Assembly (NCBI GenBank): GCA_903875605.1
Contig: CAIQWT010000085.1
Location: 1 to 64,000, forward strand
Direction of reading: 5' to 3'
DNA length: 64,000 nt
DNA from: an uncultured Geobacteraceae bacterium
GTDB lineage: Bacteria > Desulfobacterota > Desulfuromonadia > Geobacterales > Pseudopelobacteraceae
A model generated the notes under the pieces. The model had not been told where the DNA came from. It saw only the letters and a list, made by a program, of their open reading frames with translations, and ran no database searches. Each line of letters starts with the position of its first letter. Position 1 is the stretch's first letter. Position numbers and translations under genes: made by a program. This document shows, one piece after another, positions 1 to 64,000 of the stretch.

Positions 1-590
1 ATATAATCCTGACTCACCACCATCGCGGTTTTAACCATGTTGACTTTGATCTGCCGGCTAACGTTGAGATCATCGCTTCCGGTCGAACTTGGCAAGCACT
101 AAAAAGCGAATTCCGTCAGATTAAGAATCAGGTCACTTTTTTTGATCGCAGCCTTACCATGAAACGAGGATCGACGCTGCTTGTTCTGAGTACCACTGAG
201 CGTTCCCACAGCGAGGGAGATGTCTTCGTGTATCTGCCTGAAGAGTCGGTGCTGTTTACGTCCGATCTCGTGTATCATGACCTGTCCGGATATATGGGTG
301 ACGCCACTTTCCGTGACTGGATCGGCACGTTGGATATGCTCGCCAGCATCGACGTCCGCGCCGTCGTTCCCGGCCTTGGTGAGGTTACGACAACTGAAGG
401 CATTCTTAAGTTCCAAGCGTTCTTTCGCGCATTTACTACGGAAGTCCTGAGACTGCTAAGTAAGGGGCTTGAAGTTGAGGCAGCCAAACGCCAGTTCTCT
501 CTGCCTCAGTACGAAAACATGCCTGGATTTAGGGCTTTTTTCGATGTCAATTTCCGCCGTGCTTACCATGAATTGAAGGCGCTCAAATAA
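1..590 (+). CDS. Metallo-beta-lactamase-fold hydrolase, 5' partial
   Basis: The beginning lies outside the window; the frame is open from base 3 and ends at TAA 588-590. The protein reads as a member of the metallo-beta-lactamase fold: an early THHHRGFNH string sits where the family has HxHxDH, followed by HSEGDVFVYLP (third metal His region) and VLFTSDLV (bridging Asp strand). The Asp and second His of HxHxDH seem replaced by Gly and Phe, so one metal site may be altered. The C-terminal 60 residues are helical and unassigned. The last base of its stop is the first base of the coaE ATG, so the two are probably translationally coupled. Substrate unknown; the fold is the only safe call. Confidence 0.75.
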   Translation, partial: IILTHHHRGFNHVDFDLPANVEIIASGRTWQALKSEFRQIKNQVTFFDRSLTMKRGSTLLVLSTTERSHSEGDVFVYLPEESVLFTSDLVYHDLSGYMGDATFRDWIGTLDMLASIDVRAVVPGLGEVTTTEGILKFQAFFRAFTTEVLRLLSKGLEVEAAKRQFSLPQYENMPGFRAFFDVNFRRAYHELKALK

Positions 591-1207
591 TGCCGGGCGG
601 AATAAAGATTATCGGTCTGACCGGAGGAATAGCCACCGGTAAAAGCTCAGTTGCCCTCTTTTTCTCTAAGCTTGGCGTCCCGATAATTGATGCTGACCAA
701 CTGGCGCGCGATGCCGTATTACCCGGCAGTCCGGCACTTGAGCGGATCATCTCATTATTCGGCCGGGATATACTGACGAATGAGGGCATCCTGGATCGAA
801 AGCACCTCGCAGTACTGATTTTTTCAGATGCTGATAAACGTAGTCAGCTCGAAAGCGTTCTTCATCCTGAAATTCGTAAAATGGCCGTTGAAGCCATCGA
901 CAAAGCAACTGCTGATGGGCATCAGCGACTGATCTACATGGCGCCCCTTCTCATTGAGGCAGGAGCCACCGAACGGGTTGACACTATTTGGGTTGTAACG
1001 GTTCGACCCGAAGTCCAGCTCGAGAGACTCATGAAGCGTGATGATATAAGCCTCGATCAAGCGCTGTGTATGGTCGCTAGCCAGATGCCGCTGGCCGAAA
1101 AAGAGCAGTACGGAAGTGTGATTATCGATAATAGTGGAACATGGGCTGAGACTCTGAGTACACTGGAGTCCGTCTGGGCAAAAGAAACGGGGAGCATTAA
1201 TGAGTAA
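590..1207 (+). CDS. coaE: Dephospho-CoA kinase
   Basis: Last step of coenzyme A synthesis: ATP-dependent phosphorylation of the ribose 3'-hydroxyl of dephospho-CoA, in the cytosol. The 205-residue product has the Walker A loop GGIATGKS at residues 12-19, the DADQLARD substrate-binding segment near residue 35, and the LHPEIRK lid region near residue 95, all typical of CoaE and at the normal family length. The ATG overlaps the preceding stop by one base, and the 3' end overlaps the next gene by 8 bases, so it sits in a tightly packed transcription unit. No anomaly seen. Confidence 0.96.
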   Translation: MPGGIKIIGLTGGIATGKSSVALFFSKLGVPIIDADQLARDAVLPGSPALERIISLFGRDILTNEGILDRKHLAVLIFSDADKRSQLESVLHPEIRKMAVEAIDKATADGHQRLIYMAPLLIEAGATERVDTIWVVTVRPEVQLERLMKRDDISLDQALCMVASQMPLAEKEQYGSVIIDNSGTWAETLSTLESVWAKETGSINE

Positions 1208-2447
1208 ATCGCATCATATTTTAAGACCGGGAACACGTCCGAAAACATCATTTACAAAAACGTCCTCCGGCGGGCCTGCTGTTCCGGCATCCCAGACAGC
1301 GACTCTAAATACAAGCAGGAATGAGCAGCTGCAATGTTTTGCAGCTGTACCGCGAGGTGCTGAAGAGCTCGCCGCTATGGAGCTTGCTGCTCTTGGAATC
1401 AACGATGCAAAACCGGGTAAAGGTGGTGTGGCATTTTGTACCGACCGTGTCGGGCTGTATCGGGCCAACCTTTGGCTGAGGACGGCAAGTCGAGTGCTCG
1501 TCCAGTTGACTCTGTTTCCTTGTACGAATCCGGCTGAATTGTACGCAGGAGTACATGCAGTAGCCTGGCAGGAGCTGATCACACCTGATATGACACTTGC
1601 TGTTGACTGCTCACTGCGTGATTCCGCTCTGACTCACTCCGGCTTTGTTGCACTAAAAACCAAGGATGCCATTGTAGACCGGATTCGTGAATCATGCGGC
1701 AGTCGCCCCAATGTGGACACAGCCCTACCCGATGTTCGCATCAATATCCACCTGCATAAGAATGTCTGCACGGTCAGCCTAGACAGCTCCGGTGATTCCC
1801 TTGATCGCCGTGGTTATAGACTGGAGCGGAACGAAGCACCACTGCGGGAAACACTTGCTGCAGCCGTTGTTGCCCTGACCGGGTGGGATGGTTCCATACC
1901 TCTGGCGGATCCAATGTGCGGATCTGGTACTATTCCTGTTGAGGCCGCTCTCATGGCTGCACATACTCCGCCCGGACTGCAGCGATCATTCGGCTTTCAG
2001 CGCTGGCTGGATTTCGATCAGGATCTGTGGAATAGTATTTGTAATGAGGCAGAGGCCGGGATTAGAAAGCTGCCGGTCGGCCTGGTAACCGGCTATGACC
2101 TTGACAACAGGGCTCTTTTGCTGGCGGGAAGAAACACCGCCAAAGCGGGCTTGGAAGGACAGATACACTTTTTTCACGCGGCATTGCAGGAATTCCGCCC
2201 GGAAGGTGATAAAGGCGTGGTGATCATTAATCCTCCCTACGGCAAGCGCCTGGGTGAAGAGGATGATCTGCGCGAGTTGTACTGCCAAATCGGTGATGTC
2301 ATGAAAAAGTTTTGTCGTGGATGGACCGGCTATGTCCTAACAGGCAACCTGGAGTTGGCAAAGTATATCGGCCTCAAGGCGTCAAGACGCCATGTCCTCT
2401 ATAACGGAGCTATTGAGTGTCGACTACTTAAATATGATCTGTATTAA
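1200..2447 (+). CDS. THUMP-domain class I SAM-dependent RNA methyltransferase (RlmL-N / RlmK-like family)
   Basis: Probable 23S rRNA guanine-N2 methyltransferase of the UPF0020 family. The 415-residue product has a non-conserved basic N-terminal tail (about 1-42), a THUMP RNA-binding region (about 45-190), and a Rossmann methyltransferase domain with DPMCGSGT at 237-244 (SAM binding) and the catalytic NPPYGKR at 344-350, the (D/N)PPY signature of amino-group methylation on bases. It matches the single-domain proteins found outside Enterobacteria rather than the bifunctional RlmKL, hence no symbol. It overlaps coaE by 8 bases. The target nucleotide cannot be read from sequence. Confidence 0.9.
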   Translation: MSKSHHILRPGTRPKTSFTKTSSGGPAVPASQTATLNTSRNEQLQCFAAVPRGAEELAAMELAALGINDAKPGKGGVAFCTDRVGLYRANLWLRTASRVLVQLTLFPCTNPAELYAGVHAVAWQELITPDMTLAVDCSLRDSALTHSGFVALKTKDAIVDRIRESCGSRPNVDTALPDVRINIHLHKNVCTVSLDSSGDSLDRRGYRLERNEAPLRETLAAAVVALTGWDGSIPLADPMCGSGTIPVEAALMAAHTPPGLQRSFGFQRWLDFDQDLWNSICNEAEAGIRKLPVGLVTGYDLDNRALLLAGRNTAKAGLEGQIHFFHAALQEFRPEGDKGVVIINPPYGKRLGEEDDLRELYCQIGDVMKKFCRGWTGYVLTGNLELAKYIGLKASRRHVLYNGAIECRLLKYDLY

Positions 2448-2540
2448 TATACCGGATCAGGGATGATATGTTCCGTAGAGTGATAAGTACAGATTTCCAT
2501 GCTTAACTCTTAAATAGCTTAAATATAAGGAATTACATAT

Positions 2541-3428
2541 ATGACAATTCGATGGTATCCAGGACATATGGGCAAGGCGCAGGAAAAGATGGCCGAGGCG
2601 ATCCGCAAGATAGATGTGATTGTCGAGGTTCTTGACGCCCGCCTCCCCTTGTCTAGCTCTAATCACCAACTGGAAGAAATGCGCCGCAATAAGCCTTGTA
2701 TCAAGATATTGAACAAACAAGATCTGGCCGACCCTGCCATCACAAAGGCCTGGGTACGGCATTTTGAGAAAGAAGCAGGGGTATGCGCTCTTCCGCTTTC
2801 AGCCAGGGTTCACGCAGATGCAAAACAGTTAATCAAACTCTGTCAAAAAACAGTGCCACATCGAGGGCGACCTGGGTGGCCGCTGCGGGTTATGGTCTTC
2901 GGAATCCCCAACACTGGCAAATCAACCTTGATCAATACTCTAGCAGGGAAATGCATGGCTAAGGTTGGAGACAAGCCGGCGATAACTACCTGCGGCCAGC
3001 AGATAGACCTTAGGAACGGCATAGTTCTGTCCGATACGCCAGGAATCCTCTGGCCAAACATGGACGATCAATCTGTAGCTTATAGATTGGCAACCAGCGG
3101 CGCTATTGGTGCAAGCGCACTTGATTATACCTGTGTAGGGCTGTTTGCCGCCGAGTATATGATGGGGAAATATCCGGAAATGTTAAAGGTACGTTATAAT
3201 CTGGACGAACTACCCGATACCCCAACCAGCATGCTAGAAACAATAGGAAGACGCCTCGGATGCCTGATAGCCGGCGGTGAAATAGACATACACCGTGCTG
3301 CGGAAGCTTTTTTAAGGGAGTTGCGGGCAGGAAAGATCGGACGTATAAGCCTTGAAGAACCTACGCAAGCTGAAATAGTAGCTGTTGCCGAAGAGAATAC
3401 CGGCGAAGAAGAATGCCCACAAAAATAG
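2541..3428 (+). CDS. ylqF: Ribosome biogenesis GTPase YlqF/RbgA
   Basis: Circularly permuted GTPase that acts late in assembly of the 50S subunit. The 295-residue product shows the permuted motif order of the family: G4 NKQD at 58-61, G5 SAR at 87-89, then G1 GIPNTGKST at 121-129, G2 threonines near 149-150, and G3 DTPG at 165-168. The N-terminal WYPGHM is the usual RbgA start. A TAAGGA ribosome-binding site precedes the ATG at a good distance. A 93-base gap separates it from the methyltransferase gene, so it may have its own promoter, although none is convincing. Roughly the last 120 residues form the C-terminal helical RNA-binding domain. Confidence 0.95.
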   Translation: MTIRWYPGHMGKAQEKMAEAIRKIDVIVEVLDARLPLSSSNHQLEEMRRNKPCIKILNKQDLADPAITKAWVRHFEKEAGVCALPLSARVHADAKQLIKLCQKTVPHRGRPGWPLRVMVFGIPNTGKSTLINTLAGKCMAKVGDKPAITTCGQQIDLRNGIVLSDTPGILWPNMDDQSVAYRLATSGAIGASALDYTCVGLFAAEYMMGKYPEMLKVRYNLDELPDTPTSMLETIGRRLGCLIAGGEIDIHRAAEAFLRELRAGKIGRISLEEPTQAEIVAVAEENTGEEECPQK

Positions 3429-3545
3429 TCAGTTAATAACACCAGCAAAACCGTCACTAGAAGACACACCGATTTATTTACATATTTTGCAATGTCACAG
3501 TTAATGGCCAGCCTTTTATAGGTTTATGCTAGATCACAAACCACG

Positions 3546-3857
3546 TTATCTTTTGAATTTGTGACAAAACATGCAGCGGTTTTTGGCGGGGTGATTTGGT
3601 GAAAACGGCACACCTTTTTCCTTGTGACACGGCTCGCAATAAGCCTCGGCAGCTTTTTTATCCGGCTTAAAAAAAGCACGCTTGAAGATCGAGGCGCCTG
3701 GCCCTGGCGCATTACGATACGCCGCATCGTATGATATTTTATGCATCTCATTGTTGGGCACCAGCTTTGTTTTCTCTTTTCCTGAAATGCCCACAAAAAT
3801 CCCCAGTACCACAACTGCCGCAGCTATAAAGATGCCGTCACGTCTATCTATTTTCAT
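3546..3857 (-). CDS. Small membrane-anchored diheme c-type cytochrome
   Basis: A 103-residue protein with one N-terminal membrane segment (about residues 9-26, uncleaved anchor or signal) and two haem c attachment motifs, CEPCH at 74-78 and CMFCH at 95-99. It should be exported and carry two haems on the periplasmic side. Extra histidines (for example in SPNHPAKNR) could serve as axial ligands. Its partner is unknown: the gene lies 13 bases downstream of a small membrane-protein gene on the same strand and converges with ylqF. The pair follows dnaJ but is separated from it by a terminator-like hairpin. Recognised as a cytochrome by motif only; no named family. Confidence 0.88.
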   Translation of the reverse strand: MKIDRRDGIFIAAAVVVLGIFVGISGKEKTKLVPNNEMHKISYDAAYRNAPGPGASIFKRAFFKPDKKAAEAYCEPCHKEKGVPFSPNHPAKNRCMFCHKFKR

Positions 3858-3870
3858 GTAGAATATTCCT

Positions 3871-4209
3871 TTAGTCTGATTTTATAAGAGAGAAATATAT
3901 TATCACGCAGGCAATCAGCAACCCACCGCCAATAAAAGGCACCATAGATGCCATAGAGAGGTCATCACCAGGTGCCGGCATGGCATAGCGCATAATTACT
4001 GTGATACAGATAAGAGAAAAAAGACTGAGCAGTACAGTTTTTGAACGTTTTACAACCCCGAAAAAAAAGAAGGCAATAATAAGTATCAACACAGCTGGAT
4101 GTGAAAAAACCTGTTTAATGCTCAGGTGCTGTATCGTATCGATCAGATTTGATGTCTCAAAAGGTCTAAGTGTTTCTGCCGTTTTTTCAACCAGCTTTTG
4201 CTTATCCAT
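3871..4209 (-). CDS. Small integral membrane protein of unknown function
   Basis: A 112-residue protein starting MDKQKLVEK. The frame is open to a GTG at 4242, but the ATG at 4209 has AAGGGATAGG just upstream and is preferred. The first 40 residues are helical and hydrophilic, followed by about three hydrophobic spans: residues near 38-53 (VLILIIAFFFFGVV), 57-74 (VLLSLFSLICITVIMRY) and 84-106. No recognised domain. It lies 13 bases upstream of the diheme cytochrome gene, so the two are probably co-translated; a role in holding the cytochrome at the membrane is a guess. Confidence 0.72.
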   Translation of the reverse strand: MDKQKLVEKTAETLRPFETSNLIDTIQHLSIKQVFSHPAVLILIIAFFFFGVVKRSKTVLLSLFSLICITVIMRYAMPAPGDDLSMASMVPFIGGGLLIACVIIYFSLIKSD

Positions 4210-4329
4210 AGCAAACCTATCCCTTGTCAGCAAAAACGACACATAACTATAACAGCGACAAAATCAGTAATATACATACTTAATGGCCGTGAATAGTAAA
4301 ATAGTTGAGCGACTAAGGCAACAATTAAT

Positions 4330-4352
4330 TATGCCCGCCGACAGCGGGCATA
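4330..4352 (-). terminator. Hairpin downstream of dnaJ
   Basis: A perfect 9-bp stem (TATGCCCGC / GCGGGCATA) with loop CGACA lies 7 bases past the dnaJ stop and is followed on the minus strand by an AT-rich stretch, not a pure T run. It probably ends the hrcA-grpE-dnaK-dnaJ transcript or stabilises its 3' end. Confidence 0.6.
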
Positions 4353-4359
4353 TAGCTGG

Positions 4360-5499
4360 CTAGCTGATAAAATCCATTACCTTATCAAGAAAACCCTTCT
4401 TTAGCGGATGCACATCCTCACCGCTTATCCGGGAAAACTCCTCCAGCAGATCCTTCTGTTTTTTGTTGAGATTGGTAGGAGTTTCAATCCGGATAACGAC
4501 CAACTGGTCGCCACGTCCGTATCCCTGTAGAGAGGGAATGCCCTTACCCTTAAGGCGATATATTTTCCCTGACTGAGTGCCATCAGGTATTTTCATGGCA
4601 ACCTTGCCGTCCAGAGTCGGGACTTCTAGTTCGCAGCCAAGCGATGCCTGTATGAAACTGATCGGGATTTCACAGATGACGTTATTTTCTTCACGCTGGA
4701 AGATTGCGTGCTCCCTGACATTGATCGCCACATACAGATCTCCGTTGGGGCCACCCTTGCCCTGGCCTCCTTCACCAGTGACTTTTAGGCGTGAACCGGT
4801 CTCAACCCCTGCCGGTATTTTGACCGAGAGGGTTTTGTTGTCTTTTGTGCTTCCCTTGCCGCGACAGTCCGGACATGGATCATCAACGACCTTACCTTCT
4901 CCGTTACATTGACCACAGGTTTTGCTGACACTGAAAAAACCCTGCTGATAGCGGACCTGTCCGGCGCCTCGGCATGTCGGGCAGACTTTTGGGTCTGTTC
5001 CTGGCTTTGAACCGGAACCGTTGCAGGACACACAGCGTTTGGCAAAAGGTATTTCGATCTTCTTTTCTACGCCAAAAGCGGCTTCTTCAAAACTCGTCTC
5101 CATATTGTAGAGGAGATCATCGCCCCGCCGTCCCTGTGTACGACCTCTGCCTGCGCCAGCACCGGCACCGCCAAAGATATCACCAAAGATATCGCCAAAG
5201 ATGTCGCCAAACGGAGTTCCGGCACCAAAACCACCGAAACCGCCTCCAGAAAAACCACTCGCTCCGGAAACACCGGCATGACCATACTGATCATACTGGG
5301 CGCGCTTCTGGGAATCCGAGAGGACCTCGTAAGCCTCGGTCGCTTCCTTAAAACGATCTTCAGCAGCTTTGTCGCCCGGGTTTTTATCGGGGTGATGTTG
5401 AATAGCGACCTTACGGAAGGCCTTCTTTATTTCAGTTTCAGATGCGTTGCGATGGACTTCAAGCACCTCGTAATAATCACGTTTATCGCCGTTTGCCAC
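4360..5499 (-). CDS. dnaJ: Chaperone protein DnaJ
   Basis: Hsp40 co-chaperone that delivers substrates to DnaK and stimulates its ATPase. The 379-residue product has an N-terminal J domain with HPD at 36-38, a Gly/Phe-rich linker with a tandem FGDI repeat near 98-110, four CxxCxGxG zinc modules (Cys pairs at 156/159, 173/176, 195/198, 209/212) and the C-terminal substrate domain: a complete type I DnaJ. The start is GTG at 5499 with AAAGGA seven bases upstream. It follows dnaK after a 103-base gap that holds a GC-rich palindrome, and it closes the HrcA-controlled operon. Confidence 0.98.
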
Positions 5500-5529
5500 A
5501 ATGATGTCCTTTATCTCTTGAAATGCATA

Positions 5530-5556
5530 TAGGGGCGGGTGTAAAACCCGCCCCTA
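5530..5556. repeat. GC-rich perfect palindrome between dnaK and dnaJ
   Basis: An 11-bp perfect inverted repeat, TAGGGGCGGGT and ACCCGCCCCTA, around a 5-base loop GTAAA. It resembles the short GC-rich REP-like palindromes scattered in many bacterial genomes. On the minus strand it forms a strong hairpin in the dnaK-dnaJ spacer without a following T tract, so it may shift mRNA stability rather than end transcription. Only one exact copy was noticed in this window. Confidence 0.7.
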
Positions 5557-5602
5557 CGGTGGTGAACCGGTGACTCAAAGGGGCTTTCACCCCACTGCTA
5601 CA

Positions 5603-7516
5603 TTATTTTTTTTCGTCCTTAACTTCCTCAAAATCGGCATCCACAACTTTATCGTCTTTCGGCTTGGCAGCAGCCGCTTCAGCTCCGGCGGCAGCTTCTC
5701 CCTCTGCCCCGTCTTTCTTGGCATATACTGCCTCGGCAAGCTTATGGGAAGCCTCGGCCAACTCGTTAGTTGCCTTTTTAATTGCTTCTGCGTCTTCGCC
5801 TTCCATCAGCTTTTTGAGTTCGGCAAGCTTGTTCTCGATGATTCCCTTTTCTACTGCATCGACCTTATCACCATGTTCTTTCAATGATTTTTCTGTGGTG
5901 TAAACCATGCTGTCTGCGTGGTTACGGGCTTCGATCGCTTCGCGTTTTTTCTTATCTTCGTCAGCATGAGCTTCAGCATCACGAACCATTTTGTCAATCT
6001 CTTCCTTAGAAAGTCCGGAAGATGCGGTGATGCTGATTGACTGTTCCTTGCCTGTTCCGAGATCCTTGGCAGAAACATGGACAATGCCGTTAGCATCGAT
6101 ATCGAATGTAACTTCGATCTGCGGCAGACCGCGCGGAGCTGACGGGATGCCTGATAGTTCAAAATTGCCGAGTGTTTTGTTATCACGTGCCATTTCACGC
6201 TCACCCTGAAGAACGTGAATCGACACCGCCGGCTGATTATCTGCTGCAGTTGAAAACGTCTGGCTCTTACGGCAAGGTATTGTGGTGTTCTTTTCAATCA
6301 GCTTGGTCATAACACTGCCCAGCGTCTCAATACCAAGGGAGAGCGGTGTAACGTCGAGAAGCAGTACATCTTTTACGTCGCCCCTTAGAACTCCACCTTG
6401 AATGCCGGCGCCGATGGCAACAACTTCATCCGGGTTTACGCCTTTATTCGGCACTTTGCCGAAAATATCTTCAACTCTTTTCTGAACGGCAGGCATGCGA
6501 CTCATACCACCGACCAGAATAACTTCATCGATTTGGCTGGCTGTCAATCCGGCATCTTTCAGAGCGGTACGGCACGGGCCTTCAAGCTTTGCCAGCAGAC
6601 CGGCGCAGATAGACTCCAGCTTGGCGCGAGAGAGCTTCAGGGTAAGATGTTTAGGACCGGAAGCATCTGCTGTTATAAATGGAAGGTTGATATCTGTTTC
6701 AACGGAACTCGAAAGCTCACATTTGGCTTTTTCTGCAGCTTCTTTCAAGCGCTGAAGAGCCATCTTGTCGCCACGCAGGTCGATACCCTGATCTTTTTTG
6801 AATTCATCTGCAATCCAGTCAATTACTAACTGGTCAAAGTCTTCACCACCCAGGAATGTATCGCCGTTTGTCGACTTAACTTCAAAGACGCCGTCACCGA
6901 GTTCAAGAATGGAAACATCGAAAGTGCCGCCACCAAGGTCAAATACAGCGATTTTCTCGTCTTTTTTCTTGTCCAGGCCGTATGCGAGGGCTGCGGCGGT
7001 CGGCTCGTTAATGATACGCAATACGTTTAGGCCGGCGATCTTACCGGCATCTTTAGTTGCCTGGCGCTGCGAATCATCAAAATAAGCAGGTACTGTGATA
7101 ACTGCATCTGTAACAGTTGCGCCCAGATAGTCCTCGGCTGTTTTTTTCATTTTCTGCAGGATCATTGCAGAAATTTCCGGAGCGGAATAACGTTTATCGC
7201 GCACTTCTACCCAGGCATCTCCGTTGTCAGCTTTGACAATCTTAAATGGCGAAACGGCAATATCTTTTCTTACGGCATCAGAATCAAACTTGCGACCGAT
7301 CAGACGCTTGATTGAGTAGAGGGTGTTCTCAGGATTTGTTACTGCCTGACGCTTTGCCTGCTGGCCAACAAGACGTTCGCCGCTGTCAGAAATTGCAACC
7401 ATCGAAGGCGTGGTGCGCCCACCCTCGGAGTTGGCGATAACTATCGGTTCGCCGCCTTCCATAATTGAAACACAAGAGTTGGTTGTTCCCAGGTCTATTC
7501 CTATTACTTTACTCAT
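5603..7516 (-). CDS. dnaK: Chaperone protein DnaK (Hsp70)
   Basis: ATP-driven Hsp70 chaperone of the cytosol, working with DnaJ and GrpE. The 637-residue product begins [17 protein letters not shown], with the phosphate-1 motif GIDLGTTN, the phosphate-2 segment [11 protein letters not shown] near residue 195, the adenosine-binding [10 protein letters not shown] near 340, the [15 protein letters not shown] linker, a substrate-binding domain, and an Ala/Glu/Lys-rich tail ending in [12 protein letters not shown]. Length and all motifs are normal. The ATG has an AAGGAG site upstream. It is the third gene of hrcA-grpE-dnaK-dnaJ and should be controlled by the CIRCE operator at 9223-9249. Confidence 0.99.
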
Positions 7517-7594
7517 GACGTGTAGTTCTCCTTTTTAAAATACTCTGTAGGCAAGATATTCATCGTGTTTATAAAAAGCAAGGTCTCGTAAAAA

Positions 7595-8137
7595 TTAAAT
7601 TAGCGGAGTAGCAACAGTCACCATGGATGGGCGAAGCAAACGCTCCTTAAGCATGTACCCTTTCTGGTACTCTTCGACAACCGTATTAGGTTCGTGCTGG
7701 TCGGTTGGAACTTGTACCATAGCCTGATGGAAAGCCGAATTAAAGGGCGCTCCCACAGACTCAATCGGGGTAACATTAAATTTTTTGAGTGCTGTCAGCA
7801 GCATTGCGTGCGTCATACGGATTCCCTCTACAACCGCCCCCTGGCCATCATCTCCAGTTACGTGAGCTAGAGCCCGCTCCAGATTATCTATGACCGGAAG
7901 AATCTCCTCAAGCAGGGATTTATTACCGTAGTTCAGCAATTCTTCTTTTTCTCGCCCTACCCGTTTGCGATAGTTTTCCAGATCAGCCCGCTCCCGCAGA
8001 AAGCGATCCCAATTTTCACGGGCTTCTTTTTCCTTTAAGGCTAACTTTTCTTCAAGAGAAAGCTCCACTTCCGAGACAATTTCTTCTCCGATTCCACTTT
8101 CAGTTTCTGTAATTTCCACATTATCTTTTGGTTCCAT
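7595..8137 (-). CDS. grpE: Nucleotide exchange factor GrpE
   Basis: Dimeric exchange factor that releases ADP from DnaK. The 180-residue product has an acidic N-terminal tail ([18 protein letters not shown]), the long coiled-coil helix with [19 protein letters not shown], and the C-terminal beta domain with the family motif around [18 protein letters not shown] and [17 protein letters not shown]. It is preceded by AAAGGA. It lies between hrcA (36 bases upstream) and dnaK (78 bases downstream) on the same strand, the classic class I heat-shock order. Confidence 0.97.
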
Positions 8138-8173
8138 GGCGTTGTGTCCTTTTACTGTATATAGAAATTGATA

Positions 8174-9205
8174 TTATACTTCACTTAATAGCTTACTTAC
8201 CATCCTGGCGGTATAATCCACAATCGGGATGACACTTGAATATCCCATGCGGGTCGGGCCGATTACTCCCAACATACCTACCGTGTTGCTGCTGGTGACA
8301 AATCGGGAGGTGATTAGACTGATTCCGGCTGACTGACTTAGCGAAGTCTCCGCCCCGATATAGATCTGTACACCGTCAGCATTCATACAGCGTGACAGCA
8401 GTTGCACGAGTAACCCTTTTTGCTCAAAGGCCTGATAGATTTCCTTCATACGCCCAGCATCACTGAACTCAGGCTGATCTAGAATCCGGGCCTGCCCTTC
8501 TACAAATATTTCGTCACCTTCCACCCTGACAGCCTGCTCGCTGATTTTCAAAGCACGTGACAGAAGTTGATCATACTGCCCCTTTTCAGAGGTCATCTCC
8601 CTCAAGATCAGCTCACGAACCTGGGTAATGGTTAAACCCTGCATTTTATCATTCAGATAGTTGCCCATCCGGACAAGGTCTTCAGAATTGTAGTCGTCCT
8701 CCGTATCGATCAAACGGTTCTGCAGCGCCCCTTTGCTGGATACCAGGATGGCGAGGATTTTACGCTGGCTGATGCGGATAAATTCTATATGACGAAATAC
8801 GTCTGCGTTAAAACTGGGGGCAATAACAATGCCCATATAATTAGAGAGCTGTGACAGAGTCCGACTGGTTTCTTTTAAAATACCGGAAAGGCCGATCCCA
8901 GCCTGACGGCAGTGGCTGATAATCTGGCGTTTTTCAATACGGCTGACACGACGCAGTGCAACCAGAGAGTCCACATAAATACGGTAAGCTTTTTCAGTTG
9001 GTATCCGACCTGCTGAAGTATGCGGCGAAGTCAGCAGCCCCAACTCTTCAAGATTAGCCATGACATTGCGCACGGTGGCAGAGGAAAGTGTCATTGCATG
9101 CCGGCGTGCAACAGCACTGCTTCCTACCGGCTCAGCTGTAGCGATATAATCTTCAACTATAGCTTCTAGTATCTGTCTGCTACGAGTTGAAAGCTCAATT
9201 TCCAT
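8174..9205 (-). CDS. hrcA: Heat-inducible transcription repressor HrcA
   Basis: Repressor that binds CIRCE operators upstream of chaperone genes and is kept folded by GroEL. The preferred 343-residue product starts MEIELSTRSRQILEAIVEDY; the frame is open to a GTG at 9229, but that codon lies inside the CIRCE operator, so the ATG at 9205 is chosen. Seen: an N-terminal winged helix (AVARRHAMTLSSATVRNVMA), the TSAGRIPTEKAYRIYVDSL segment that marks the family, and the C-terminal GPTRMGYSSVIPIVDYTA. First gene of the operon and presumably autoregulated by the CIRCE element just upstream. Confidence 0.97.
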   Translation of the reverse strand: MEIELSTRSRQILEAIVEDYIATAEPVGSSAVARRHAMTLSSATVRNVMANLEELGLLTSPHTSAGRIPTEKAYRIYVDSLVALRRVSRIEKRQIISHCRQAGIGLSGILKETSRTLSQLSNYMGIVIAPSFNADVFRHIEFIRISQRKILAILVSSKGALQNRLIDTEDDYNSEDLVRMGNYLNDKMQGLTITQVRELILREMTSEKGQYDQLLSRALKISEQAVRVEGDEIFVEGQARILDQPEFSDAGRMKEIYQAFEQKGLLVQLLSRCMNADGVQIYIGAETSLSQSAGISLITSRFVTSSNTVGMLGVIGPTRMGYSSVIPIVDYTARMVSKLLSEV

Positions 9206-9222
9206 GTCGTACCCCAAAAAAA

Positions 9223-9249
9223 ATAGCACTCGTCACTGGTGAGTGCTAA
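9223..9249. promoter_or_regulatory. CIRCE operator (HrcA binding site)
   Basis: The inverted repeat TAGCACTC-N9-GAGTGCTA matches the CIRCE consensus (TTAGCACTC-N9-GAGTGCTAA) with the canonical 9-base spacer; only the outermost base on one side differs. It lies between the predicted -10 box and the hrcA start, in the expected place for repression of hrcA-grpE-dnaK-dnaJ. Confidence 0.97.
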
Positions 9250-9256
9250 CAACTTT

Positions 9257-9285
9257 AAAGTAATAAGTGACCCAGTTTTTGTCAA
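9257..9285 (-). promoter_or_regulatory. Predicted promoter of the hrcA-grpE-dnaK-dnaJ operon
   Basis: On the minus strand TTGACA (9285-9280) and TACTTT (9262-9257) are separated by exactly 17 bases and sit directly upstream of the CIRCE operator, a good vegetative sigma-70-type promoter for an HrcA-controlled operon. Confidence 0.75.
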
Positions 9286-9307
9286 GGTTATTTCAGCGTT
9301 TTTTGGG

Positions 9308-10261
9308 TCAAACGTGGTTGCGCAGCATTAGCTGTGCAGGATGCGGAGCAAGATAGACCTGCCCCTTCAGATACTGCTGGTCATATTTACTGATATAATG
9401 ACGCAGCAGGGTCAGCGGCACGACCAGAGGCACCAGATGGTCGTGGTACTGACCGATTACCTCCAGCAATTCAGCTTTTTCGCCGTGTGAGAGCTGCTGC
9501 TTGAAATAGCCCATGATATGCTGCAATACGTTAGTATTCTTCTTGACGGTACTGTGAAGGGCAAGCCCTTTCATAAAAAGTTTTTCGTAGCGCTGCTGCA
9601 ACTCTTCCGCTTTAATCTCCGAACCATGGCCTACAAGCGTTCCCAGCTCTCGATAAATCTGCGGACTATGTGCCATTAGTAGCAATTTGTGGGATGTATG
9701 AAACTCAACCAGACGGCCGATCCCGGGTGCGGCCGCAAGAAAAGTTTTCCAGCGATAATAACTGAAAATCCTCTCTATGAAATTTTCTCTTATATCGGGA
9801 TCGTTCAAACGTCCCTCTTCTTCCATCGGCAGCAGTGGAAAGTTGCGAACCATTGCCGCAGCAAACAGACCACTCCCGACCTTCAGAGCCTGACCATTAT
9901 TGTAAACCTTAACCCTGAACAGCCCGGAACTGGGTGAATCCTTCTTGAATATAAACCCGCATAGATCCATTTTCGCTAATTCGCGGACCTTTTTAGCACA
10001 AAAGGCCAGCATCTGCTCTGTCAGATCGACACGCGTCTGGCGGGTCATTAAACGCGGAGCGCTCGGATCTCCTTCAAGACGCATGGCTTCCCGAGGAGTC
10101 GACAACCCGCACCCAACCTCTGGGCAGACCGCCACAAAATTGAAATACGCACCCAGTGTATCGCTTATATAGTGATCATGTTTATGTCCGCCGTCATAGC
10201 GAACGTGCTCCCCAAGCAGGCAGGCACTGACACCGATTGTGATGGAGGTGGCATCTCTCAT
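9308..10261 (-). CDS. DUF523 and DUF1722 domain protein
   Basis: A 317-residue cytosolic protein of the YbgA-like group. The N-terminal DUF523 (about 8-150) shows the typical VSACLLGEHVRYDGGHK, CPEVGCGLSTPREAMRL and FKKDSPSSG segments with conserved Cys residues; the C-terminal DUF1722 (about 185-300) contains HTSHKLLLMAHSPQIYRELG and KGLALHSTVKKNTNVLQHIMGYFK. Recent family knowledge links DUF523 to cysteine desulfidase- or thiouracil-related chemistry and DUF1722 is often next to photolyase genes, but I cannot assign a reaction. The start ATG overlaps the preceding kinase-like gene by 4 bases (ATGA), so the two are translationally coupled. Confidence 0.88.
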   Translation of the reverse strand: MRDATSITIGVSACLLGEHVRYDGGHKHDHYISDTLGAYFNFVAVCPEVGCGLSTPREAMRLEGDPSAPRLMTRQTRVDLTEQMLAFCAKKVRELAKMDLCGFIFKKDSPSSGLFRVKVYNNGQALKVGSGLFAAAMVRNFPLLPMEEEGRLNDPDIRENFIERIFSYYRWKTFLAAAPGIGRLVEFHTSHKLLLMAHSPQIYRELGTLVGHGSEIKAEELQQRYEKLFMKGLALHSTVKKNTNVLQHIMGYFKQQLSHGEKAELLEVIGQYHDHLVPLVVPLTLLRHYISKYDQQYLKGQVYLAPHPAQLMLRNHV

Positions 10262-10980
10262 AAGTGATGTCCATCATGCCTGCCGCATACAAAATCAGCT
10301 ATCGTATGGGCAATATTCCCCGCCACAATGAGATCGTTATTGAAAAGCAGATGATATAAAGACTGATCACAGTCATCCTGGCTGAGAAAGTCCCGGGTAA
10401 AATGGTCTCGCACCTTCTGCTGCCGGTGCATCAGTTTTTCTGCAGATTCTTGATCAACCTGTAGCCTGTGGGCAAGAGATGCTGATTTGAAGTTCTCGGA
10501 GCCGTAAATTCTAAAATGATAGGAATGTTCTATATGCCGGGTGATAATAGCTCCCCCTAACTCTGAGATGATTACATTCCCCTGTTCTGCAAGAGCAACA
10601 ACATGGCGACAGAGCAGCTTAAAATGTTCATGGTCGCTCTTCCAGCGGGGCGAAAACGTTGCAAGAACCTCATTCAGTATCTGATTATTTTCACCCAGGG
10701 TCTGCAGAATATCCTCCGAAATATTATGATGACGTGCCACCTCTTCGAGTATCGCCTTGTCAATAAGTACCCATTCATCACCGGTTTTCTGCATCATGAG
10801 CTCCCGTAACCTCTCAGCAACAGGATACCCCTCACAGCCGAATTCGCGTGAAATGGTAAGGCAGGGACGAGGCTTAGGCTTCCGGTGATGCGCAGCCGCC
10901 TTCTCCTTCTGTCTGCGGTTGTACTCCTCCAAAGAACCGATTCTCAGATCTACCGATGGTATCAACAGATTTTCAGGCAT
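10258..10980 (-). CDS. Cytidylate-kinase-like family protein
   Basis: A 240-residue protein of the Cytidylate_kin2-type family. Residues around 40-60 carry LTISREFGCEGYPVAERL, the family's variant of the P-loop, then an acidic/His helix (KAILEEVARHHNISEDIL), and VIISELGGAIITRH and FRIYGSENFKSASLAHRLQV later, the latter with the Arg-rich lid pattern of nucleotide kinases. The first 38 residues are a poorly conserved basic leader. Whether it phosphorylates a nucleotide is unproven; the P-loop lacks the usual GKS. It overlaps the DUF523 gene by 4 bases. Confidence 0.78.
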   Translation of the reverse strand: MPENLLIPSVDLRIGSLEEYNRRQKEKAAAHHRKPKPRPCLTISREFGCEGYPVAERLRELMMQKTGDEWVLIDKAILEEVARHHNISEDILQTLGENNQILNEVLATFSPRWKSDHEHFKLLCRHVVALAEQGNVIISELGGAIITRHIEHSYHFRIYGSENFKSASLAHRLQVDQESAEKLMHRQQKVRDHFTRDFLSQDDCDQSLYHLLFNNDLIVAGNIAHTIADFVCGRHDGHHL

Positions 10981-11005
10981 TGTGTCCCCCGTACATATTC
11001 ATGGT

Positions 11006-13744
11006 TTATTTATTACGTTTTCTGAGCAATTTTTCAATCGAAATAACCGGCAGTACCAGCGCTCCGGCCAGGGCGGCATGAAACCAGGCCTGCGCGTCGA
11101 GAGCGGACGTGCTAAACAGTGCCTGCAGTGGCGGAACGTAGACAAAGCACGCCTGCAGCAGCAACAGAACCGTTATACCTATATAAATTGAAGGATTACT
11201 GAAAACCCCCTGAGACAAAAACGAATTCTGCAAAGAGCGGCAATTGAGCAGATAGAATATCTGTGAGAATGTGATAGCTGTTACGCAACTGGTCTGGGCT
11301 TCTGCCAATGCCACCGTATGTAGGGCTATCGGAATAGCCCCCGAGCCGGCTATTCTGAAATATTCTACGAGAAACAGTCCGCAAGCGGAACCAGCCATCA
11401 GTGTTGCCACGACGATCAGGCGCATGACGATGAAACTGGAAAACACGGGAGCGTCTGAAGATCGAGGGGGTTGACCCATCGCATTCGGCTCTAGCGGTTC
11501 AAAAGCCAGAGGAACCGACAGGGTGACACTGGCGATCAGGTTGATCCAGAGGGTCTGACTGGGAGACATAGCAAGCAGAAGAACATGGGCACCATCTACC
11601 TGGACAGTTGGAAAGAAAAACATAGCAGCACACAGGGTGAATGCCAGACCGAGGTTGGTAGGCAGTATAAAGGCCAGGGATTTGATCAGGTTGTCGTAGA
11701 CCCGTCGCCCCTCCTCCACCGCAGCGGCAATAGAGGCAAAGTTGTCATCAACCAGGATCACTTTGGCAGCCTCCTTGGAAACAGCCGTTCCTGTAATTCC
11801 CATAGCCACACCTATATCGGCCTGTTTAAGAGCAGGCGCGTCGTTCACTCCGTCACCGGTCATGGCGACAACATGCCCGCTAGATTGTAGTGCCCGAACC
11901 AGCCGAATTTTGTGCTCCGGAGCGACACGGGCAAAGACGTTTGTGCTTGAGACGATTTTTTTTGTCTCGGCTTCAGACAGGCCCTCCAACTGGCGACCCT
12001 CTACAATTGTTTGCGCAGCACTCAGCAGACCGAGTTGACGACCGATAGCCTCAGCAGTAGTGGGGTGGTCGCCGGTGATCATCTTGACGGTAATGCCGGC
12101 ACTATGGCAAGTACGGATAGCGTCCATCGCTTCACTGCGAGCGGGATCTATCATGCCAACCAGCCCGACAAACGTCAGACCGGATTCAACATCTTCCAAG
12201 GATAACAGCTTGCGATTGACCGCTTCCCGCCAGGCGAAGGCAATAACGCGCATACCCTGCCTCCCATAGGTTTCCACCACCTCCACCGCCCTGCATCGCA
12301 TCCCCTCATCCATCGTGCAGCGGTCGATAACCGTCTCAGGAGCTCCTTTGAGTAAAATCCGATCTCCGTTTTCAAATCGGTTGAGGGTGGCCATAAACCT
12401 GATGTCAGATTCAAACGGAATCGAGTCAAAACGCTCGTGCCGACCGCGTAATTCATTTTCATCAATTCCCGCTTTCCGTCCTGCAACAACCAAAGCTGCT
12501 TCAGTCGGATCACCTGAAACAGCCCAGACATCACCGTCCCGAAACAGGGTGGCATCGTTACAGAGGACTGAAACAGCTATCAGCTCCTGCAACCCGACCG
12601 GCATAGTTGCCAGCCGCACCCCGTCATGCTCTATTTCCCCAAACGGCGCATAACCTACGCCGGAGATACGATATTCACTCCCCTCGAACCAGGCCACCAG
12701 AACAGTCATTTCATTGCGAGTCAGAGTGCCGGTCTTGTCTGAACAGATGACCGAAGTTGAACCGAGGGTTTCTACCGCTGGCAGGTGTCGGATCACGGCA
12801 TTCCGCACAGCCATGCGACGCACTCCGATGGCCAGAGCAATAGTTATGACTGACGGCAATCCTTCCGGAATGGCTGCTGCTGCCAGTGACACCGCCAACA
12901 TAAGGGCCTCGCTGATCGGGGCGTCTTTCACCAGAATGCCGAATACCACCAACACGACTACCATGGCGACAACAGCAACGGTGATCCAAAACGTTACTTT
13001 TTCCAATTGCCTGGTCAATGGCGTTTCCAGCTGTACAGCCTGATCCAGCAGGGCGCTAATCCTCCCCAGTTCTGTCATAGCCCCCGTGGCTATAACAACA
13101 CCAGCAGCAGTTCCCTGCACAATAAGTGTGCCACTGTAGGCCATGCAAAAGCGGTCACCAAGTGGCGCATTAGCTGATACCGGGGCACTGTGTTTGGTAA
13201 CCGGCAATGACTCACCGGTCAGGGATGATTCATCTACCAACAGACTTTTCACCCGAATGAGCCGCAGATCAGCCGGAGTTTGATCGCCACTCTGCAGCGT
13301 AACGATGTCCCCCGGCACGAGTTCATCTGCAGGGATTTCACGTGAAAGCCCGTTGCGGATTACGACCGCAAGCCTCGGAACTAATGCGGAAAGTGCCGCA
13401 ATAGCTTTACCGGTTCGATACTCCTGCATAAAACCGATAACGGCATTAATTACCACCGCGCCAAAAACAACGGCTGAGTCAGTATATTTACCGAGGACTA
13501 CCGTCATGAAACCGGCAGCGATAAGAAGCCAGCCGATTGGCGTGTTGATTTGCCGCCAGAAGATCAGCCAGAGGCCATCGTTGGCCGTTCCGACAAGCTT
13601 ATTGGCGCCGAATCGCAGGAGTCGCTCCGAGGCCTCAGCATCGTCAAGACCATTCGGATCCGTTTCGAGTGAGCTCAGGACGTTCCGATCCGAGGTCTCG
13701 TGCCACACCATCCTATCCTGTAAGACTGGCTGCTGAAGCATCAC
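11006..13744 (-). CDS. Cation-translocating P-type ATPase (type II-like)
   Basis: A 912-residue inner-membrane pump. Seen in order: N-terminal cation-ATPase domain (WHETSDRNVLSSLETD), actuator TGES at 176-179, membrane motif PEGLP at 293-297, phosphorylated Asp in DKTGT at 336, KGAPE near 466, the hinge TGDGVND at 629-635, and C-terminal membrane helices. The layout is that of Ca-ATPase-like (PMR1/SERCA/PacL) pumps, but the M5 and M6 positions that bind calcium through acids in SERCA read TNLGLAF and NLIASVT, with no acid. The ion is therefore uncertain; other monovalent or unknown cation is possible. Single gene, not clearly in an operon. Confidence 0.9.
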   Translation of the reverse strand: MMLQQPVLQDRMVWHETSDRNVLSSLETDPNGLDDAEASERLLRFGANKLVGTANDGLWLIFWRQINTPIGWLLIAAGFMTVVLGKYTDSAVVFGAVVINAVIGFMQEYRTGKAIAALSALVPRLAVVIRNGLSREIPADELVPGDIVTLQSGDQTPADLRLIRVKSLLVDESSLTGESLPVTKHSAPVSANAPLGDRFCMAYSGTLIVQGTAAGVVIATGAMTELGRISALLDQAVQLETPLTRQLEKVTFWITVAVVAMVVVLVVFGILVKDAPISEALMLAVSLAAAAIPEGLPSVITIALAIGVRRMAVRNAVIRHLPAVETLGSTSVICSDKTGTLTRNEMTVLVAWFEGSEYRISGVGYAPFGEIEHDGVRLATMPVGLQELIAVSVLCNDATLFRDGDVWAVSGDPTEAALVVAGRKAGIDENELRGRHERFDSIPFESDIRFMATLNRFENGDRILLKGAPETVIDRCTMDEGMRCRAVEVVETYGRQGMRVIAFAWREAVNRKLLSLEDVESGLTFVGLVGMIDPARSEAMDAIRTCHSAGITVKMITGDHPTTAEAIGRQLGLLSAAQTIVEGRQLEGLSEAETKKIVSSTNVFARVAPEHKIRLVRALQSSGHVVAMTGDGVNDAPALKQADIGVAMGITGTAVSKEAAKVILVDDNFASIAAAVEEGRRVYDNLIKSLAFILPTNLGLAFTLCAAMFFFPTVQVDGAHVLLLAMSPSQTLWINLIASVTLSVPLAFEPLEPNAMGQPPRSSDAPVFSSFIVMRLIVVATLMAGSACGLFLVEYFRIAGSGAIPIALHTVALAEAQTSCVTAITFSQIFYLLNCRSLQNSFLSQGVFSNPSIYIGITVLLLLQACFVYVPPLQALFSTSALDAQAWFHAALAGALVLPVISIEKLLRKRNK

Positions 13745-13998
13745 TGACTGAACCCTTCATATAATTAAATTCTGTCGCTAAGCATTGACAATATTAACCC
13801 GGCAGATTGCTACCTATAGATCTATTCAAATCGTGTATGCAAAGTATACCAGACAAGTTATGATTTGTCCTGATTGCCCCCACGCAATGCACCCTTGCCT
13901 TTTAACTGAGAGAGGTACATCATCCCGCTGCATATTGGCAGTCATTTGGTTATTTTGGCGAAACATGAGTAAGATCTGGTGATGTAATACAAACATTA

Positions 13999-14442
13999 AT
14001 GAGGAACCTAGGTGCTATGACGATCGGTTTACTAGGAATAATGGGATGTGCCGGTGAACGCCCGAACAACCTAGGTGCGAAAGGGAATTTACTCGCTGCC
14101 TGCCCGTCAGCCCCCAACTGCGTTTCAAGCCGGGCAGAGGACACATCGCACAGGATTGCTCCGCTGATTTTCAGTGGTGACCCGAATACAGCTTTTGCAC
14201 GCTTGAAACAGGTTCTCAGCCGACGGAGTGATACGAGCATTATTGAAGATAAGCCTGAGTATCTGCGGGTTGAACTTCGCACGACTCTGTTCGTAGATGA
14301 CGGCGAGTTCCTGCTGGACACGACTCAGATGACCATTCAGTTTCGATCAGCCTCACGTCTCGGCTATTCCGATCTGGGAAAAAACCGCAGGCGTATGGAA
14401 GAAATCCGCCGCCAGTTTCTTGCAACGGAGACAAAGTCATGA
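13999..14442 (+). CDS. DUF1499 family lipoprotein
   Basis: A 147-residue protein with a short hydrophobic leader ending in a lipobox-like LLGIMGCAG, so likely a lipoprotein. The body has the DUF1499 signature: CPSAPNCVSS near residue 35 followed by RAEDTSHRIAPLIFSGD, RLKQVLSRRSDTSIIEDKPEYLRVE and a C-terminal DDGEFLLD and GYSDLGKNRRRMEEIR. Function of DUF1499 is not known. An internal ATG at 14017 is an alternative start. It overlaps the next gene by 4 bases, making it the first gene of a three-gene unit with the SDR protein and uvsE. Confidence 0.85.
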   Translation: MRNLGAMTIGLLGIMGCAGERPNNLGAKGNLLAACPSAPNCVSSRAEDTSHRIAPLIFSGDPNTAFARLKQVLSRRSDTSIIEDKPEYLRVELRTTLFVDDGEFLLDTTQMTIQFRSASRLGYSDLGKNRRRMEEIRRQFLATETKS

Positions 14443-15341
14443 AGCGTAAAACCGTCTTGGTCACAGGTGCAAATGGTTTTATCGGACGGCTACTGACTAA
14501 GGCGCTCCTTGCTGAAGATATTCAGGTGCGCTGTATGGTGCGCAAAGCGGGAGCACAACCAGAAAAATCTTGCGAAACAGTACAGGCCGATCTGCTCGAG
14601 CCTGAAACATTACCGGCGGCATTGAATTGCATTGATACAGCATATTATCTGGTTCATGCAATGGCTGGCGGGCGCGCCGGTTTCGAACGCCGCGACCGTG
14701 ATGCTGCTGAAAACTTTGTTCGCGCATCCGAAAAAGCCGGCGTTCGCCGGGTCATCTATTTGGGGGGATTAGGAGAAACCGGAGATGACCTTTCCGAACA
14801 TTTAAAAAGCCGACTTGAGGTGGCGGACATCCTGCGTTCTGGAAAGTTCGCCACAACTTTTTTACGGGCCGCAATCATAATCGGCTCCGGAGGAGCGTCT
14901 TTCGAGATGGTTAAGGCCCTGGTCGAGCGCTTGCCTGTCATGATCACCCCCAGTTGGGTAACGACACTCTGTCAGCCAATTGCCGTGGAGGACGTGATCA
15001 GTTATCTAGTAGGTTGTATGAAGGACGAGCGTACGACCGGAGGGACTTTCGACATCGGCGGACCGGATGTAATCACCTACAAGGAGATGATGGAGCGCTT
15101 CGGGCACATCAGGGGGCGAGCGCTCTATATCCTGCCGGTCCCCGTACTGACCCCGCGACTGTCTTCCTACTGGGTCGGGCTTATAACGCCGGTCGCTCCC
15201 TCAGTTTCCATGCCGTTGATTGAGGGCCTTAAAAACGAGGTAATCTGCCGTGAACACTCTATTCGCTCACTTATACCGCTTCAGCTGACTTCGTATGAAG
15301 ATGCGGTCCGCAGGTCACTTTCAGAATCACTTAAATCATGA
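14439..15341 (+). CDS. NAD(P)-binding epimerase/NmrA-like SDR protein
   Basis: A 300-residue atypical short-chain dehydrogenase. The N-terminal Rossmann motif is TGANGFIG near residues 9-16, followed by a VRKAG arginine loop that suggests NADPH, DTAYYLVHAMAGG and GVRRVIYLGGLGE. The catalytic Tyr-Lys pair of true SDRs is not evident, as in the YbjT/NmrA group. The substrate is unknown. The ATG overlaps the DUF1499 stop by 4 bases and the uvsE start follows 15 bases after its stop, so the three genes are probably one operon. Possible role as quinone/lipid-modifying oxidoreductase is only a guess. Confidence 0.83.
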   Translation: MKRKTVLVTGANGFIGRLLTKALLAEDIQVRCMVRKAGAQPEKSCETVQADLLEPETLPAALNCIDTAYYLVHAMAGGRAGFERRDRDAAENFVRASEKAGVRRVIYLGGLGETGDDLSEHLKSRLEVADILRSGKFATTFLRAAIIIGSGGASFEMVKALVERLPVMITPSWVTTLCQPIAVEDVISYLVGCMKDERTTGGTFDIGGPDVITYKEMMERFGHIRGRALYILPVPVLTPRLSSYWVGLITPVAPSVSMPLIEGLKNEVICREHSIRSLIPLQLTSYEDAVRRSLSESLKS

Positions 15342-15356
15342 CCATGAGGTATTATC

Positions 15357-16274
15357 GTGCTCCGTTTCGGCCTCTGCTGCCTGTTTAAAGAGGAAGCGAT
15401 TACTTTCCGCACTACAACGGCTAAAGTTCTGTTGATTGTTCCCCGCGACCGTCAGTTACTCAAACTTTCTGAAATATGTCTGCACAATGCCCTTAACCTC
15501 AAACTGTCACTGGAAACGGTGCAGCGCCTCGGCATCGGCGCATTCCGTATCATGTCACCGCTTTTCCCGCGCATGACTCACCCTGAGATTGGATACTCGC
15601 TGAACATACTTCCGGATGGAGAGACCATCAGCAGCATACTGGAAGCCTGCAGACTTTTTGCGGCAGATCAGCAGATCCGGCTCAGCTTTCACCCTGACCA
15701 GTTTGTAGTGCTGTCATCGCCGCATCCTGCAGTAGTTGCCAATTCGATCAAGGAGCTTCAGTATCAGGCAATGTTAGCAAAAATGGTCGGTGCGGATGTT
15801 ATCAACATCCACGCCGGCGGCGTTTATGGAGACAAGCAAGCTGCGCTGCTGCGCTTTAGTGATATTTATAATTGTCTACCGGAATCGGTGCGAAGCAGAT
15901 TGACGCTCGAAAACGATGACGTAAGCTATACGCCGGAAGACCTGCTGCCTTTCTGCAAAGAACATAGCATCCCGCTAGTGTACGATGTTCACCACCATCG
16001 CTGTAATCCGGATAATCTAACGGTAGAAGAGGCCACGGAACAGGCCGGAGCAACCTGGAAGTCCTTAGGCCGTGAACAGCACTGCCATATCTCCTCTCCG
16101 AAGGCGGGTTGGGGAAGCGGCTCCCCACGTCCGCACGCCGATTTCATTGACCAAGGAGATATTCCGGAATGTTGGCTGAACAGGGTAATGACTGTGGATG
16201 TTGAAGCAAAAGCAAAGGAGTTGGCGGTAGTGAAGTTGAGGGAGGATGTCTGTGTGATTTTAGGGCTTAGCTGA
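15357..16274 (+). CDS. uvsE: UV DNA damage endonuclease UvsE/UVDE
   Basis: Repair enzyme that nicks DNA 5' of UV photoproducts and other helix-distorting lesions, starting alternative excision repair. The 305-residue product has the TIM-barrel pattern of UVDE: RFGLCCLF at the N-terminus, FRIMSPLFPRMTHPEIGY, LSFHPDQFVVLSSPH, INIHAGGVYGDK, LTLENDDVSYTPEDLL and VYDVHHHRCNPDNL, with the His, Glu and Asp metal ligands of the trinuclear manganese site, and HCHISSPKAGWGS. Start is GTG at 15357 with GAGGT upstream. Length is normal. It closes the DUF1499-SDR-uvsE unit and converges with the ABC operon. Confidence 0.94.
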   Translation: MLRFGLCCLFKEEAITFRTTTAKVLLIVPRDRQLLKLSEICLHNALNLKLSLETVQRLGIGAFRIMSPLFPRMTHPEIGYSLNILPDGETISSILEACRLFAADQQIRLSFHPDQFVVLSSPHPAVVANSIKELQYQAMLAKMVGADVINIHAGGVYGDKQAALLRFSDIYNCLPESVRSRLTLENDDVSYTPEDLLPFCKEHSIPLVYDVHHHRCNPDNLTVEEATEQAGATWKSLGREQHCHISSPKAGWGSGSPRPHADFIDQGDIPECWLNRVMTVDVEAKAKELAVVKLREDVCVILGLS

Positions 16275-16304
16275 CGAATAGCCCACGGGATGAATGATTC
16301 TCCG

Positions 16305-17000
16305 CTACGAAACTATCCGCCCGTCAACCAACTCAACCACGCGCCTGCAGCGCTTCGCCAGACGTGGATCATGAGTAACTATCAGAAATGTTGCGCCTGA
16401 TTCCTCATTCACCTCAAGCAGCAATTTGAAGATTTCATCAGCAGCGGCAGTATCAAGATTACCGGTCGGCTCATCAGCCAGTATGAGTGGTGCATTAGCA
16501 ACCAGCGCCCTGGCAATGGCAACCCGCTGCTGTTGTCCACCCGAGAGTTTATCCGGCTTGAAGTTCATCCGATCGACCAACCCCACTCTTTCAAGCAGAC
16601 CTGCAGCACGTTCCCGTTGTGCCGAAGTAGACCTCCCCTGTTCCAGCATCAGCGGCATCATCACGTTTTCCAAAGCTGTGAATGCCGGAATAAGATGGTG
16701 GAACTGGAACACGAAACCGAGACTCCTCCCACGCAATAGCGTGAGTTCTTCTTCAGAGAGCGTGCCTGTGTCGCGCCCCTGCACCTGAATCGTACCGCTC
16801 GTCGGCTGTTCCAGTAAGCCAATGATATTCAGCAGAGTGCTTTTACCAGAACCGGATGGACCAATAAGGGCGGTGAATTCGCCCCGCTGCAGTGTCAGGT
16901 CAATACCGTAAAGCACCTCGGTGGTAATGCCATCGTTGCCGTACTGTTTTCTGACATCGGTCAGTTGAATGATTGCCGAAGAGCACATAGTTTCAGGCAT
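16305..17000 (-). CDS. ABC transporter ATP-binding protein, LolD/MacB type
   Basis: ATPase subunit of a MacAB/LolCDE-like envelope exporter. Walker [11 protein letters not shown]-loop in [19 protein letters not shown], signature [15 protein letters not shown], Walker [13 protein letters not shown] and the switch His in VTHD are all present. The frame is open to 17093, but the region before residue 32 overlaps the permease; ATG at 17000 ([11 protein letters not shown]) is chosen, overlapping the permease stop by 8 bases, with 16988 as an alternative. The resulting 231 residues fit the LolD family. It is the last gene of adaptor-permease-ATPase. Confidence 0.93.
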
Positions 17001-18225
17001 TACGGATTGCCACAACTGGATCCAGTTTCGCTGCCCGTGCCGCTGGCGCTGCTGCAGCAAGGATGCCTGTAATTGTCGCCACTCCGGCTGCAATCAGGAA
17101 CATGCTCGGCTCGAGGACAACAGGAAAGATGGGGGTACCATCAGGATTTTTAGCCGTACTCGCAAAGAATGTCACCAGTAGCGCCCCTAAACCGCCGCCG
17201 AACAGGGAACCAATCAACCCGACCATCCCCCCCTGGAGGAGAAAAATCCTGAGAATCCGTCGTCTGGAACACCCCATTGCCCTTAATATGCCGACCTCAC
17301 GTGACTTTTGAATAACCGACACCACCAATACGCTCGCTATACCGAATGCCACCGAAATAATAACAAAAAACTGGATCAGATAACTGGAAGCACTCTGTGA
17401 ACGTAGCCCAACCATCAGTTGTGCGTTTGTTTTCATCCAACTCTCCGCAGTCAGACCGGTCTGACTGGCCAGCTGTTCGCTGATAATCTCAGCTTTAAAA
17501 AGGTCTCGCACTGTAACATCAATACTTGATACCCCCCCAACCAGATCAAGCAGGTTCTGGGCGGAACGGAGTGTAATAAAAACCCAGCGACGGTTGAGAT
17601 CACGAATCCCCACGTCAAAAATGCCAGCAACAGTAATGGTATCACTGCGGCCGTCAGCCGTCTGAAGACGGATTTTGTCGCCTATTGTCGCACCCAGATC
17701 ACGCGCCAGATCGGTACCGATGGCAGCGTCATTTGCCGTGATACGAAACTCCCCCTCTTTAATGAATGAAGGCATCGGTACTATTCGCGTGTATTTTTCA
17801 GGCTCAATACCCATAAGGGCGACCGATTTGGTGGCACTTCCCCGCATGGCAAAAGAGGAACCTGCAACTAAAGGAGATACCGCCGTCACTTCAGGGCGCA
17901 GCTCAAGATCACGCATTATCTGCTGCCACTGCAGTATGGAGCAAAGTCGTTGGGCACGTTGTTCAACGATTGCGGAGACGGCCAACTCACTGGTGGGCTT
18001 GATAATCCGCCTGGCTTCATCATCAGGTGAACGCATAACAAGATGCGCTTGTGTCCCCAGAGTTTTTTCAATGATACTTCGCTGTAGTCCTGTAATCAGT
18101 GAGGTAAGGAATACGATTACCCCTACCCCCATCATGACGCCGCCCAGCATAAATAAGGTCTGGGCTCTCCCCTCTTTTAAAAAACGGAGTGCCAGCAGCC
18201 ATTCAATGCGCATTGTTTTTTTCAC
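16993..18225 (-). CDS. ABC transporter permease, FtsX/MacB-LolC family
   Basis: Membrane subunit of a mechanotransmission-type ABC exporter. The 410-residue product has one N-terminal membrane helix (about 22-45), a large periplasmic domain (about 50-275, the MacB_PCD type), and three C-terminal helices in the FtsX domain (about 285-405), with [17 protein letters not shown]-like coupling-helix sequence ([15 protein letters not shown]) that docks on the ATPase. Overlaps the adaptor gene by 23 bases and the ATPase gene by 8, so all three are co-translated. Together with the MacA-like gene it suggests export of a lipopeptide, lipoprotein or macrolide-like compound; no TolC is in the window. Confidence 0.92.
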
Positions 18226-19432
18226 CTGTAACAGACCGGAGACGAATTCTGCTGCCGATAGATGTCTTATCGTAACCAGCCAGCACCAGATCGCCCTCTT
18301 TAAGTCCGCTTTTTATTTCACTGGAACCGCTCCCCTTTATTCCGAGAGTGATATTCTGACGCACCGTCCTCCCATCACGGGTAAGCATCACCCAGGGAGT
18401 CGTTGCCGCATCCCGTATCACTTCCGAAGATACCGTCAATACATTTTGGTGGCGGGTAACTTCAACTTCCAGAGAAACTGTCATATCCGGCACGAGATAC
18501 GGCGGTGGCTCTACAACATCAAAACGGGCTTCCACAGTCCCGCGCAGTGGATCAATAGCCGGAACTACTGTTGCCAACCTGGCCCGGAAAGTACTATCCG
18601 GGTAGGCATCAGCCGATATGATGGTTGTTTGACCCACCCGTAAAAGCCCGAGGTTTTTCTCGTCAATCTGAGCAGTTATCTGAGTACGTCCGTTTCGAGA
18701 GAGAACCAGCAGCGCAGCTCCTGGCTGAACAACATCACCAACTTCAACCTTCCGGCCTATTACTGTTCCGTCTCCCGGAGCTGTAATAACTGTACGGGCG
18801 AGGCGTTCCCTGGCGACCGCAACAGCAGCCCGTGCCTGACCTAGTCGGGCTTCGGCGAGCCTGACGTCACCACCCTGCGGACGACTGTTACTCAACTGCA
18901 GACGCTCCCTCTCAACCAGACCGACAGCTACATCACGGTTTTTCACAGCATCATCAAGATCGGCACGGCTTGATATTCCGGCATCATAAAGCTTTTGAGT
19001 TCGTTCGTAAGCACTGCGCGCATGGCGTAGCGTCACTTCGGCCTCCCCGAGTCGCTGCTGACTGACCGGGCCATCGATCGTGCCGATCTGTTTCAGGCGC
19101 TCTTCCAGTTCACGTACTACCGCCTGTGCCTGATCGAGCGCAGCCCGCACCTCATCATCTCGCAGCTGTAATAACAGTTGCCCGGCCTTGACCCGATCTC
19201 CTGCTTCAACTCGCACAGCTGCAACTGAACCGAGTATTTGACTTCCTACTTCTACCCGGGCCAGTGAGGTAACACGCCCGGTGGTAACTACTGTTTGCAG
19301 TAAGTCCCGACGCCCCACCGGAAAACCGGCAACTTTTTTCCCCGGTAGAACCGCTATAACTGCGGCTGACATAATCAGCATCAGAACACCGCCAGTCAGC
19401 TTACGACGGATAGTAAATTGTAATATTGCCAT
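18203..19432 (-). CDS. MacA/HlyD-type periplasmic adaptor (membrane fusion protein)
   Basis: Adaptor linking the ABC permease to an outer-membrane channel. The 409-residue product has an N-terminal membrane helix (about residues 14-32), a lipoyl half-motif (VGSQILGSVAAVRVEAGDRVKAGQLL), a long coiled-coil hairpin (about 85-190 with QAQAVVRELEERLKQ and ARLGQARAAVAVARERLA), the second lipoyl half (VITAPGDGTVIGRKVEVGD), and beta-barrel and membrane-proximal domains. ATG at 19432 is preferred because GAGGTG lies five bases before it; the longer GTG at 19441 lies inside that site. First gene of the adaptor-permease-ATPase operon. Confidence 0.93.
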   Translation of the reverse strand: MAILQFTIRRKLTGGVLMLIMSAAVIAVLPGKKVAGFPVGRRDLLQTVVTTGRVTSLARVEVGSQILGSVAAVRVEAGDRVKAGQLLLQLRDDEVRAALDQAQAVVRELEERLKQIGTIDGPVSQQRLGEAEVTLRHARSAYERTQKLYDAGISSRADLDDAVKNRDVAVGLVERERLQLSNSRPQGGDVRLAEARLGQARAAVAVARERLARTVITAPGDGTVIGRKVEVGDVVQPGAALLVLSRNGRTQITAQIDEKNLGLLRVGQTTIISADAYPDSTFRARLATVVPAIDPLRGTVEARFDVVEPPPYLVPDMTVSLEVEVTRHQNVLTVSSEVIRDAATTPWVMLTRDGRTVRQNITLGIKGSGSSEIKSGLKEGDLVLAGYDKTSIGSRIRLRSVTGEKNNAH

Positions 19433-19552
19433 GCAGTTCACCTCATGCTACGTTTATTCCTAATGGCAACTGTCGATATTTAAATTACGATTTTTTTCAA
19501 CAATGCAGCATAGACTGATATGTCGCTCACACTCTACATTAAGGAGGAGAAG

Positions 19553-20407
19553 ATGACAACTGTTCGAAGAATCAAGACAGCTTCCGCTTGCGTACCAACA
19601 ATCGAAGGTGCCGGTGTCCACCTCAACCGCGCCTTTGGTCATAACCAGGTACCACAATATGATCCGTTCCTGATGCTGGACGATTTTCACACGTCTAATC
19701 CGGAAGATTATCTGGCCGGATTCCCCTGGCATCCGCATAGGGGAATAGAAACCATAACCTATATACTGGAGGGCTTGGTTGAACACTCAGACAGCATGGG
19801 GAATAAAGGGGCTATCGGCGCCGGTGACGTTCAATGGATGACTGCCGGCAGCGGTATCATTCATCAGGAGATGCCACAGGTAAGCCCAACGGGTACAATG
19901 TGGGGATTCCAGTTTTGGGCTAATCTCCCTGCAACCCATAAAATGATGCCGCCACGCTACCGCGACATTAAAGCGGCCAGTATTCCTGAAGTAGCAATGG
20001 GAAACGGGGTAACCGCAAAGGTCATTAGTGGAGAAATTGATGGCGTTAAAGGACCTGTAAGGGAGATCGTTACTGATCCTATACTTTTGGATATCAATGT
20101 TCCTGCCAATACGAGCTTTACATTTCCGGTAAAAGAGGGCTACACGCTCCTGACCTATATACTGAGCGGATCTGCGCTATTTGATGATCAACAGCAGGAT
20201 TTAATTGCCTCCGGGCAAGTTGTGCTCTACGGACGCGATGGAAATCAGGTAAACGTGACAACCGGAGATCAGCAGGTCCGCTTCCTATTACTCTCCGGTA
20301 TGCCGCTCAATGAACCGGTTGCCTGGCGGGGACCGATTGTAATGAACAGTCAGGATGAGTTGCGCACCGCTTTTGATGAGTACCAGCGCGGGACGTTTGT
20401 TAAATGA
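19553..20407 (+). CDS. Pirin family protein
   Basis: Bicupin protein of the pirin family, iron-binding and variously linked to quercetinase activity, stress response and transcription regulation. The 284-residue product from ATG 19553 (MTTVRRIKTA) has LMLDDF, PWHPHRGIETITYILEG, with the metal-ligand HxH and a later His in GSGIIHQEMPQ, and a C-terminal cupin with the PVREIVTDPILLDI strand. The longer frame to 19520 is rejected because AAGGAGGAG lies directly before 19553, an ideal ribosome-binding site. Monocistronic. Function in this organism is unknown; metal ligands are intact. Confidence 0.93.
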   Translation: MTTVRRIKTASACVPTIEGAGVHLNRAFGHNQVPQYDPFLMLDDFHTSNPEDYLAGFPWHPHRGIETITYILEGLVEHSDSMGNKGAIGAGDVQWMTAGSGIIHQEMPQVSPTGTMWGFQFWANLPATHKMMPPRYRDIKAASIPEVAMGNGVTAKVISGEIDGVKGPVREIVTDPILLDINVPANTSFTFPVKEGYTLLTYILSGSALFDDQQQDLIASGQVVLYGRDGNQVNVTTGDQQVRFLLLSGMPLNEPVAWRGPIVMNSQDELRTAFDEYQRGTFVK

Positions 20408-20482
20408 ACTGCAAGTATAGATTGAAAAATATCCGACTTTGTCGGTAAGCATAAGAAATCTAAAACCTGTAGTGAATCTCCG

Positions 20483-20530
20483 ACGGCCTGGCCGTGACTA
20501 TTATCAGGGCCAGCGGACTAGCCGTTTTTT
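20483..20530 (+). terminator. Terminator-like hairpin after pirin gene
   Basis: ACGGC plus CTGGCC at 20483-20493 can pair with GGCCAG (20508-20513) and GCCGT (20521-20525) with a 7-base bulge in the right arm, followed directly by TTTTTT. A plausible, imperfect intrinsic terminator for the pirin transcript. Confidence 0.5.
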
Positions 20531-20729
20531 ATACACTCCGACAATCCTTATACAAGATCTTATACTACTGTAATAACATATGTTTTACCCTGTAAGCCGT
20601 TTTTTAGTATTGTTTTTTCATACAGGCGCAATGTCATTTTTCTGTTAGCGACCAATTCCTATTAGTAATTATGGAATAATAGTCAACCATATTATACAGT
20701 TATTGCTATTTATTATTTCATTTAAAAAC

Positions 20730-20746
20730 TTGGCATCAGCTATGCA
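20730..20746 (+). promoter_or_regulatory. Sigma-54 (RpoN)-type promoter
   Basis: TTGGCAT-N5-ATGCAA has the invariant GG (20732-20733) and GC (20744-20745) separated by exactly 10 bases, as in the consensus TGGCAC-N5-TTGCA. It matches 8 or so of the conserved positions, with T for C at the sixth and A for T before GCA. It lies 56 bases before the ATG of the 75-residue peptide gene, leaving a leader of about 45 bases. Confidence 0.6.
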
Positions 20747-20801
20747 AGCATCCAGTACAACAGCAATTAAATTCAACACCATTTATAAATAGGAGGATGT
20801 C

Positions 20802-21029
20802 ATGAGAGCACTTATTACGTTAATGGGAATCATCGCACCAACTACAGTATTGGCAGCAACAGAAGCAGCAGCGCGTGTAGATAACAGCGGGATTTTTGTT
20901 TGGGTGTTTCTTGGCTTTTGCGCACTGATAGTTGTAGCTCAGGTAGTTCCGGCAGTACTGCTGCTGACAGGTATGGTAAAAGGAGTTGTGTCTGTAGTAA
21001 AGGATGAGATGGTTACAGTTAAAAACTAG
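20802..21029 (+). CDS. Small exported membrane peptide of unknown function
   Basis: A 75-residue protein with an N-terminal signal-like segment ending TTVLAATEAAARVD (cleavage possible near LAA), a second hydrophobic span IFVWVFLGFCALIVVAQVVPAVLLL (about 30-56) and a short Lys/Val-rich tail. The predicted product has one or two membrane helices and no Cys pair. AGGAGG lies five bases before the ATG, an unusually strong ribosome-binding site. It is flanked by a sigma-54-like promoter and a perfect 15-bp hairpin, so it is a self-contained transcription unit. I do not recognise a characterised family. Confidence 0.75.
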   Translation: MRALITLMGIIAPTTVLAATEAAARVDNSGIFVWVFLGFCALIVVAQVVPAVLLLTGMVKGVVSVVKDEMVTVKN

Positions 21030-21056
21030 TGCAGGGTAAGAATTTAAATAGCATGG

Positions 21057-21091
21057 AATACGAAAGGCCACCTAGTGTGGCCTTTCGTATT
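21057..21091. terminator. Perfect 15-bp hairpin after small membrane peptide gene
   Basis: AATACGAAAGGCCAC and its exact complement GTGGCCTTTCGTATT surround a 5-base loop CTAGT. The stem begins 28 bases past the stop. The pairing is perfect but no T run follows, so it could also be a stability element or a bidirectional terminator. Confidence 0.7.
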
Positions 21092-21216
21092 GGCATCAGA
21101 AACGGCTCTAAGCGGTTGCCTGAGTTGCCTTTGATTGTCATATCATGTAACTGAATTCAACCGCAAGCCATAAAGGACAATATTTATCTTGTTTATTTTA
21201 CGAACGACTATGCTAT

Positions 21217-21266
21217 TATAATTTCCAATAGTGCAACCACAACAGACTATTTGGTCTGCGTATTTT
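21217..21266 (+). promoter_or_regulatory. Candidate leader with -10 box and hairpin before OYE gene
   Basis: TATAAT at 21217-21222 is a good -10 box without a clear -35. Downstream CAGAC-TATTTG-GTCTG (21243-21258) forms an inverted repeat followed, after CG, by TATTTTTTTA. It could be a regulator operator (TetR-family regulators often control such enzymes) or a weak intrinsic attenuator just before the AAGGAG site. Confidence 0.35.
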
Positions 21267-21283
21267 TTTAGAAGGAGTAATCA

Positions 21284-22369
21284 ATGAAGCTTTTTACCTC
21301 AATGCAACTCGGTGCCAGCGAGTTGAAAAACCGTGTCGCAATGGCACCAATGACCCGCAACAGAGCAATAGGCAACGTTCCCAACGAATTGATGGCTCTG
21401 TATTACGGGCAGCGGTCCGATGCCGGATTAATTATTACCGAAGGTACGTCCCCATCTCCAAACGGCCTTGGCTACCCGCGCATCCCTGGCATCCATTCAC
21501 AGGAACAGACTGACGGGTGGAAACTTATTACCAATGCAGTACATGACCGCGGAGGCAAAGTTTTCATACAGCTGATGCATTGCGGACGAGTGGGCAACCT
21601 TCTCAATCTGCCACCTGGGGCTGAACTGATGGCTCCCTCTGCCGTCGCCATGAGTGGCAATATCTGGACCGACAGCAAGGGAGAACAACTTTACGACACC
21701 CCGCGAGAGATGACACGTGACGACATCTGCAACACCGTTGGTGAATATACCAAGGCGGCACTTAACGCTATTGATGCTGGTTTTGACGGTGTTGAGATCC
21801 ATGGCGCCAATGGTTACCTTATTACACAATTTCTTGATCCTAGCTCCAACTTGAGGAAAGATGATTATGGAGGAGCAGCCGCAGAGAGAAACAGCTTTGC
21901 CCTTGATGTCGCACATTCAATAGTAGCCGCTATAGGTGCTGAGCGGGTTGGCATACGCCTTTCCCCCTTCGGAGTTTTTAACGATATGAGTGGAGCTTAT
22001 GAGGGCATTGCGGACCAATACGCCGCACTGGCAGCAGGATTAGGTAAACTCAAACTCGCCTATATTCACCTGGTAGACCACTCAGCGATGGGAGCACCAA
22101 AACCGGATAAATCAGCAGTGGATCTTATCTGTAGCGAATTTAGAGCATCTGGTGGTGGTGCCGTCATCCTTTCCGGTGGATATGATAAGGAACGCGCCGT
22201 GTCTGACCTTGAAAACGGTGCTGCAGACCTGATAGCATACGGTCGGCCATTTATAGCCAACCCGGATCTGGTAGAGCGTTTGAGAATCAATGCCATGCAG
22301 AACGTTGCAAATCAGGAGACATTTTATTCACCGGGAGAAGTTGGATACACTGATTATCCAGCCTTGTAG
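21284..22369 (+). CDS. Old-yellow-enzyme-type alkene reductase (NADH:flavin oxidoreductase)
   Basis: FMN enzyme of the OYE/NemA family that reduces activated C=C bonds, nitroesters or quinone-like electrophiles with NAD(P)H. The 361-residue product is a TIM barrel: RVAMAPMTRNRA binds FMN near residue 22, GLIITEGTSPSPNGLGYPRIP, FIQLMHCGRVG, the substrate His-x-x-Asn pair in EIHGANGYLITQF, DDYGGAAAERNSF, and YGRPFIANPDLVERL at the FMN phosphate site. AAGGAG precedes the ATG. Probably a stress or detoxification gene; the upstream hairpin may be regulatory. Confidence 0.94.
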   Translation: MKLFTSMQLGASELKNRVAMAPMTRNRAIGNVPNELMALYYGQRSDAGLIITEGTSPSPNGLGYPRIPGIHSQEQTDGWKLITNAVHDRGGKVFIQLMHCGRVGNLLNLPPGAELMAPSAVAMSGNIWTDSKGEQLYDTPREMTRDDICNTVGEYTKAALNAIDAGFDGVEIHGANGYLITQFLDPSSNLRKDDYGGAAAERNSFALDVAHSIVAAIGAERVGIRLSPFGVFNDMSGAYEGIADQYAALAAGLGKLKLAYIHLVDHSAMGAPKPDKSAVDLICSEFRASGGGAVILSGGYDKERAVSDLENGAADLIAYGRPFIANPDLVERLRINAMQNVANQETFYSPGEVGYTDYPAL

Positions 22370-22388
22370 CTGCAGGATGGGCCGTTTA

Positions 22389-23018
22389 TCAGATTTCCAG
22401 ATTCATCTCGAGTTGTAACAGACGACTCTCTTTTCGTGTGAAAGGTATTGAAACCGGGGCAAGTGATGTTAGTTGCACACTAAAGGATGCAAGGAATGAT
22501 CGACTGGTGCGGAGTTCTTCTACAAGAGATGCCAGCAGTATCATCTCTGCCATAAGCGGTGCATCTGCTTCACTTAGTGTCACAGGCTCGACTAATGAAT
22601 CCTGGACGGATGCCAGTAAAAAAGAGGGGAATCTTACTGTCATGTTTCTTCCAAGTTTGATCGCCTGCTGTAGAGGGAGTGAAAAGGCCGGTATGAATAG
22701 ATGTGGGGGCGCAGATGACATATCTGATACTTTTACAGAACCGCAGATTTTCATAAATCCGGCAGTATCATTTATGATTCCCTCCAAACAGGTAATGGAG
22801 AATGTTGCATGCCAAAAGGGAAGGTGGATGTCGCCGCTTCCTGAAAATCTGATCATCTCCTTTGACAGAAGCTTGCCTCCCGAACATTCCCAGACGCCCC
22901 CGCAAACGTGGCACTGATACAAAACCTGTTTTTTACCGGCAGCCATCCTCCCGGTACATTGTCCGCAAACCAGTGGTACGAATCTGAAATCGGCTTCAGC
23001 CACGCTGTACCCCCGCAT
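22389..23018 (-). CDS. Zinc-ribbon protein of unknown function, third of a cassette
   Basis: A 209-residue protein with an N-terminal zinc ribbon, CGQCTGRM at about 18-25 followed by CHVCGGVWEC at about 36-45, then IHLPFWHATFSITCLEG (about 64-80) and FIPAFSLPLQQAIKLGRN (about 107-124). It lacks the membrane helices of the two genes before it and ends in a helical Leu/Ser-rich tail. The PFW and P-x-F segments align with those in its two neighbours, so it is likely a diverged paralogue. The start overlaps the previous gene by 23 bases. No named family recognised with certainty. Confidence 0.72.
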   Translation of the reverse strand: MRGYSVAEADFRFVPLVCGQCTGRMAAGKKQVLYQCHVCGGVWECSGGKLLSKEMIRFSGSGDIHLPFWHATFSITCLEGIINDTAGFMKICGSVKVSDMSSAPPHLFIPAFSLPLQQAIKLGRNMTVRFPSFLLASVQDSLVEPVTLSEADAPLMAEMILLASLVEELRTSRSFLASFSVQLTSLAPVSIPFTRKESRLLQLEMNLEI

Positions 23019-23964
23019 TCCGTTCTGAAGTTCCAGCGAGTTGTGTAATAATTGTCGAAATATCCAGCGATCCTGTGCGCCACTTCAGCACGAATGCTGC
23101 AAAAATCGTTGCCGCCAGTCCGGCAAGTGGCATTGTCGTCCACCCAAGAACAACCAGAGCGATCAATACCAACGGTAGCAACTTTTTTGTTTGCTCTTCG
23201 CCCGGAAAGCGGCATTTGACGACATCTCCGTTAACAGCATCAACTATTACGGGATAAACGCGTGCCCCCCTCGTAAAGAACAGACGCCATACAGGATAAT
23301 AAGTCATAGCCGCCCATTCTGATGAAATGCGGACGCGTGATTCCTGACGGACAGTCCCGTTTGCATTCCCGCCCTGTGCAAAAGCAAGCGCCTCCCTGCG
23401 TGCCTGGGCGACTCCTTTAAGCGGATCCACTATGGTTCCCCTGGTTGCCGTCTCCGGATAATCCAAAACTTCACACTTCAATACTGCCGTGGCAAGTCCA
23501 ACCCGCATCGGACCAAAGGCGGTATAATCTCCAGCCGAAGAGCTGAAATCAACAACTCTGGCAACCAGAGAGAAACTGCGCTCATTAAGCCCTTTAATCG
23601 TACGTGTATAGCGAGCGCCATGTTCGTCGTAATCAGCCTCTTCCCTGAACACTTCTTTCTCACACCACCTCCAACCCATCGCCATACCGCAGATCCGCCA
23701 GAAAGGGAGAAACAGTAACTCGCCGCCTTGGAAGCCGAAGGGGGCGGCAGATGCCCGACCATTCTCTCCAACTGCAAGTAGTTTCCTTACCGCAGTGCGC
23801 GCGGAGTTAAGATCGATCCGTTCCCGCACTAATAGCCGGGACACACCGATATCGCCGGAAATCACAGATGTAACTCCGCAAAACCCGCACACGGCCCCGC
23901 GATCGCCTTCGGCACACTCGAATGGCCCGCCGCACTGAGGACAGGTAAAAACTATCGTTGCCAT
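22996..23964 (-). CDS. Zinc-ribbon membrane protein of unknown function, second of a cassette
   Basis: A 322-residue protein. N-terminal zinc ribbon CPQCGGPF near residue 8 and CGFCG near 26; then LLFLPFWRICGMAMG near 84-98, a cytoplasmic domain with ADYDEHGARYTRTIKG, YYPVWRLFFTRGARVYPVIVD near 220-240 (a segment of the kind P-x-W-x3-F...Y-x-V-x-V-D seen in zinc-ribbon proteins of the TFIIB-ribbon type), and hydrophobic C-terminal spans near 262-296 (about two helices). Overlaps the upstream gene by 13 bases and the downstream one by 23. GGAGGGTGG precedes the ATG. Function unknown. Confidence 0.75.
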   Translation of the reverse strand: MATIVFTCPQCGGPFECAEGDRGAVCGFCGVTSVISGDIGVSRLLVRERIDLNSARTAVRKLLAVGENGRASAAPFGFQGGELLFLPFWRICGMAMGWRWCEKEVFREEADYDEHGARYTRTIKGLNERSFSLVARVVDFSSSAGDYTAFGPMRVGLATAVLKCEVLDYPETATRGTIVDPLKGVAQARREALAFAQGGNANGTVRQESRVRISSEWAAMTYYPVWRLFFTRGARVYPVIVDAVNGDVVKCRFPGEEQTKKLLPLVLIALVVLGWTTMPLAGLAATIFAAFVLKWRTGSLDISTIITQLAGTSERNAGVQRG

Positions 23965-24746
23965 CCACCCTCCACTTCCTCCTCCTGAACCCGACCACTG
24001 GATCGCTCAAACAACCAGGCGCTGCTCAGGACTATAGCAATCAGTCCGCTTCTCCAATAAAAGTTCACAGACAGTGTCCCGACAAGAAGTAGTAGTATGA
24101 GATAAACAGCCATAAACTGGATGCGCGAAGCTGGAATCTGAATAGTGGTCTCCTCCGGGATATTCATTAAACTAACCTGCCAACTGCATCCGGAAACTGT
24201 TGCCTGGCACTGCTGTCCGGATAGTTCAAAACTGATCAGGTAAAGTGGCAACTGCAGCAACCTTAAGCGTGACAGAGCAACGTCTCCTGATACAATTGTT
24301 TGCGGTGCGTTATCAGCTTTAGGGAAATGAATATCTGTCGGGATAAACTCGAGGTCACCTGGTGGCGGTACCGATGGAATGGGGTACGCTTCCAGAGTGG
24401 TCCCGGCGGCAACAAAGCAAGTGCTGCCATCGGCAAAATCGGCATACCAGAAAGGGTGGTATCCAAAAACGAGAGAGATCGGACGTACGGGAATTGAAGC
24501 GGCATTAGAATCCAACTGTACAAGCAAAACGCCCCAGGCACGTGCATCATTATTCTCGTGTCGAAAGTACTGTTCAGAAACGCTCTGGCCAACAACCACT
24601 CGAAACAGGGTACCGCACTGTCGACAGGTATGAAAATTCGTTTCGGTTCGTAGTTCAGCTCTGAATCCGCACTGAGGGCATTTAGTTGTATTCAACCCCA
24701 GCTCCTTATCAAAAAAGGGGAATCCTTTCGGAATCCCCTTCTTCAT
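23952..24746 (-). CDS. Zinc-ribbon membrane protein of unknown function, first of a cassette
   Basis: A 264-residue protein whose N-terminal zinc ribbon is CPQCGFRAEL at about 23-32 and CRQCG at about 41-45. A GYHPFWYADF segment (about 95-104) and LQLPLYLISFE (about 168-178) parallel the PFW and P-Y-x3-F motifs of the next two genes. Two C-terminal membrane helices (about 208-247) and an acidic tail (VQEEEVEGG) follow. Two starts are possible: ATG at 24746, with GGTGGAG five bases upstream, or TTG at 24695, with AAGGAG six bases upstream; the first puts a terminator-like hairpin inside the coding sequence. First gene of three overlapping genes. Confidence 0.75.
   Translation of the reverse strand: MKKGIPKGFPFFDKELGLNTTKCPQCGFRAELRTETNFHTCRQCGTLFRVVVGQSVSEQYFRHENNDARAWGVLLVQLDSNAASIPVRPISLVFGYHPFWYADFADGSTCFVAAGTTLEAYPIPSVPPPGDLEFIPTDIHFPKADNAPQTIVSGDVALSRLRLLQLPLYLISFELSGQQCQATVSGCSWQVSLMNIPEETTIQIPASRIQFMAVYLILLLLVGTLSVNFYWRSGLIAIVLSSAWLFERSSGRVQEEEVEGGWQR
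24711..24742 (-). terminator. Terminator-like hairpin at the start of the zinc-ribbon cassette
   Basis: On the minus strand GGGGATTCC-GAAA-GGATTCCCC forms a 9-bp stem with one T-T mismatch and a GNRA loop, followed directly by TTTTTT. It meets the criteria of an intrinsic terminator and ends only a few bases before the AAGGAG site of the TTG start. It may end the upstream aroF transcript, act as an attenuator of the cassette, or be chance within the coding sequence. Confidence 0.6.
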
Positions 24747-24987
24747 TTTCTCTCCACCCTGACGTTGGTATTAAGGGCCTCCGGCGAGTTCCTTAATTGT
24801 GGGAATCAATATACTGTTTCAGGCAGGCCTGCGTACTGAAGGCAGCACACCACAGCAGGGAACGACTCCCGTTTTGTATAGCATTCCGCCCGGGCATATT
24901 AACTAACGGGCAGCGCAGAGAGAACAAAAGCTACTGATTAATTATTACTCCGATGGTTCAAACATTTCAAGCATTTTGTATACGCAA

Positions 24988-26001
24988 TCAGCAACTCTGT
25001 AAAAATAACGTTAACCTATCGATATCGCTCATCATTATTTCAAATCCATGAAAAGTTAATGACTGAGGCCCGTCGGAAAGTGCTTTTTCCGGTTCCGGAT
25101 GAACTTCAACCAGCACTCCATCAGCTCCGGCAACAAGCGCCGCCTTTGCCATCGGCGACACCAGAGAGCGTTTGCCGGTTGCATGGGACGGATCTACCAT
25201 GATAGGCAGATGAGACAGTTCCTTTATAAGCGGCACAATGGAGAGATCAAGAGTGTTGCGGGTAGCCGTCTCAAATGTGCGAATACCGCGTTCGCAGAGA
25301 ATTACCTGGCTATTTCCTTCCGCAAGAATATATTCGGCCGCAGCAAGAAACTCTTCCACCGTGGCACTCATGCCCCTTTTTAATAGTACCGGTTTGCGAA
25401 TTTTACCTAATTCACGCAGCAGGTCGAAGTTTTGCATATTACGGGCACCAACCTGTAGCAAATCGGCATACTCAGCAACCAGGCCGACATTATCCGGGCT
25501 CATCACTTCAGTCACTATCGGCAGTCCGCTCTCTTTTCCGGCGATTGCCAGCAACCTTAAACCCTCTTCGCGTAAACCCTGAAATGTATGCGGACCGGTA
25601 CGCGGCTTGAAAGCGCCGCCACGTAGCATATCAGCGCCGCATTTCTTCACAAAAAGGGCTGTTTTGACAATCTGCTCCTCGCTTTCAACGGCGCAAGGAC
25701 CACCGACAACAACAGGACGGCAGCCTTGACCTACTTTAACACCGGCAACATCTACGATAGTATCTTCAGGGTGAAAATCGCGTGACACCAGCTTGTAGGG
25801 CTTTGAAACATGGATAACCCGCTGCACACCAGGCAGTTCCAGTATGTTGCTATCATCTACATACCCGTGATTACCCAACACGCCTATAGCGGTTCGTTCG
25901 CTACCGGGAATAGGTTCGGCCCTGAAACCCATTTCCTGTACAATTCTGCCGATTGAATCTACGTCTGCCTGAGTGGCGTTGTGGTTCATAACAATCAACA
26001 T
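24988..26001 (-). CDS. aroF: 3-deoxy-7-phosphoheptulonate (DAHP) synthase
   Basis: First step of the shikimate pathway: phosphoenolpyruvate plus erythrose 4-phosphate to DAHP. The 337-residue product belongs to the AroA type I-beta group with an N-terminal ferredoxin-like regulatory domain (about 1-70, MLIVMNHNATQADVDSIGRI), then the barrel with VVGGPCAVES (metal Cys), MLRGGAFKPRTGPHTFQG, and LPIMVDPSHATGKR. The frame is open to 26079 but ATG at 26001 with GGAG eight bases upstream fits the usual family length. It lies 99 bases downstream of the metal-binding lipoprotein gene. Feedback inhibition by Tyr or Phe is possible but cannot be read. Confidence 0.95.
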   Translation of the reverse strand: MLIVMNHNATQADVDSIGRIVQEMGFRAEPIPGSERTAIGVLGNHGYVDDSNILELPGVQRVIHVSKPYKLVSRDFHPEDTIVDVAGVKVGQGCRPVVVGGPCAVESEEQIVKTALFVKKCGADMLRGGAFKPRTGPHTFQGLREEGLRLLAIAGKESGLPIVTEVMSPDNVGLVAEYADLLQVGARNMQNFDLLRELGKIRKPVLLKRGMSATVEEFLAAAEYILAEGNSQVILCERGIRTFETATRNTLDLSIVPLIKELSHLPIMVDPSHATGKRSLVSPMAKAALVAGADGVLVEVHPEPEKALSDGPQSLTFHGFEIMMSDIDRLTLFLQSC

Positions 26002-26100
26002 GATGTTTTCTCCAATATTACAAATTTTGTGCTGGAAGTTTTTACAGAGTTGCATCCATTTTGAAAAAGCGGTACCCAATTAATCATCTAAAGAGGCAAC

Positions 26101-27051
26101 CTACCTGCATTGCAATCCAGTTTTGAGGTTTTTAAGATTCTCTCTCATCAAGTTAACAAAGGAGGTGCCGCCAGCAAGATCATCTTTACTGATGTTGTGC
26201 GCGCCGTGAAGCGTGAGAATTTTAACTCCTGTTTCACGGGCAAGCATCTCAGAGATCCTTGGCGACACCAATTCTTCACTGTAAACGTACTCTATTCCGC
26301 TCGTTTTTACGAGTTTCAGCAGTTGGGCAATAGTTGCAGGGGTAGGCTCTGCATCAGGGTTCACCGCCTGAGCAGAGCGATAGGTCAACCCGTAACGGGC
26401 TGCCAGATAGCCGAAGGCATAGTGACCACCGTGAAGAAAGGTGTTTTTAATGCAACCGGTAAGCCCCAATATGAAATCATTATCCAGTTTTTGCAGATCT
26501 TCCTTATACTTTTGCGCATTGGCCAAATAAAATTCTTTATTAGCCTGATCCTTGCTAATTACCCCGTTTGTCACATTGTCAACCATAATCCGGGCATTGC
26601 TAAAGTCAAGCCAGAGATGTGGATCCATAGCACCAACATGATCATGCCCCTTTTCTTCATGGGAATCAGCGACACCAGCCTTACGAAGAGCAGCCCCCTC
26701 ACTGGCATCAACAATTCGAAGTGCTGGCGAAGCGACTCCCTTAAGAAGCGTCGTCGCCCACGGTTCCATTACTGCATTAGTATAGATGAATATGTCCGCC
26801 TTGCTGATGGCAATTAAATCAGCTGGCTTGGGTTCATAACTGTGTGCTTCAACACCTGGCGGAAGCAGCAGCTTAATTTCGGCCTTGTCACCGCAGATAA
26901 TCCGGGCAAAATCGTACAGTGGAAACAGCGTAGTGACTATGGATATTTTCTTTTTGGATTCTTTGTTGACGCCTGGTGACTCGTTTTTTTGGCATCCGGC
27001 TAAAAGAAACAGTACCATTAGGAAAACAATAATTGGCACTTTTTGCTTCAT
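26101..27051 (-). CDS. Metal ABC transporter substrate-binding lipoprotein (ZnuA-type)
   Basis: Periplasmic zinc/manganese-binding lipoprotein of the cluster A-I family. The 316-residue product from ATG 27051 has a lipobox LLAGC near residue 18, a metal-site core with VEAHSYEPKP, His-rich loop DSHEEKGHDHVGAMDPHLWLD, GGHYAFGYLAARYGL, YSEELVSP and TLHGAHN, with the three His and one Asp/Glu ligands of ZnuA. The longer TTG at 27066 has no site; GGAG at nine bases supports 27051. No permease or ATPase genes are in the window, so it is an orphan binding protein, probably working with a transporter elsewhere. The His-rich loop argues for zinc. Confidence 0.9.
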   Translation of the reverse strand: MKQKVPIIVFLMVLFLLAGCQKNESPGVNKESKKKISIVTTLFPLYDFARIICGDKAEIKLLLPPGVEAHSYEPKPADLIAISKADIFIYTNAVMEPWATTLLKGVASPALRIVDASEGAALRKAGVADSHEEKGHDHVGAMDPHLWLDFSNARIMVDNVTNGVISKDQANKEFYLANAQKYKEDLQKLDNDFILGLTGCIKNTFLHGGHYAFGYLAARYGLTYRSAQAVNPDAEPTPATIAQLLKLVKTSGIEYVYSEELVSPRISEMLARETGVKILTLHGAHNISKDDLAGGTSFVNLMRENLKNLKTGLQCR

Positions 27052-27206
27052 AACTATAGTCTCCAAAATTCAGTACATGATGTGATATGAAGCTTAATAT
27101 ATGGAGCAGTTATCTTCTGAGAGTGCCGCTGAAAATGCATTGGAAGGGGCTTTGCAAGTAGTTGTACGGGTAATCGAGACAATCAGCACCCCTGGACACA
27201 GGACTG

Positions 27207-27896
27207 TTACTCGTGTCGCTCACTCAATTTCTCCAGTTTTTCCATCTGATGTACAACAACCCGACCACCCTGTACTTCAATAACGCCTTCATCCTTCAGC
27301 TTTCTCAGGGTTCGGGATATTGTTTCACTGGCCGTTCCAAGGCGTGAAGCCAGTTCGCCTTTTTTAATCCCCAGATCAATATATGTAATACCGCCGAAAC
27401 TGGTCGAACTTTCAGCCGCGCGCCGTACAAGAAATGAAGCCAAACGTGAGGTAACATCAGCAAAGGAGAGCTCCTCAATCTGCCTGACAAACTGTCGCAG
27501 CATAAGTGACAGTGAAACCACCAGATTAAGAGCGAAATTGGGGTTGTGACTCATCAACTCCATAAAACCTTGTCGAGGGAGATATAGTACCTCGCCAGAT
27601 TCCATAGCTCTCGCCTCGGCAGGATATTTACCGTCGCCAAAAAAAGCTGCCTCAGCAAAAGTTTCGCGAGGCTTAACAAAATGCAGCACCTTTTCACGAC
27701 CATCCGCAGACATCCTGCAAAGCTTGATACTCCCGGTTAGCAACAGATAAAAACCGGTTGCCTCCTCCCCTTCACTGAATAGTGTTTCACCTTTTTTAAA
27801 TGCCCTACGCACGGTAATAGCAGCTAATTCAGAAAGATCGGCATCATTCAGGCCGGAAAAAAGAAGCGGTTTTTTTAGTTGTTCAATCAGTTCCAT
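27207..27896 (-). CDS. Crp/Fnr-family transcription regulator
   Basis: DNA-binding regulator. The 229-residue product has a cyclic-nucleotide-binding-type beta roll (about 12-125, with KKGETLFSEGEEATGFYLLLTGSIKLC) and a C-terminal winged helix with IKKGELASRLGTASETISRTLRKL, the recognition helix. There is no N-terminal Cys cluster, so it is not an Fnr oxygen sensor with an iron-sulfur cluster. Effector unknown. ATG at 27896 with AAAGG five bases upstream is preferred to 27923. It lies between the tkt gene and znuA-type gene on the same strand, but the intervals (94 and 155 bases) suggest a separate unit. Confidence 0.92.
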   Translation of the reverse strand: MELIEQLKKPLLFSGLNDADLSELAAITVRRAFKKGETLFSEGEEATGFYLLLTGSIKLCRMSADGREKVLHFVKPRETFAEAAFFGDGKYPAEARAMESGEVLYLPRQGFMELMSHNPNFALNLVVSLSLMLRQFVRQIEELSFADVTSRLASFLVRRAAESSTSFGGITYIDLGIKKGELASRLGTASETISRTLRKLKDEGVIEVQGGRVVVHQMEKLEKLSERHE

Positions 27897-27920
27897 GGCA
27901 ACCTTTAAAAACATTCCTGC

Positions 27921-27983
27921 CACGGAGACACAGGCAGAACTTTGAAGTCAGAAACATTCAGGTCCTCTCCGTGACTCCGTGTC
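27921..27983. repeat. Imperfect inverted repeat of CACGGAGA type
   Basis: CACGGAGACAC at 27921-27931 faces CTCCGTG at 27967-27973 and again at 27975-27981, giving a long hairpin with about a 40-base loop. The words recall the CACAGAGA/TCTCTGTG element at 37401-37459, so both may belong to one dispersed palindromic family. It lies between the Crp and tkt genes. Confidence 0.5.
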
Positions 27984-27990
27984 GAATAGT

Positions 27991-29994
27991 CTATTTTTTC
28001 AAGAAAACTTTGATTTTTTCCGCCACCTGAGCTGCTGTAAATCCGAATTGTTCGGCCAGAATTTTATCAGGTGCAGAGGCTCCAAAATGTTCTACGCCGA
28101 TAAACAAACCGTCACAACCGATCAGACTCCCCCATGGCATACCACGACCAGCCTCAAAGGCTACACGTGGAATTCCGGCGGGAAGCACCAGACTACGATA
28201 CTCTGTCGACTGGGCAAGGAACGTTTCCAGGCAGGGAACAGAGACTATGCTGGCAGAAATTCCCTGTAAGGCCAATGAAGCTGCAGCCTCCACTGCCACG
28301 TGTACTTCAGAGCCACTGGCCATTATTACGACTGCAGCCTTAGTAGCCGGAGAGGAGACGACATAACCACCTTTAAGGACATCAAAGTGGGTGAATGTTG
28401 CGTCACGCGTTATTACCGGGAGCTTCTGCCGGGTCAGTATCAGGGCAGTCGGGCCATTAAACTGGAGGGCCGCCTGCCAGGCAAGAGCTGTTTCTACGCC
28501 ATCAGCGGGACGGATTACTTGCAGGTCAGGGATCAGACGCAGCGAGGCAACATGCTCGATAGGCTGATGTGTTGGGCCATCCTCACCGACAAAAAAGGAG
28601 TCGTGGGTAAAAATATAGATCGCCTGCAGCTTCATCAAGGCTGAAAGCCGTACTGACGGACGACAGTAATCAGAAAAGACAAGGAAGGTAGCACCATAAG
28701 GTATGAAGCAGCCGTAGAGTGACATGCCGTTGATAACAGCACCCATGGCATGCTCGCGAATACCAAAGTGCAGATTACGTCCGGAAAAACTGCCGGCTTG
28801 AACTGATGCAGAACCTTTAATATCGCTGTTATTGGACGGGGAAAGATCGGCAGAACCACCGGCAAGAGCTGGTATAAGGGCAGCTGCCTTCTGGAGAACG
28901 GCTCCGGACAGGGCGCGGGTTGCACCATCTTTTCCAGCAACCACCGCCAGAAGTTCCTCTGTCAGGTTGGCAGGAAGTTGTTTATGCCACATACTATCCC
29001 AAAGCTTCGCTTTTTCCGGGTTGGCGGCATGCCAAGCCTCAAAACCACGCTGCCAGGCGGAGTAGTTCTGTTTTAATTCATCAATCCGCCCCTGACAGAT
29101 ATCGCGTATTTCCTGAGGAATTTCGAAGGGGGCATGAGGCCAGCCTAAATTCACTCTGGTGGCTGCTATTTCGTCCGAACCAAGCGGTGAGCCGTGAGCA
29201 CCGGATGAATCCTGCTTAGCGGGGCTGCCAAAGGCTATATGAGTTGTCGCAATAATAATGGAAGGGCGGTCTGTATCGGCCTTGGCCGCAGCGATGGCGG
29301 CAATAATCTCCTCATAATTATGGCCATCAATTTCCAGCACCTGCCAACCGCTCGCATTAAATCTGCCGGCAATGTCTTCTGACCAGGACAAAGAAGTTTT
29401 ACCCTCAATGGTAATACTGTTGCTGTCGTAAATGTACACTAGATTACCAAGCTTCAGGTGCCCGGCAAGTGCAGCTGCCTCGTAACTGATACCCTCCTGC
29501 AGGTCACCATCGCCAATCAAAGCATATACGGTATGATCTATTGGACAGAAGTCTGCAGTATTAAAGCGGTCTCCTGCCATTTTTGAAGCAAGTGCCATAC
29601 CGACACCATTGGCAAAGCCCTGCCCAAGAGGGCCGGTTGTGACTTCGACACCGACCGTGTGGCCGAATTCCGGATGTCCTGGAGTTTTGCTACCCCACTG
29701 ACGGAAATTTTTCAATTCCTCCAGAGGCAGATCGTAGCCAAAAAGATGCAAGAGAGAGTAAAGGAGCATTGAACCATGCCCGGCAGAAAGAACAAAACGG
29801 TCTCGGTTCGGCCAGCAAGGGTCTTCCGGGTTGAAAGAGAGAAAGTTGCCCCATAAACTGAAGGCACAGTCAGCGGCACCCATGGGGAGACCGGGATGAC
29901 CGGAATTGGCTTTTTCAACAGCATCAACCGAAAGAAAACGGATGGCATCGGCACAGAGCCGGGCTTTGTCAGGAGGAATCATAATGTGGTGCAT
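27991..29994 (-). CDS. tkt: Transketolase
   Basis: Thiamine-diphosphate enzyme of the pentose phosphate pathway that moves two-carbon ketol units; it also supplies erythrose 4-phosphate to the DAHP synthase encoded 2 kb downstream. The 667-residue product has a TPP site with [34 protein letters not shown] (GDG near 160), the [19 protein letters not shown] start of the binding domain, [17 protein letters not shown] in the pyrimidine domain, and the C-terminal domain of normal length. ATG at 29994 with AAAGGA six bases upstream is preferred to TTG at 30009. It follows thiL at 28 bases. Confidence 0.96.
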
Positions 29995-30022
29995 GGAAAG
30001 TCCTTTCAACTTGGAGTAGACA

Positions 30023-31030
30023 CTATGTGAAATGGTTAAAGCCTTCTTTTTCGACTTTGAACTGAGTCCCGTCCGGGTTGACTACCTTAACCCCGGAAAA
30101 GTTTGTTACTATACCAATACGTGTTACCGCAACGCCACACTTTTTCATGCAGCTCACGATTTTTTCCCGGTTAGTGCGATGAGCAGTGAAGCAAAGTTCA
30201 TAGTCTTCACCTCCGGTAAGGGCCAACTGGTAAGGTATTGCAGGGAGATGTGCCGTTACTGAGATAAAATCGGCAGATAAAGGAAGATCGCTAATACGGA
30301 TACTGCCACCGACGCCTGATTGCTCTGCTATGTGTCCGTAATCTGCCAGGACACCATCACTTATATCAACCATGGCGGTGACAAGACCGGCTTCAGACAG
30401 CGCCAGTGCAGATGAAACCCGGGGAGTGGGATCGAGCAGTCGTGCAATAGCTCCCGTCGCCCCTTTAAAATATTCACGCTCAACCAGCATTAGGCCAAGT
30501 GCGGCGTCTCCCAATGTGCCGGTGACCCATATATCGTTATCAGGTAGTGCACCGGAGCGTCGCACAATCAGCTCAGGAAACTGCTCTCCCATGATAGTTA
30601 CCGAGACTGCCAACCCTGAGCGTGAGGAGCAGGTGTCCCCGCCGATCAGGGAAACATGGTTTTCGGCAGCGATTGCCAGAAAACCACGAATAAATTCCTC
30701 GACAAAGTCAAGTGTAAGGTTTGCCGGAATGGCCAATGAGAGAAGGGCCCAGCGAGGGATGCCACCCATAGCAGCTATATCTGAAATGCTGACGGCAAGA
30801 GACTTGCGTCCCAACCGATAAGGATCGTGCCAGATGCAACGAAAATGAACGTCCTCCAGCAACATATCAGTTGAAGTCAGAAGCTGCATACCAACTGCCG
30901 GCGTCGTCACCGCTGCATCATCACCAATGCCGGTCACCACGCCAGCATGCGTAACAACTCCGGCGGCAATGCGCGAGATAATGCCGAATTCGCCAATCTT
31001 TGAAAGTCCGCTTGGGGATGAATTATTCAC
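30023..31030 (-). CDS. thiL: Thiamine-monophosphate kinase
   Basis: Converts thiamine monophosphate to the coenzyme thiamine diphosphate, which transketolase uses. The 335-residue product has the AIR-synthase/ThiL fold: GIGDDAAVT near residue 36, [39 protein letters not shown] and [21 protein letters not shown] with the metal-binding Asp residues, and the C-terminal [11 protein letters not shown]. The start is GTG at 31030, since the ATG form is not available. It is upstream of tkt in the same direction, which makes biochemical sense. Family length normal. Confidence 0.96.
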
Positions 31031-31135
31031 AATTGCATCAATCTATTACTTACCTCGATAATTATATAATCACATTGTAGCTCACCGGGCTTTAATGGCA
31101 AGTAAAAACCATTGGCCGGACGTCGTGAAATAAGG

Positions 31136-31164
31136 TTGCAACGACCGGACTGATATGCTAGTTT
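31136..31164 (+). promoter_or_regulatory. Predicted promoter for the parvulin lipoprotein genes
   Basis: TTGCAA (31136-31141) and TAGTTT (31159-31164) are separated by 17 bases, 47 bases before the GTG start. The -10 is weak, but the same TAGTTT at 17 bases is seen in the ileS promoter candidate. Confidence 0.45.
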
Positions 31165-31210
31165 TTCTCCGTTTACTTACAGTTACAACACTAATCAAAA
31201 GGAGCTTTAC

Positions 31211-32164
31211 GTGAAAATTATTTCCACAACCAAACTGTTTACGGCGACACTCTGTGTTGCAGCGCTTGTCGGCTGCCAGGGGGGATCTACTTCCGGCGGA
31301 GCAAAAACCGAAGGCAAAAAAGAAGGAAAGGTTCTGGCTGAAGTTAATAGCGGCAGCATTACCACTGGTGATTTTGACCGTGAATTAAAAAATCTGCCAG
31401 AATACCTGAAAGCAATGGCAGACACCCCGCAAGGGCGTAAAGAGATGCTAGACACGATGGTTATTCGGGAACTTATCCTCCAACAGGCGGGCAAAGACGG
31501 CCTTGACAAAGGTGCTGAGATTGAGGAGAAGCTTCAGGACCTTAAGAAACGCTTGATAGTTGAATCTTTTCTCAAGAAAAAGGTTGAGGTTGAGTCCAAA
31601 GTTTCTGATGAAGACATGAAGAAGTTTTATGAGCAGAACAAAGACAAGTTCAAGTCCGGCGAACAGATCAAAGCCAGCCACATTCTCGTTAAAACCGAGA
31701 AAGAGGCCAAAGACGTTCAGGCACAGCTGAAAGCCGGTGGAAATTTTGAGGAGGTCGCAAAGAAAAGTTCTGTTGACTCTTCCTCCGCAAAAGGTGGAGA
31801 TTTAGGCTGGTTCGGCAAAGGCAGTATGGTTCCCGCTTTTGAAAAAGCGGCCCTGGTTCTTAAAGAAGGGCAGATTTCCGATGTGGTCAAATCTGATTTC
31901 GGCTTCCATATCATTAAGCTGACCGGAAAACGCCCTGCCGGTGTACGCCCTTTTGAAGAGGTAAAGGAGCAGATCAAGGGCGCAATCATGCCGACCAAGC
32001 AACAGGAGGTTTTCCAGAAAATCAAGGACGAGCTGAAAAAGACCGCCAAGATTACCATCAAGGAAGATGTCTTGAATAACGTTAGTGTAAAGAAGGAAGA
32101 TCCAAAAACTGATGATAAAAAAGCTGTTGAAGCACCTAAACCGGCAGCTCCCGAAAAGAAATAA
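31211..32164 (+). CDS. Periplasmic parvulin-type peptidyl-prolyl isomerase lipoprotein (PrsA/SurA-like)
   Basis: Folding factor for exported proteins. The 317-residue product starts GTG at 31211 with AAAGGAG upstream, and has a lipobox LVGCQ near residue 20, an N-terminal helical chaperone region, a parvulin domain (about 150-245, ASHILVKTEKEAKDVQAQLKAGG, DSSSAKGGDLGWFGKGSMVPAFEKAA, FGFHIIKL), and a Lys/Pro/Ala-rich tail. The PrsA-like architecture with one PPIase domain is clear. A second, similar gene follows after a terminator. Confidence 0.92.
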   Translation: MKIISTTKLFTATLCVAALVGCQGGSTSGGAKTEGKKEGKVLAEVNSGSITTGDFDRELKNLPEYLKAMADTPQGRKEMLDTMVIRELILQQAGKDGLDKGAEIEEKLQDLKKRLIVESFLKKKVEVESKVSDEDMKKFYEQNKDKFKSGEQIKASHILVKTEKEAKDVQAQLKAGGNFEEVAKKSSVDSSSAKGGDLGWFGKGSMVPAFEKAALVLKEGQISDVVKSDFGFHIIKLTGKRPAGVRPFEEVKEQIKGAIMPTKQQEVFQKIKDELKKTAKITIKEDVLNNVSVKKEDPKTDDKKAVEAPKPAAPEKK

Positions 32165-32201
32165 CTGCTGCCAGGCCGGCACAATTAAGTCTTAACCAGA
32201 T

Positions 32202-32241
32202 AAAACCGGAAGTGCGGGAAGCTATCCCACTTCCGGTTTTT
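32202..32241 (+). terminator. Intrinsic terminator after first parvulin gene
   Basis: A 13-bp stem AAAACCGGAAGTG / CACTTCCGGTTTT extended by GGGA/TCCC, ending in a T run. It is between the two parvulin genes, so the second gene has its own promoter or reads through. Confidence 0.85.
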
Positions 32242-32268
32242 ACATCTACTGAAGAAAAGAGCTAATCT

Positions 32269-33342
32269 ATGAAGCAACATACTTTTGCAATTATTACAAC
32301 CGCAATGGCTCTGCTAGTTATGGGTGGGTGTGCAGGTAATGATGCAGTTGTCGCCAAGGATCCGGCAGCAGCTACATTAAATACCGATCAAACCGGCAAA
32401 TCCTCTGACGGGGCTAAAAAGCCGAAAACGATAACAAACGCTATCGTAGCAATAGTAAATGACGACATAATAACCCTTTATGATGTCAACAAAGAAGCCC
32501 AGACGGCAGTTAGCGAAGCAGCAAAAAAAGCAGCTTTGGACGATGCGGCCAGGATCAACATCCGCCGTACAGCTCTTGATCGCCTGATCGAAAAAAAGTT
32601 GACAGAGCAAAAAATCAAGGAATTAAGTATTCGTGTTTCCGAAGAGGAGATTCGTCAGGCAATCGATGACGTGAGAAAACAAAACAACATCCCTTCTCAA
32701 GATGCTTTAGTAGCTGCTCTTGCCGGTCAGGGGCTTTCATTTGACCAATATCGCAGCCAACTTCAGGAACAGATAGAAAAGCTGAAACTGGTGAGTATGG
32801 AAGTTCGAGCCAAGGTACAAGTCGGCGAGACCGAAATGCGTGACTATTATACCGCTAATCTGCCTAAATACACCGAAGAGGAAAGTTTCCGTGCTCGGCA
32901 CATCTTCTTTAAAACCGGCGTAAAAGCAACGCCAAATGAGATTCAGAGCTCCAAAACAACTGCCATGGCTGTTCTGGCCGATGCCAGAGGAGGCAAAGAT
33001 TTTGCCGAACTGGCAAAAAAGTTTTCAGAAGATCCGGCGGCTCGTAAAGATGGTGGTGACCTTGGAAGTTTCAAAAAAGGGGACATGCAACCTGATCTGG
33101 AGAAAACCATCATCTCCCTGAAACCAGGAGAGATCAGCGATCTGGTGTCGACTCCCATAGGCTTTCATATTATTAAGCTTGAGACAAGAGTAGCCGGTAC
33201 AACAAAGACCTTTGAAAGCTTAAAATCGGATATTGAAGAAATACTTTATCGCAAAAAATCGGAAGAGCGCTTCACCCAATGGGCGAAGGATCTGCGTGGA
33301 AAAGCCAGTGTTGAAATCAGAGTATTGGAAGGCTTTCTGTAG
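32269..33342 (+). CDS. SurA-like parvulin peptidyl-prolyl isomerase lipoprotein
   Basis: Second exported folding factor. The 357-residue product has a lipobox MGGCAG near residue 20, a SurA_N domain with TITNAIVAIVNDDIITLYD near residue 55 (the usual SurA start), a helical chaperone segment, and a parvulin domain (about 205-305) with ARHIFFKTGVKATPNEIQSS, FSEDPAARKDGGDLGSFKKGDM and IGFHIIKLETR. The layout is SurA-like with one PPIase domain and a lipid anchor. It lies 104 bases after the first parvulin gene and is probably a tandem relative with a similar role in outer-membrane protein delivery. Confidence 0.93.
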   Translation: MKQHTFAIITTAMALLVMGGCAGNDAVVAKDPAAATLNTDQTGKSSDGAKKPKTITNAIVAIVNDDIITLYDVNKEAQTAVSEAAKKAALDDAARINIRRTALDRLIEKKLTEQKIKELSIRVSEEEIRQAIDDVRKQNNIPSQDALVAALAGQGLSFDQYRSQLQEQIEKLKLVSMEVRAKVQVGETEMRDYYTANLPKYTEEESFRARHIFFKTGVKATPNEIQSSKTTAMAVLADARGGKDFAELAKKFSEDPAARKDGGDLGSFKKGDMQPDLEKTIISLKPGEISDLVSTPIGFHIIKLETRVAGTTKTFESLKSDIEEILYRKKSEERFTQWAKDLRGKASVEIRVLEGFL

Positions 33343-33362
33343 TTTTTAGAAATCAGATTAAG

Positions 33363-33399
33363 AAAAAGCCGCTTACCCTATACCGGGAGCGGCTTTTTT
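33363..33399 (+). terminator. Intrinsic terminator after second parvulin gene
   Basis: AAAAAGCCGCT pairs with AGCGGCTTTTTT across a 14-base loop and ends in six T. Strong. Confidence 0.88.
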
Positions 33400-33442
33400 G
33401 TTGTTAAATGTTTTAGTCCTGCACATTGATCGTGGATTCTAA

Positions 33443-34183
33443 TCATTCCCTCCGACGCAGAAAGCCAAGAAACTCTTCACTTGAAAGCTGATCTTTTCTC
33501 ACCAGGTGAGCGATATCCCTACTCATCGCAAGCTTTTCTCCAGCTTTCATACTATCCTTTAGCAGAACGAACAGTGGCGTATTGCTGCTGTACGGATCCA
33601 GGCGCAGTCGTTCCTGGAGTTCAAAGGCCGACATGTCGGGCAGCATCTGGCTGCAAAATATCATATATGACGGGTGAATTGACGAAATGGCCAGAGCTTC
33701 TTTGCCGGTATATCCTTTTATTACTTCGAAACCGAGCGTCTCCACTGCTTTCGAAAGTTTCTCTTCACCAGATCTGGATACAACCATCGATTGCAGATCC
33801 CAGGTCTCAGCTTCTTCGGTTAAACCATACACCGCCAACCGATTCTGTAGATATGGCTCATCAATCGGAAGTGTAAAAAAACCGGCGACAGGAAATACTC
33901 CGCCAACCTTCCCTTTTTCGCTCAAAAAGACCGGCAACACAGGGATATCGCGGGTATCTGGGGTGTTTTTAATTTTAAGCAGTGTTCCCCAGCCATCATC
34001 AGAAAAAGGCGATATATCGAGGACAATACCCAGCGGTTTATTCACGAGAAGAGATTCGTACTGCTCCATCCGGCAGCTGTAGCCACCGGTTTCCAGATAA
34101 GAAGTGAGCAACGTTTCACGCCCGTCGCCCGGCTTTATACCCAGTATCCAGAGTTCACTGCGTGGTTTAATGCCTTCAGCCAT
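33443..34183 (-). CDS. Protein with two degenerate response-receiver domains
   Basis: A 246-residue protein from ATG 34183 with AGGAG five bases upstream. Two CheY-like folds appear: the first (about 10-120) keeps an Asp in VLDIS but has no acidic pair at the N-terminal strand and no Lys at the FTLP position; the second (about 125-240) has MIFCSQMLPDMSAFEL in which the phospho-Asp is replaced by Cys/Ser. Neither is likely to be phosphorylated in the usual way. No output domain. It lies downstream of hldE on the same strand with a 57-base gap, so function and partner are unknown. Confidence 0.75.
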   Translation of the reverse strand: MAEGIKPRSELWILGIKPGDGRETLLTSYLETGGYSCRMEQYESLLVNKPLGIVLDISPFSDDGWGTLLKIKNTPDTRDIPVLPVFLSEKGKVGGVFPVAGFFTLPIDEPYLQNRLAVYGLTEEAETWDLQSMVVSRSGEEKLSKAVETLGFEVIKGYTGKEALAISSIHPSYMIFCSQMLPDMSAFELQERLRLDPYSSNTPLFVLLKDSMKAGEKLAMSRDIAHLVRKDQLSSEEFLGFLRRRE

Positions 34184-34267
34184 AACCGCTCCTATCTGCA
34201 ATGAATTCATAAAAGGAAATGCTCTAATAACAGAAAGCCTACCTAAAAACCAGACATTCTTGATTCA

Positions 34268-35740
34268 CTATTCGGCGGAATAAAGCTCCAGAACTTTCTC
34301 AATAATATTAGTTGTTGATTTACCATCCACAAAAGTAACTAACTCCACTCTACCACCGTACGCTTCAACGACGTCTCGCCCTACCACCCCATCCAGCGAG
34401 TAGTCTCCACCTTTGGCCAGAATATGCGGTTTTAGAGCAGTTATAAGTTCCAGCGGGGTGTCTGCATCAAAAACAATTACATAATCGATGCAAGCCAGTG
34501 CCGCAAGGAGATGCGCCCGTTCATCCTGATCAATCAGCGGTCGTTTAGACCCTTTAAGTCGGCGGACAGAGGCATCACTATTAAGGCCTAACACCATCAA
34601 ATCGCCAAGACTACTCGCTTTTTGCAGATATTTTACATGCCCTGCGTGGAGCAGATCAAAACAGCCATTTGTGAAAACGACCCGCTTACCACGGCTTTTT
34701 TCGGCGGCAATCAAAGGGGTAAGAACATCCAGATTTTTGATTTTTGAGTTACTGTCTTTGTGAGCCAATGAAACAGTGTCAATAATTTCCTGCGGCGTAA
34801 CGATAGAAGTTCCCAGCTTACCGACGGCAATGCCGGCAGCGATGTTGGCCAGGCGGGCCGAGTCATCCATACTGAAACCGGCCGCTATTCCAACGGCCAA
34901 CGCTGCAAGCACTGTATCACCGGCTCCTGAAACATCAAACACTTCGCGGGCTACTGTGGGAATGTGAATCGTATCTCCGTTTCTGAAAAAGAGTGACATT
35001 CCCTCTTCACTACGGGTGATCAGCAGATACTGCAGAGCGGTTGCGCTCATAATTACACTTGCAGCTTTTGCCAGTGATTCAGTGTCAGAAATAGATATTC
35101 CGGACGCAGCTTCTGCCTCTTTACGATTAGGCGTCAGCAAGGTCGCTCCGGTGTAACGGCCATAATCTGTCCCCTTAGGGTCAACAAGAACCGGTATTCC
35201 TGCTGTAGCTGCCGCTGAAATAGCCGACGCAATAACAGCAGGCGTCAACACACCCTTGTTGTAATCCGAGAGGACAACAACATTGAATTCGTGAGCATGG
35301 GCAGTTATCCAGTCACAAAGTTGCAGTTCAACTTCAACCGGTAATGCCTCACGAGATTCTCTATCAATGCGAACAATCTGCTGCTGTGCGGCAACCACCC
35401 TTGTTTTACGGCTTGTGCGACGCTCAGGATCCTGAAAAATTGCACTGGTATCAATATGGTGGTGACAAAACTGTCCGAGCAGCTCACGGCCATTCGGGTC
35501 GTCGCCAACCACAGAGCAGACTGAGACCTGTGCGCCAAGTGCCGCCAAATTATGCACAACATTGCCTGCACCGCCCAGACGAAGCTCTTCACGAATGACA
35601 TCAACAACCTGTACCGGCGCTTCCGGTGAGATACGCTCTGCTTTTCCCCACAGGTATTCGTCCAGCATCAGGTCACCAATAACCAGACAACGGATCTGAC
35701 TACTATGAGCAAAAAGAGTTTCTATCGTTGTTCGTTCCAC
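34268..35740 (-). CDS. hldE: Bifunctional heptose 7-phosphate kinase / heptose 1-phosphate adenylyltransferase
   Basis: Makes ADP-D-glycero-D-manno-heptose for LPS inner core. The protein has a PfkB/ribokinase kinase domain (VIGDLMLDEYLWG, LRLGGAGNVVHNLAALGA, FDVSGAGDTVLAALAVG with the catalytic Asp) and a nucleotidyltransferase domain with TNGCFDLLHAGHVKYLQKA. Open to 35806 but a family-like start is GTG at 35740 (VERTTIETLF), 28 bases after the gmhA stop; it follows a G-rich run rather than a clean ribosome site, so the exact start is moderate. About 490 residues, normal. Cluster gmhA-hldE. Confidence 0.94.
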   Translation of the reverse strand: MERTTIETLFAHSSQIRCLVIGDLMLDEYLWGKAERISPEAPVQVVDVIREELRLGGAGNVVHNLAALGAQVSVCSVVGDDPNGRELLGQFCHHHIDTSAIFQDPERRTSRKTRVVAAQQQIVRIDRESREALPVEVELQLCDWITAHAHEFNVVVLSDYNKGVLTPAVIASAISAAATAGIPVLVDPKGTDYGRYTGATLLTPNRKEAEAASGISISDTESLAKAASVIMSATALQYLLITRSEEGMSLFFRNGDTIHIPTVAREVFDVSGAGDTVLAALAVGIAAGFSMDDSARLANIAAGIAVGKLGTSIVTPQEIIDTVSLAHKDSNSKIKNLDVLTPLIAAEKSRGKRVVFTNGCFDLLHAGHVKYLQKASSLGDLMVLGLNSDASVRRLKGSKRPLIDQDERAHLLAALACIDYVIVFDADTPLELITALKPHILAKGGDYSLDGVVGRDVVEAYGGRVELVTFVDGKSTTNIIEKVLELYSAE

Positions 35741-35768
35741 TTCCCCCCCAGGCCAGCTCGTCGGTGTA

Positions 35769-36338
35769 TCAGGCAAACATCCTCTTCTCCAGCAGATCAC
35801 AGACAATGTGGATAATGGTGATATGGCTTTCCTGAACCCGCGGCGTGTCGTGGGTGGGTACTATCAGTGCCAGACTACAGACATCTTTGATAGTTCCGCC
35901 ATCCTTTCCGAGCAGACCTACAGTACGACACTCCAGTTTTCTAGCCAACTCAAGTGCCTGCAGGACATTTGGAGAATTCCCACTGGTAGAAATACCAACG
36001 ACCAGATCGCCGGGCGCAGCCAACGCCTCTATCTGACGACTGAAAATCTTATCAAAGCCATAGTCGTTACCGATGGCAGTAAGAATAGAAGTATCTGTCG
36101 AAAGCGCAATTGCCGGCAAACCCCTTCGTTCCATCTTGAAGCGTCCGACAATCTCGGCCACAAAATGCTGAGCATCTGCTGCAGAACCACCGTTTCCCAT
36201 CACCAGCAGTTTTCCGCCACTATTAAATGTTTCAACCAATAGCGTTATCATTTCCGCAATCAGAGGTGACAGTTCACCTTCAATCTGGGCAATAACTTCG
36301 CGATGTGCCTTTAACTGGGATGTAATTTCTGACATCAT
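35769..36338 (-). CDS. gmhA: Phosphoheptose isomerase
   Basis: Converts sedoheptulose 7-phosphate to D-glycero-D-manno-heptose 7-phosphate, first step toward LPS heptose. The 189-residue product has the SIS fold: LLVMGNGGSAADAQHFVAEIVGRFK near residue 43 with the GNGGSAADAQH phosphate site, STDTSILTAIGNDYGFDKIF, VVGISTSGNSPNVLQAL and a C-terminal helix with the RVQESHITIIHIVC segment. Its ATG overlaps the preceding glycosyltransferase stop by 4 bases, and hldE follows, so the cluster is one operon downstream of mreB and the glycosyltransferase. Confidence 0.96.
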   Translation of the reverse strand: MMSEITSQLKAHREVIAQIEGELSPLIAEMITLLVETFNSGGKLLVMGNGGSAADAQHFVAEIVGRFKMERRGLPAIALSTDTSILTAIGNDYGFDKIFSRQIEALAAPGDLVVGISTSGNSPNVLQALELARKLECRTVGLLGKDGGTIKDVCSLALIVPTHDTPRVQESHITIIHIVCDLLEKRMFA

Positions 36339-37384
36339 GGCAATGTCTCCGAGGCTGAGTTGGACTGGATGCTGTTCAGCATTCCTTCAATAGAAATGGC
36401 CGCTTCTGCTCCTGGAATGGTCATACCTTCACTACCCTGGACAGTGAGCATATCCGGAACAGCGCTCCGTAGAACAGCTATCTTCCGTTGTAGGTCGCGT
36501 AATGGAAAGAGTAACGAAAGTTGTTGCAGCACTATGCCTGTGTGCAGTCCATTCCACCCCATTTTGCGAAAAGCTGAATATTGTCCCCGGTGTAGCATCA
36601 GTACAAAATAATGTCCTTTTCTAGCACCATCCAAAATGGAGGAAACCGTGTCTCCAAGAGAAACAGCGTCAACCTCTACCCCGAAATAAATACAATAATT
36701 GAGTGGTAGGCCCCATTTGGACAAGTATGATGAGCGACTGCTAAACATCTGATCCTTCCTGCGCTGGTCGGAGCCAAAATGTTGTCCGGCAGAACAGGAC
36801 AGGCGTATATTACCGGTGATACAGGTGCGATAGCCGTGTGCAGCAACCCGTTGTACATATTCTTTCAGACACCATTCATCCCCGTCAAGTGTATCGTCAA
36901 AGACGCCGGCAACCATTCGCATCTCAGTACGGATCAAGAGAGTCGTAAAAGAGATAGTGCAGCTTTCAATTAGAGTGCATCCTGAAGCCAGTTTCGGCAT
37001 ACGTGATGACTCAGTACCAATGAACTGAGGTGAGACCATTCCGGCTGCGGCCGTTTCAGCAGCACCCACCAGCGACTCTAGCCAACCGCTCTGCACAGTA
37101 ACATTGGGTCGGAGAATAATAGTGTAATCGCCATCAGAGCGCACAAGACCGAGATTGATAGCCGCCACCAGCCCGACATTGCGCTCTGACTTAATAAAAA
37201 GGCCTCGATCACCAAGAGGCTCGGAAAATTCTTCGAGCATTAATTCCGTCTCTCGACTACTGCCGTTATCGACAATGATCAGACGAGCTCCGGGTGAATG
37301 CATAAGAATTGCCGCAAGACAGGCACGGGTCTCAAAGGGGTTGTTCCAGACAGGAACAAGTATGTCAATTGTGGGGGATATCAT
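36335..37384 (-). CDS. Family 2 glycosyltransferase
   Basis: A 349-residue cytosolic or membrane-attached glycosyltransferase of the GT2 (GT-A) fold. The N-terminus DILVPVWNNPFETRACLAAIL and IIVDNGSSRETELML bind the sugar nucleotide; AAINLGLVRSDGDYTIILRPNV is where a DxD is expected but the string reads LRPN, so the metal motif is unusual. The C-terminal part is divergent with no membrane span. It lies 17 bases past the mreB-side inverted repeat and overlaps gmhA by 4 bases, so a role in LPS or surface-glycan assembly is likely but unproven. Confidence 0.85.
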   Translation of the reverse strand: MISPTIDILVPVWNNPFETRACLAAILMHSPGARLIIVDNGSSRETELMLEEFSEPLGDRGLFIKSERNVGLVAAINLGLVRSDGDYTIILRPNVTVQSGWLESLVGAAETAAAGMVSPQFIGTESSRMPKLASGCTLIESCTISFTTLLIRTEMRMVAGVFDDTLDGDEWCLKEYVQRVAAHGYRTCITGNIRLSCSAGQHFGSDQRRKDQMFSSRSSYLSKWGLPLNYCIYFGVEVDAVSLGDTVSSILDGARKGHYFVLMLHRGQYSAFRKMGWNGLHTGIVLQQLSLLFPLRDLQRKIAVLRSAVPDMLTVQGSEGMTIPGAEAAISIEGMLNSIQSNSASETLP

Positions 37385-37400
37385 AGGAGGATAAATGGAC

Positions 37401-37459
37401 TTTTACCACAAAAGCCACAGAGATTTACGTTTATATATCTCTGTGGCCCAGTGGTAAAA
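37401..37459. repeat. Long interrupted inverted repeat between glycosyltransferase and mreB genes
   Basis: TTTTACCAC-aaaa-GCCACAGAGAT, a 12-base loop, then ATCTCTGTGGC-cca-GTGGTAAAA. The arms are 20 bp of perfect pairing interrupted by one small internal loop (4 versus 3 bases). It fills the whole spacer on the mreB-to-glycosyltransferase side. On the minus strand it begins with T-rich sequence and ends in a short run of A, so it may also act in transcript ends. It looks like a dispersed palindromic element. Confidence 0.8.
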
Positions 37460-37461
37460 AA

Positions 37462-38529
<1,068 letters not shown>

Positions 38530-38672
38530 TCAATTCAAGTGTGTAAAATGGCGCAAAAGAATAGCAGAGTAGCGGTGGATAATGCAAGAAAGAATATAAA
38601 CATCCATATTCTATCGATACCGCTTCACTATGTCTCTCCAGCGCTATGCATCCGTTGTTAACGTGCGATTTC

Positions 38673-38701
38673 TTGACATCCCGGCCTCACATCTGTAGTT
38701 T
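38673..38701 (+). promoter_or_regulatory. Predicted promoter of ileS
   Basis: TTGACA at 38673-38678 and TAGTTT at 38696-38701 are 17 bases apart; the -35 is a perfect match. It lies 40 bases before the ileS ATG and faces away from mreB. Confidence 0.6.
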
Positions 38702-38740
38702 AGTTCAATTTTAACGAATCAGAAACGGAGAAAGTATCCA

Positions 38741-41515
38741 ATGGAATATAAAGACACGCTCAACCTGCCGCAGACCGATTTTGCAATGAAAGCCAATCTG
38801 TATCAACGTGAACCCGAAATGCTCGCCAAATGGGAGCAGAACGGACTCTATGCCAAACTTGAAGAGTCCGGCAAAGACAAACCGCTATACGTCCTGCATG
38901 ACGGCCCTCCCTACGCCAACGGCCACATCCACATAGGCCACGCGCTTAACAAAACTCTTAAGGACATCGTCCTTAAAGTCAAGCGCATGGAAGGATTTCA
39001 CGCTCCCTACGTTCCAGGCTGGGATTGTCATGGCCTACCAATAGAATTGCAGGTTGAGAAAAATCTCGGATCAAAGAAACATCAGATGAGCAAACTGGAG
39101 ATGCGACGAGAATGCCGGAGTTATGCCGCCAAATTTGTCGATATCCAAAAAGAGGAATTCAAACGTCTGGGAATCCTAGGTGACTGGGAGAATCCCTACC
39201 TTACTATGAACTTTGAATACGAAGGTCTCACAGCTGCCGAACTCGCCCGTTTTGCGCATAATGGCGGACTGTATCGCGGACGCAAGCCGGTTCACTGGTG
39301 TTCCTCATGCGTTACGGCTCTGGCCGAGGCCGAAGTCGAGTATGCTGACCACATATCACCTTCAATTTTCGTCCGTTTTGCCTTACAGGACGATCTTTCG
39401 GCTGTAATACCGGCCTTGGCAGGCAAACAATCCTACATCGTCATCTGGACGACTACACCTTGGACAATACCCGCCAATCTTGCTGTAGCACTACACCCGG
39501 AATTTGATTATGTTGCTCTTGAAACTGAGAAGGGTGTCCTGATTGTTGCGGAAGGGCTTAAAGACTCTTTTCTGGCTGCAGTCGGTCTTACCGGGACCGT
39601 CATTGCGACATTCAAAGCGGGCCTATTGGAGCGCAAACGGTGCAAGCACCCCTTTTATGATAGAGATTCAATCGTGCTTCTTGGTGAGCATGTAACTCTT
39701 GAAGCCGGCACTGGCTGCGTACACACTGCACCTGGCCACGGTCAGGAAGATTATGAACTGGCCCTGAAAGAAGGACTTCAGGTCTACAATCCGGTCGATA
39801 ACCACGGAAAGTATCTGGCTGATGTTGAATTTTTCGGCGGACAGCAGGTATTCCCTGCCAATCAGAGCGTAATCGACAAACTTATTGAAGTTGAGGCACT
39901 GCTCCAGACTTCAAAAATCAGCCATTCCTACCCGCATTGCTGGCGCTGCAAAAAACCGATCATCTTCCGCGCCACCGAGCAGTGGTTCATCAGTATGAAG
40001 GCCAATGACCTGCGCGATAAGGCATTGCAAGCCATTGACCAGGTAGAGTGGATTCCGAAATGGGGTCGAGAACGCATCTACGGCATGATCGAGAATCGAC
40101 CTGATTGGTGTGTTTCCCGCCAGCGCTCATGGGGGGTACCGATTACCGCCTTCTCCTGTACTGCTTGCGGAGAATACATAGCTGACGGTACGATTATGGA
40201 CCACGTAGCTAAAATTTTCAAAACAGAGAGCTCTGATGTCTGGTTCGACTGGAGCGCCGAGCAACTACTCCCTGCCGGAACAACCTGCCCTAAATGTGGC
40301 TCTGCAGCCCTTGAAAAGGAACATGACATTCTGGACGTCTGGTTCGATTCCGGTGTTTCACATGCAGCAGTATTGGAGCCGTCCAGCAATCTTCGCTCAC
40401 CGGCCGACATGTATCTGGAGGGTAGCGACCAGCATCGTGGTTGGTTCCATTCATCTCTATTAGAAAGTGTTGGTACCCGTGGAGTGGCTCCCTATAAAAG
40501 CGTACTGACCCATGGCTTCGTGCTGGACGGTCAAGGTCGCAAGATGAGTAAGTCCGTAGGCAATGTCGTAGCTCCGGAAGACGTAATCAAAAAGTTCGGC
40601 GCCGACGTTCTCCGCCTGTGGGTTTCGGCAATGGACTATCAAGACGACACCCGCATATCGCAGGAGATCCTCACCAGGGTCGCGGAAGCCTATCGCCGCA
40701 TTCGCAACACCTGCCGCTACATTCTCGGCAATATCAACAGCTTTGACCCGGCGACTCAATCAATTCCGCTGAATAAAATGCCGGAAATTGATCGTTGGGC
40801 TTTGCATCAACTGGAAATACTTAAAGAACGGGTTCTTACCGCTTATCAGGACCTTGAATTTCACGTCATATATCAGGAAGTGAATGGTTTTTGTACGACA
40901 GAGATGAGTTCCTTCTACCTCGATATTCTTAAAGACCGTATGTACACAAGCAAAAGTGACTCATTGGAACGATTGAGCGCCCAAACAGTCATGTTCCGCA
41001 TTCTCGACACTCTCGTTCGCATACTGGCACCTGTACTCTCGTTCACGTCTGACGAGGTATGGCAGTTCATGCCCGGCGATCGCGAAGAAAGCGTGCATAT
41101 GGCTGCGTTTCCAACTCTTCAACCGGAAAATCTGGACGAAGCTCTGGCAACCCGCTGGGAGCGGATCATTAAAGTGCGTGCTGATGTATCAAAAGCGCTT
41201 GAAATTGCTCGTGTAGCCAAAACCATCGGACATTCTCTGGATGCAGCAATAACGATTGCTGCTCCACCCGAACTGTTCACATTCCTTATGCAGTATGCAC
41301 CAGAGCTGAACAGCATTTGTATCGTATCAAAAGCGGTACTGGCGGAAGATCTGGATGGAGAATTCTGGGCATCGGAAAACATCGAAGGTTTGAAGATTCA
41401 GGTAACTGCGGCTCCAGGTATTAAATGTGAGCGCTGTTGGTATTACAGTGAAGAATTGGGCACGGACACCGATCATCCGACAATCTGTCCCAAGTGTACT
41501 ATTGCCGTTACCTGA
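38741..41515 (+). CDS. ileS: Isoleucyl-tRNA synthetase
   Basis: Charges tRNA-Ile and edits Val. The 924-residue product has HIGH at 64-67 in GPPYANGHIHIGHALNK, an editing domain with WTTTPWTIPANLAV, the KMSKS motif in RKMSKSVGN, and a C-terminal zinc knuckle CERCWYYSEE...CPKC. This is the class with a C-terminal zinc ribbon, common in Gram-negatives. Complete with normal length. Followed by a CBS-GGDEF gene and lspA, a usual place for lspA. Confidence 0.99.
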   Translation: MEYKDTLNLPQTDFAMKANLYQREPEMLAKWEQNGLYAKLEESGKDKPLYVLHDGPPYANGHIHIGHALNKTLKDIVLKVKRMEGFHAPYVPGWDCHGLPIELQVEKNLGSKKHQMSKLEMRRECRSYAAKFVDIQKEEFKRLGILGDWENPYLTMNFEYEGLTAAELARFAHNGGLYRGRKPVHWCSSCVTALAEAEVEYADHISPSIFVRFALQDDLSAVIPALAGKQSYIVIWTTTPWTIPANLAVALHPEFDYVALETEKGVLIVAEGLKDSFLAAVGLTGTVIATFKAGLLERKRCKHPFYDRDSIVLLGEHVTLEAGTGCVHTAPGHGQEDYELALKEGLQVYNPVDNHGKYLADVEFFGGQQVFPANQSVIDKLIEVEALLQTSKISHSYPHCWRCKKPIIFRATEQWFISMKANDLRDKALQAIDQVEWIPKWGRERIYGMIENRPDWCVSRQRSWGVPITAFSCTACGEYIADGTIMDHVAKIFKTESSDVWFDWSAEQLLPAGTTCPKCGSAALEKEHDILDVWFDSGVSHAAVLEPSSNLRSPADMYLEGSDQHRGWFHSSLLESVGTRGVAPYKSVLTHGFVLDGQGRKMSKSVGNVVAPEDVIKKFGADVLRLWVSAMDYQDDTRISQEILTRVAEAYRRIRNTCRYILGNINSFDPATQSIPLNKMPEIDRWALHQLEILKERVLTAYQDLEFHVIYQEVNGFCTTEMSSFYLDILKDRMYTSKSDSLERLSAQTVMFRILDTLVRILAPVLSFTSDEVWQFMPGDREESVHMAAFPTLQPENLDEALATRWERIIKVRADVSKALEIARVAKTIGHSLDAAITIAAPPELFTFLMQYAPELNSICIVSKAVLAEDLDGEFWASENIEGLKIQVTAAPGIKCERCWYYSEELGTDTDHPTICPKCTIAVT

Positions 41516-41614
41516 GCCGTCAATTACTGCAGGAACATATTACTGGCGCGATAATTGCTCATATAATTGGTTATTCTAAAAAGATTCCATCTGTCTCAGC
41601 AAAAGGAAGTCGAT

Positions 41615-42646
41615 ATGCACGCTGATATTTTAGTCTCTTCATTAATGACGACCAGTGTTACCAGTACAATAGCAAATGCCTATCTTGCGGATGTAATTCA
41701 GAGCATGATTGACAACCACTACTCCTGCATGATCGTTGTTGACAACGATAAGCCGATCGGAATCATCACTGAGCGCGATATCGTGCGCCTGATGGGGCTT
41801 TTTATTTCCGACAAACCTCAGGGCCCAATGCGTGTGGGCGATGTCATGTCCGTACCGGTAGCAACTGTTTCAGTGGATACGACACTATTTGAGGCTCTGG
41901 TTATATCTTCAGCCCAAAAGATACGCCATCTGCCGGTCGTAAGCTCAACAGGTCAGATGGTCGGGCTTGTAACCCAGTCAGATCTTGCCAAAGCTCATTT
42001 CAGAATCTATGAAAAACAGCGCGAGATAATAGAACATTCTGTAACAAGACGCACCCAGGAATTGCTGCAGGCCAACGACCAGCTACGATCTCTTTCTCTG
42101 GTGGATTCACTGACCAGCCTAGGTAACCGCCGTGCAATGGAGGTCGATCTAGAGCATAGTCACAGTCAGGCACTGCGCTACAACCGTTCGTACTCTGTAG
42201 CACTTTTCGATGTCGATTATTTTAAGCTGTACAATGACTGTTACGGACACAAAGCGGGCGACACGGCTCTGCGAAGTATCTCAGAGCATCTACTGAAGAG
42301 CATCCGCACCTGTGACCGTCTCTATCGATACGGCGGTGAAGAGATACTGCTGATAATGCCGGAAACGACTCTGTACGGAGCACTGATTCTTGCCGACCGG
42401 ATTCTGCTCAGCTTTGCCGAACTTAACATACCACACGAGAAAAGTCCTCTTGGCGGCATCACCCTCAGTTGCGGTGTTGCCAGCCAGATAGAAATTAATG
42501 GCTATGACACCTGGGAAGACCTGGTGGATCTGGCTGATCGCGGCTTGTACGTATCAAAAAACAACGGGCGCAATCGCGCTACGATTATCCCCCCGGAAGA
42601 CGCTGTCGACAACACTGTTCCCCGGATGCACGGAATTAATCCATGA
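41615..42646 (+). CDS. CBS-pair and GGDEF domain diguanylate cyclase
   Basis: A 343-residue cytosolic signalling protein from ATG 41615 with AGGA seven bases upstream. Two CBS motifs (about 10-130, with SCMIVVDNDKPIGIITERDIVRL and HLPVVSSTGQMVGLVTQSDLAKA) can bind an adenosine nucleotide; a short coiled coil (KQREIIEHSVTRRTQELLQ) follows; then a GGDEF domain with the catalytic RYGGEEIL and an inhibitory RxxD site (RTCD) five residues before GGEE. So it should make c-di-GMP under adenine-nucleotide control and be product-inhibited. It sits between ileS and lspA and overlaps lspA by 4 bases. Confidence 0.94.
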   Translation: MHADILVSSLMTTSVTSTIANAYLADVIQSMIDNHYSCMIVVDNDKPIGIITERDIVRLMGLFISDKPQGPMRVGDVMSVPVATVSVDTTLFEALVISSAQKIRHLPVVSSTGQMVGLVTQSDLAKAHFRIYEKQREIIEHSVTRRTQELLQANDQLRSLSLVDSLTSLGNRRAMEVDLEHSHSQALRYNRSYSVALFDVDYFKLYNDCYGHKAGDTALRSISEHLLKSIRTCDRLYRYGGEEILLIMPETTLYGALILADRILLSFAELNIPHEKSPLGGITLSCGVASQIEINGYDTWEDLVDLADRGLYVSKNNGRNRATIIPPEDAVDNTVPRMHGINP

Positions 42647-43128
42647 AAACAAGATACACCCGGTTCGCTGCTATCAGCATAATTGGCATAATCATTGACC
42701 AGATCACTAAAACAGCCATTGACAGCAGTATGCAGCTGTTCGATTCCATCCCGGTTGTCGAAAGCTTTTTCCATATTACCTACGTCAGGAACAAGGGAGC
42801 AGCCTTCAGTTTTCTCTCACATGCGTCCTGGCGACTGCCTTTTTTCATCACCGTTTCAATAATTGCAGCGCTGGTTATACTAATCGCCTTTCGCAAGCTG
42901 CGTGACGACCAAAAAATTGCGCATACATCACTGTCCATGATTTTTTCCGGTGCAGTCGGCAATCTTATCGACAGGGTACGCTTGGGTGAAGTGATAGATT
43001 TTCTAGATGTCCACTGGTACCGGCACCACTGGCCAGCTTTCAATGTGGCTGATTCTCTGATCTGTGTCGGGGTTTTTCTGTTGGCTATTGATATGATGCT
43101 GGAGGAAAAACGATTGAAAAAGGTTTAA
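42643..43128 (+). CDS. lspA: Lipoprotein signal peptidase II
   Basis: Inner-membrane aspartic protease that removes the signal peptide of prolipoproteins. The 161-residue product has four membrane helices (about 5-25, 63-84, 92-112, 135-156) and the two catalytic Asp segments in GNLIDRVRLGEVIDFLDVHW and FNVADSLICVG. The ATGA overlap with the CBS-GGDEF stop indicates coupled translation. It processes the several lipoproteins encoded in this window (two parvulins, the metal-binding protein, DUF1499). Standard length. Confidence 0.97.
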   Translation: MKTRYTRFAAISIIGIIIDQITKTAIDSSMQLFDSIPVVESFFHITYVRNKGAAFSFLSHASWRLPFFITVSIIAALVILIAFRKLRDDQKIAHTSLSMIFSGAVGNLIDRVRLGEVIDFLDVHWYRHHWPAFNVADSLICVGVFLLAIDMMLEEKRLKKV

Positions 43129-44384
43129 GCGCTTCCAGCATAACGCACTCCACCAACAAAGACTTCCTCTATTTTTCCATCTCGTACCACCCGCTCCTCC
43201 ACCCCGGAATTAGATGCACTACGTGCACTGACCACCTGAAAATCAGCCCTTTTACCAACCTCAAGCGAACCGCAGATAGAGGAGATCCCAAGTGCAGCTG
43301 CCCCACAGATAGTTCCCATACGGAACACATCCTTTTCTGACAGGTCATCCGGAAAGGCCTTAAGAGCAAAGCGTAATTCGTCCCACATTGAGAGAGAATT
43401 ATTGCTGGCAAGAGAATCTGTGCCGATTGCCAGAGGAATATCCAGTTTTTTAAAAAGTGCGACCGGGGCGCGTCCCACATCCAAAAGTTCATTACTACGG
43501 GGACAAAGTGCTATATGCGAACCGCGTTTTTTTATTATGTGGGCATCTGCTGCGGATACATGGACGCAATGAACGGCAAGAGTCCTCGGGGTCAGTAAAC
43601 CATTGCGATCAAGCAGCTCGGTGGAACTACAGCGGGCTGATTGACCTAGAAAGCGTTCCCAACCGACAAAAGGGTAGAAATCTGAGGCGAGTGTACCGCT
43701 GCCGTCAAAGATAAAGTCCACCTCAGAACTGGATTCAGAGAGGTGAACTGCAAGCGGTAGGGCATGAGATAATGCAGCATCACGAATAACCGGTAAATGC
43801 TGCTGCGCAATTGTGTATGGTGAATGCGGGGAAAGACCGGCTGAGAGCGCCTGTTCCCCACCCTGCCTCGCCGCGGCAGTTGCGGCGGCCAGTCTACCCA
43901 TAAAATGCCCCGGTTCCTGTCCAAGTAATTCAAAGTAAAGCCGACCGGCAAGCGGAGATTTATAGTAATACTCAGCCATTTCCGGATTAGTGACTATTTC
44001 ACCAATCGCAGTTGTTCCCGACTCAAGACACATACGCACCCCTTCCTTGACTGACGGGGGATATTCACCAGGAGTCAGGCTACGAGCGATCTTGATTAAT
44101 TGCATGATCCAGTCAACAAAGCGACGTGGAGCATAATCAATAGACGACCGGAGGCGCCAGGAAGGAAAATGGGTAAGCTCAAGGTGGGTGTGAGCATTTA
44201 CAAAACCGGGGAGAATAACGCAATCAGGAAATTCAAGCACAGGTGCCGAATATGCCCTGCGAAGCGCAGCAAGGGGACCTGTATCGACAATGATACCTTT
44301 ACGAACGAGCAATGCCCCGCCAGCAATAGGCGGGGCATCTGGATTAATTAACCAGGAAGCAGAGTAGATGATCTCTTCAGACAT
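43125..44384 (-). CDS. Amidohydrolase-superfamily deaminase (MtaD/SsnA/MqnX-like)
   Basis: A 419-residue metal-dependent hydrolase. Seen: the first metal motif NAHTHLELTH with H65 and H67, a Glu in VHLSESSSEVDF, HSPYT, VHCVHVSAADA, and the catalytic Asp in IGTDSLASNNSLSMWDEL. The fold fits cytosine-deaminase-like hydrolases such as S-adenosylhomocysteine deaminase (MtaD) and the aminodeoxyfutalosine deaminase (MqnX) of the futalosine menaquinone route, which these bacteria may use. The substrate is not assigned; MqnX is a fair candidate. It converges with lspA (4-base overlap) and follows lon by 24 bases. Confidence 0.85.
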   Translation of the reverse strand: MSEEIIYSASWLINPDAPPIAGGALLVRKGIIVDTGPLAALRRAYSAPVLEFPDCVILPGFVNAHTHLELTHFPSWRLRSSIDYAPRRFVDWIMQLIKIARSLTPGEYPPSVKEGVRMCLESGTTAIGEIVTNPEMAEYYYKSPLAGRLYFELLGQEPGHFMGRLAAATAAARQGGEQALSAGLSPHSPYTIAQQHLPVIRDAALSHALPLAVHLSESSSEVDFIFDGSGTLASDFYPFVGWERFLGQSARCSSTELLDRNGLLTPRTLAVHCVHVSAADAHIIKKRGSHIALCPRSNELLDVGRAPVALFKKLDIPLAIGTDSLASNNSLSMWDELRFALKAFPDDLSEKDVFRMGTICGAAALGISSICGSLEVGKRADFQVVSARSASNSGVEERVVRDGKIEEVFVGGVRYAGSA

Positions 44385-44408
44385 GAATCGCCTCGAATTA
44401 GCAACAGT

Positions 44409-46817
44409 CTATTTCTGACTTGATTTTACAGCCTTTTTTTCAGCAGCAGGCGGGGCTGGCGGGTATTTCACCAACGCAAGTTTTAGGGCTTCTTCAACCT
44501 CTGAAACTGCAACTATTTTTATCTTTTTCAAGATTGTCGGTGGAATATCCTCAAGATCTTTTTTGTTCTGCTCGGGGATAATCACCAGGCGCATCCGGGA
44601 ACGAACCGCAGCAAGTATTTTTTCCTTGAGGCCGCCGATCGGAAGCACTTTACCACGCAGCGTTACTTCACCGGTCATGGCAACATCCTTTTTAACCGGT
44701 ATATGGCAGAGGATCGACACCAATGCCACCGTCATGGCAACGCCTGCTGATGGGCCGTCTTTGGGTATGCCACCTGCAGGGACATGCACGTGGATCTCGT
44801 TATCCTGGAATATTTCCGGCTTAAGATGCAGCGCCCCTGCATGGGCACGTATGTAGGAATGGGCCGCCTGAACTGACTCTTTCATCACATCGCCCAGCTG
44901 ACCTGTTAGCGTCAAAGCGGGTTTACCCACCATCAAGCTGGCTTCAATATGAAGAACTTCTCCACCCACCGGAGTCCAGGCCAGACCATTGACAACTCCG
45001 ATCTCATTTTTATCCAGGTCTTCTTCCCGAATGTATTTACCGGCACCGAGATAAGTATGTAATGACTTGACGTTGACCTTTACTGTACGTGGGTTACCTT
45101 CTGCAACTTTACGGGCTACTTTACGGCAGATCTTGCCGATTTCACGCTCCAGGTTGCGCAGACCGGCTTCGCGAGTGTATTTGGAAATAATTTCACTGAT
45201 TGATTCATCATCAAAGCTTATATGCTTCTGTTTAAGTCCATTTTCCTTGATCTGACGAGTAACCAGATAGCGTTTGGCAATCTCAAGCTTCTCCTCTTCA
45301 GTATATCCGGCCAGGTTGATGACTTCCATGCGGTCGCGCAGGGCCGACGGAATCGGATCCATCTGGTTGGCAGTCGCCACAAACATCACATTAGACAGAT
45401 CGAAAGGCTGATTAATATAATGGTCAGAAAATGAGTGGTTCTGCTCCGGGTCAAGAACCTCTAGTAGCGCCGACGAGGGGTCTCCCTTGTAGTCGTAGCC
45501 AAGCTTGTCCAGTTCGTCCAGCATAAAGACCGGGTTGTTGGCTCCTGCCTGCTTCAACCCCTGAAGAATGCGCCCCGGCAGTGCACCTATATAGGTGCGT
45601 CGGTGACCACGAATCTCGGCTTCGTCACGCACGCCACCCAGTGAAATGCGTATAAACTTGCGATTCATTGCACGGGCAATAGATTTGCCCAGCGAGGTCT
45701 TACCTACACCGGGAGGACCAACGAAACAAAGAATCGGCCCTTTCATTTTCTTTTTCAGCTTACGTACCGCCAGAAATTCGAGGATGCGCTCCTTGATTTT
45801 TTCCAGGTAGAAGTGGTCATCATCCAGGATTTTTTTGGCACGGACTATATCCAGACTGTCGCGAGTAGATTTGCTCCACGGAAGCTCAACCATCCAGTCC
45901 AGATAGGTTCTGACGATACTGGCTTCGCCGCCATCAGGGTGCATATTTTCCAGGCGTCCCAACTGTTTCAGCGCCTCTTTTTGTATCGGTTCAGGCATTT
46001 TGGCAAGCTCAATTGCCTTCCTGATCTCAGCCAATTCCTCTTTGCCTTCGTTATCTCCCAACTCACTCTGTATAGCTTTCATCTGCTCGCGCAGATAATA
46101 TTCCTTGTGATTTTTGCCCATTTCCTCGCGTGCGGCGTTCTGAATTTTTGCCTGTACGCTCAAAAGTTCCACTTCACGGTTCAGAAACTCGTTAACTTTT
46201 GTCAAACGGATTATAGGATCATTTATTTCCAGTAACGTCTGCGCATCAGCAACTTTAAGACCAAGATTACTGGAAACCAGGTCGGCCATACTGCCCGCAT
46301 CCTGAATATTCTCCAAAATAACCATTACCTCAGGTGAAACCTGCTTGCCAAGCTCCATAACTTTGGTCAACTGTTCGCGTACGGTACGTATCAGCGCTTC
46401 CGTTTCCAGCGGCACATCTACCGCCTCAGTGTCGTGCTGTCTTTCAACACGGACTGTGTAGAACGGCTTATCTGAAACGAATTCGGTTATACGCGCCTTG
46501 GCAAGACCTTGAACAAGTATTTTGACACGACCATCCGGCAGTTTAAGCATCCGCATAATCATGGCAACAGTGCCTACCTCATATATTTTGTCGGCAGGCG
46601 GGTCCTCATCACCAACATCATGCTGAGTAGCCAGCAGGATCATCCGGTCTCCTGCAAGAGCACTGTCTACAGCCTTCACTGACATTTCCCGCCCGACAAA
46701 AAGCGGTATTATCATAAACGGGTATACTACTACGTCCCTAATTGGCAGCAGCGGCAGAACTTCCGGTATTTTCAAATCTTCCGAATTCGGCTCGGTTTCA
46801 TTCTCTATCTCTATCAA
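44409..46817 (-). CDS. lon: ATP-dependent protease Lon
   Basis: Cytosolic ATP-dependent serine protease for damaged and regulatory proteins. The 802-residue product has the N-terminal LON substrate domain (VLPLLPIRDVVVYPFMIIPLFVG), Walker A GPPGVGKT at 367-374, Walker B VFMLDELDKLG, and the catalytic Ser in PKDGPSAGVAM with its Lys. A LonA type. It starts one base after the Hsp20 gene stop, and that pairing (small heat-shock protein with protease) is sensible and suggests heat control. It ends with a Lys/Pro-rich tail. All domains intact. Confidence 0.98.
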   Translation of the reverse strand: MIEIENETEPNSEDLKIPEVLPLLPIRDVVVYPFMIIPLFVGREMSVKAVDSALAGDRMILLATQHDVGDEDPPADKIYEVGTVAMIMRMLKLPDGRVKILVQGLAKARITEFVSDKPFYTVRVERQHDTEAVDVPLETEALIRTVREQLTKVMELGKQVSPEVMVILENIQDAGSMADLVSSNLGLKVADAQTLLEINDPIIRLTKVNEFLNREVELLSVQAKIQNAAREEMGKNHKEYYLREQMKAIQSELGDNEGKEELAEIRKAIELAKMPEPIQKEALKQLGRLENMHPDGGEASIVRTYLDWMVELPWSKSTRDSLDIVRAKKILDDDHFYLEKIKERILEFLAVRKLKKKMKGPILCFVGPPGVGKTSLGKSIARAMNRKFIRISLGGVRDEAEIRGHRRTYIGALPGRILQGLKQAGANNPVFMLDELDKLGYDYKGDPSSALLEVLDPEQNHSFSDHYINQPFDLSNVMFVATANQMDPIPSALRDRMEVINLAGYTEEEKLEIAKRYLVTRQIKENGLKQKHISFDDESISEIISKYTREAGLRNLEREIGKICRKVARKVAEGNPRTVKVNVKSLHTYLGAGKYIREEDLDKNEIGVVNGLAWTPVGGEVLHIEASLMVGKPALTLTGQLGDVMKESVQAAHSYIRAHAGALHLKPEIFQDNEIHVHVPAGGIPKDGPSAGVAMTVALVSILCHIPVKKDVAMTGEVTLRGKVLPIGGLKEKILAAVRSRMRLVIIPEQNKKDLEDIPPTILKKIKIVAVSEVEEALKLALVKYPPAPPAAEKKAVKSSQK

Positions 46818-46818
46818 T

Positions 46819-47247
46819 TTACAACTCCTTTATGGGCACAACCCGCGCACAACTTTTTGGACAGATCACACGCAATACTCCGCGGCGATATTCCGCTCTG
46901 ATTGCTCCCGGGTCAACATTTCCGGGAATATTCACGGCATGCTGAAAGTGGCCGTGACTCCGTTCTACGCAGATAAATTTCCCTTCGTTATGTTCTTTAG
47001 GTTTGCACGCGTCTAGAACCAGCGTCAAACCATTCATTTTCAGAGATATTGCATCAAGTGAAAAGCCTGGCAGGTCAAACTCTATGACGATGTCCTGGCC
47101 GGTTTCATACATATCCATCTTTGGCCTTGTTTCATTGTCTTCGAAAGAATCTCTCATCTCAAGAACATGCAGCAGACTGCGCATCTCGCTGACATGTCGA
47201 TTAAAAATTTCCTGTGTAAAAGGCTTTCTTCCTGAAAAACGTGGCAT
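46819..47247 (-). CDS. Small heat-shock protein, Hsp20/alpha-crystallin family
   Basis: Holdase chaperone. The preferred start is ATG 47247 (MPRFSGRKPFTQEIFNRH), with AGGTG five bases upstream, giving 142 residues, normal for Hsp20. The frame is open to 47337, but a promoter-like sequence (47300-47328) lies inside that extension. The alpha-crystallin domain has MDMYETGQDIVIEFDLPGF, ERSHGHFQHAVNIPGNVD and AEYRRGVLRVICPK with the VIC version of the C-terminal IXI-like strand. It is the first gene of hsp20-lon. Confidence 0.9.
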   Translation of the reverse strand: MPRFSGRKPFTQEIFNRHVSEMRSLLHVLEMRDSFEDNETRPKMDMYETGQDIVIEFDLPGFSLDAISLKMNGLTLVLDACKPKEHNEGKFICVERSHGHFQHAVNIPGNVDPGAIRAEYRRGVLRVICPKSCARVVPIKEL

Positions 47248-47299
47248 AAAAGCACCTGGGAAAAGAAGATAATGTACCGGAGTATTCTGAATTAGTGCG

Positions 47300-47328
47300 A
47301 AGGTAATCATTCCCTCAGGTAAAGTCAA
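47300..47328 (-). promoter_or_regulatory. Predicted promoter of the hsp20-lon unit
   Basis: On the minus strand TTGACT (47328-47323) and TACCTT (47305-47300) are 17 bases apart, about 46 bases before the preferred Hsp20 ATG. It resembles the hrcA promoter (TTGACA-N17-TACTTT), but no CIRCE is nearby. Confidence 0.45.
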
Positions 47329-47448
47329 GGTAGACATTCTGCAGATATCTCAGTACTGAAATAAATTAGAATTTGACTTTAAGTATACTATACAATAAAT
47401 AGAGTAGTTTATTCACGTGAGACTAACCGTAGTTATGAGGAACTGATC

Positions 47449-49356
47449 ATGGAAAAATGGTCTATTAATGATTCAGCCAAGATTTATAACATCGACAACT
47501 GGGGTTCTGACCTCTTCTCTATCAACAAAAAAGGGAATATCTGCGTTCACCCTTCATCAAACTCCAAACAGGTAATTGACCTGCGCGACCTCGTTGATGA
47601 CCTGATCAAGCGCAAAATAAAACCACCTATTTTACTGCGCTTCATGGATGTTCTGCAGGGACGCATTGCTTCGATAAATCGCGTATTCCGCAATGCAATT
47701 CAGGAAAACGCCTACCCTGCCAAATACCAGACCTTCTACCCGATAAAAGTCAACCAGCAGCGTCAAGTGGTGGAAGCTATAGCCGCATATGGTAAGCGTT
47801 ACAACATAGGTCTTGAAGTCGGATCAAAACCGGAACTGGTGGCTGGTATTTCCATCTCCAGCGGCAACAACCTACCGATCATCTGCAATGGCTACAAAGA
47901 CGCCGAATACATTGAAACCGTACTGTACGCCACAAAAATAGGTTTTGATATTACGCTGGTTGTAGAGAAACTTTTTGAGCTGGAAAAAATCATAGAAATA
48001 TCCAAAAAAACCGGAATAACTCCAAAACTGGGCATTCGGGTCAAGCTTTCATCCAAGGGGACCGGTAAATGGGCAACCTCCGGCGGAGAAGATGCTAAAT
48101 TCGGCCTGCGTATGTCGGAAATCATTGCGGCGATACGGATGCTTGAAGACCATGGAATGCTGGATGCAGTCAAACTGCTGCATTCTCATATCGGTAGCCA
48201 GATCACAAAAATAGATAAAATAAAGACCGCACTGATTGAAGTTGCCCGCGTCTACACCGAGATGAAAAAGCTTGGGGTAGGTATCGAGTTTCTTGATATT
48301 GGCGGGGGCTTAGGTGTCGATTACGACGGTTCCAAATCGAGCTATTTTTCTAGCGTCAATTATACGATTGAAGAGTACGCTAACGACGTCATCTACCAGA
48401 TCAAAAACATCTGTGACGAAGCGGGGGTTGAATGCCCCAATATCATTTCAGAATCCGGACGGGCTACTGTTGCCCACTATTCGGTGTTGGTAACCAATGT
48501 CCTTAATACCAACACCCAACACCTGATGCCGAATTTTGAAGAAATTCTTGCCCAGTCTGAAAAAGTGGCACCTACCGTTAAAAAACTGATGGATATTTAC
48601 AAAAGTATTGACCGTTACTCACTGCGTGAGGATTACCACGACACGCTACAGCTTATCAATGAAGCGGTCAGCCTCTTCAACCTGGGGTACCTGACGCTTA
48701 ACGACCGGGCAATTGCAGAATGGCTCTACTCGAAGATTATCAAAAAAATCAACAGTATTGTTGAGAAGATCAAGCCGATTCCGGAGGAGTTGCAGAATTT
48801 CCAGCTCTCTATGCGTCAAACTTATTTTGCAAACTTTTCACTGTTCCAATCGATCCCCGACTCCTGGGCCATTGATCAGCTATTCCCGATCATGCCTATT
48901 CAGCGCCTTAACCAGAAACCAGACGTAATTGCCTCCATTGCAGATATTACCTGCGACTCGGACGGCGAAATCACCAGTTTTGTTGGCGAAAACGGTCGTG
49001 CTAAGTACCTGCCGCTGCACAAGATCAAGAAGGACGAGGATTATTATATCGGTTTCTTCCTGATCGGTGCCTATCAGGAGATCCTGGGGGACCTGCACAA
49101 CCTGTTCGGCGATACAAATGCCGTTCATATAACCTTCAACAAAAAGACCGGCTATATGATTGATACCGTCATAAACGGCGATGCCACTTGGGAAACCCTG
49201 AAATACGTCCAGTACAAGGGACCCGAAATTTTAAAGCGCGTCAGAGACAATCTGGAAAAAAGCGTAGCGACAAAGAAGATCTCTATTGAAGAGAGCAGTC
49301 ATTTTATTGAACTGCTGGACAGAACACTGCTGGGATATACTTATCTGGGCGAATAA
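47449..49356 (+). CDS. speA: Biosynthetic arginine decarboxylase
   Basis: PLP enzyme of the SpeA group that turns arginine into agmatine, the start of one putrescine route. The 635-residue product has the PLP lysine K100 in YPIKVNQQRQVVEA, the HSHIGSQI substrate segment, and the GGGLGVDYDGS turn, ending in a C-terminal domain of the family. Length normal. GAGGAA precedes the ATG. It starts a plus-strand group with the carboxynorspermidine dehydrogenase and nspC, so the operon links arginine to (nor)spermidine through putrescine; an agmatinase or agmatine deiminase is not in the window. Confidence 0.96.
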   Translation: MEKWSINDSAKIYNIDNWGSDLFSINKKGNICVHPSSNSKQVIDLRDLVDDLIKRKIKPPILLRFMDVLQGRIASINRVFRNAIQENAYPAKYQTFYPIKVNQQRQVVEAIAAYGKRYNIGLEVGSKPELVAGISISSGNNLPIICNGYKDAEYIETVLYATKIGFDITLVVEKLFELEKIIEISKKTGITPKLGIRVKLSSKGTGKWATSGGEDAKFGLRMSEIIAAIRMLEDHGMLDAVKLLHSHIGSQITKIDKIKTALIEVARVYTEMKKLGVGIEFLDIGGGLGVDYDGSKSSYFSSVNYTIEEYANDVIYQIKNICDEAGVECPNIISESGRATVAHYSVLVTNVLNTNTQHLMPNFEEILAQSEKVAPTVKKLMDIYKSIDRYSLREDYHDTLQLINEAVSLFNLGYLTLNDRAIAEWLYSKIIKKINSIVEKIKPIPEELQNFQLSMRQTYFANFSLFQSIPDSWAIDQLFPIMPIQRLNQKPDVIASIADITCDSDGEITSFVGENGRAKYLPLHKIKKDEDYYIGFFLIGAYQEILGDLHNLFGDTNAVHITFNKKTGYMIDTVINGDATWETLKYVQYKGPEILKRVRDNLEKSVATKKISIEESSHFIELLDRTLLGYTYLGE

Positions 49357-49447
49357 ATGTTTATGCAGTGGCGAATTGAGTTCGCCAACCTTTTAATATT
49401 CCCACAAGGGCGTATACATTGCGCCCCCTCAAAGGAAGGGTACACGA

Positions 49448-50644
49448 ATGAGTAAAGTTCTTATAATCGGAGCTGGTGGGGTCGGCGGTGTTGTTACCCA
49501 TAAATGTGCACAGCGAAGAGACATTTTTACAGATATCACACTCGCTTCACGCACAAAATCCAAGTGTGATGTTATCGCAGCCCAGCTGGGTAACAGTATT
49601 AATACTGCACAGGTTGACGCTGACAACGTGCCGGAACTTGTCGCCCTGATTAAACAGGTGCAGCCCAAACTTGTAATCAACGTGGCGCTCCCTTATCAGG
49701 ACCTGACGATCATGGATGCCTGCCTGGAAACCGGCGTAGATTATCTTGACACTGCCAACTACGAACCTCTTGACACCGCTAAATTTGAGTATTCCTGGCA
49801 GTGGGCCTATCAGGAACGATTCAAGGAAAAAGGTCTGATGGCGCTGCTCGGCTCTGGATTTGATCCGGGGGTGACTAATGTCTACACAGCTCTGGCTGCA
49901 AAAAAATATCTTGATGTAGTCGAAGGGATTGACATCATCGATGCCAATGCCGGAAGCCATGGGTTGCCTTTTGCTACCAATTTCAACCCGGAGATAAACA
50001 TCCGCGAGATAACGGCCACCTGCCGTCACTGGGAGAACGGGCAGTGGGTCGAAAGCCCGCCATTGGCAACAAAACACACCTTTGATTTTCCTGAAGGGAT
50101 CGGCCCTTTTAACATTTACCGCCTTTACCATGAAGAGATGGAGTCATTGGTCACCCATATCCCGACTATCAAAAAAGCCCAGTTCTGGATGACCTTCTCC
50201 GACAACTATCTGAAGCACCTTGAGGTACTGCAGAATGTCGGCATGACCCGAATTGACGAAGTGGAGTTTAACGGCCAGAAAATAGTACCGATCCAATTTC
50301 TGAAAGCCCTGCTTCCTGATCCCGGCTCTTTGGGGCCGCTGACCAAAGGAAAAACCTGCATCGGTGTCATTGCCCGCGGCATGAAAGACGGCCAGCGGAA
50401 ACAGGTTTACATCTACAATATATGCGACCATGAAGCCTGCTACAAAGAGGTACAATCACAGGCCATCAGTTACACTACCGGCGTTCCTGCTGTGGTAGGA
50501 GCAATAATGATGCTGACCGATAAATGGCGAGGTGCCGGAGTTTTCAATATGGAGCAGTTTGATCCGGAACTGTTTCTGGAGGTTCTGGGACCAATGGGAC
50601 TGCCAACCGTTGTAGTAGACGGCGGCGACTGGCCGGAACTGTAA
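49448..50644 (+). CDS. Carboxynorspermidine/carboxyspermidine dehydrogenase (saccharopine dehydrogenase family)
   Basis: Reductively condenses L-aspartate beta-semialdehyde with 1,3-diaminopropane or putrescine, using NADPH, to carboxynorspermidine or carboxyspermidine. The 398-residue product has the Rossmann motif GAGGVGGVV near residue 8, LINVALPYQDLTIMDACLETGVDYLDTANYEP-like segment (NVALPYQDL), and GSGFDPGVTN. It lies 92 bases after speA and 5 bases before nspC, the decarboxylase of the next step, which fixes the family assignment. The substrate diamine cannot be told from sequence; with SpeA, putrescine (spermidine product) is likely. Confidence 0.93.
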   Translation: MSKVLIIGAGGVGGVVTHKCAQRRDIFTDITLASRTKSKCDVIAAQLGNSINTAQVDADNVPELVALIKQVQPKLVINVALPYQDLTIMDACLETGVDYLDTANYEPLDTAKFEYSWQWAYQERFKEKGLMALLGSGFDPGVTNVYTALAAKKYLDVVEGIDIIDANAGSHGLPFATNFNPEINIREITATCRHWENGQWVESPPLATKHTFDFPEGIGPFNIYRLYHEEMESLVTHIPTIKKAQFWMTFSDNYLKHLEVLQNVGMTRIDEVEFNGQKIVPIQFLKALLPDPGSLGPLTKGKTCIGVIARGMKDGQRKQVYIYNICDHEACYKEVQSQAISYTTGVPAVVGAIMMLTDKWRGAGVFNMEQFDPELFLEVLGPMGLPTVVVDGGDWPEL

Positions 50645-50648
50645 TCCG

Positions 50649-51803
50649 TTGACCGGCATCGAAATTGATAAAATCCTCCGACTCGCACCATCTCCCGCCT
50701 ACGTAGTTGATTTGGGTCGACTGCGCCACAATCTGGCCATCCTTGACCAGGTGCAACAGCGCAGCGGAGCCAAAATCCTACTGGCTATGAAAGCATTTTC
50801 CATGTGGAGCGTCTTCCCGCTCATTGGTGAAACACTTCATGGCGTTTGTGCCAGCTCTCCCTGGGAAGCGCAACTTGGGCGGGAAGAGTTCAAGGGTGAA
50901 GTTCACAGTTTTGCCGCAGCCTTCAAAGAGAGCGATGTTGTTGAACTGCTTGGTATCTCCAACCACCTTGTTTTCAATTCTTTCAATCAGCTTGAGCGCT
51001 TCCGCCCATTATGGGAAAAGGAAGCGGGACGGGTTTCCATTGGTCTCCGCGTCAACCCTGAACATTCCGAAGGTCATACAGAGATTTATGATCCATGCGC
51101 AGCTAACTCACGCCTGGGTATCCCACGTGCTGAATTCGAAGGGCGAGCACTGAACGGAGTTGAAGGACTACACTTCCATACTCTCTGCGAACAGCTTTTT
51201 GAACCTCTGGAGCGTACTGCAAAAGTTTTCGAGGAAAAATTCGGTGCGTTTCTGCCTGGAATGAAATGGCTCAATTTTGGCGGTGGCCACCACATAACCC
51301 GTGAAGGATACGACCTTGACGGACTGGTGGAACTGATAAAGTATTTCAAGGATAAATATGATCTTGAAATATACCTGGAACCGGGAGAGGCTGTTGCCAT
51401 TGGAACAGGCATCCTGGTGGGCGAGGTGCTTGACGTAGTCAATAACGGCATGGATATCGCAATTCTTGATCTCTCCGCCACCTGCCACATGCCGGATATC
51501 CTTGAAATGCCCTACCGTCCCGACATCACCAACGGCTTTAATCCGGGAGAGAAAGTTCATACATACCGGCTTGCAGGTGCATCATGCCTGGCAGGTGATG
51601 TAATAGGTGACTGGTCCTTTGAGCAACCGCTCCAACCCGGAAGCAGAATCGTTTTCGAGGACATGTCACATTACACGATGGTCAAAACGACAACATTCAA
51701 CGGCATTCAGCACCCGCACATTTGTACTTTTGAGCCTGATACGGAAGAGCTTAAGATAGTGCGCAGTTTTGATTACCACGACTTTAAAGGCAAATTATCA
51801 TAG
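50649..51803 (+). CDS. nspC: Carboxynorspermidine/carboxyspermidine decarboxylase
   Basis: PLP-dependent decarboxylase that yields norspermidine or spermidine. The 384-residue product has the PLP lysine K48 in ILLAMKAFSMW, NPEHSEGHTEIYDP, a GLHFHTLCEQ segment, the FGGGHHITREGY motif, and YLEPGEA, in the alanine-racemase-like barrel. Only TTG at 50649 fits as a start, 4 bases after the dehydrogenase stop; no clear ribosome site, so translational coupling is likely. The three-gene group supports an alternative spermidine pathway without S-adenosylmethionine decarboxylase. Confidence 0.95.
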   Translation: MTGIEIDKILRLAPSPAYVVDLGRLRHNLAILDQVQQRSGAKILLAMKAFSMWSVFPLIGETLHGVCASSPWEAQLGREEFKGEVHSFAAAFKESDVVELLGISNHLVFNSFNQLERFRPLWEKEAGRVSIGLRVNPEHSEGHTEIYDPCAANSRLGIPRAEFEGRALNGVEGLHFHTLCEQLFEPLERTAKVFEEKFGAFLPGMKWLNFGGGHHITREGYDLDGLVELIKYFKDKYDLEIYLEPGEAVAIGTGILVGEVLDVVNNGMDIAILDLSATCHMPDILEMPYRPDITNGFNPGEKVHTYRLAGASCLAGDVIGDWSFEQPLQPGSRIVFEDMSHYTMVKTTTFNGIQHPHICTFEPDTEELKIVRSFDYHDFKGKLS

Positions 51804-51847
51804 AAAACGGGCGCCCTGACCGGTCTACCCTACAAGGAAATATACTC

Positions 51848-52057
51848 ATGTCAATAAACACACGAATATGGATGACAGGATCGCTGGACTGGTTCGGCTA
51901 TATCGGCGAAGTAGAGATGTTTCTTGGTCACCGTTCTTTTCCCAATCCTCCTGAGGAGGGCGATGCCTGGACCAATGAGGTCGGCGACATGTTTAAAATC
52001 ATTGATGGAGAAATAACTCTGTTAGGAAAAACCGACCCGCCAAAGAAGTACTGGTAA
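51848..52057 (+). CDS. Small conserved-looking protein of unknown function
   Basis: A 69-residue soluble protein, MSINTRIWMTGSLDWFGYIG... ending KKYW, rich in aromatic residues (Trp, Tyr, Phe) with acidic PEEGDAWTNEVGDMFKIIDGE. AAGGAA lies eight bases before the ATG. It lies 44 bases past nspC and 41 before priA on the same strand. I do not recognise the family; placement may be in the polyamine operon or a stand-alone gene. No membrane span, no Cys. Confidence 0.65.
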   Translation: MSINTRIWMTGSLDWFGYIGEVEMFLGHRSFPNPPEEGDAWTNEVGDMFKIIDGEITLLGKTDPPKKYW

Positions 52058-52098
52058 GACAAGCAGATGCGATCACAATCACTACAGTTACCGTCTGC

Positions 52099-54336
52099 AT
52101 GACTGACCCACAGCATATCATTGAAGTTGCAATTCCGCTGTACCTGGAAAAAACCTTCCACTACCTCGTACCTGAACGTCTGCAGCACGAAGCGCTAACC
52201 GGGCGACGTGCCTTGGTTCCATTCGGAAATCGGAAACTGACCGGCTATATTTTAGGTAAAGCTGCCGGTTCAGAAATCATCAAACTAAAAGAAATTATAG
52301 AGATTCTGGACAGCGAACCGCTCTGGACCGCATGCGAACTGGAATTTTTTCGCTGGACCGCTTCCTATTATCAGCACCCCCTCGGTGAAGTGGTGCGCAC
52401 CGCGCTCCCTGCCGGAATCAATATTCAGACACGCAAAGGCACAACCGGCGAAGATTCGCACCTGACCGGAGGCAAAAATGTCAGGCGTGAGAAGTTCTAC
52501 CTTCCCGGTCCTACTGAAGACCCGCTCCGACAACCAAGCGCAAAGGCCCAGGAAATTCTGGCGGTCATTCGCGAGGCTGGTAATATTTCGGCGGCGGACC
52601 TGCGTAAACGCTTTGGGGTCTGCACTCCACAGCTAAAACGACTGGTCGAGCTTGATTTGAGCAGGATTGAAGAGCGCGAAGTATACCGTGACCCATTTAA
52701 AGACTGCATCGTCAAGCTTGACGAACCACGCTGCTTACACACCCATCAAAAGGGTGCCCTGGATGCAATAGCAGATGCCCTCAACCTGCAGAAGTTTTCA
52801 CCGTTTCTACTATACGGCGTGACCGGTAGCGGCAAAACCGAAGTATATCTTCAAGCAATTTCACACGCTCTTGATCTCGGCAAAAACGCACTGGTTCTGG
52901 TCCCTGAGATAGCCCTCACCCCGCAGCTGACTGGACGCTTTCAAGCCCGTTTCGGCGGAGGCATAGCTATTCTGCACAGTGGACTATCCGATGGCGAACG
53001 TTATGACGAATGGCGCCGCATCCGAAGGGGCCTGGCCCGGATTGTTATCGGTGCCCGCTCGGCCATTTTTGCACCACTGGATAAAATAGGTATCATTATT
53101 GTCGATGAAGAGCACGAAGGCTCATTCAAGCAATCCGATGGCCTCCGCTATAATGCTCGCGACCTGGCACTGGTGCGGGGAAGATTGGAGCAGAGCGCTG
53201 TCGTACTTGGCTCGGCTACTCCATCAGTAACCAGCATCCATGCTGCCAGTGAAGGGCGTCTGACGCTACTGGGACTGCCGGAGCGGGTTGAAGGGCGCCC
53301 GATGCCGGTTGTTGAATTGGTGGACATGAAAGGGAGTAAGACAACGCTTTCAGCATCGCTGTCTCTTTGTTTAGCTGAAACGCTAGAAGAGCGACGTCAG
53401 GCAATCGTATTTCTAAACCGACGCGGCTTCGCTACTTTCCTGGTCTGTACTGACTGCGGAAAACCGCTGACCTGCCCTAACTGTTCGGTTACTCTGACCT
53501 ATCATCGCCAGCGGGGTCAGAGTCTTTGTCATTACTGCGATTATGCTGTCCCGGCACCCGGCACCTGCCCCGCGTGTAGAGGAACGACACTAAGTGAACT
53601 TGGGGCAGGTACCGAAAAGTTGGAGTACGAATTGAAAGAGTTGCTGCCTTCTGCGCGCGTCCTCCGTATGGATAGCGACACAACATCAGGCAAGGGGAGC
53701 CACGAGCGCCTGCTGACACGAATGAACGACGGCAGCGCAGATATTTTGGTAGGCACTCAGATGATTGCCAAGGGGCATGATTTTCCTGAAGTAACGCTTG
53801 TGGGAGTTGTGAATGCCGAAGCAAGTCTTGGAATGCCCGATTTTAGAGCCGCCGAGCGGACCTTTCAGCTGCTTTCGCAGGTTATTGGACGTGCGGGACG
53901 AGGAGAGAACCCCGGGAGGGTAGTAGTACAGGCGATTGATACGGGACACTATGCGATTCGTTCTGCTGCAGAGCATGATGCAGCCGGATTTTATCAACAG
54001 GAACTGGAGTTTCGTCGCGAAGCCGGTTATCCCCCGTTCACATTTCTCGCGGCCTTCGCCATCTCTGGCCTTGCAGAGCATACCGTGTCCGAACAGGCCG
54101 ATATGACAGCTCGTTTGCTGGCTCAGCTCAAATCTGAACTAAAAATTCGAGTTGATATCCTTGGCCCGGTACCCTCACCCATCTATCGCCTACGCAATCG
54201 TTTTCGCCGCCAGATTTTACTCAAAGCAGTAATTCGAGGCGATCTTCATCGTTTACTTGCCTTCTGGCGACAACGGGTAAACGTTGTCTCAACGGTGCGT
54301 ATTTCCGTAGATATAGATCCGGTTGATATGATGTAG
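52099..54336 (+). CDS. priA: Primosomal replication protein N' (PriA helicase)
   Basis: 3'-5' helicase that restarts stalled replication forks. The 745-residue product has the 3'BD-type N-terminal domain (EVAIPLYLEKTFHYLVPERL), Walker A GVTGSGKTEVYL near residue 240, the helicase box DEEHEGSFKQ, two zinc knuckles built by eight Cys (CTDCGKPLTCPNC near 452 and CHYCDY...CPACRG near 479), and ILVGTQMIAKGHDFPEVTLVG plus VIGRAGRGENPGRV. Full length and well conserved. It precedes a terminator and converges with the TraF-like gene. Confidence 0.97.
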   Translation: MTDPQHIIEVAIPLYLEKTFHYLVPERLQHEALTGRRALVPFGNRKLTGYILGKAAGSEIIKLKEIIEILDSEPLWTACELEFFRWTASYYQHPLGEVVRTALPAGINIQTRKGTTGEDSHLTGGKNVRREKFYLPGPTEDPLRQPSAKAQEILAVIREAGNISAADLRKRFGVCTPQLKRLVELDLSRIEEREVYRDPFKDCIVKLDEPRCLHTHQKGALDAIADALNLQKFSPFLLYGVTGSGKTEVYLQAISHALDLGKNALVLVPEIALTPQLTGRFQARFGGGIAILHSGLSDGERYDEWRRIRRGLARIVIGARSAIFAPLDKIGIIIVDEEHEGSFKQSDGLRYNARDLALVRGRLEQSAVVLGSATPSVTSIHAASEGRLTLLGLPERVEGRPMPVVELVDMKGSKTTLSASLSLCLAETLEERRQAIVFLNRRGFATFLVCTDCGKPLTCPNCSVTLTYHRQRGQSLCHYCDYAVPAPGTCPACRGTTLSELGAGTEKLEYELKELLPSARVLRMDSDTTSGKGSHERLLTRMNDGSADILVGTQMIAKGHDFPEVTLVGVVNAEASLGMPDFRAAERTFQLLSQVIGRAGRGENPGRVVVQAIDTGHYAIRSAAEHDAAGFYQQELEFRREAGYPPFTFLAAFAISGLAEHTVSEQADMTARLLAQLKSELKIRVDILGPVPSPIYRLRNRFRRQILLKAVIRGDLHRLLAFWRQRVNVVSTVRISVDIDPVDMM

Positions 54337-54358
54337 GCTCAGCTTCAGAACCAAACGT

Positions 54359-54394
54359 AAACGAGGCCCACAGAAATCTGCGGGCCTCGTTTTA
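54359..54394. terminator. Bidirectional intrinsic terminator
   Basis: AAACGAGGCCC pairs with GGGCCTCGTTT around CAG-aat-CTG, with T runs at both ends. It separates the convergent priA and TraF-like genes and can stop both transcripts. Confidence 0.9.
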
Positions 54395-54414
54395 TTTAAT
54401 TATGTACAACCCGA

Positions 54415-55962
54415 TCAGAAGGTCGTGCTCAAACCAAACTCAACCTTTGCTTCACGTGGGTATGATTGGTTATCGTATCTGCCGGTTGCTGTTGCAACTG
54501 CAGCATCAAGATCAAAACGCATCCAGCGCGGCCCCAGAGACAAACCTCCGGTAATAACCGGCTTGCCGGCCGTTTCGGCGATATTTTTATACGCCCCGGC
54601 GCGCAGTGCTAACCACAGTGCATACCAGTGTTCAAAATGGGCCTCTAAACCGCCCCCTATGTTCTGGCTATCGCGTCCTTGCATGATGGTCTTATTCTTG
54701 GTTATATCAAAATCGGCCGCCAGTGATAGCCAGCTTAAAGGCTCGAGACCAAGTCCGATGCGGCCCTGCGGTTCAACCTTGACTTTCTCGGTTGGTGCAA
54801 AAGTAACAGGATCCTTTGGACCGTCAAACTTCGGTGAATTCAGATTTTTTACAGCCAGTCCCACATTGATCGGGCCAATAAACTTTATCTCTTCAAGGCG
54901 CCACAGCACACCCAAATCAACACCTAATTGCGTTGACTCAGAATGATTGTCCTTCACTTTAGATGTAATATCTTTAGAATCTTTAAGCTTCATTACTTCG
55001 TAATCAGTTGAATATACAGTACCCTGCATAACTTTTGCTGCCGCGCCAATACCAAGTTTGCCGAAACTTCCCAGATCAAATTTATGCCCGTATGCCAATG
55101 GCACTTCTACAACAGCAAGCCCACGCAACAGCACTGTTGTTTTATTATTGTCAATAGACGTATTGGCTGCCGATGTTGCCGTAAGAGTCGGCGCTATCAC
55201 CTGTAGGCCCTGAGCTATTTGCGCTGGTGTCAGGCCGGTTGTGTTGCCGCCACTACTTTTTAGTTGCACCTCAAGCGTTGTAAGAAGGTTCTTGGCTTGT
55301 TGGATCTGTGCAGCGGTTGAAGTCGCCGCCGGAGCTAACGCTTCTAATAACTTGCTATATTCAGCCGGACTGAAATAAGTCGCAATTCCGTTTGAATTCA
55401 GGCTTGAAGCGCCCATATCTGCAGAAAGTTGGGTAACAGATGTCGCCACTCCGGTATTACCAGCACGAATATTTACAAGGTCAACCGACCCGACCCCAGC
55501 GCCTACTTCGCTGATACCTATTATGCCTAGACCAAAGTTACGGAACTGGAATCCAAGAGTGAGATCAACATTTACTGCCAGGTCACCTTTTTTATCGTTG
55601 AGGTCTTGAAGAACACCGGCATACTGAGCCGCCTTGGCTGTCGCATCTGTAACCTGCTGCGCAGTTGCACCTGCACTGTAGTTCATATCAGTAGTAGAAA
55701 GATCCAGTTTACCAATTTTATCAACATTATCAGCAAGTGAAGAGCTGATAGCTACGCCAACACCGGCCCCCAATCTCATACTGAACGACTTTTCATAAAA
55801 TGCCAGCCCCGCCGGATTGATGAAAGTGGCATATGAATCTGTCGTTCGTGCAACTCCAGCGCGCCCCATTCCCAATGCACCCGGAGTTTGGAATTCCATT
55901 GCCTGTGCCATCACCGGCAGTGACAGACCAAGGAGCGTAACTGCTGTCATTATCTTCTTCAT
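54415..55962 (-). CDS. TraF-like (PF13729-type) outer-membrane protein
   Basis: A 515-residue exported protein with a signal peptide (MKKIMTAVTLLGLSLPVMAQAME, cut after AQA) and a beta-barrel-like pattern of alternating residues ending in a terminal Phe (LSTTF), typical of outer-membrane proteins. The N-terminal half has FQTPGALGMGRAGVARTTD and ATFINPAGLAF, recalling the long-chain fatty-acid-transport/TraF-type proteins, followed by a helical Ala/Gln-rich insert (about 90-115 and 210-245). The plasmid-transfer name is only a family label: no conjugation genes are nearby. Strong own promoter at 56009-56036. Confidence 0.8.
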   Translation of the reverse strand: MKKIMTAVTLLGLSLPVMAQAMEFQTPGALGMGRAGVARTTDSYATFINPAGLAFYEKSFSMRLGAGVGVAISSSLADNVDKIGKLDLSTTDMNYSAGATAQQVTDATAKAAQYAGVLQDLNDKKGDLAVNVDLTLGFQFRNFGLGIIGISEVGAGVGSVDLVNIRAGNTGVATSVTQLSADMGASSLNSNGIATYFSPAEYSKLLEALAPAATSTAAQIQQAKNLLTTLEVQLKSSGGNTTGLTPAQIAQGLQVIAPTLTATSAANTSIDNNKTTVLLRGLAVVEVPLAYGHKFDLGSFGKLGIGAAAKVMQGTVYSTDYEVMKLKDSKDITSKVKDNHSESTQLGVDLGVLWRLEEIKFIGPINVGLAVKNLNSPKFDGPKDPVTFAPTEKVKVEPQGRIGLGLEPLSWLSLAADFDITKNKTIMQGRDSQNIGGGLEAHFEHWYALWLALRAGAYKNIAETAGKPVITGGLSLGPRWMRFDLDAAVATATGRYDNQSYPREAKVEFGLSTTF

Positions 55963-56008
55963 ACTATTCTCCTTATTAATCAGGATTTAAAAGCAAAAAC
56001 CAATATCT

Positions 56009-56036
56009 ACTATAAATAAATAATAACCTCTGTCAA
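56009..56036 (-). promoter_or_regulatory. Predicted strong promoter of the TraF-like gene
   Basis: On the minus strand TTGACA (56036-56031) and TATAGT (56014-56009) are 16 bases apart, with AAGGAG at the ribosome-binding site of the gene. The best vegetative promoter match in the window. Confidence 0.75.
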
Positions 56037-56143
56037 GTCACAAAAAAGCGCTTTAAAACAACGGAGATTTATTCAACTGCCGTTTAGATAAAATATCTGA
56101 TAGAATATCCACCATACTTCTGCATTAACACGGACTATTATCT

Positions 56144-57937
56144 ATGCATCATAGTGGAATTTACGAAGAAGAAATCGCAGGTAAGGCTTACGACACTACC
56201 CTGCTAAAGCGCTTTGCGCGATATGTTGCACCCTATCGACTGTCAATCATGTTAGTGGTCCTTATACTGCCACTGGTTGCAGCCTGTCGTCTAGCGCAGC
56301 CATGGATTATCAAGCTGGCTATTGACGAGCATATTATCACCGGAAAACTTGCCGGGCTTGAGACTATAGCTTTAGGGTTCCTCAGTATCCTCGTGATTGA
56401 ATCGCTGCTTTCCTTTCTTGAAGTATATCTGCTGCAATCCGTCGGACAGCGGGTCATGTCAGATATGCGCTCTGAGTTGTACCGCCACGTAATGCATCTG
56501 CCGGTGCCCTGGTTTGACCGCGTGCCGACCGGCAGCGCGGTCACCCGGCTTACCAGCGATGTCGAGGTGCTGGGCGAAATGTTTGCCTCAGGTATCATCA
56601 CAATAATCGGTGACGTACTGCTGCTGATCGGAATTATTTCCGTAATGCTCTGGATGAACCTGAAGCTTTCACTTGTAACTTTTTCCATCCTGCCGGTGCT
56701 CCTGTACGTCGCCTATACATTCCGGCGCCGCATGAGAAAATCATTCCGGGAGGTGCGCGCCAGACTAGGTAGCATGAATGCTTTTCTCAACGAATGCATC
56801 TCCGGCATCAGTATCATCCAGATATTCAATCGGGAACGTGATGAAGAACGGCGCTTCAGCAACCTCAACGCATCTTATCGCGACGCCAATATGCCGGTTA
56901 TCTTCTGGGATGCTTCTCTTTATGCGCTGGTTGAAGCGCTCTCGTCCATCGCCGTTGCACTGATTATCTGGTATGGGGGCGGTGAGATTGTGAAAGGTGC
57001 CTTGACCTTCGGCGTCCTCGTTGCCTTCATTCAGTATATTGAAAAGTTTTTCTCTCCCATCCGTGACTTGTCGGCTAAATACTCCGTAATGCAGGGGGCA
57101 ATGGCATCACTTGAGAGGATTTTTGCACTGTTGGACACTGCGCCTACTTCTCCCTCCCTCCCTCCCCCTCTACAAAAAGGAGAGATAGGAAAGGCTGAGG
57201 GGAACCATCACCCACTCATAGAATTCCGTGATGTTTCTTTCTCCTATCAAGACGGCAACGACATACTGAGCGGCTTTAATCTTGAGGTTAAGCGCGGTGA
57301 ACGGATTGCTATTGTTGGTGAAAGCGGAGGCGGCAAAACGACTATTACCCGCCTGCTGACTCGTCTCTATGAAATAGAACGCGGCACTATTTTTCTGCAG
57401 GGGATTGATATCCGCGAGTGTGACATTAAGCAGGTGCGCCGTAGGGTCGGAGTGGTCCTTCAGGATCCATGCCTTTTTGCCGGAAGCATTGAGTTCAACA
57501 TTTGTCTGGGCGACGAACAGGCGCGGCAGCGTGTCCGTCAGGCAGCGGCTGCAGTCGGGGCTGACCGTTTTATCGATCGACTGGCACACGGTTATGAGGA
57601 AGAGGTGCGCGAGAGGGGAAGCAACTTCTCAGTCGGTGAAAAACAGTTGATCTCATTTGCCCGCGCCGTCGCCTTCGATCCAGAAATACTCGTACTCGAC
57701 GAAGCGACAGCCAGCATTGACAGCACTTCCGAGCAGATGATTCAGGAGGGAATCAAGGGGATGATGCAGGGGCGCACCTCACTTGTTATTGCGCATCGCC
57801 TTTCCACAATTCAGGATGCCGACCGTATCGTCACAATACAGCACGGATTAAAAGTCGAAGAGGGGACGCACGAAGAGCTGCTCTATGCTGAGGGCATCTA
57901 TTCCCGGCTCCATCAGCTACAGTTCAGAGAAATGTAA
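56144..57937 (+). CDS. MsbA-like ABC exporter (fused membrane and ATPase domains)
   Basis: A half-size type IV exporter that probably works as a homodimer and may flip lipid A-core or another hydrophobic substrate. The 597-residue product has six membrane helices in the first 320 residues and an ATPase domain with Walker A GESGGGKTT near 392, Q-loop, a non-standard signature NFSVGEKQ in place of LSGGQ, Walker B VLDEATASID and the His switch IAHRLST. An unusual linker with SPSLPPPLQKGEIGK near residues 336-350 separates the two halves (see repeat feature). Single gene before hyp. Confidence 0.9.
   Translation: MHHSGIYEEEIAGKAYDTTLLKRFARYVAPYRLSIMLVVLILPLVAACRLAQPWIIKLAIDEHIITGKLAGLETIALGFLSILVIESLLSFLEVYLLQSVGQRVMSDMRSELYRHVMHLPVPWFDRVPTGSAVTRLTSDVEVLGEMFASGIITIIGDVLLLIGIISVMLWMNLKLSLVTFSILPVLLYVAYTFRRRMRKSFREVRARLGSMNAFLNECISGISIIQIFNRERDEERRFSNLNASYRDANMPVIFWDASLYALVEALSSIAVALIIWYGGGEIVKGALTFGVLVAFIQYIEKFFSPIRDLSAKYSVMQGAMASLERIFALLDTAPTSPSLPPPLQKGEIGKAEGNHHPLIEFRDVSFSYQDGNDILSGFNLEVKRGERIAIVGESGGGKTTITRLLTRLYEIERGTIFLQGIDIRECDIKQVRRRVGVVLQDPCLFAGSIEFNICLGDEQARQRVRQAAAAVGADRFIDRLAHGYEEEVRERGSNFSVGEKQLISFARAVAFDPEILVLDEATASIDSTSEQMIQEGIKGMMQGRTSLVIAHRLSTIQDADRIVTIQHGLKVEEGTHEELLYAEGIYSRLHQLQFREM
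57148..57202 (+). repeat. Pyrimidine/purine-biased insert in the exporter linker
   Basis: The sequence is a pyrimidine run (57148-57170) followed by a purine-rich run (57173-57202), with TCTCC and GGAGA as short inverted ends. It encodes Pro/Leu then Gln/Lys/Gly/Glu residues in frame. This composition is that of intergenic palindromic repeats seen in many genomes, so it may be a repeat inserted in frame. Confidence 0.4.
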
Positions 57938-58018
57938 ACACAACCAGTGTGCAACTCATATTGCAACCACAATTAGAAGCTGATACCTTGCGCTTAAACC
58001 ACATTTCAGGAGTCTTAC

Positions 58019-58786
58019 ATGTGTACAACCTGCGGATGTCCGACAACAGACCATGATCACGACAACAGCCATGAACAAAAGCACACCAACGGCGTCAAAC
58101 ATGCTCATCACCATGACGCTAAGCCTGTAAAAAGGTCAATAATTACTATTGAAGAAGATATTTTAAGTAAAAACAATCGCCTGGCGAGCTTTAACCGAGC
58201 CCTGTTCAAGGATAAAGGAATATTTGTCCTGAATCTGGTTAGTTCACCCGGTTCCGGTAAAACGAGCCTGCTCGAAAGGACATTACGTGACCTTTCCGAA
58301 AAACTTCGCTGCGCAGTTATCGAAGGGGATCAACAGACTGACAACGACGCCCGCCGGATCGCCGCAACCGGTGTACCGGTACGCCAGATCAATACCGGCT
58401 CCGGGTGCCACCTTGATGCCCACATGATCATGAATGGAACCGATGGCTTCGACCTCGACAATCTGGATCTGCTGCTGATTGAAAATGTCGGCAATCTGGT
58501 CTGCCCAGCCGCCTTTGACTTGGGGGAACAGCATAAGGTCGCTGTTCTATCTGTTACCGAAGGGGAGGATAAGCCTCTTAAATATCCCCAGATGTTCCGT
58601 AATTCGACCGTTATGCTGCTTAACAAGACGGATCTGTTGCCGCATCTCGACTTTGATGTGGAAAAGTGCAAACAGTACGCACGTAATGTAAGTCCCGGCA
58701 TCCTCATCTTCGAAGTATCGGCAAAGAGCGGAGAGGGCATGGAGGCGTGGTACCAGTGGCTGAAAGATGGCGCAGAAAAAGGCTAG
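58019..58786 (+). CDS. hypB: Hydrogenase maturation GTPase HypB
   Basis: GTPase that helps insert nickel into the NiFe hydrogenase. The 255-residue product has an N-terminal metal motif CTTCGCP and a His-rich tract (HDHDNSHEQKHTNGVKHAHHHD), a G1 loop SSPGSGKTSLLER, and the GTPase motifs EGDQQTDNDARR, ENVGNLVCPAAFDLGEQ and NKTDLL. The CxxCxxC-like N-terminus and His tract store or donate nickel. It is the first gene of hypB-hypF-hypC-hypD on the plus strand. hypA and hypE are not seen in the window; hypE should be near. Confidence 0.97.
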   Translation: MCTTCGCPTTDHDHDNSHEQKHTNGVKHAHHHDAKPVKRSIITIEEDILSKNNRLASFNRALFKDKGIFVLNLVSSPGSGKTSLLERTLRDLSEKLRCAVIEGDQQTDNDARRIAATGVPVRQINTGSGCHLDAHMIMNGTDGFDLDNLDLLLIENVGNLVCPAAFDLGEQHKVAVLSVTEGEDKPLKYPQMFRNSTVMLLNKTDLLPHLDFDVEKCKQYARNVSPGILIFEVSAKSGEGMEAWYQWLKDGAEKG

Positions 58787-58841
58787 AATAAAATTTCTTG
58801 TATTGTAATTTTGAAGAGTTGCTAGATAATCACCTATATCA

Positions 58842-61151
58842 ATGCCCATCACCCGCAAACGCTATGAAATAAACGGTATTGTCCAAGGCGTCGGTTTCCG
58901 ACCGTTCGTGTACCGGCTCGCTCATGACCTTAGTCTCACCGGTTGGGTGCGCAACATGCCGTCAGGAGTTGAAATTGAGGTTCAGGGCGTTGGCCCGCTT
59001 GAAGATTTTGAAGATGCTCTCAAAAACAAACTACCACCCCTTGCTTTAGTAACATCCCAGGCCAGCTCAGACATCGTCGCCATTGACGGAGAAATTTCCT
59101 TTACCATCCACCCAAGCGGTAGCGGCAGGGCCGATATCCAAATCGCCCCCGACACGGCAATTTGCTCTGACTGCCAGAGAGAAATGAATGACCCGGCCGA
59201 TCGTCGCTATCGCTACCCTTTCATAACCTGTACCAACTGTGGACCCCGCTACAGCATCATAACCGGCACTCCCTACGACCGACCCAAAACAACCATGGCC
59301 GACTTTCCTCTATGTCCTGACTGTCAGTGTGAATATGAGAATCCGCTCGACCGGCGCTTTCATGCCCAACCGATCGCCTGTCACGCCTGCGGACCTCAGG
59401 TAAAACTACTCACCTCTACCGGTGAGATAATCGCAACACGCGATGAAGCGGTCGCCAGAGCTGTTGAGTTACTTAAAAACGGCGCTATTCTCGCAATCAA
59501 GGGAATCGGTGGCTACCATCTTGCCGTTGATGCCAAGAACCATAACGCTGTGAAACGTTTGCGTGAGAGAAAAAAACGGGATGAAAAGCCCTTTGCCATC
59601 ATGGCCTCGTCTCTTGAGGTAGCCCGAGAACTGGCGTTTATGAACGACATGGAAGAGCGTCTGCTCAGTTCTCCGGAAGCCCCAATCGTAATTGTCAGAA
59701 GGTGGCACTCCACATCGCTTTCGTCATTGATAGCTCCGGATAACGGTTGGCTCGGCATGATGCTGCCATACGCACCGCTGCATCATCTGCTGTTTGACAC
59801 TCATCCATCCCCCCTAATTACTCATCTTTCGCTCACAGCTCTTGTAATGACCAGTGGCAATATTTCCGACGAACCGGTGGCTTTTGAAAACAGTGAGGCC
59901 CTGTTGCGCCTGGCCGAAATAGCAGACTTTTTCCTGATTCACGACCGACCGATTCATATTCGCAGCGATGATTCGGTAATGCGGATTTTTCATGGGAAAC
60001 CACTTTTTTACCGTCGCGCCAGAGGATATGCACCGCGGGCTATAACCCTCCCCTTCACATTGCAGCCGCTATTGGCGACTGGTGCCGAGCTTAAGAGTGC
60101 CGTCTGCTTTGCCTCCGCTAACAACGCCGTACTCAGCCAGCATATCGGCGATCTACAGAACAGTTCTACACTTGAATCGTTCAACCATACTGTTACACAT
60201 CTATCTGATTTGCTGACGATCAAACCGGCTCTGGTCGCCTGCGACCTACACCCCGACTACCTTTCCTCCCGTTTTGCTGAGAGCACAATGCTGCCACTGA
60301 TTCGCGTACAGCATCATCATGCCCACCTTGCTTCCTGTATGGCTGAAAACGGCCTTGACGGAGACGTGATCGGAATTATCTTCGACGGCACCGGCTTTGG
60401 ACCAGACGGCACCATCTGGGGAGGCGAATTTCTGGTTGGTGGTTATAATGACTATCGACGAGCCGGGCACTTTCGAACGGTACCGTTACCAGGGGGAGAT
60501 GCCGCTGTACGTGAACCGTGGCGCATGGCGATGGCATATCTGCAACAGGCTCTGGGAGAAGCTGCTTTTTCGATTGATCACCCGGTGGCCCGAATCCTTC
60601 CGGAGTCAGAACAGGTGCTGTTTGCTCAGATGCTGAGACGCAGGATCAATTCCCCGCTCTCCTCCAGTTGCGGTCGTTTGTTCGACGCAGTTGCAGCGTT
60701 GCTGAATCTGCGCCATACCGTTTCGTATGACGGCCAGGGGGCGATTGAACTTGAGGCTATGGCAGAAAGCAGAGAGGATGAGGTAGATAACAGCTATAAC
60801 TACACCATAATGCGGCATGGCGAGACTCCTCTCCAACTGGACTTTGTCCCGATGATTAAGGAGATCCTATACGATATAAACGGAGGTCTGCATGCCTCTG
60901 CAATCGCTTATCGTTTTCATAAGACAGTTGCATCTGCCGCAGCAGAGGTCTGCACGCTGATCGCCGAATCCACAGGCCTTGACCGCATCATTCTCTCTGG
61001 AGGTGTTTTTCAGAATCGCCTTTTAAGTGAAATGATATATAATGCTCTGGTCAATAAAGGGCTGGAAGTTTATACCCATCGACTGGTGCCGCCTAATGAC
61101 GGCGGCATTGCTCTGGGACAAGCTGCAATCGCAGGAAGGAGATCTATCTGA
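58842..61151 (+). CDS. hypF: Carbamoyltransferase HypF
   Basis: Activates carbamoyl phosphate for the cyanide ligands of the NiFe centre, passing it to HypE. The 769-residue product has an N-terminal acylphosphatase domain (YEINGIVQGVGFRPFVYRLA), four zinc-knuckle pairs (CSDCQREM, CTNCGP, CPDCQCEY, CHACGP near 108-187), a YrdC-like domain (ILAIKGIGGYHLAVDA), and a Kae1-like C-terminal domain with the metal motif VQHHHAHLASC. Full-length. It starts 55 bases after hypB and its stop TGA is one base before hypC. Confidence 0.97.
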   Translation: MPITRKRYEINGIVQGVGFRPFVYRLAHDLSLTGWVRNMPSGVEIEVQGVGPLEDFEDALKNKLPPLALVTSQASSDIVAIDGEISFTIHPSGSGRADIQIAPDTAICSDCQREMNDPADRRYRYPFITCTNCGPRYSIITGTPYDRPKTTMADFPLCPDCQCEYENPLDRRFHAQPIACHACGPQVKLLTSTGEIIATRDEAVARAVELLKNGAILAIKGIGGYHLAVDAKNHNAVKRLRERKKRDEKPFAIMASSLEVARELAFMNDMEERLLSSPEAPIVIVRRWHSTSLSSLIAPDNGWLGMMLPYAPLHHLLFDTHPSPLITHLSLTALVMTSGNISDEPVAFENSEALLRLAEIADFFLIHDRPIHIRSDDSVMRIFHGKPLFYRRARGYAPRAITLPFTLQPLLATGAELKSAVCFASANNAVLSQHIGDLQNSSTLESFNHTVTHLSDLLTIKPALVACDLHPDYLSSRFAESTMLPLIRVQHHHAHLASCMAENGLDGDVIGIIFDGTGFGPDGTIWGGEFLVGGYNDYRRAGHFRTVPLPGGDAAVREPWRMAMAYLQQALGEAAFSIDHPVARILPESEQVLFAQMLRRRINSPLSSSCGRLFDAVAALLNLRHTVSYDGQGAIELEAMAESREDEVDNSYNYTIMRHGETPLQLDFVPMIKEILYDINGGLHASAIAYRFHKTVASAAAEVCTLIAESTGLDRIILSGGVFQNRLLSEMIYNALVNKGLEVYTHRLVPPNDGGIALGQAAIAGRRSI

Positions 61152-61152
61152 T

Positions 61153-61383
61153 ATGTGCCTGGGCGTACCGATGAAAATTATTAGTAAGGTGGGGGACGAC
61201 GTCGTAGCTGAAGTCGATGGCGTCAAAAAAGAGGCCAACGTCATGCTGCTTGGCGAAGATGTTGCGGTCGGAGATTATGTCATCATTCACGCCGGATTTG
61301 CCATCTCCAGACTGGATGAGGAGTACGCTGAGGAGACCATTCGGCTGATGCGGGAAGTTTTTTCAGATGAGGACATGGCATGA
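61153..61383 (+). CDS. hypC: Hydrogenase assembly chaperone HypC
   Basis: Small chaperone that carries the Fe(CN)2CO unit with HypD to the large subunit. The 76-residue product begins MCLGVPMKIISK, with the N-terminal Cys at position 2 that carries the iron. It starts at ATG 61153; longer frames upstream run into hypF and are not used. It ends in an acidic SDEDMA and overlaps hypD by 4 bases. Standard length. Confidence 0.96.
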   Translation: MCLGVPMKIISKVGDDVVAEVDGVKKEANVMLLGEDVAVGDYVIIHAGFAISRLDEEYAEETIRLMREVFSDEDMA

Positions 61384-62507
61384 CAGAAACGCTGACTGGG
61401 AGCATAACCGGGGGTATGAAATTCCAGGATGAATTTCGCGATCGAAAACTCGTACAGAACATGGCGACAAATATTCATCGGATGGCTGAGCGCTTAACAT
61501 CTCCGGTCAATTTTATGGAGGTCTGTGGCACCCATACCATGTCGATATACCAGTACGGCATCCGGACTCTGTTGCCTGACAAGATCAGACTTGTCTCCGG
61601 CCCCGGTTGCCCGGTCTGTGTTACCCCGATCGGCTACGTCGACAAAGCGCTGGCATGCGCGGCTGATCCACATAATATTGTCGTCACTTTTGGTGATATG
61701 CTGCGCGTTCCCGGAAGCCACTCTTCGTTAATGGAACAAAGAGCAGTCGGTGCCGACATCCGCATCGTCTACTCACCACTTGACGCCGTTGCTTTGGCGA
61801 AAAACAATCCGGAGCGCCGGGTGGTTTTTCTGGGAGTTGGCTTTGAAACCACTGCCCCTACAATTGCCGCCAGCATCCTCGAAGCCGCCCGTTTCAAGCT
61901 AAAAAACTACTGTGTGCTGGCCTCTCACAAAACCATGCCGCAACCGATGGAAATATTGTCCGCCGATCCGGAACTTAACATAAAGGGCTATCTCTGTCCG
62001 GCACATGTCAGCACAGTTATCGGTGGCAATGCCTACAAGCCTTTAGCAGAGAAGTATCACCTGCCATGTGTGGTAACCGGTTTTGAACCAGCCGACGTCA
62101 TGCATGGTATTGAGATGCTGTTAGCTCAGACGTTGGCTGGGACAGGCATAGTTGAAATACAGTACAGTCGTGCCGTCTCCTGGGAAGGCAATCAAAAAGC
62201 GCAGACATTTCTCCATCAGCTCTTTGAGCCTTGTGACGCCGCATGGCGTGGTCTTGGCGTATTGCCCGGTAGCGGCTTAACAATAAGACCTGAATATGCC
62301 GATTTTGATGCCGAACAAGTCCTCGTATTAGACGTGCCGGATGCAGTTGAAAATCCGGCCTGTCTCTGTGGCGAGGTACTGAAAGGCAAGCTGACACCGT
62401 TCGGCTGTCCGCTATTTGCAACCCTCTGCACACCAGAATCGCCGGTAGGCGCCTGTATGGTTTCCAGTGAGGGAACCTGCGCTGCCGCATATAAGTACGG
62501 GAGATAA
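61380..62507 (+). CDS. hypD: Hydrogenase maturation protein HypD
   Basis: Iron-sulfur scaffold for Fe(CN)2CO assembly. The 375-residue product has MEVCGTHTMS near residue 42, SGPGCPVCVTP near 72, and a C-terminal Cys-rich tail (CLCGEVLKGKLTPFGCP, LCTPESPVGACMVSSEGTC) for the 4Fe-4S cluster and the catalytic Cys. A complete HypD. The ATGA overlap with hypC indicates coupled translation; the globin sensor gene follows 4 bases after. Confidence 0.97.
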   Translation: MTETLTGSITGGMKFQDEFRDRKLVQNMATNIHRMAERLTSPVNFMEVCGTHTMSIYQYGIRTLLPDKIRLVSGPGCPVCVTPIGYVDKALACAADPHNIVVTFGDMLRVPGSHSSLMEQRAVGADIRIVYSPLDAVALAKNNPERRVVFLGVGFETTAPTIAASILEAARFKLKNYCVLASHKTMPQPMEILSADPELNIKGYLCPAHVSTVIGGNAYKPLAEKYHLPCVVTGFEPADVMHGIEMLLAQTLAGTGIVEIQYSRAVSWEGNQKAQTFLHQLFEPCDAAWRGLGVLPGSGLTIRPEYADFDAEQVLVLDVPDAVENPACLCGEVLKGKLTPFGCPLFATLCTPESPVGACMVSSEGTCAAAYKYGR

Positions 62508-62511
62508 CTTC

Positions 62512-63414
62512 ATGTTTACCATGCAGGACTTACGCGACCACTATCGCTTTACCGATCAGGACGCAGAACTTTTGCTGTCGCTGCGACCACTCGCAGAGGA
62601 GAATCAGGAACGCTTCTCTCTTGAGTTTTACGACTATCTCTACAGCCTCCCGGAAACAGCGGCAATCCTCAACAGCAGCAACCGGACACGCCTGAGGGAA
62701 ATGCACAACAATTGGTTTGTCTCACTCTTCACCGGCATATATGACAATCACTACATGAACCATCTTACCCGAATCGGTCATGCCCATGTCAAAGCCGGCC
62801 TTAGCGTCCACTTTGTCAACGCTGCCATGAATCAGATTCGCCATTTCCTTTTGGGACTGATAGATCTCAATTATTCTGATCGTGAACAACGTCGCGTTTT
62901 ACGCGAAGCTGTCGAAAAGATTCTCGACATGAATCTCGATGTGATGAGCACCTCATACCGCGAAGAAGAGATGAAAAAAGTCTTCGTTTCCCGCAAAGTA
63001 GAATCTTTCTTGATCAAAGCAACAGAACGCTTCACCTATGGCCTGAATCTCGCACTGGTACTGGCTCTTGCAGGAGTATCCATTTCTGTTGTCATTCTTT
63101 TTGTCTGGGATATCCTGAATATTTTCAAGGGGGATATGGAAAAAGGGATCCTGTCAGCGCTTGGATCATTGCTTATTCTGTGGATGATGATTGAGCTGAT
63201 GGACAATGAGATAAAAAACCTCAAGGGGGGTAAGTTCAACATTCTGGTGTTCATAGGCGTGATTATAGTCGCGATGATTCGTGAAATTCTCATATCGACC
63301 CTGCGTAAAGACGACCTCACCACCCAGGCCTTTCTGGCCGGCACCCTGCTGATTCTGGGTATCGTATATTACCTTGTTTCACTGGCCCAGAAAGACCATC
63401 AGAAGAGCAGCTGA
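62512..63414 (+). CDS. Globin-coupled membrane sensor (protoglobin domain plus four-helix membrane domain)
   Basis: A 300-residue protein from ATG 62512 with GGAG eight bases upstream, rejecting the earlier ATG at 62467. Residues 1-160 are a sensor globin: RIGHAHVKAGLSVHFVNAAMNQI with the proximal His92 in the GxxH pattern, and a possible distal His65 in REMHNNWF. The C-terminal half has four hydrophobic helices (about 175-203, 208-228, 236-256, 268-290) like the PsiE family. I recall a similar protein in Geobacter sulfurreducens (GsGCS), of 300 residues. It follows hypD by 4 bases, so it is probably co-expressed. Confidence 0.9.
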   Translation: MFTMQDLRDHYRFTDQDAELLLSLRPLAEENQERFSLEFYDYLYSLPETAAILNSSNRTRLREMHNNWFVSLFTGIYDNHYMNHLTRIGHAHVKAGLSVHFVNAAMNQIRHFLLGLIDLNYSDREQRRVLREAVEKILDMNLDVMSTSYREEEMKKVFVSRKVESFLIKATERFTYGLNLALVLALAGVSISVVILFVWDILNIFKGDMEKGILSALGSLLILWMMIELMDNEIKNLKGGKFNILVFIGVIIVAMIREILISTLRKDDLTTQAFLAGTLLILGIVYYLVSLAQKDHQKSS

Positions 63415-63416
63415 TA

Positions 63417-64000
63417 ATGGGCCCATTTTCTCACATACTGGCAGGTTTTTCGCTCGGAAACCGCCATCGTCATGAACTGCGGCAATTGCTTGACCACACT
63501 CCAGCCAATGCTGCCATTCTTGAGCTTGACCCTACAGTGATGCAGCTATCCGGAATTAAAGCACTGGCGCTGGATTTCGATGGTGTACTTGCACATCATG
63601 GCGCCCCCGTACCGCTACCCGAAGCGGTTTCATGGATGAAACAATGTGAAGCGGTCTTTGGCGGAAACATGATTTTTATTCTATCCAACAAACCAACCGA
63701 AGAGCGTAGACAATGGTTTGCCGATAACTTTCCCGCAATGCGCTTCATCTCCGGAGTCAGAAAGAAACCATATCCAGATGGCCTTAACAAAACAGGGGAA
63801 CTCGCCGGAGTCCCCCTTTCGTCTGTGATGATGGTTGATGACCGACTGCTGACCGGCTGCCTCGCAGCGCTGGCAGCCGGTGCGATCCCCTGCTACATCC
63901 GCCATCCATACGTTTCATTCAATCATCGGCCTGCTGCCGAACTCTGCTTTTCAATTCTGCGCACACTGGAGCGCGGTTTTGTAAAGATGCTCACACTGTC
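63417..64000 (+). CDS. HAD-family phosphatase (YqeG-like), 3' partial
   Basis: Starts at ATG 63417, two bases after the globin-sensor stop, and stays open to the window end (194 codons). The sequence has the HAD motif LDFDGVLA with D53 and D55, a motif-II-type LSNKPT near 90, and motif IV MMVDDRLLTGCLAALAAG near 139-156. The first 45 residues are a variable N-terminus. The stop lies outside the window. Substrate unknown. Co-transcription with hyp genes is likely. Confidence 0.85.
   Translation, partial: MGPFSHILAGFSLGNRHRHELRQLLDHTPANAAILELDPTVMQLSGIKALALDFDGVLAHHGAPVPLPEAVSWMKQCEAVFGGNMIFILSNKPTEERRQWFADNFPAMRFISGVRKKPYPDGLNKTGELAGVPLSSVMMVDDRLLTGCLAALAAGAIPCYIRHPYVSFNHRPAAELCFSILRTLERGFVKMLTL

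Follow-up and report, generated by a model that had tools for sequence, protein, structure and literature searches.

Zinc-ribbon proteins associated with SPFH scaffolds of the Bacillus subtilis pspA-ydjGHI type make up the YdjG group, and B. subtilis YdjG contains two zinc ribbons, a YpeB-related domain, and a membrane segment (PMC11237479 and PMC8581546, in the parts available). Work on the membrane attachment of YdjI-type SPFH scaffolds comes from Bacillus; PspA takes part there along with two membrane proteins. In B. subtilis, both PspA and the SPFH protein YdjI depend on YdjG and YdjH to reach the membrane (available part of PMC8581546). Here, we describe a cassette of three genes (A, B, and C) in a 64,000-nucleotide stretch of DNA (the window) that probably encodes a heteromeric zinc-ribbon complex, acting as membrane anchor or adaptor of an SPFH (band-7, Band_7_1) scaffold without PspA. 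The SPFH/Band_7_1 scaffold (YdjI type) is not itself part of the cassette, which, unlike the single-gene YdjG, comprises three genes.

A Conserved Cassette of Three Overlapping Genes

The three overlapping minus-strand genes proposed in the sequence-only reading were found as open reading frames, with overlaps of 13 bases between A and B and 23 bases between B and C; all features described for them are on the minus strand. Each protein starts with the CxxC...CxxC pattern that had been reported. Gene A (P0001; 23952..24746; 264 aa) encodes an N-terminal zinc ribbon (CPQCG...CRQCG, residues 23-45; 24612..24680), a PFW domain with the segment HPFWYADF (24435..24458), which aligns with the LPFW of B, a compact LPLYL...VSG segment containing the second conserved segment LPLYLISFE (24225..24251), and a C-terminal hydrophobic, probably membrane, region; all four Cys of the ribbon are invariant among the A2 sequences (n = 6). 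Gene B (P0002; 22996..23964; 322 aa), which is YdjG-like, encodes a zinc ribbon (CPQCG...CGFCG, residues 8-29; 23878..23943), a PFW segment (LPFWRICG; 23686..23709) aligned with P[FY]W in YdjG-like proteins, a YpeB/PepSY-like segment (residues 187-250, YYPVWRLFF...YPVIVDAVNG; 23215..23406) that aligns with LPVW...VNGQTG of YdjG-like proteins, and a C-terminal hydrophobic, probably membrane, region at about residues 260-296 (23077..23187, by hydropathy). Gene C (P0003; 22389..23018; 209 aa) encodes a zinc ribbon (residues 18-39; 22902..22967) and a PFW domain (LPFWHATF; 22800..22823) without a C-terminal hydrophobic segment.

Orthologues from four further genomes of the genus show the same gene order, adjoining or overlapping, and pairwise dN/dS values are about 0.13-0.21 for A, B, and C (two pairs per gene); on both counts, the three are conserved genes and not chance open reading frames. 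As to whether they occur as a set, A, B, and C were present together in 11/11 loci with a stand-alone B. The cassette is flanked by a putative aroF (24988..26079, minus strand; probable start at 26004), which is conserved next to the cassette within the genus, and by a putative old yellow enzyme gene (21284..22369, plus strand), both named as in the sequence-only reading; a gene similar to the latter adjoins aroF in four cassette-less relatives.

At the hydropathy threshold used, C-terminal hydrophobic segments were present in 11/11 A and 10/11 B orthologues, in agreement with the earlier assignment of such segments to two members, and in 0/11 C orthologues (a weak internal segment was seen in two of the 11). 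By hydropathy, a C-terminal membrane segment was also found in 6/6 YdjG-like proteins and in none of 12 fused forms (see below). The membrane-bound complex suggested earlier is plausible. For B by itself, AlphaFold gave a single-sequence model of too low confidence to be of use (mean pLDDT 38.5).

Relationships among A, B, and C and with YdjG-Like Proteins

The PFW segments aligned when the profile of A was compared with that of B (E = 1.5e-21) and, with fused halves included, when that of B was compared with that of C (E = 6.5e-11), so that the common PFW segment noticed from the sequence was borne out. The idea of a related and specialised trio held clearly for A and B and moderately for B and C, but the similarity between A and C outside the zinc ribbon was barely above controls. 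A is a full-length paralogue of B, and C is a more distant relative lacking the C-terminal hydrophobic segment. The counterpart in C of YPVWRLFF of B is not IPAFSLPL, as had been thought; it is a later SIPF segment (about residues 190-200), while IPAF of C pairs with an earlier part of B. At 12 other loci, B and C are the two halves of a single protein, C corresponding to the C-terminal half.

Comparison of B with six YdjG-like proteins (plasmid-encoded proteins chosen by context and architecture, B. subtilis YdjG not among them) gave a probability of 98.7 and E = 3.8e-16 over 237 columns (hhalign), and E = 2.5e-17 when tool alignments were used with the ribbons included. After removal of the zinc ribbons, B alone scored 68.4 (E = 4e-9) and B together with the N-terminal halves of fused proteins scored 69.0 (E = 2.6e-9), as compared to a highest score of 20.4 among 100 controls with permuted columns and a score of 16.7 for reversed controls. 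Outside the ribbon, similarity to the YdjG-like proteins was weaker for A (39.8; control maximum 21.6) and marginal for C (27.1; control 19.7). The alignment of B extends over the zinc ribbon, the PFW segment, and the YpeB-like segment, and B shares with YdjG-like proteins a C-terminal hydrophobic segment; in addition, YdjG-like genes adjoin SPFH genes (12/12 plasmid records in a protein search, including three from Vibrio and five from Paracoccus), as do some cassette loci. B is a divergent relative of those YdjG-like zinc-ribbon proteins whose genes adjoin SPFH/band-7 scaffold genes. The earlier view that the cassette had no known function and no nameable family is not supported, since profile comparison and gene context place B with the YdjG-like proteins. 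One difference is that A, B, and C each contain one zinc ribbon, unlike YdjG and all six YdjG-like proteins, which contain two; in the Tsukamurella YdjG-like protein, the first of the two is degenerate. A PepSY match was found in 3/23 B-type members (best E = 0.012) and was weak and sub-threshold in B of the window (E = 0.05; 14.4 bits as compared to a cut-off of 24); none was seen for the six YdjG-like proteins among the matches listed (25 of 78 families).

The Pfam search proposed earlier placed none of the proteins in a family, as no Pfam or NCBIfam model exceeded its cut-off with A, B, or C, yet profile comparison assigns B to the YdjG-like proteins; the cassette is a lead to a family that these two model collections did not detect above their cut-offs here. 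PHROGs and PADLOC gave no match better than E = 0.01 with A, B, or C, no cassette match was found in viral contigs, and neither B nor the fused protein had a tblastn match in plasmids. PDB matches by sequence were essentially to zinc ribbons, plus weak matches (E above 0.4), and gene X had no PDB match by sequence. Matches of cassette proteins to Cas12f and IBR were rejected as zinc-ribbon similarity only. A genome-contig scan with P0002 gave one match, L019 (Bacteroides; 25% identity), which was also rejected, as the open reading frame there starts without a zinc ribbon and is not matched by the A, B, or C profiles. Profile matches were obtained in 81/395 genomes, many of them to the zinc ribbon only; beyond G000 and G005, 21 were regarded as real (G154 at E = 1.1e-8, G354 at 1.6e-5, and the other 19 at E ≤ 1e-8), and 15 of these 21 genomes were examined, leaving out G188, G292, G153, G268, G138, and G154. 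The literature searched, including the available parts of PMC11188069 and PMC7567364, contained no description of the A-B-C set or of the exclusivity with P231 reported below.

Association with SPFH and PspA

The A-B-C set occurs at 11 loci, five of them directly behind an SPFH gene and six, including the window, not; an SPFH gene directly precedes the fused gene at 9/12 loci, giving 14/23 for both forms together. Genomes with the cassette or the fused form all have a full-length SPFH gene (23/23), and the cassette was found in none of 22 genomes scored without one. The SPFH gene of the window genome lies on another contig (G000:C50:71309-71941). Because the window and five other loci have no SPFH neighbour, the SPFH partner there is one that we infer. 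The SPFH type in genomes with a non-adjacent cassette differs from the cassette-adjacent type elsewhere; the SPFH protein of the window genome has a GYF_2 tail, while three scanned cassette- or fusion-adjacent SPFH proteins have a zinc-ribbon tail instead. A PPPG loop of A was considered as a ligand of the GYF_2 tail and dismissed, since 3/11 A proteins have the loop and GYF_2 tails are found in genomes with P231 as well.

Unlike in the pspA-ydjGHI system, PspA was not found in the window genome. A search for PspA (PF04012) at E = 0.001 gave no match in 58 genomes of the order (positive control, 9/14 known genomes), and matches at this level were obtained in three of the 23 cassette or fused-form genomes (G229, G173, and G055), G229 alone passing the cut-off.

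Mutual Exclusion with P231

In sister genomes, a Zn_ribbon_TFIIB (PF13453) protein, P231, is encoded beside the SPFH gene (23 genomes). Like the cassette proteins, P231 is a small SPFH-associated zinc-ribbon protein; it gave no match at E = 1e-5 to the profiles of A, B, or C, and its Pfam matches were to zinc ribbons only (one protein scanned). No genome among 75 contained both P231 and the cassette or fused form. Those with SPFH comprised 23 with the cassette or fused form only, 28 with P231 only, and two with neither, and the remainder comprised two with P231 without a scored SPFH and 20 with none of these; the counts are raw and ignore shared ancestry, and a match was the reason for including 17 of these genomes (G041, G055, and 15 from outside the order).

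Proposed Role and Alternative Explanations

As a PspA-free adaptor of SPFH, the cassette would probably act in a manner similar to YdjG/YdjH with YdjI. A and B would anchor the complex through C-terminal membrane helices, with the zinc ribbons and the PFW/YpeB-like domains facing the cytosol, and C, the third subunit, would be soluble. The complex may physically bind SPFH and may function in envelope stress or in organising the membrane. In the window lineage it would act in trans on an SPFH scaffold encoded elsewhere, taking the place of P231, the zinc-ribbon partner used by sister species. It is an even chance, in our estimate, that a PspA-free three-subunit platform has displaced an unrelated zinc-ribbon SPFH partner (non-orthologous displacement), with SPFH of this order needing one adaptor, which can be either of the two. 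The cassette suggests an SPFH/zinc-ribbon module without PspA across the whole order, with an interchangeable adaptor.

The exclusivity could also be merely phylogenetic, one clade having inherited the cassette and another P231 without functional replacement. The SPFH proteins of G041 and of those genomes of the genus that carry the cassette fall into one subtype (94/92, below the tool's star), which also takes in four genomes with P231 instead, and the counts above are not corrected for ancestry. However, among the subtype-i SPFH genomes, all four that lack the cassette have P231 at another place in the genome and all six cassette carriers lack P231, and cassette genomes do not form one clade on the aroF tree (four changes; one gene, with no starred branch forcing this), where G000 groups with a P231 genome (86/91) and G013/G027 fall among P231 genomes. 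A purely phylogenetic origin seems rather unlikely. We regard as improbable that the cassette is a stand-alone sensor of zinc or redox state at the membrane, without a tie to SPFH in this lineage, with the SPFH link a relic of an ancestral operon; the six of 11 cassette loci without an adjacent SPFH gene fit this explanation, as does the gene at 26101-27066, which we take to resemble zinc-transporter lipoproteins and which adjoins aroF in the window (it does not in L011, L012, or L013), but the retention of full-length SPFH in 23/23 genomes with the cassette or fused form, the failure to find the cassette in the 22 genomes scored without full-length SPFH, and its not being found together with P231 all argue against it.

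A set of nucleic-acid-binding or transcription-related proteins, in which membrane-tethered TFIIB-like zinc ribbons would regulate genes under envelope stress, appears improbable. Weak matches to TFIIB/L37Ae/RpoP-type zinc ribbons were found, and the TF_Zn_Ribbon of YdjG has been described as DNA-binding (available part of PMC9239133). In the three window proteins, however, these matches are limited to the ribbon and below curated cut-offs, with no other DNA-binding domain reported, and what is conserved as their partner is a membrane scaffold; the three scanned cassette- or fusion-adjacent SPFH proteins bear zinc ribbons too, which fits protein-protein contacts.

Other Observations

SPFH in phage records was limited to one unannotated faecal record. 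A scan for promoter-like sites gave four, as compared to 2.2 (sd 1.5) in shuffles, and a scan for terminator-like sites gave six, as compared to 2.8 (sd 1.6). SPFH genes also have neighbours of other kinds, which counts against the proposed role. Six of 20 plasmid SPFH matches were opened for their neighbours; a YdjG-like gene was next to SPFH in three, two were in DUF4178/polyamine-type clusters, and one (Butyrivibrio) was beside two hypothetical genes.

Conservation of the Zinc-Ribbon Cassette

The cassette comprises three minus-strand genes, A (23952–24746), B (22996–23964), and C (22389–23018), which overlap by 13 and 23 bases and each encode an N-terminal CxxC...CxxC zinc ribbon, all as the sequence-only reading had described. 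Eleven complete A-B-C sets with the same gene order were found, including that of the window; four others are from the genus (G013, G027, G005, and G001), one each from the same family (G041) and the same order (G064), and four from a further family within the phylum (G147, G182, G210, and G110). NG86 dN/dS ratios (A, B, and C; two pairs per gene) were 0.16–0.21 for the close pair and 0.13–0.18 for the wider pair, for which dS was >1; the GC content of the cassette (0.506) equals that of its flanks (0.498 and 0.505). The conserved-order orthologues and low dN/dS ratios argue that A, B, and C are real genes under constraint.

Profiles built from 11 members each of A, B, and C, with halves of fused B-C proteins added for B and C, were compared using hhalign. 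A and B aligned across 226 columns (E 1.5e-21), and B and C across 183 columns with the fused halves (E 6.5e-11) and in the ribbon alone without them (E 8e-7; 35 columns). After removal of the zinc ribbons, the scores as compared to the maximum of 100 column-permuted controls were 75.7 vs. 16.0 for A-B, 42.3 vs. 18.7 for B-C (fused halves included), and 25.5 vs. 22.3 for A-C, the last over 13 columns. The ribbon-inclusive and ribbon-free scores indicate clear paralogy between A and B, with C a more distant relative of B; a relationship between A and C on its own is not convincing. The PFW segments proposed to match do align; the counterpart in C of the second segment of B (YPVWRLFF) is a later SIPF segment rather than the IPAFSLPL originally suggested.

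Relationship to SPFH-Associated YdjG-Like Proteins

The cassette had been placed in no known family, which holds insofar as no Pfam or NCBIfam model matched A, B, or C above its cut-off, yet gives way for B, which aligns with YdjG-like proteins. The lead came from gene context: a gene for an SPFH (band-7) membrane scaffold directly precedes the cassette in G064, G110, G147, G182, and G210 (Band_7_1, E 9.9e-62 to 8.4e-67). A single protein of ~465–515 aa (open frame of 559 in G476) combines B and C at another 12 loci, the B profile matching the N-half and the C profile the C-half (ribbon only in G450); nine of these fused genes are located directly downstream of an SPFH gene.

Among annotated plasmids, neighbouring genes were examined in 6 of 20 SPFH records. 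Three carry a YdjG-type gene next to SPFH, the product of which has a pair of zinc ribbons, a P[FY]W-type segment that is degenerate in the case of Tsukamurella, an 'LPVW...VNGQTG'-type C-terminal segment, and a hydrophobic C-terminus. These proteins share the architecture described for B. subtilis YdjG, which combines two zinc ribbons and a YpeB-related domain with a membrane segment and has band-7 and TPM proteins as partners (PMC11237479). The remaining records are in DUF4178/polyamine-type clusters (two) or beside two hypothetical genes (one). SPFH genes in DUF4178/DUF350/polyamine aminopropyltransferase clusters were seen at L095:4019–8768 (annotated) and in L090 (by eye), where this scaffold family thus has a different association. 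When the Vibrio YdjG-like protein was used as a protein query, 12 records were found, each with an SPFH gene adjoining the match; the annotation of one YdjG-like protein reads 'TFIIB-type zinc ribbon-containing protein', and a TPM-domain gene comes next in Enterococcus. B aligned with six plasmid-encoded YdjG-like proteins, a set that does not include B. subtilis YdjG itself, at E 3.8e-16 (2.5e-17 via alignments A5 and A6, ribbons kept), and at E 4e-9 with ribbons removed (2.6e-9 once fused N-halves were added). Pfam support for a PepSY/YpeB domain was weak, with hits in 3 of 23 B-type members and a best E of 0.012.

Mutual Exclusivity with a Second Zinc-Ribbon Protein

All 23 genomes with the cassette or fused form contain a full-length Band_7_1 gene; in the window genome (G000:C50:71309–71941), no zinc-ribbon gene was recognised adjoining it. 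P231, a zinc-ribbon protein matching PF13453 (E 1.5e-18; one protein scanned) and not the A, B, or C profiles, is encoded beside SPFH in 23 genomes of the order that lack the cassette. A genome-wide P231 profile search covered 75 genomes (58 plus G041, G055, and 15 from outside the order that were chosen because they match B), and the cassette and P231 occurred together in none, cassette absence being based on profile search in 20 genomes, on a survey of 395 genomes, and on single-sequence search for the others. SPFH occurred with the cassette or fused form and no P231 in 23 genomes, with P231 and no cassette in 28, and with neither in two (G080, where it sits close to one end of a 4 kb contig, and G032, where it is of a divergent type); all three were absent from 20. 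Two genomes carry P231 (G020:C726:2814–3452 and G034:C1:2747–3430) but were not scored as having a full-length SPFH gene; both assemblies are fragmented, and the SPFH gene may thus be missing from them.

Within the genus, SPFH occurred with the cassette in 5 genomes, with P231 in 17, and with neither in one; P231 occurred without scored full-length SPFH in two, none of the three in 12, and cassette plus P231 in none. The probability of exclusivity given 5 and 17 is 3.8e-5, uncorrected and ignoring shared ancestry. Cassette genomes do not form one clade in an aroF tree, with moderate support only. Four genomes (G002, G011, G021, and G024) have the window's SPFH subtype and no cassette, including by profile search; each of them encodes P231 at another genomic location. 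Of all these results, the exclusivity pattern is the most useful; SPFH may act with the cassette in trans, with P231 as the displaced partner.

Absence of PspA and Proposed Role

A search for PspA (PF04012) detected it in 9 of 14 control genomes and in none of 58 genomes from the order; of the 23 genomes with the cassette or fused form, three have a match at E 0.001, one of which exceeds the cut-off. B. subtilis mutants lacking ydjG or ydjH lose the membrane foci formed by YdjI, the SPFH protein, and by PspA, and two-hybrid assays show YdjH interacting with YdjG, YdjI, and PspA (PMC8581546). The cassette is a divergent, split, and multiplied set of YdjG-like putative SPFH partners in a PspA-free setting. 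The hydrophobic C-termini of A and B would anchor them in the membrane, with their zinc ribbons and PFW/YpeB-like domains facing the cytosolic side; A and B may bind C, and the three may jointly recruit or organise the SPFH scaffold and have a putative role in envelope stress. Anchoring through these zinc-ribbon proteins does not extend to the whole of the wider family, since none of 12 fused B-C proteins had a hydrophobic segment at the threshold used; in those genomes, SPFH itself or gene X may supply it.

Gene X (~170–190 aa; helical as judged by eye) adjoins the SPFH gene in 13 of the 23 genomes (e.g., L079:3616–4155, L078:4186–4752, and L082:9690–10193), that is, in every genome having X, including three with the zinc-ribbon gene elsewhere. 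Neither the window genome nor the other seven cassette or fused genomes of the order yielded a match to X. Two X proteins weakly resemble NCBIfam LIMLP_15305 (E 2.7e-13 and 6.7e-13; ~50 bits vs. a cut-off of 210), and X is a possible stand-in for PspA.

History of the aroF Locus

In 6 of 15 cassette-less genomes inspected and compared with cassette-bearing loci, aroF is adjoined by a known cassette-flanking gene with no cassette between: the old-yellow-enzyme-like gene of the window's flank type in G006, G023, G031, and G025, the gene flanking the cassette in G013/G027 in G016, and that of G001/G005 in G012; the other nine have other neighbours. Because each of these three flank types has filled and empty versions, an old cassette beside aroF that was repeatedly lost is the simplest reading. 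Between aroF and a CRP-like regulator, the window also carries a lipoprotein gene (26101–27066), absent from related loci L011, L012, and L013, whose product presumably resembles zinc-transporter substrate-binding proteins. Two adjacent lipoprotein-like genes (31211–32164 and 32269–33342), ~30% identical to each other's homologues, are conserved together in both L011 and L012.
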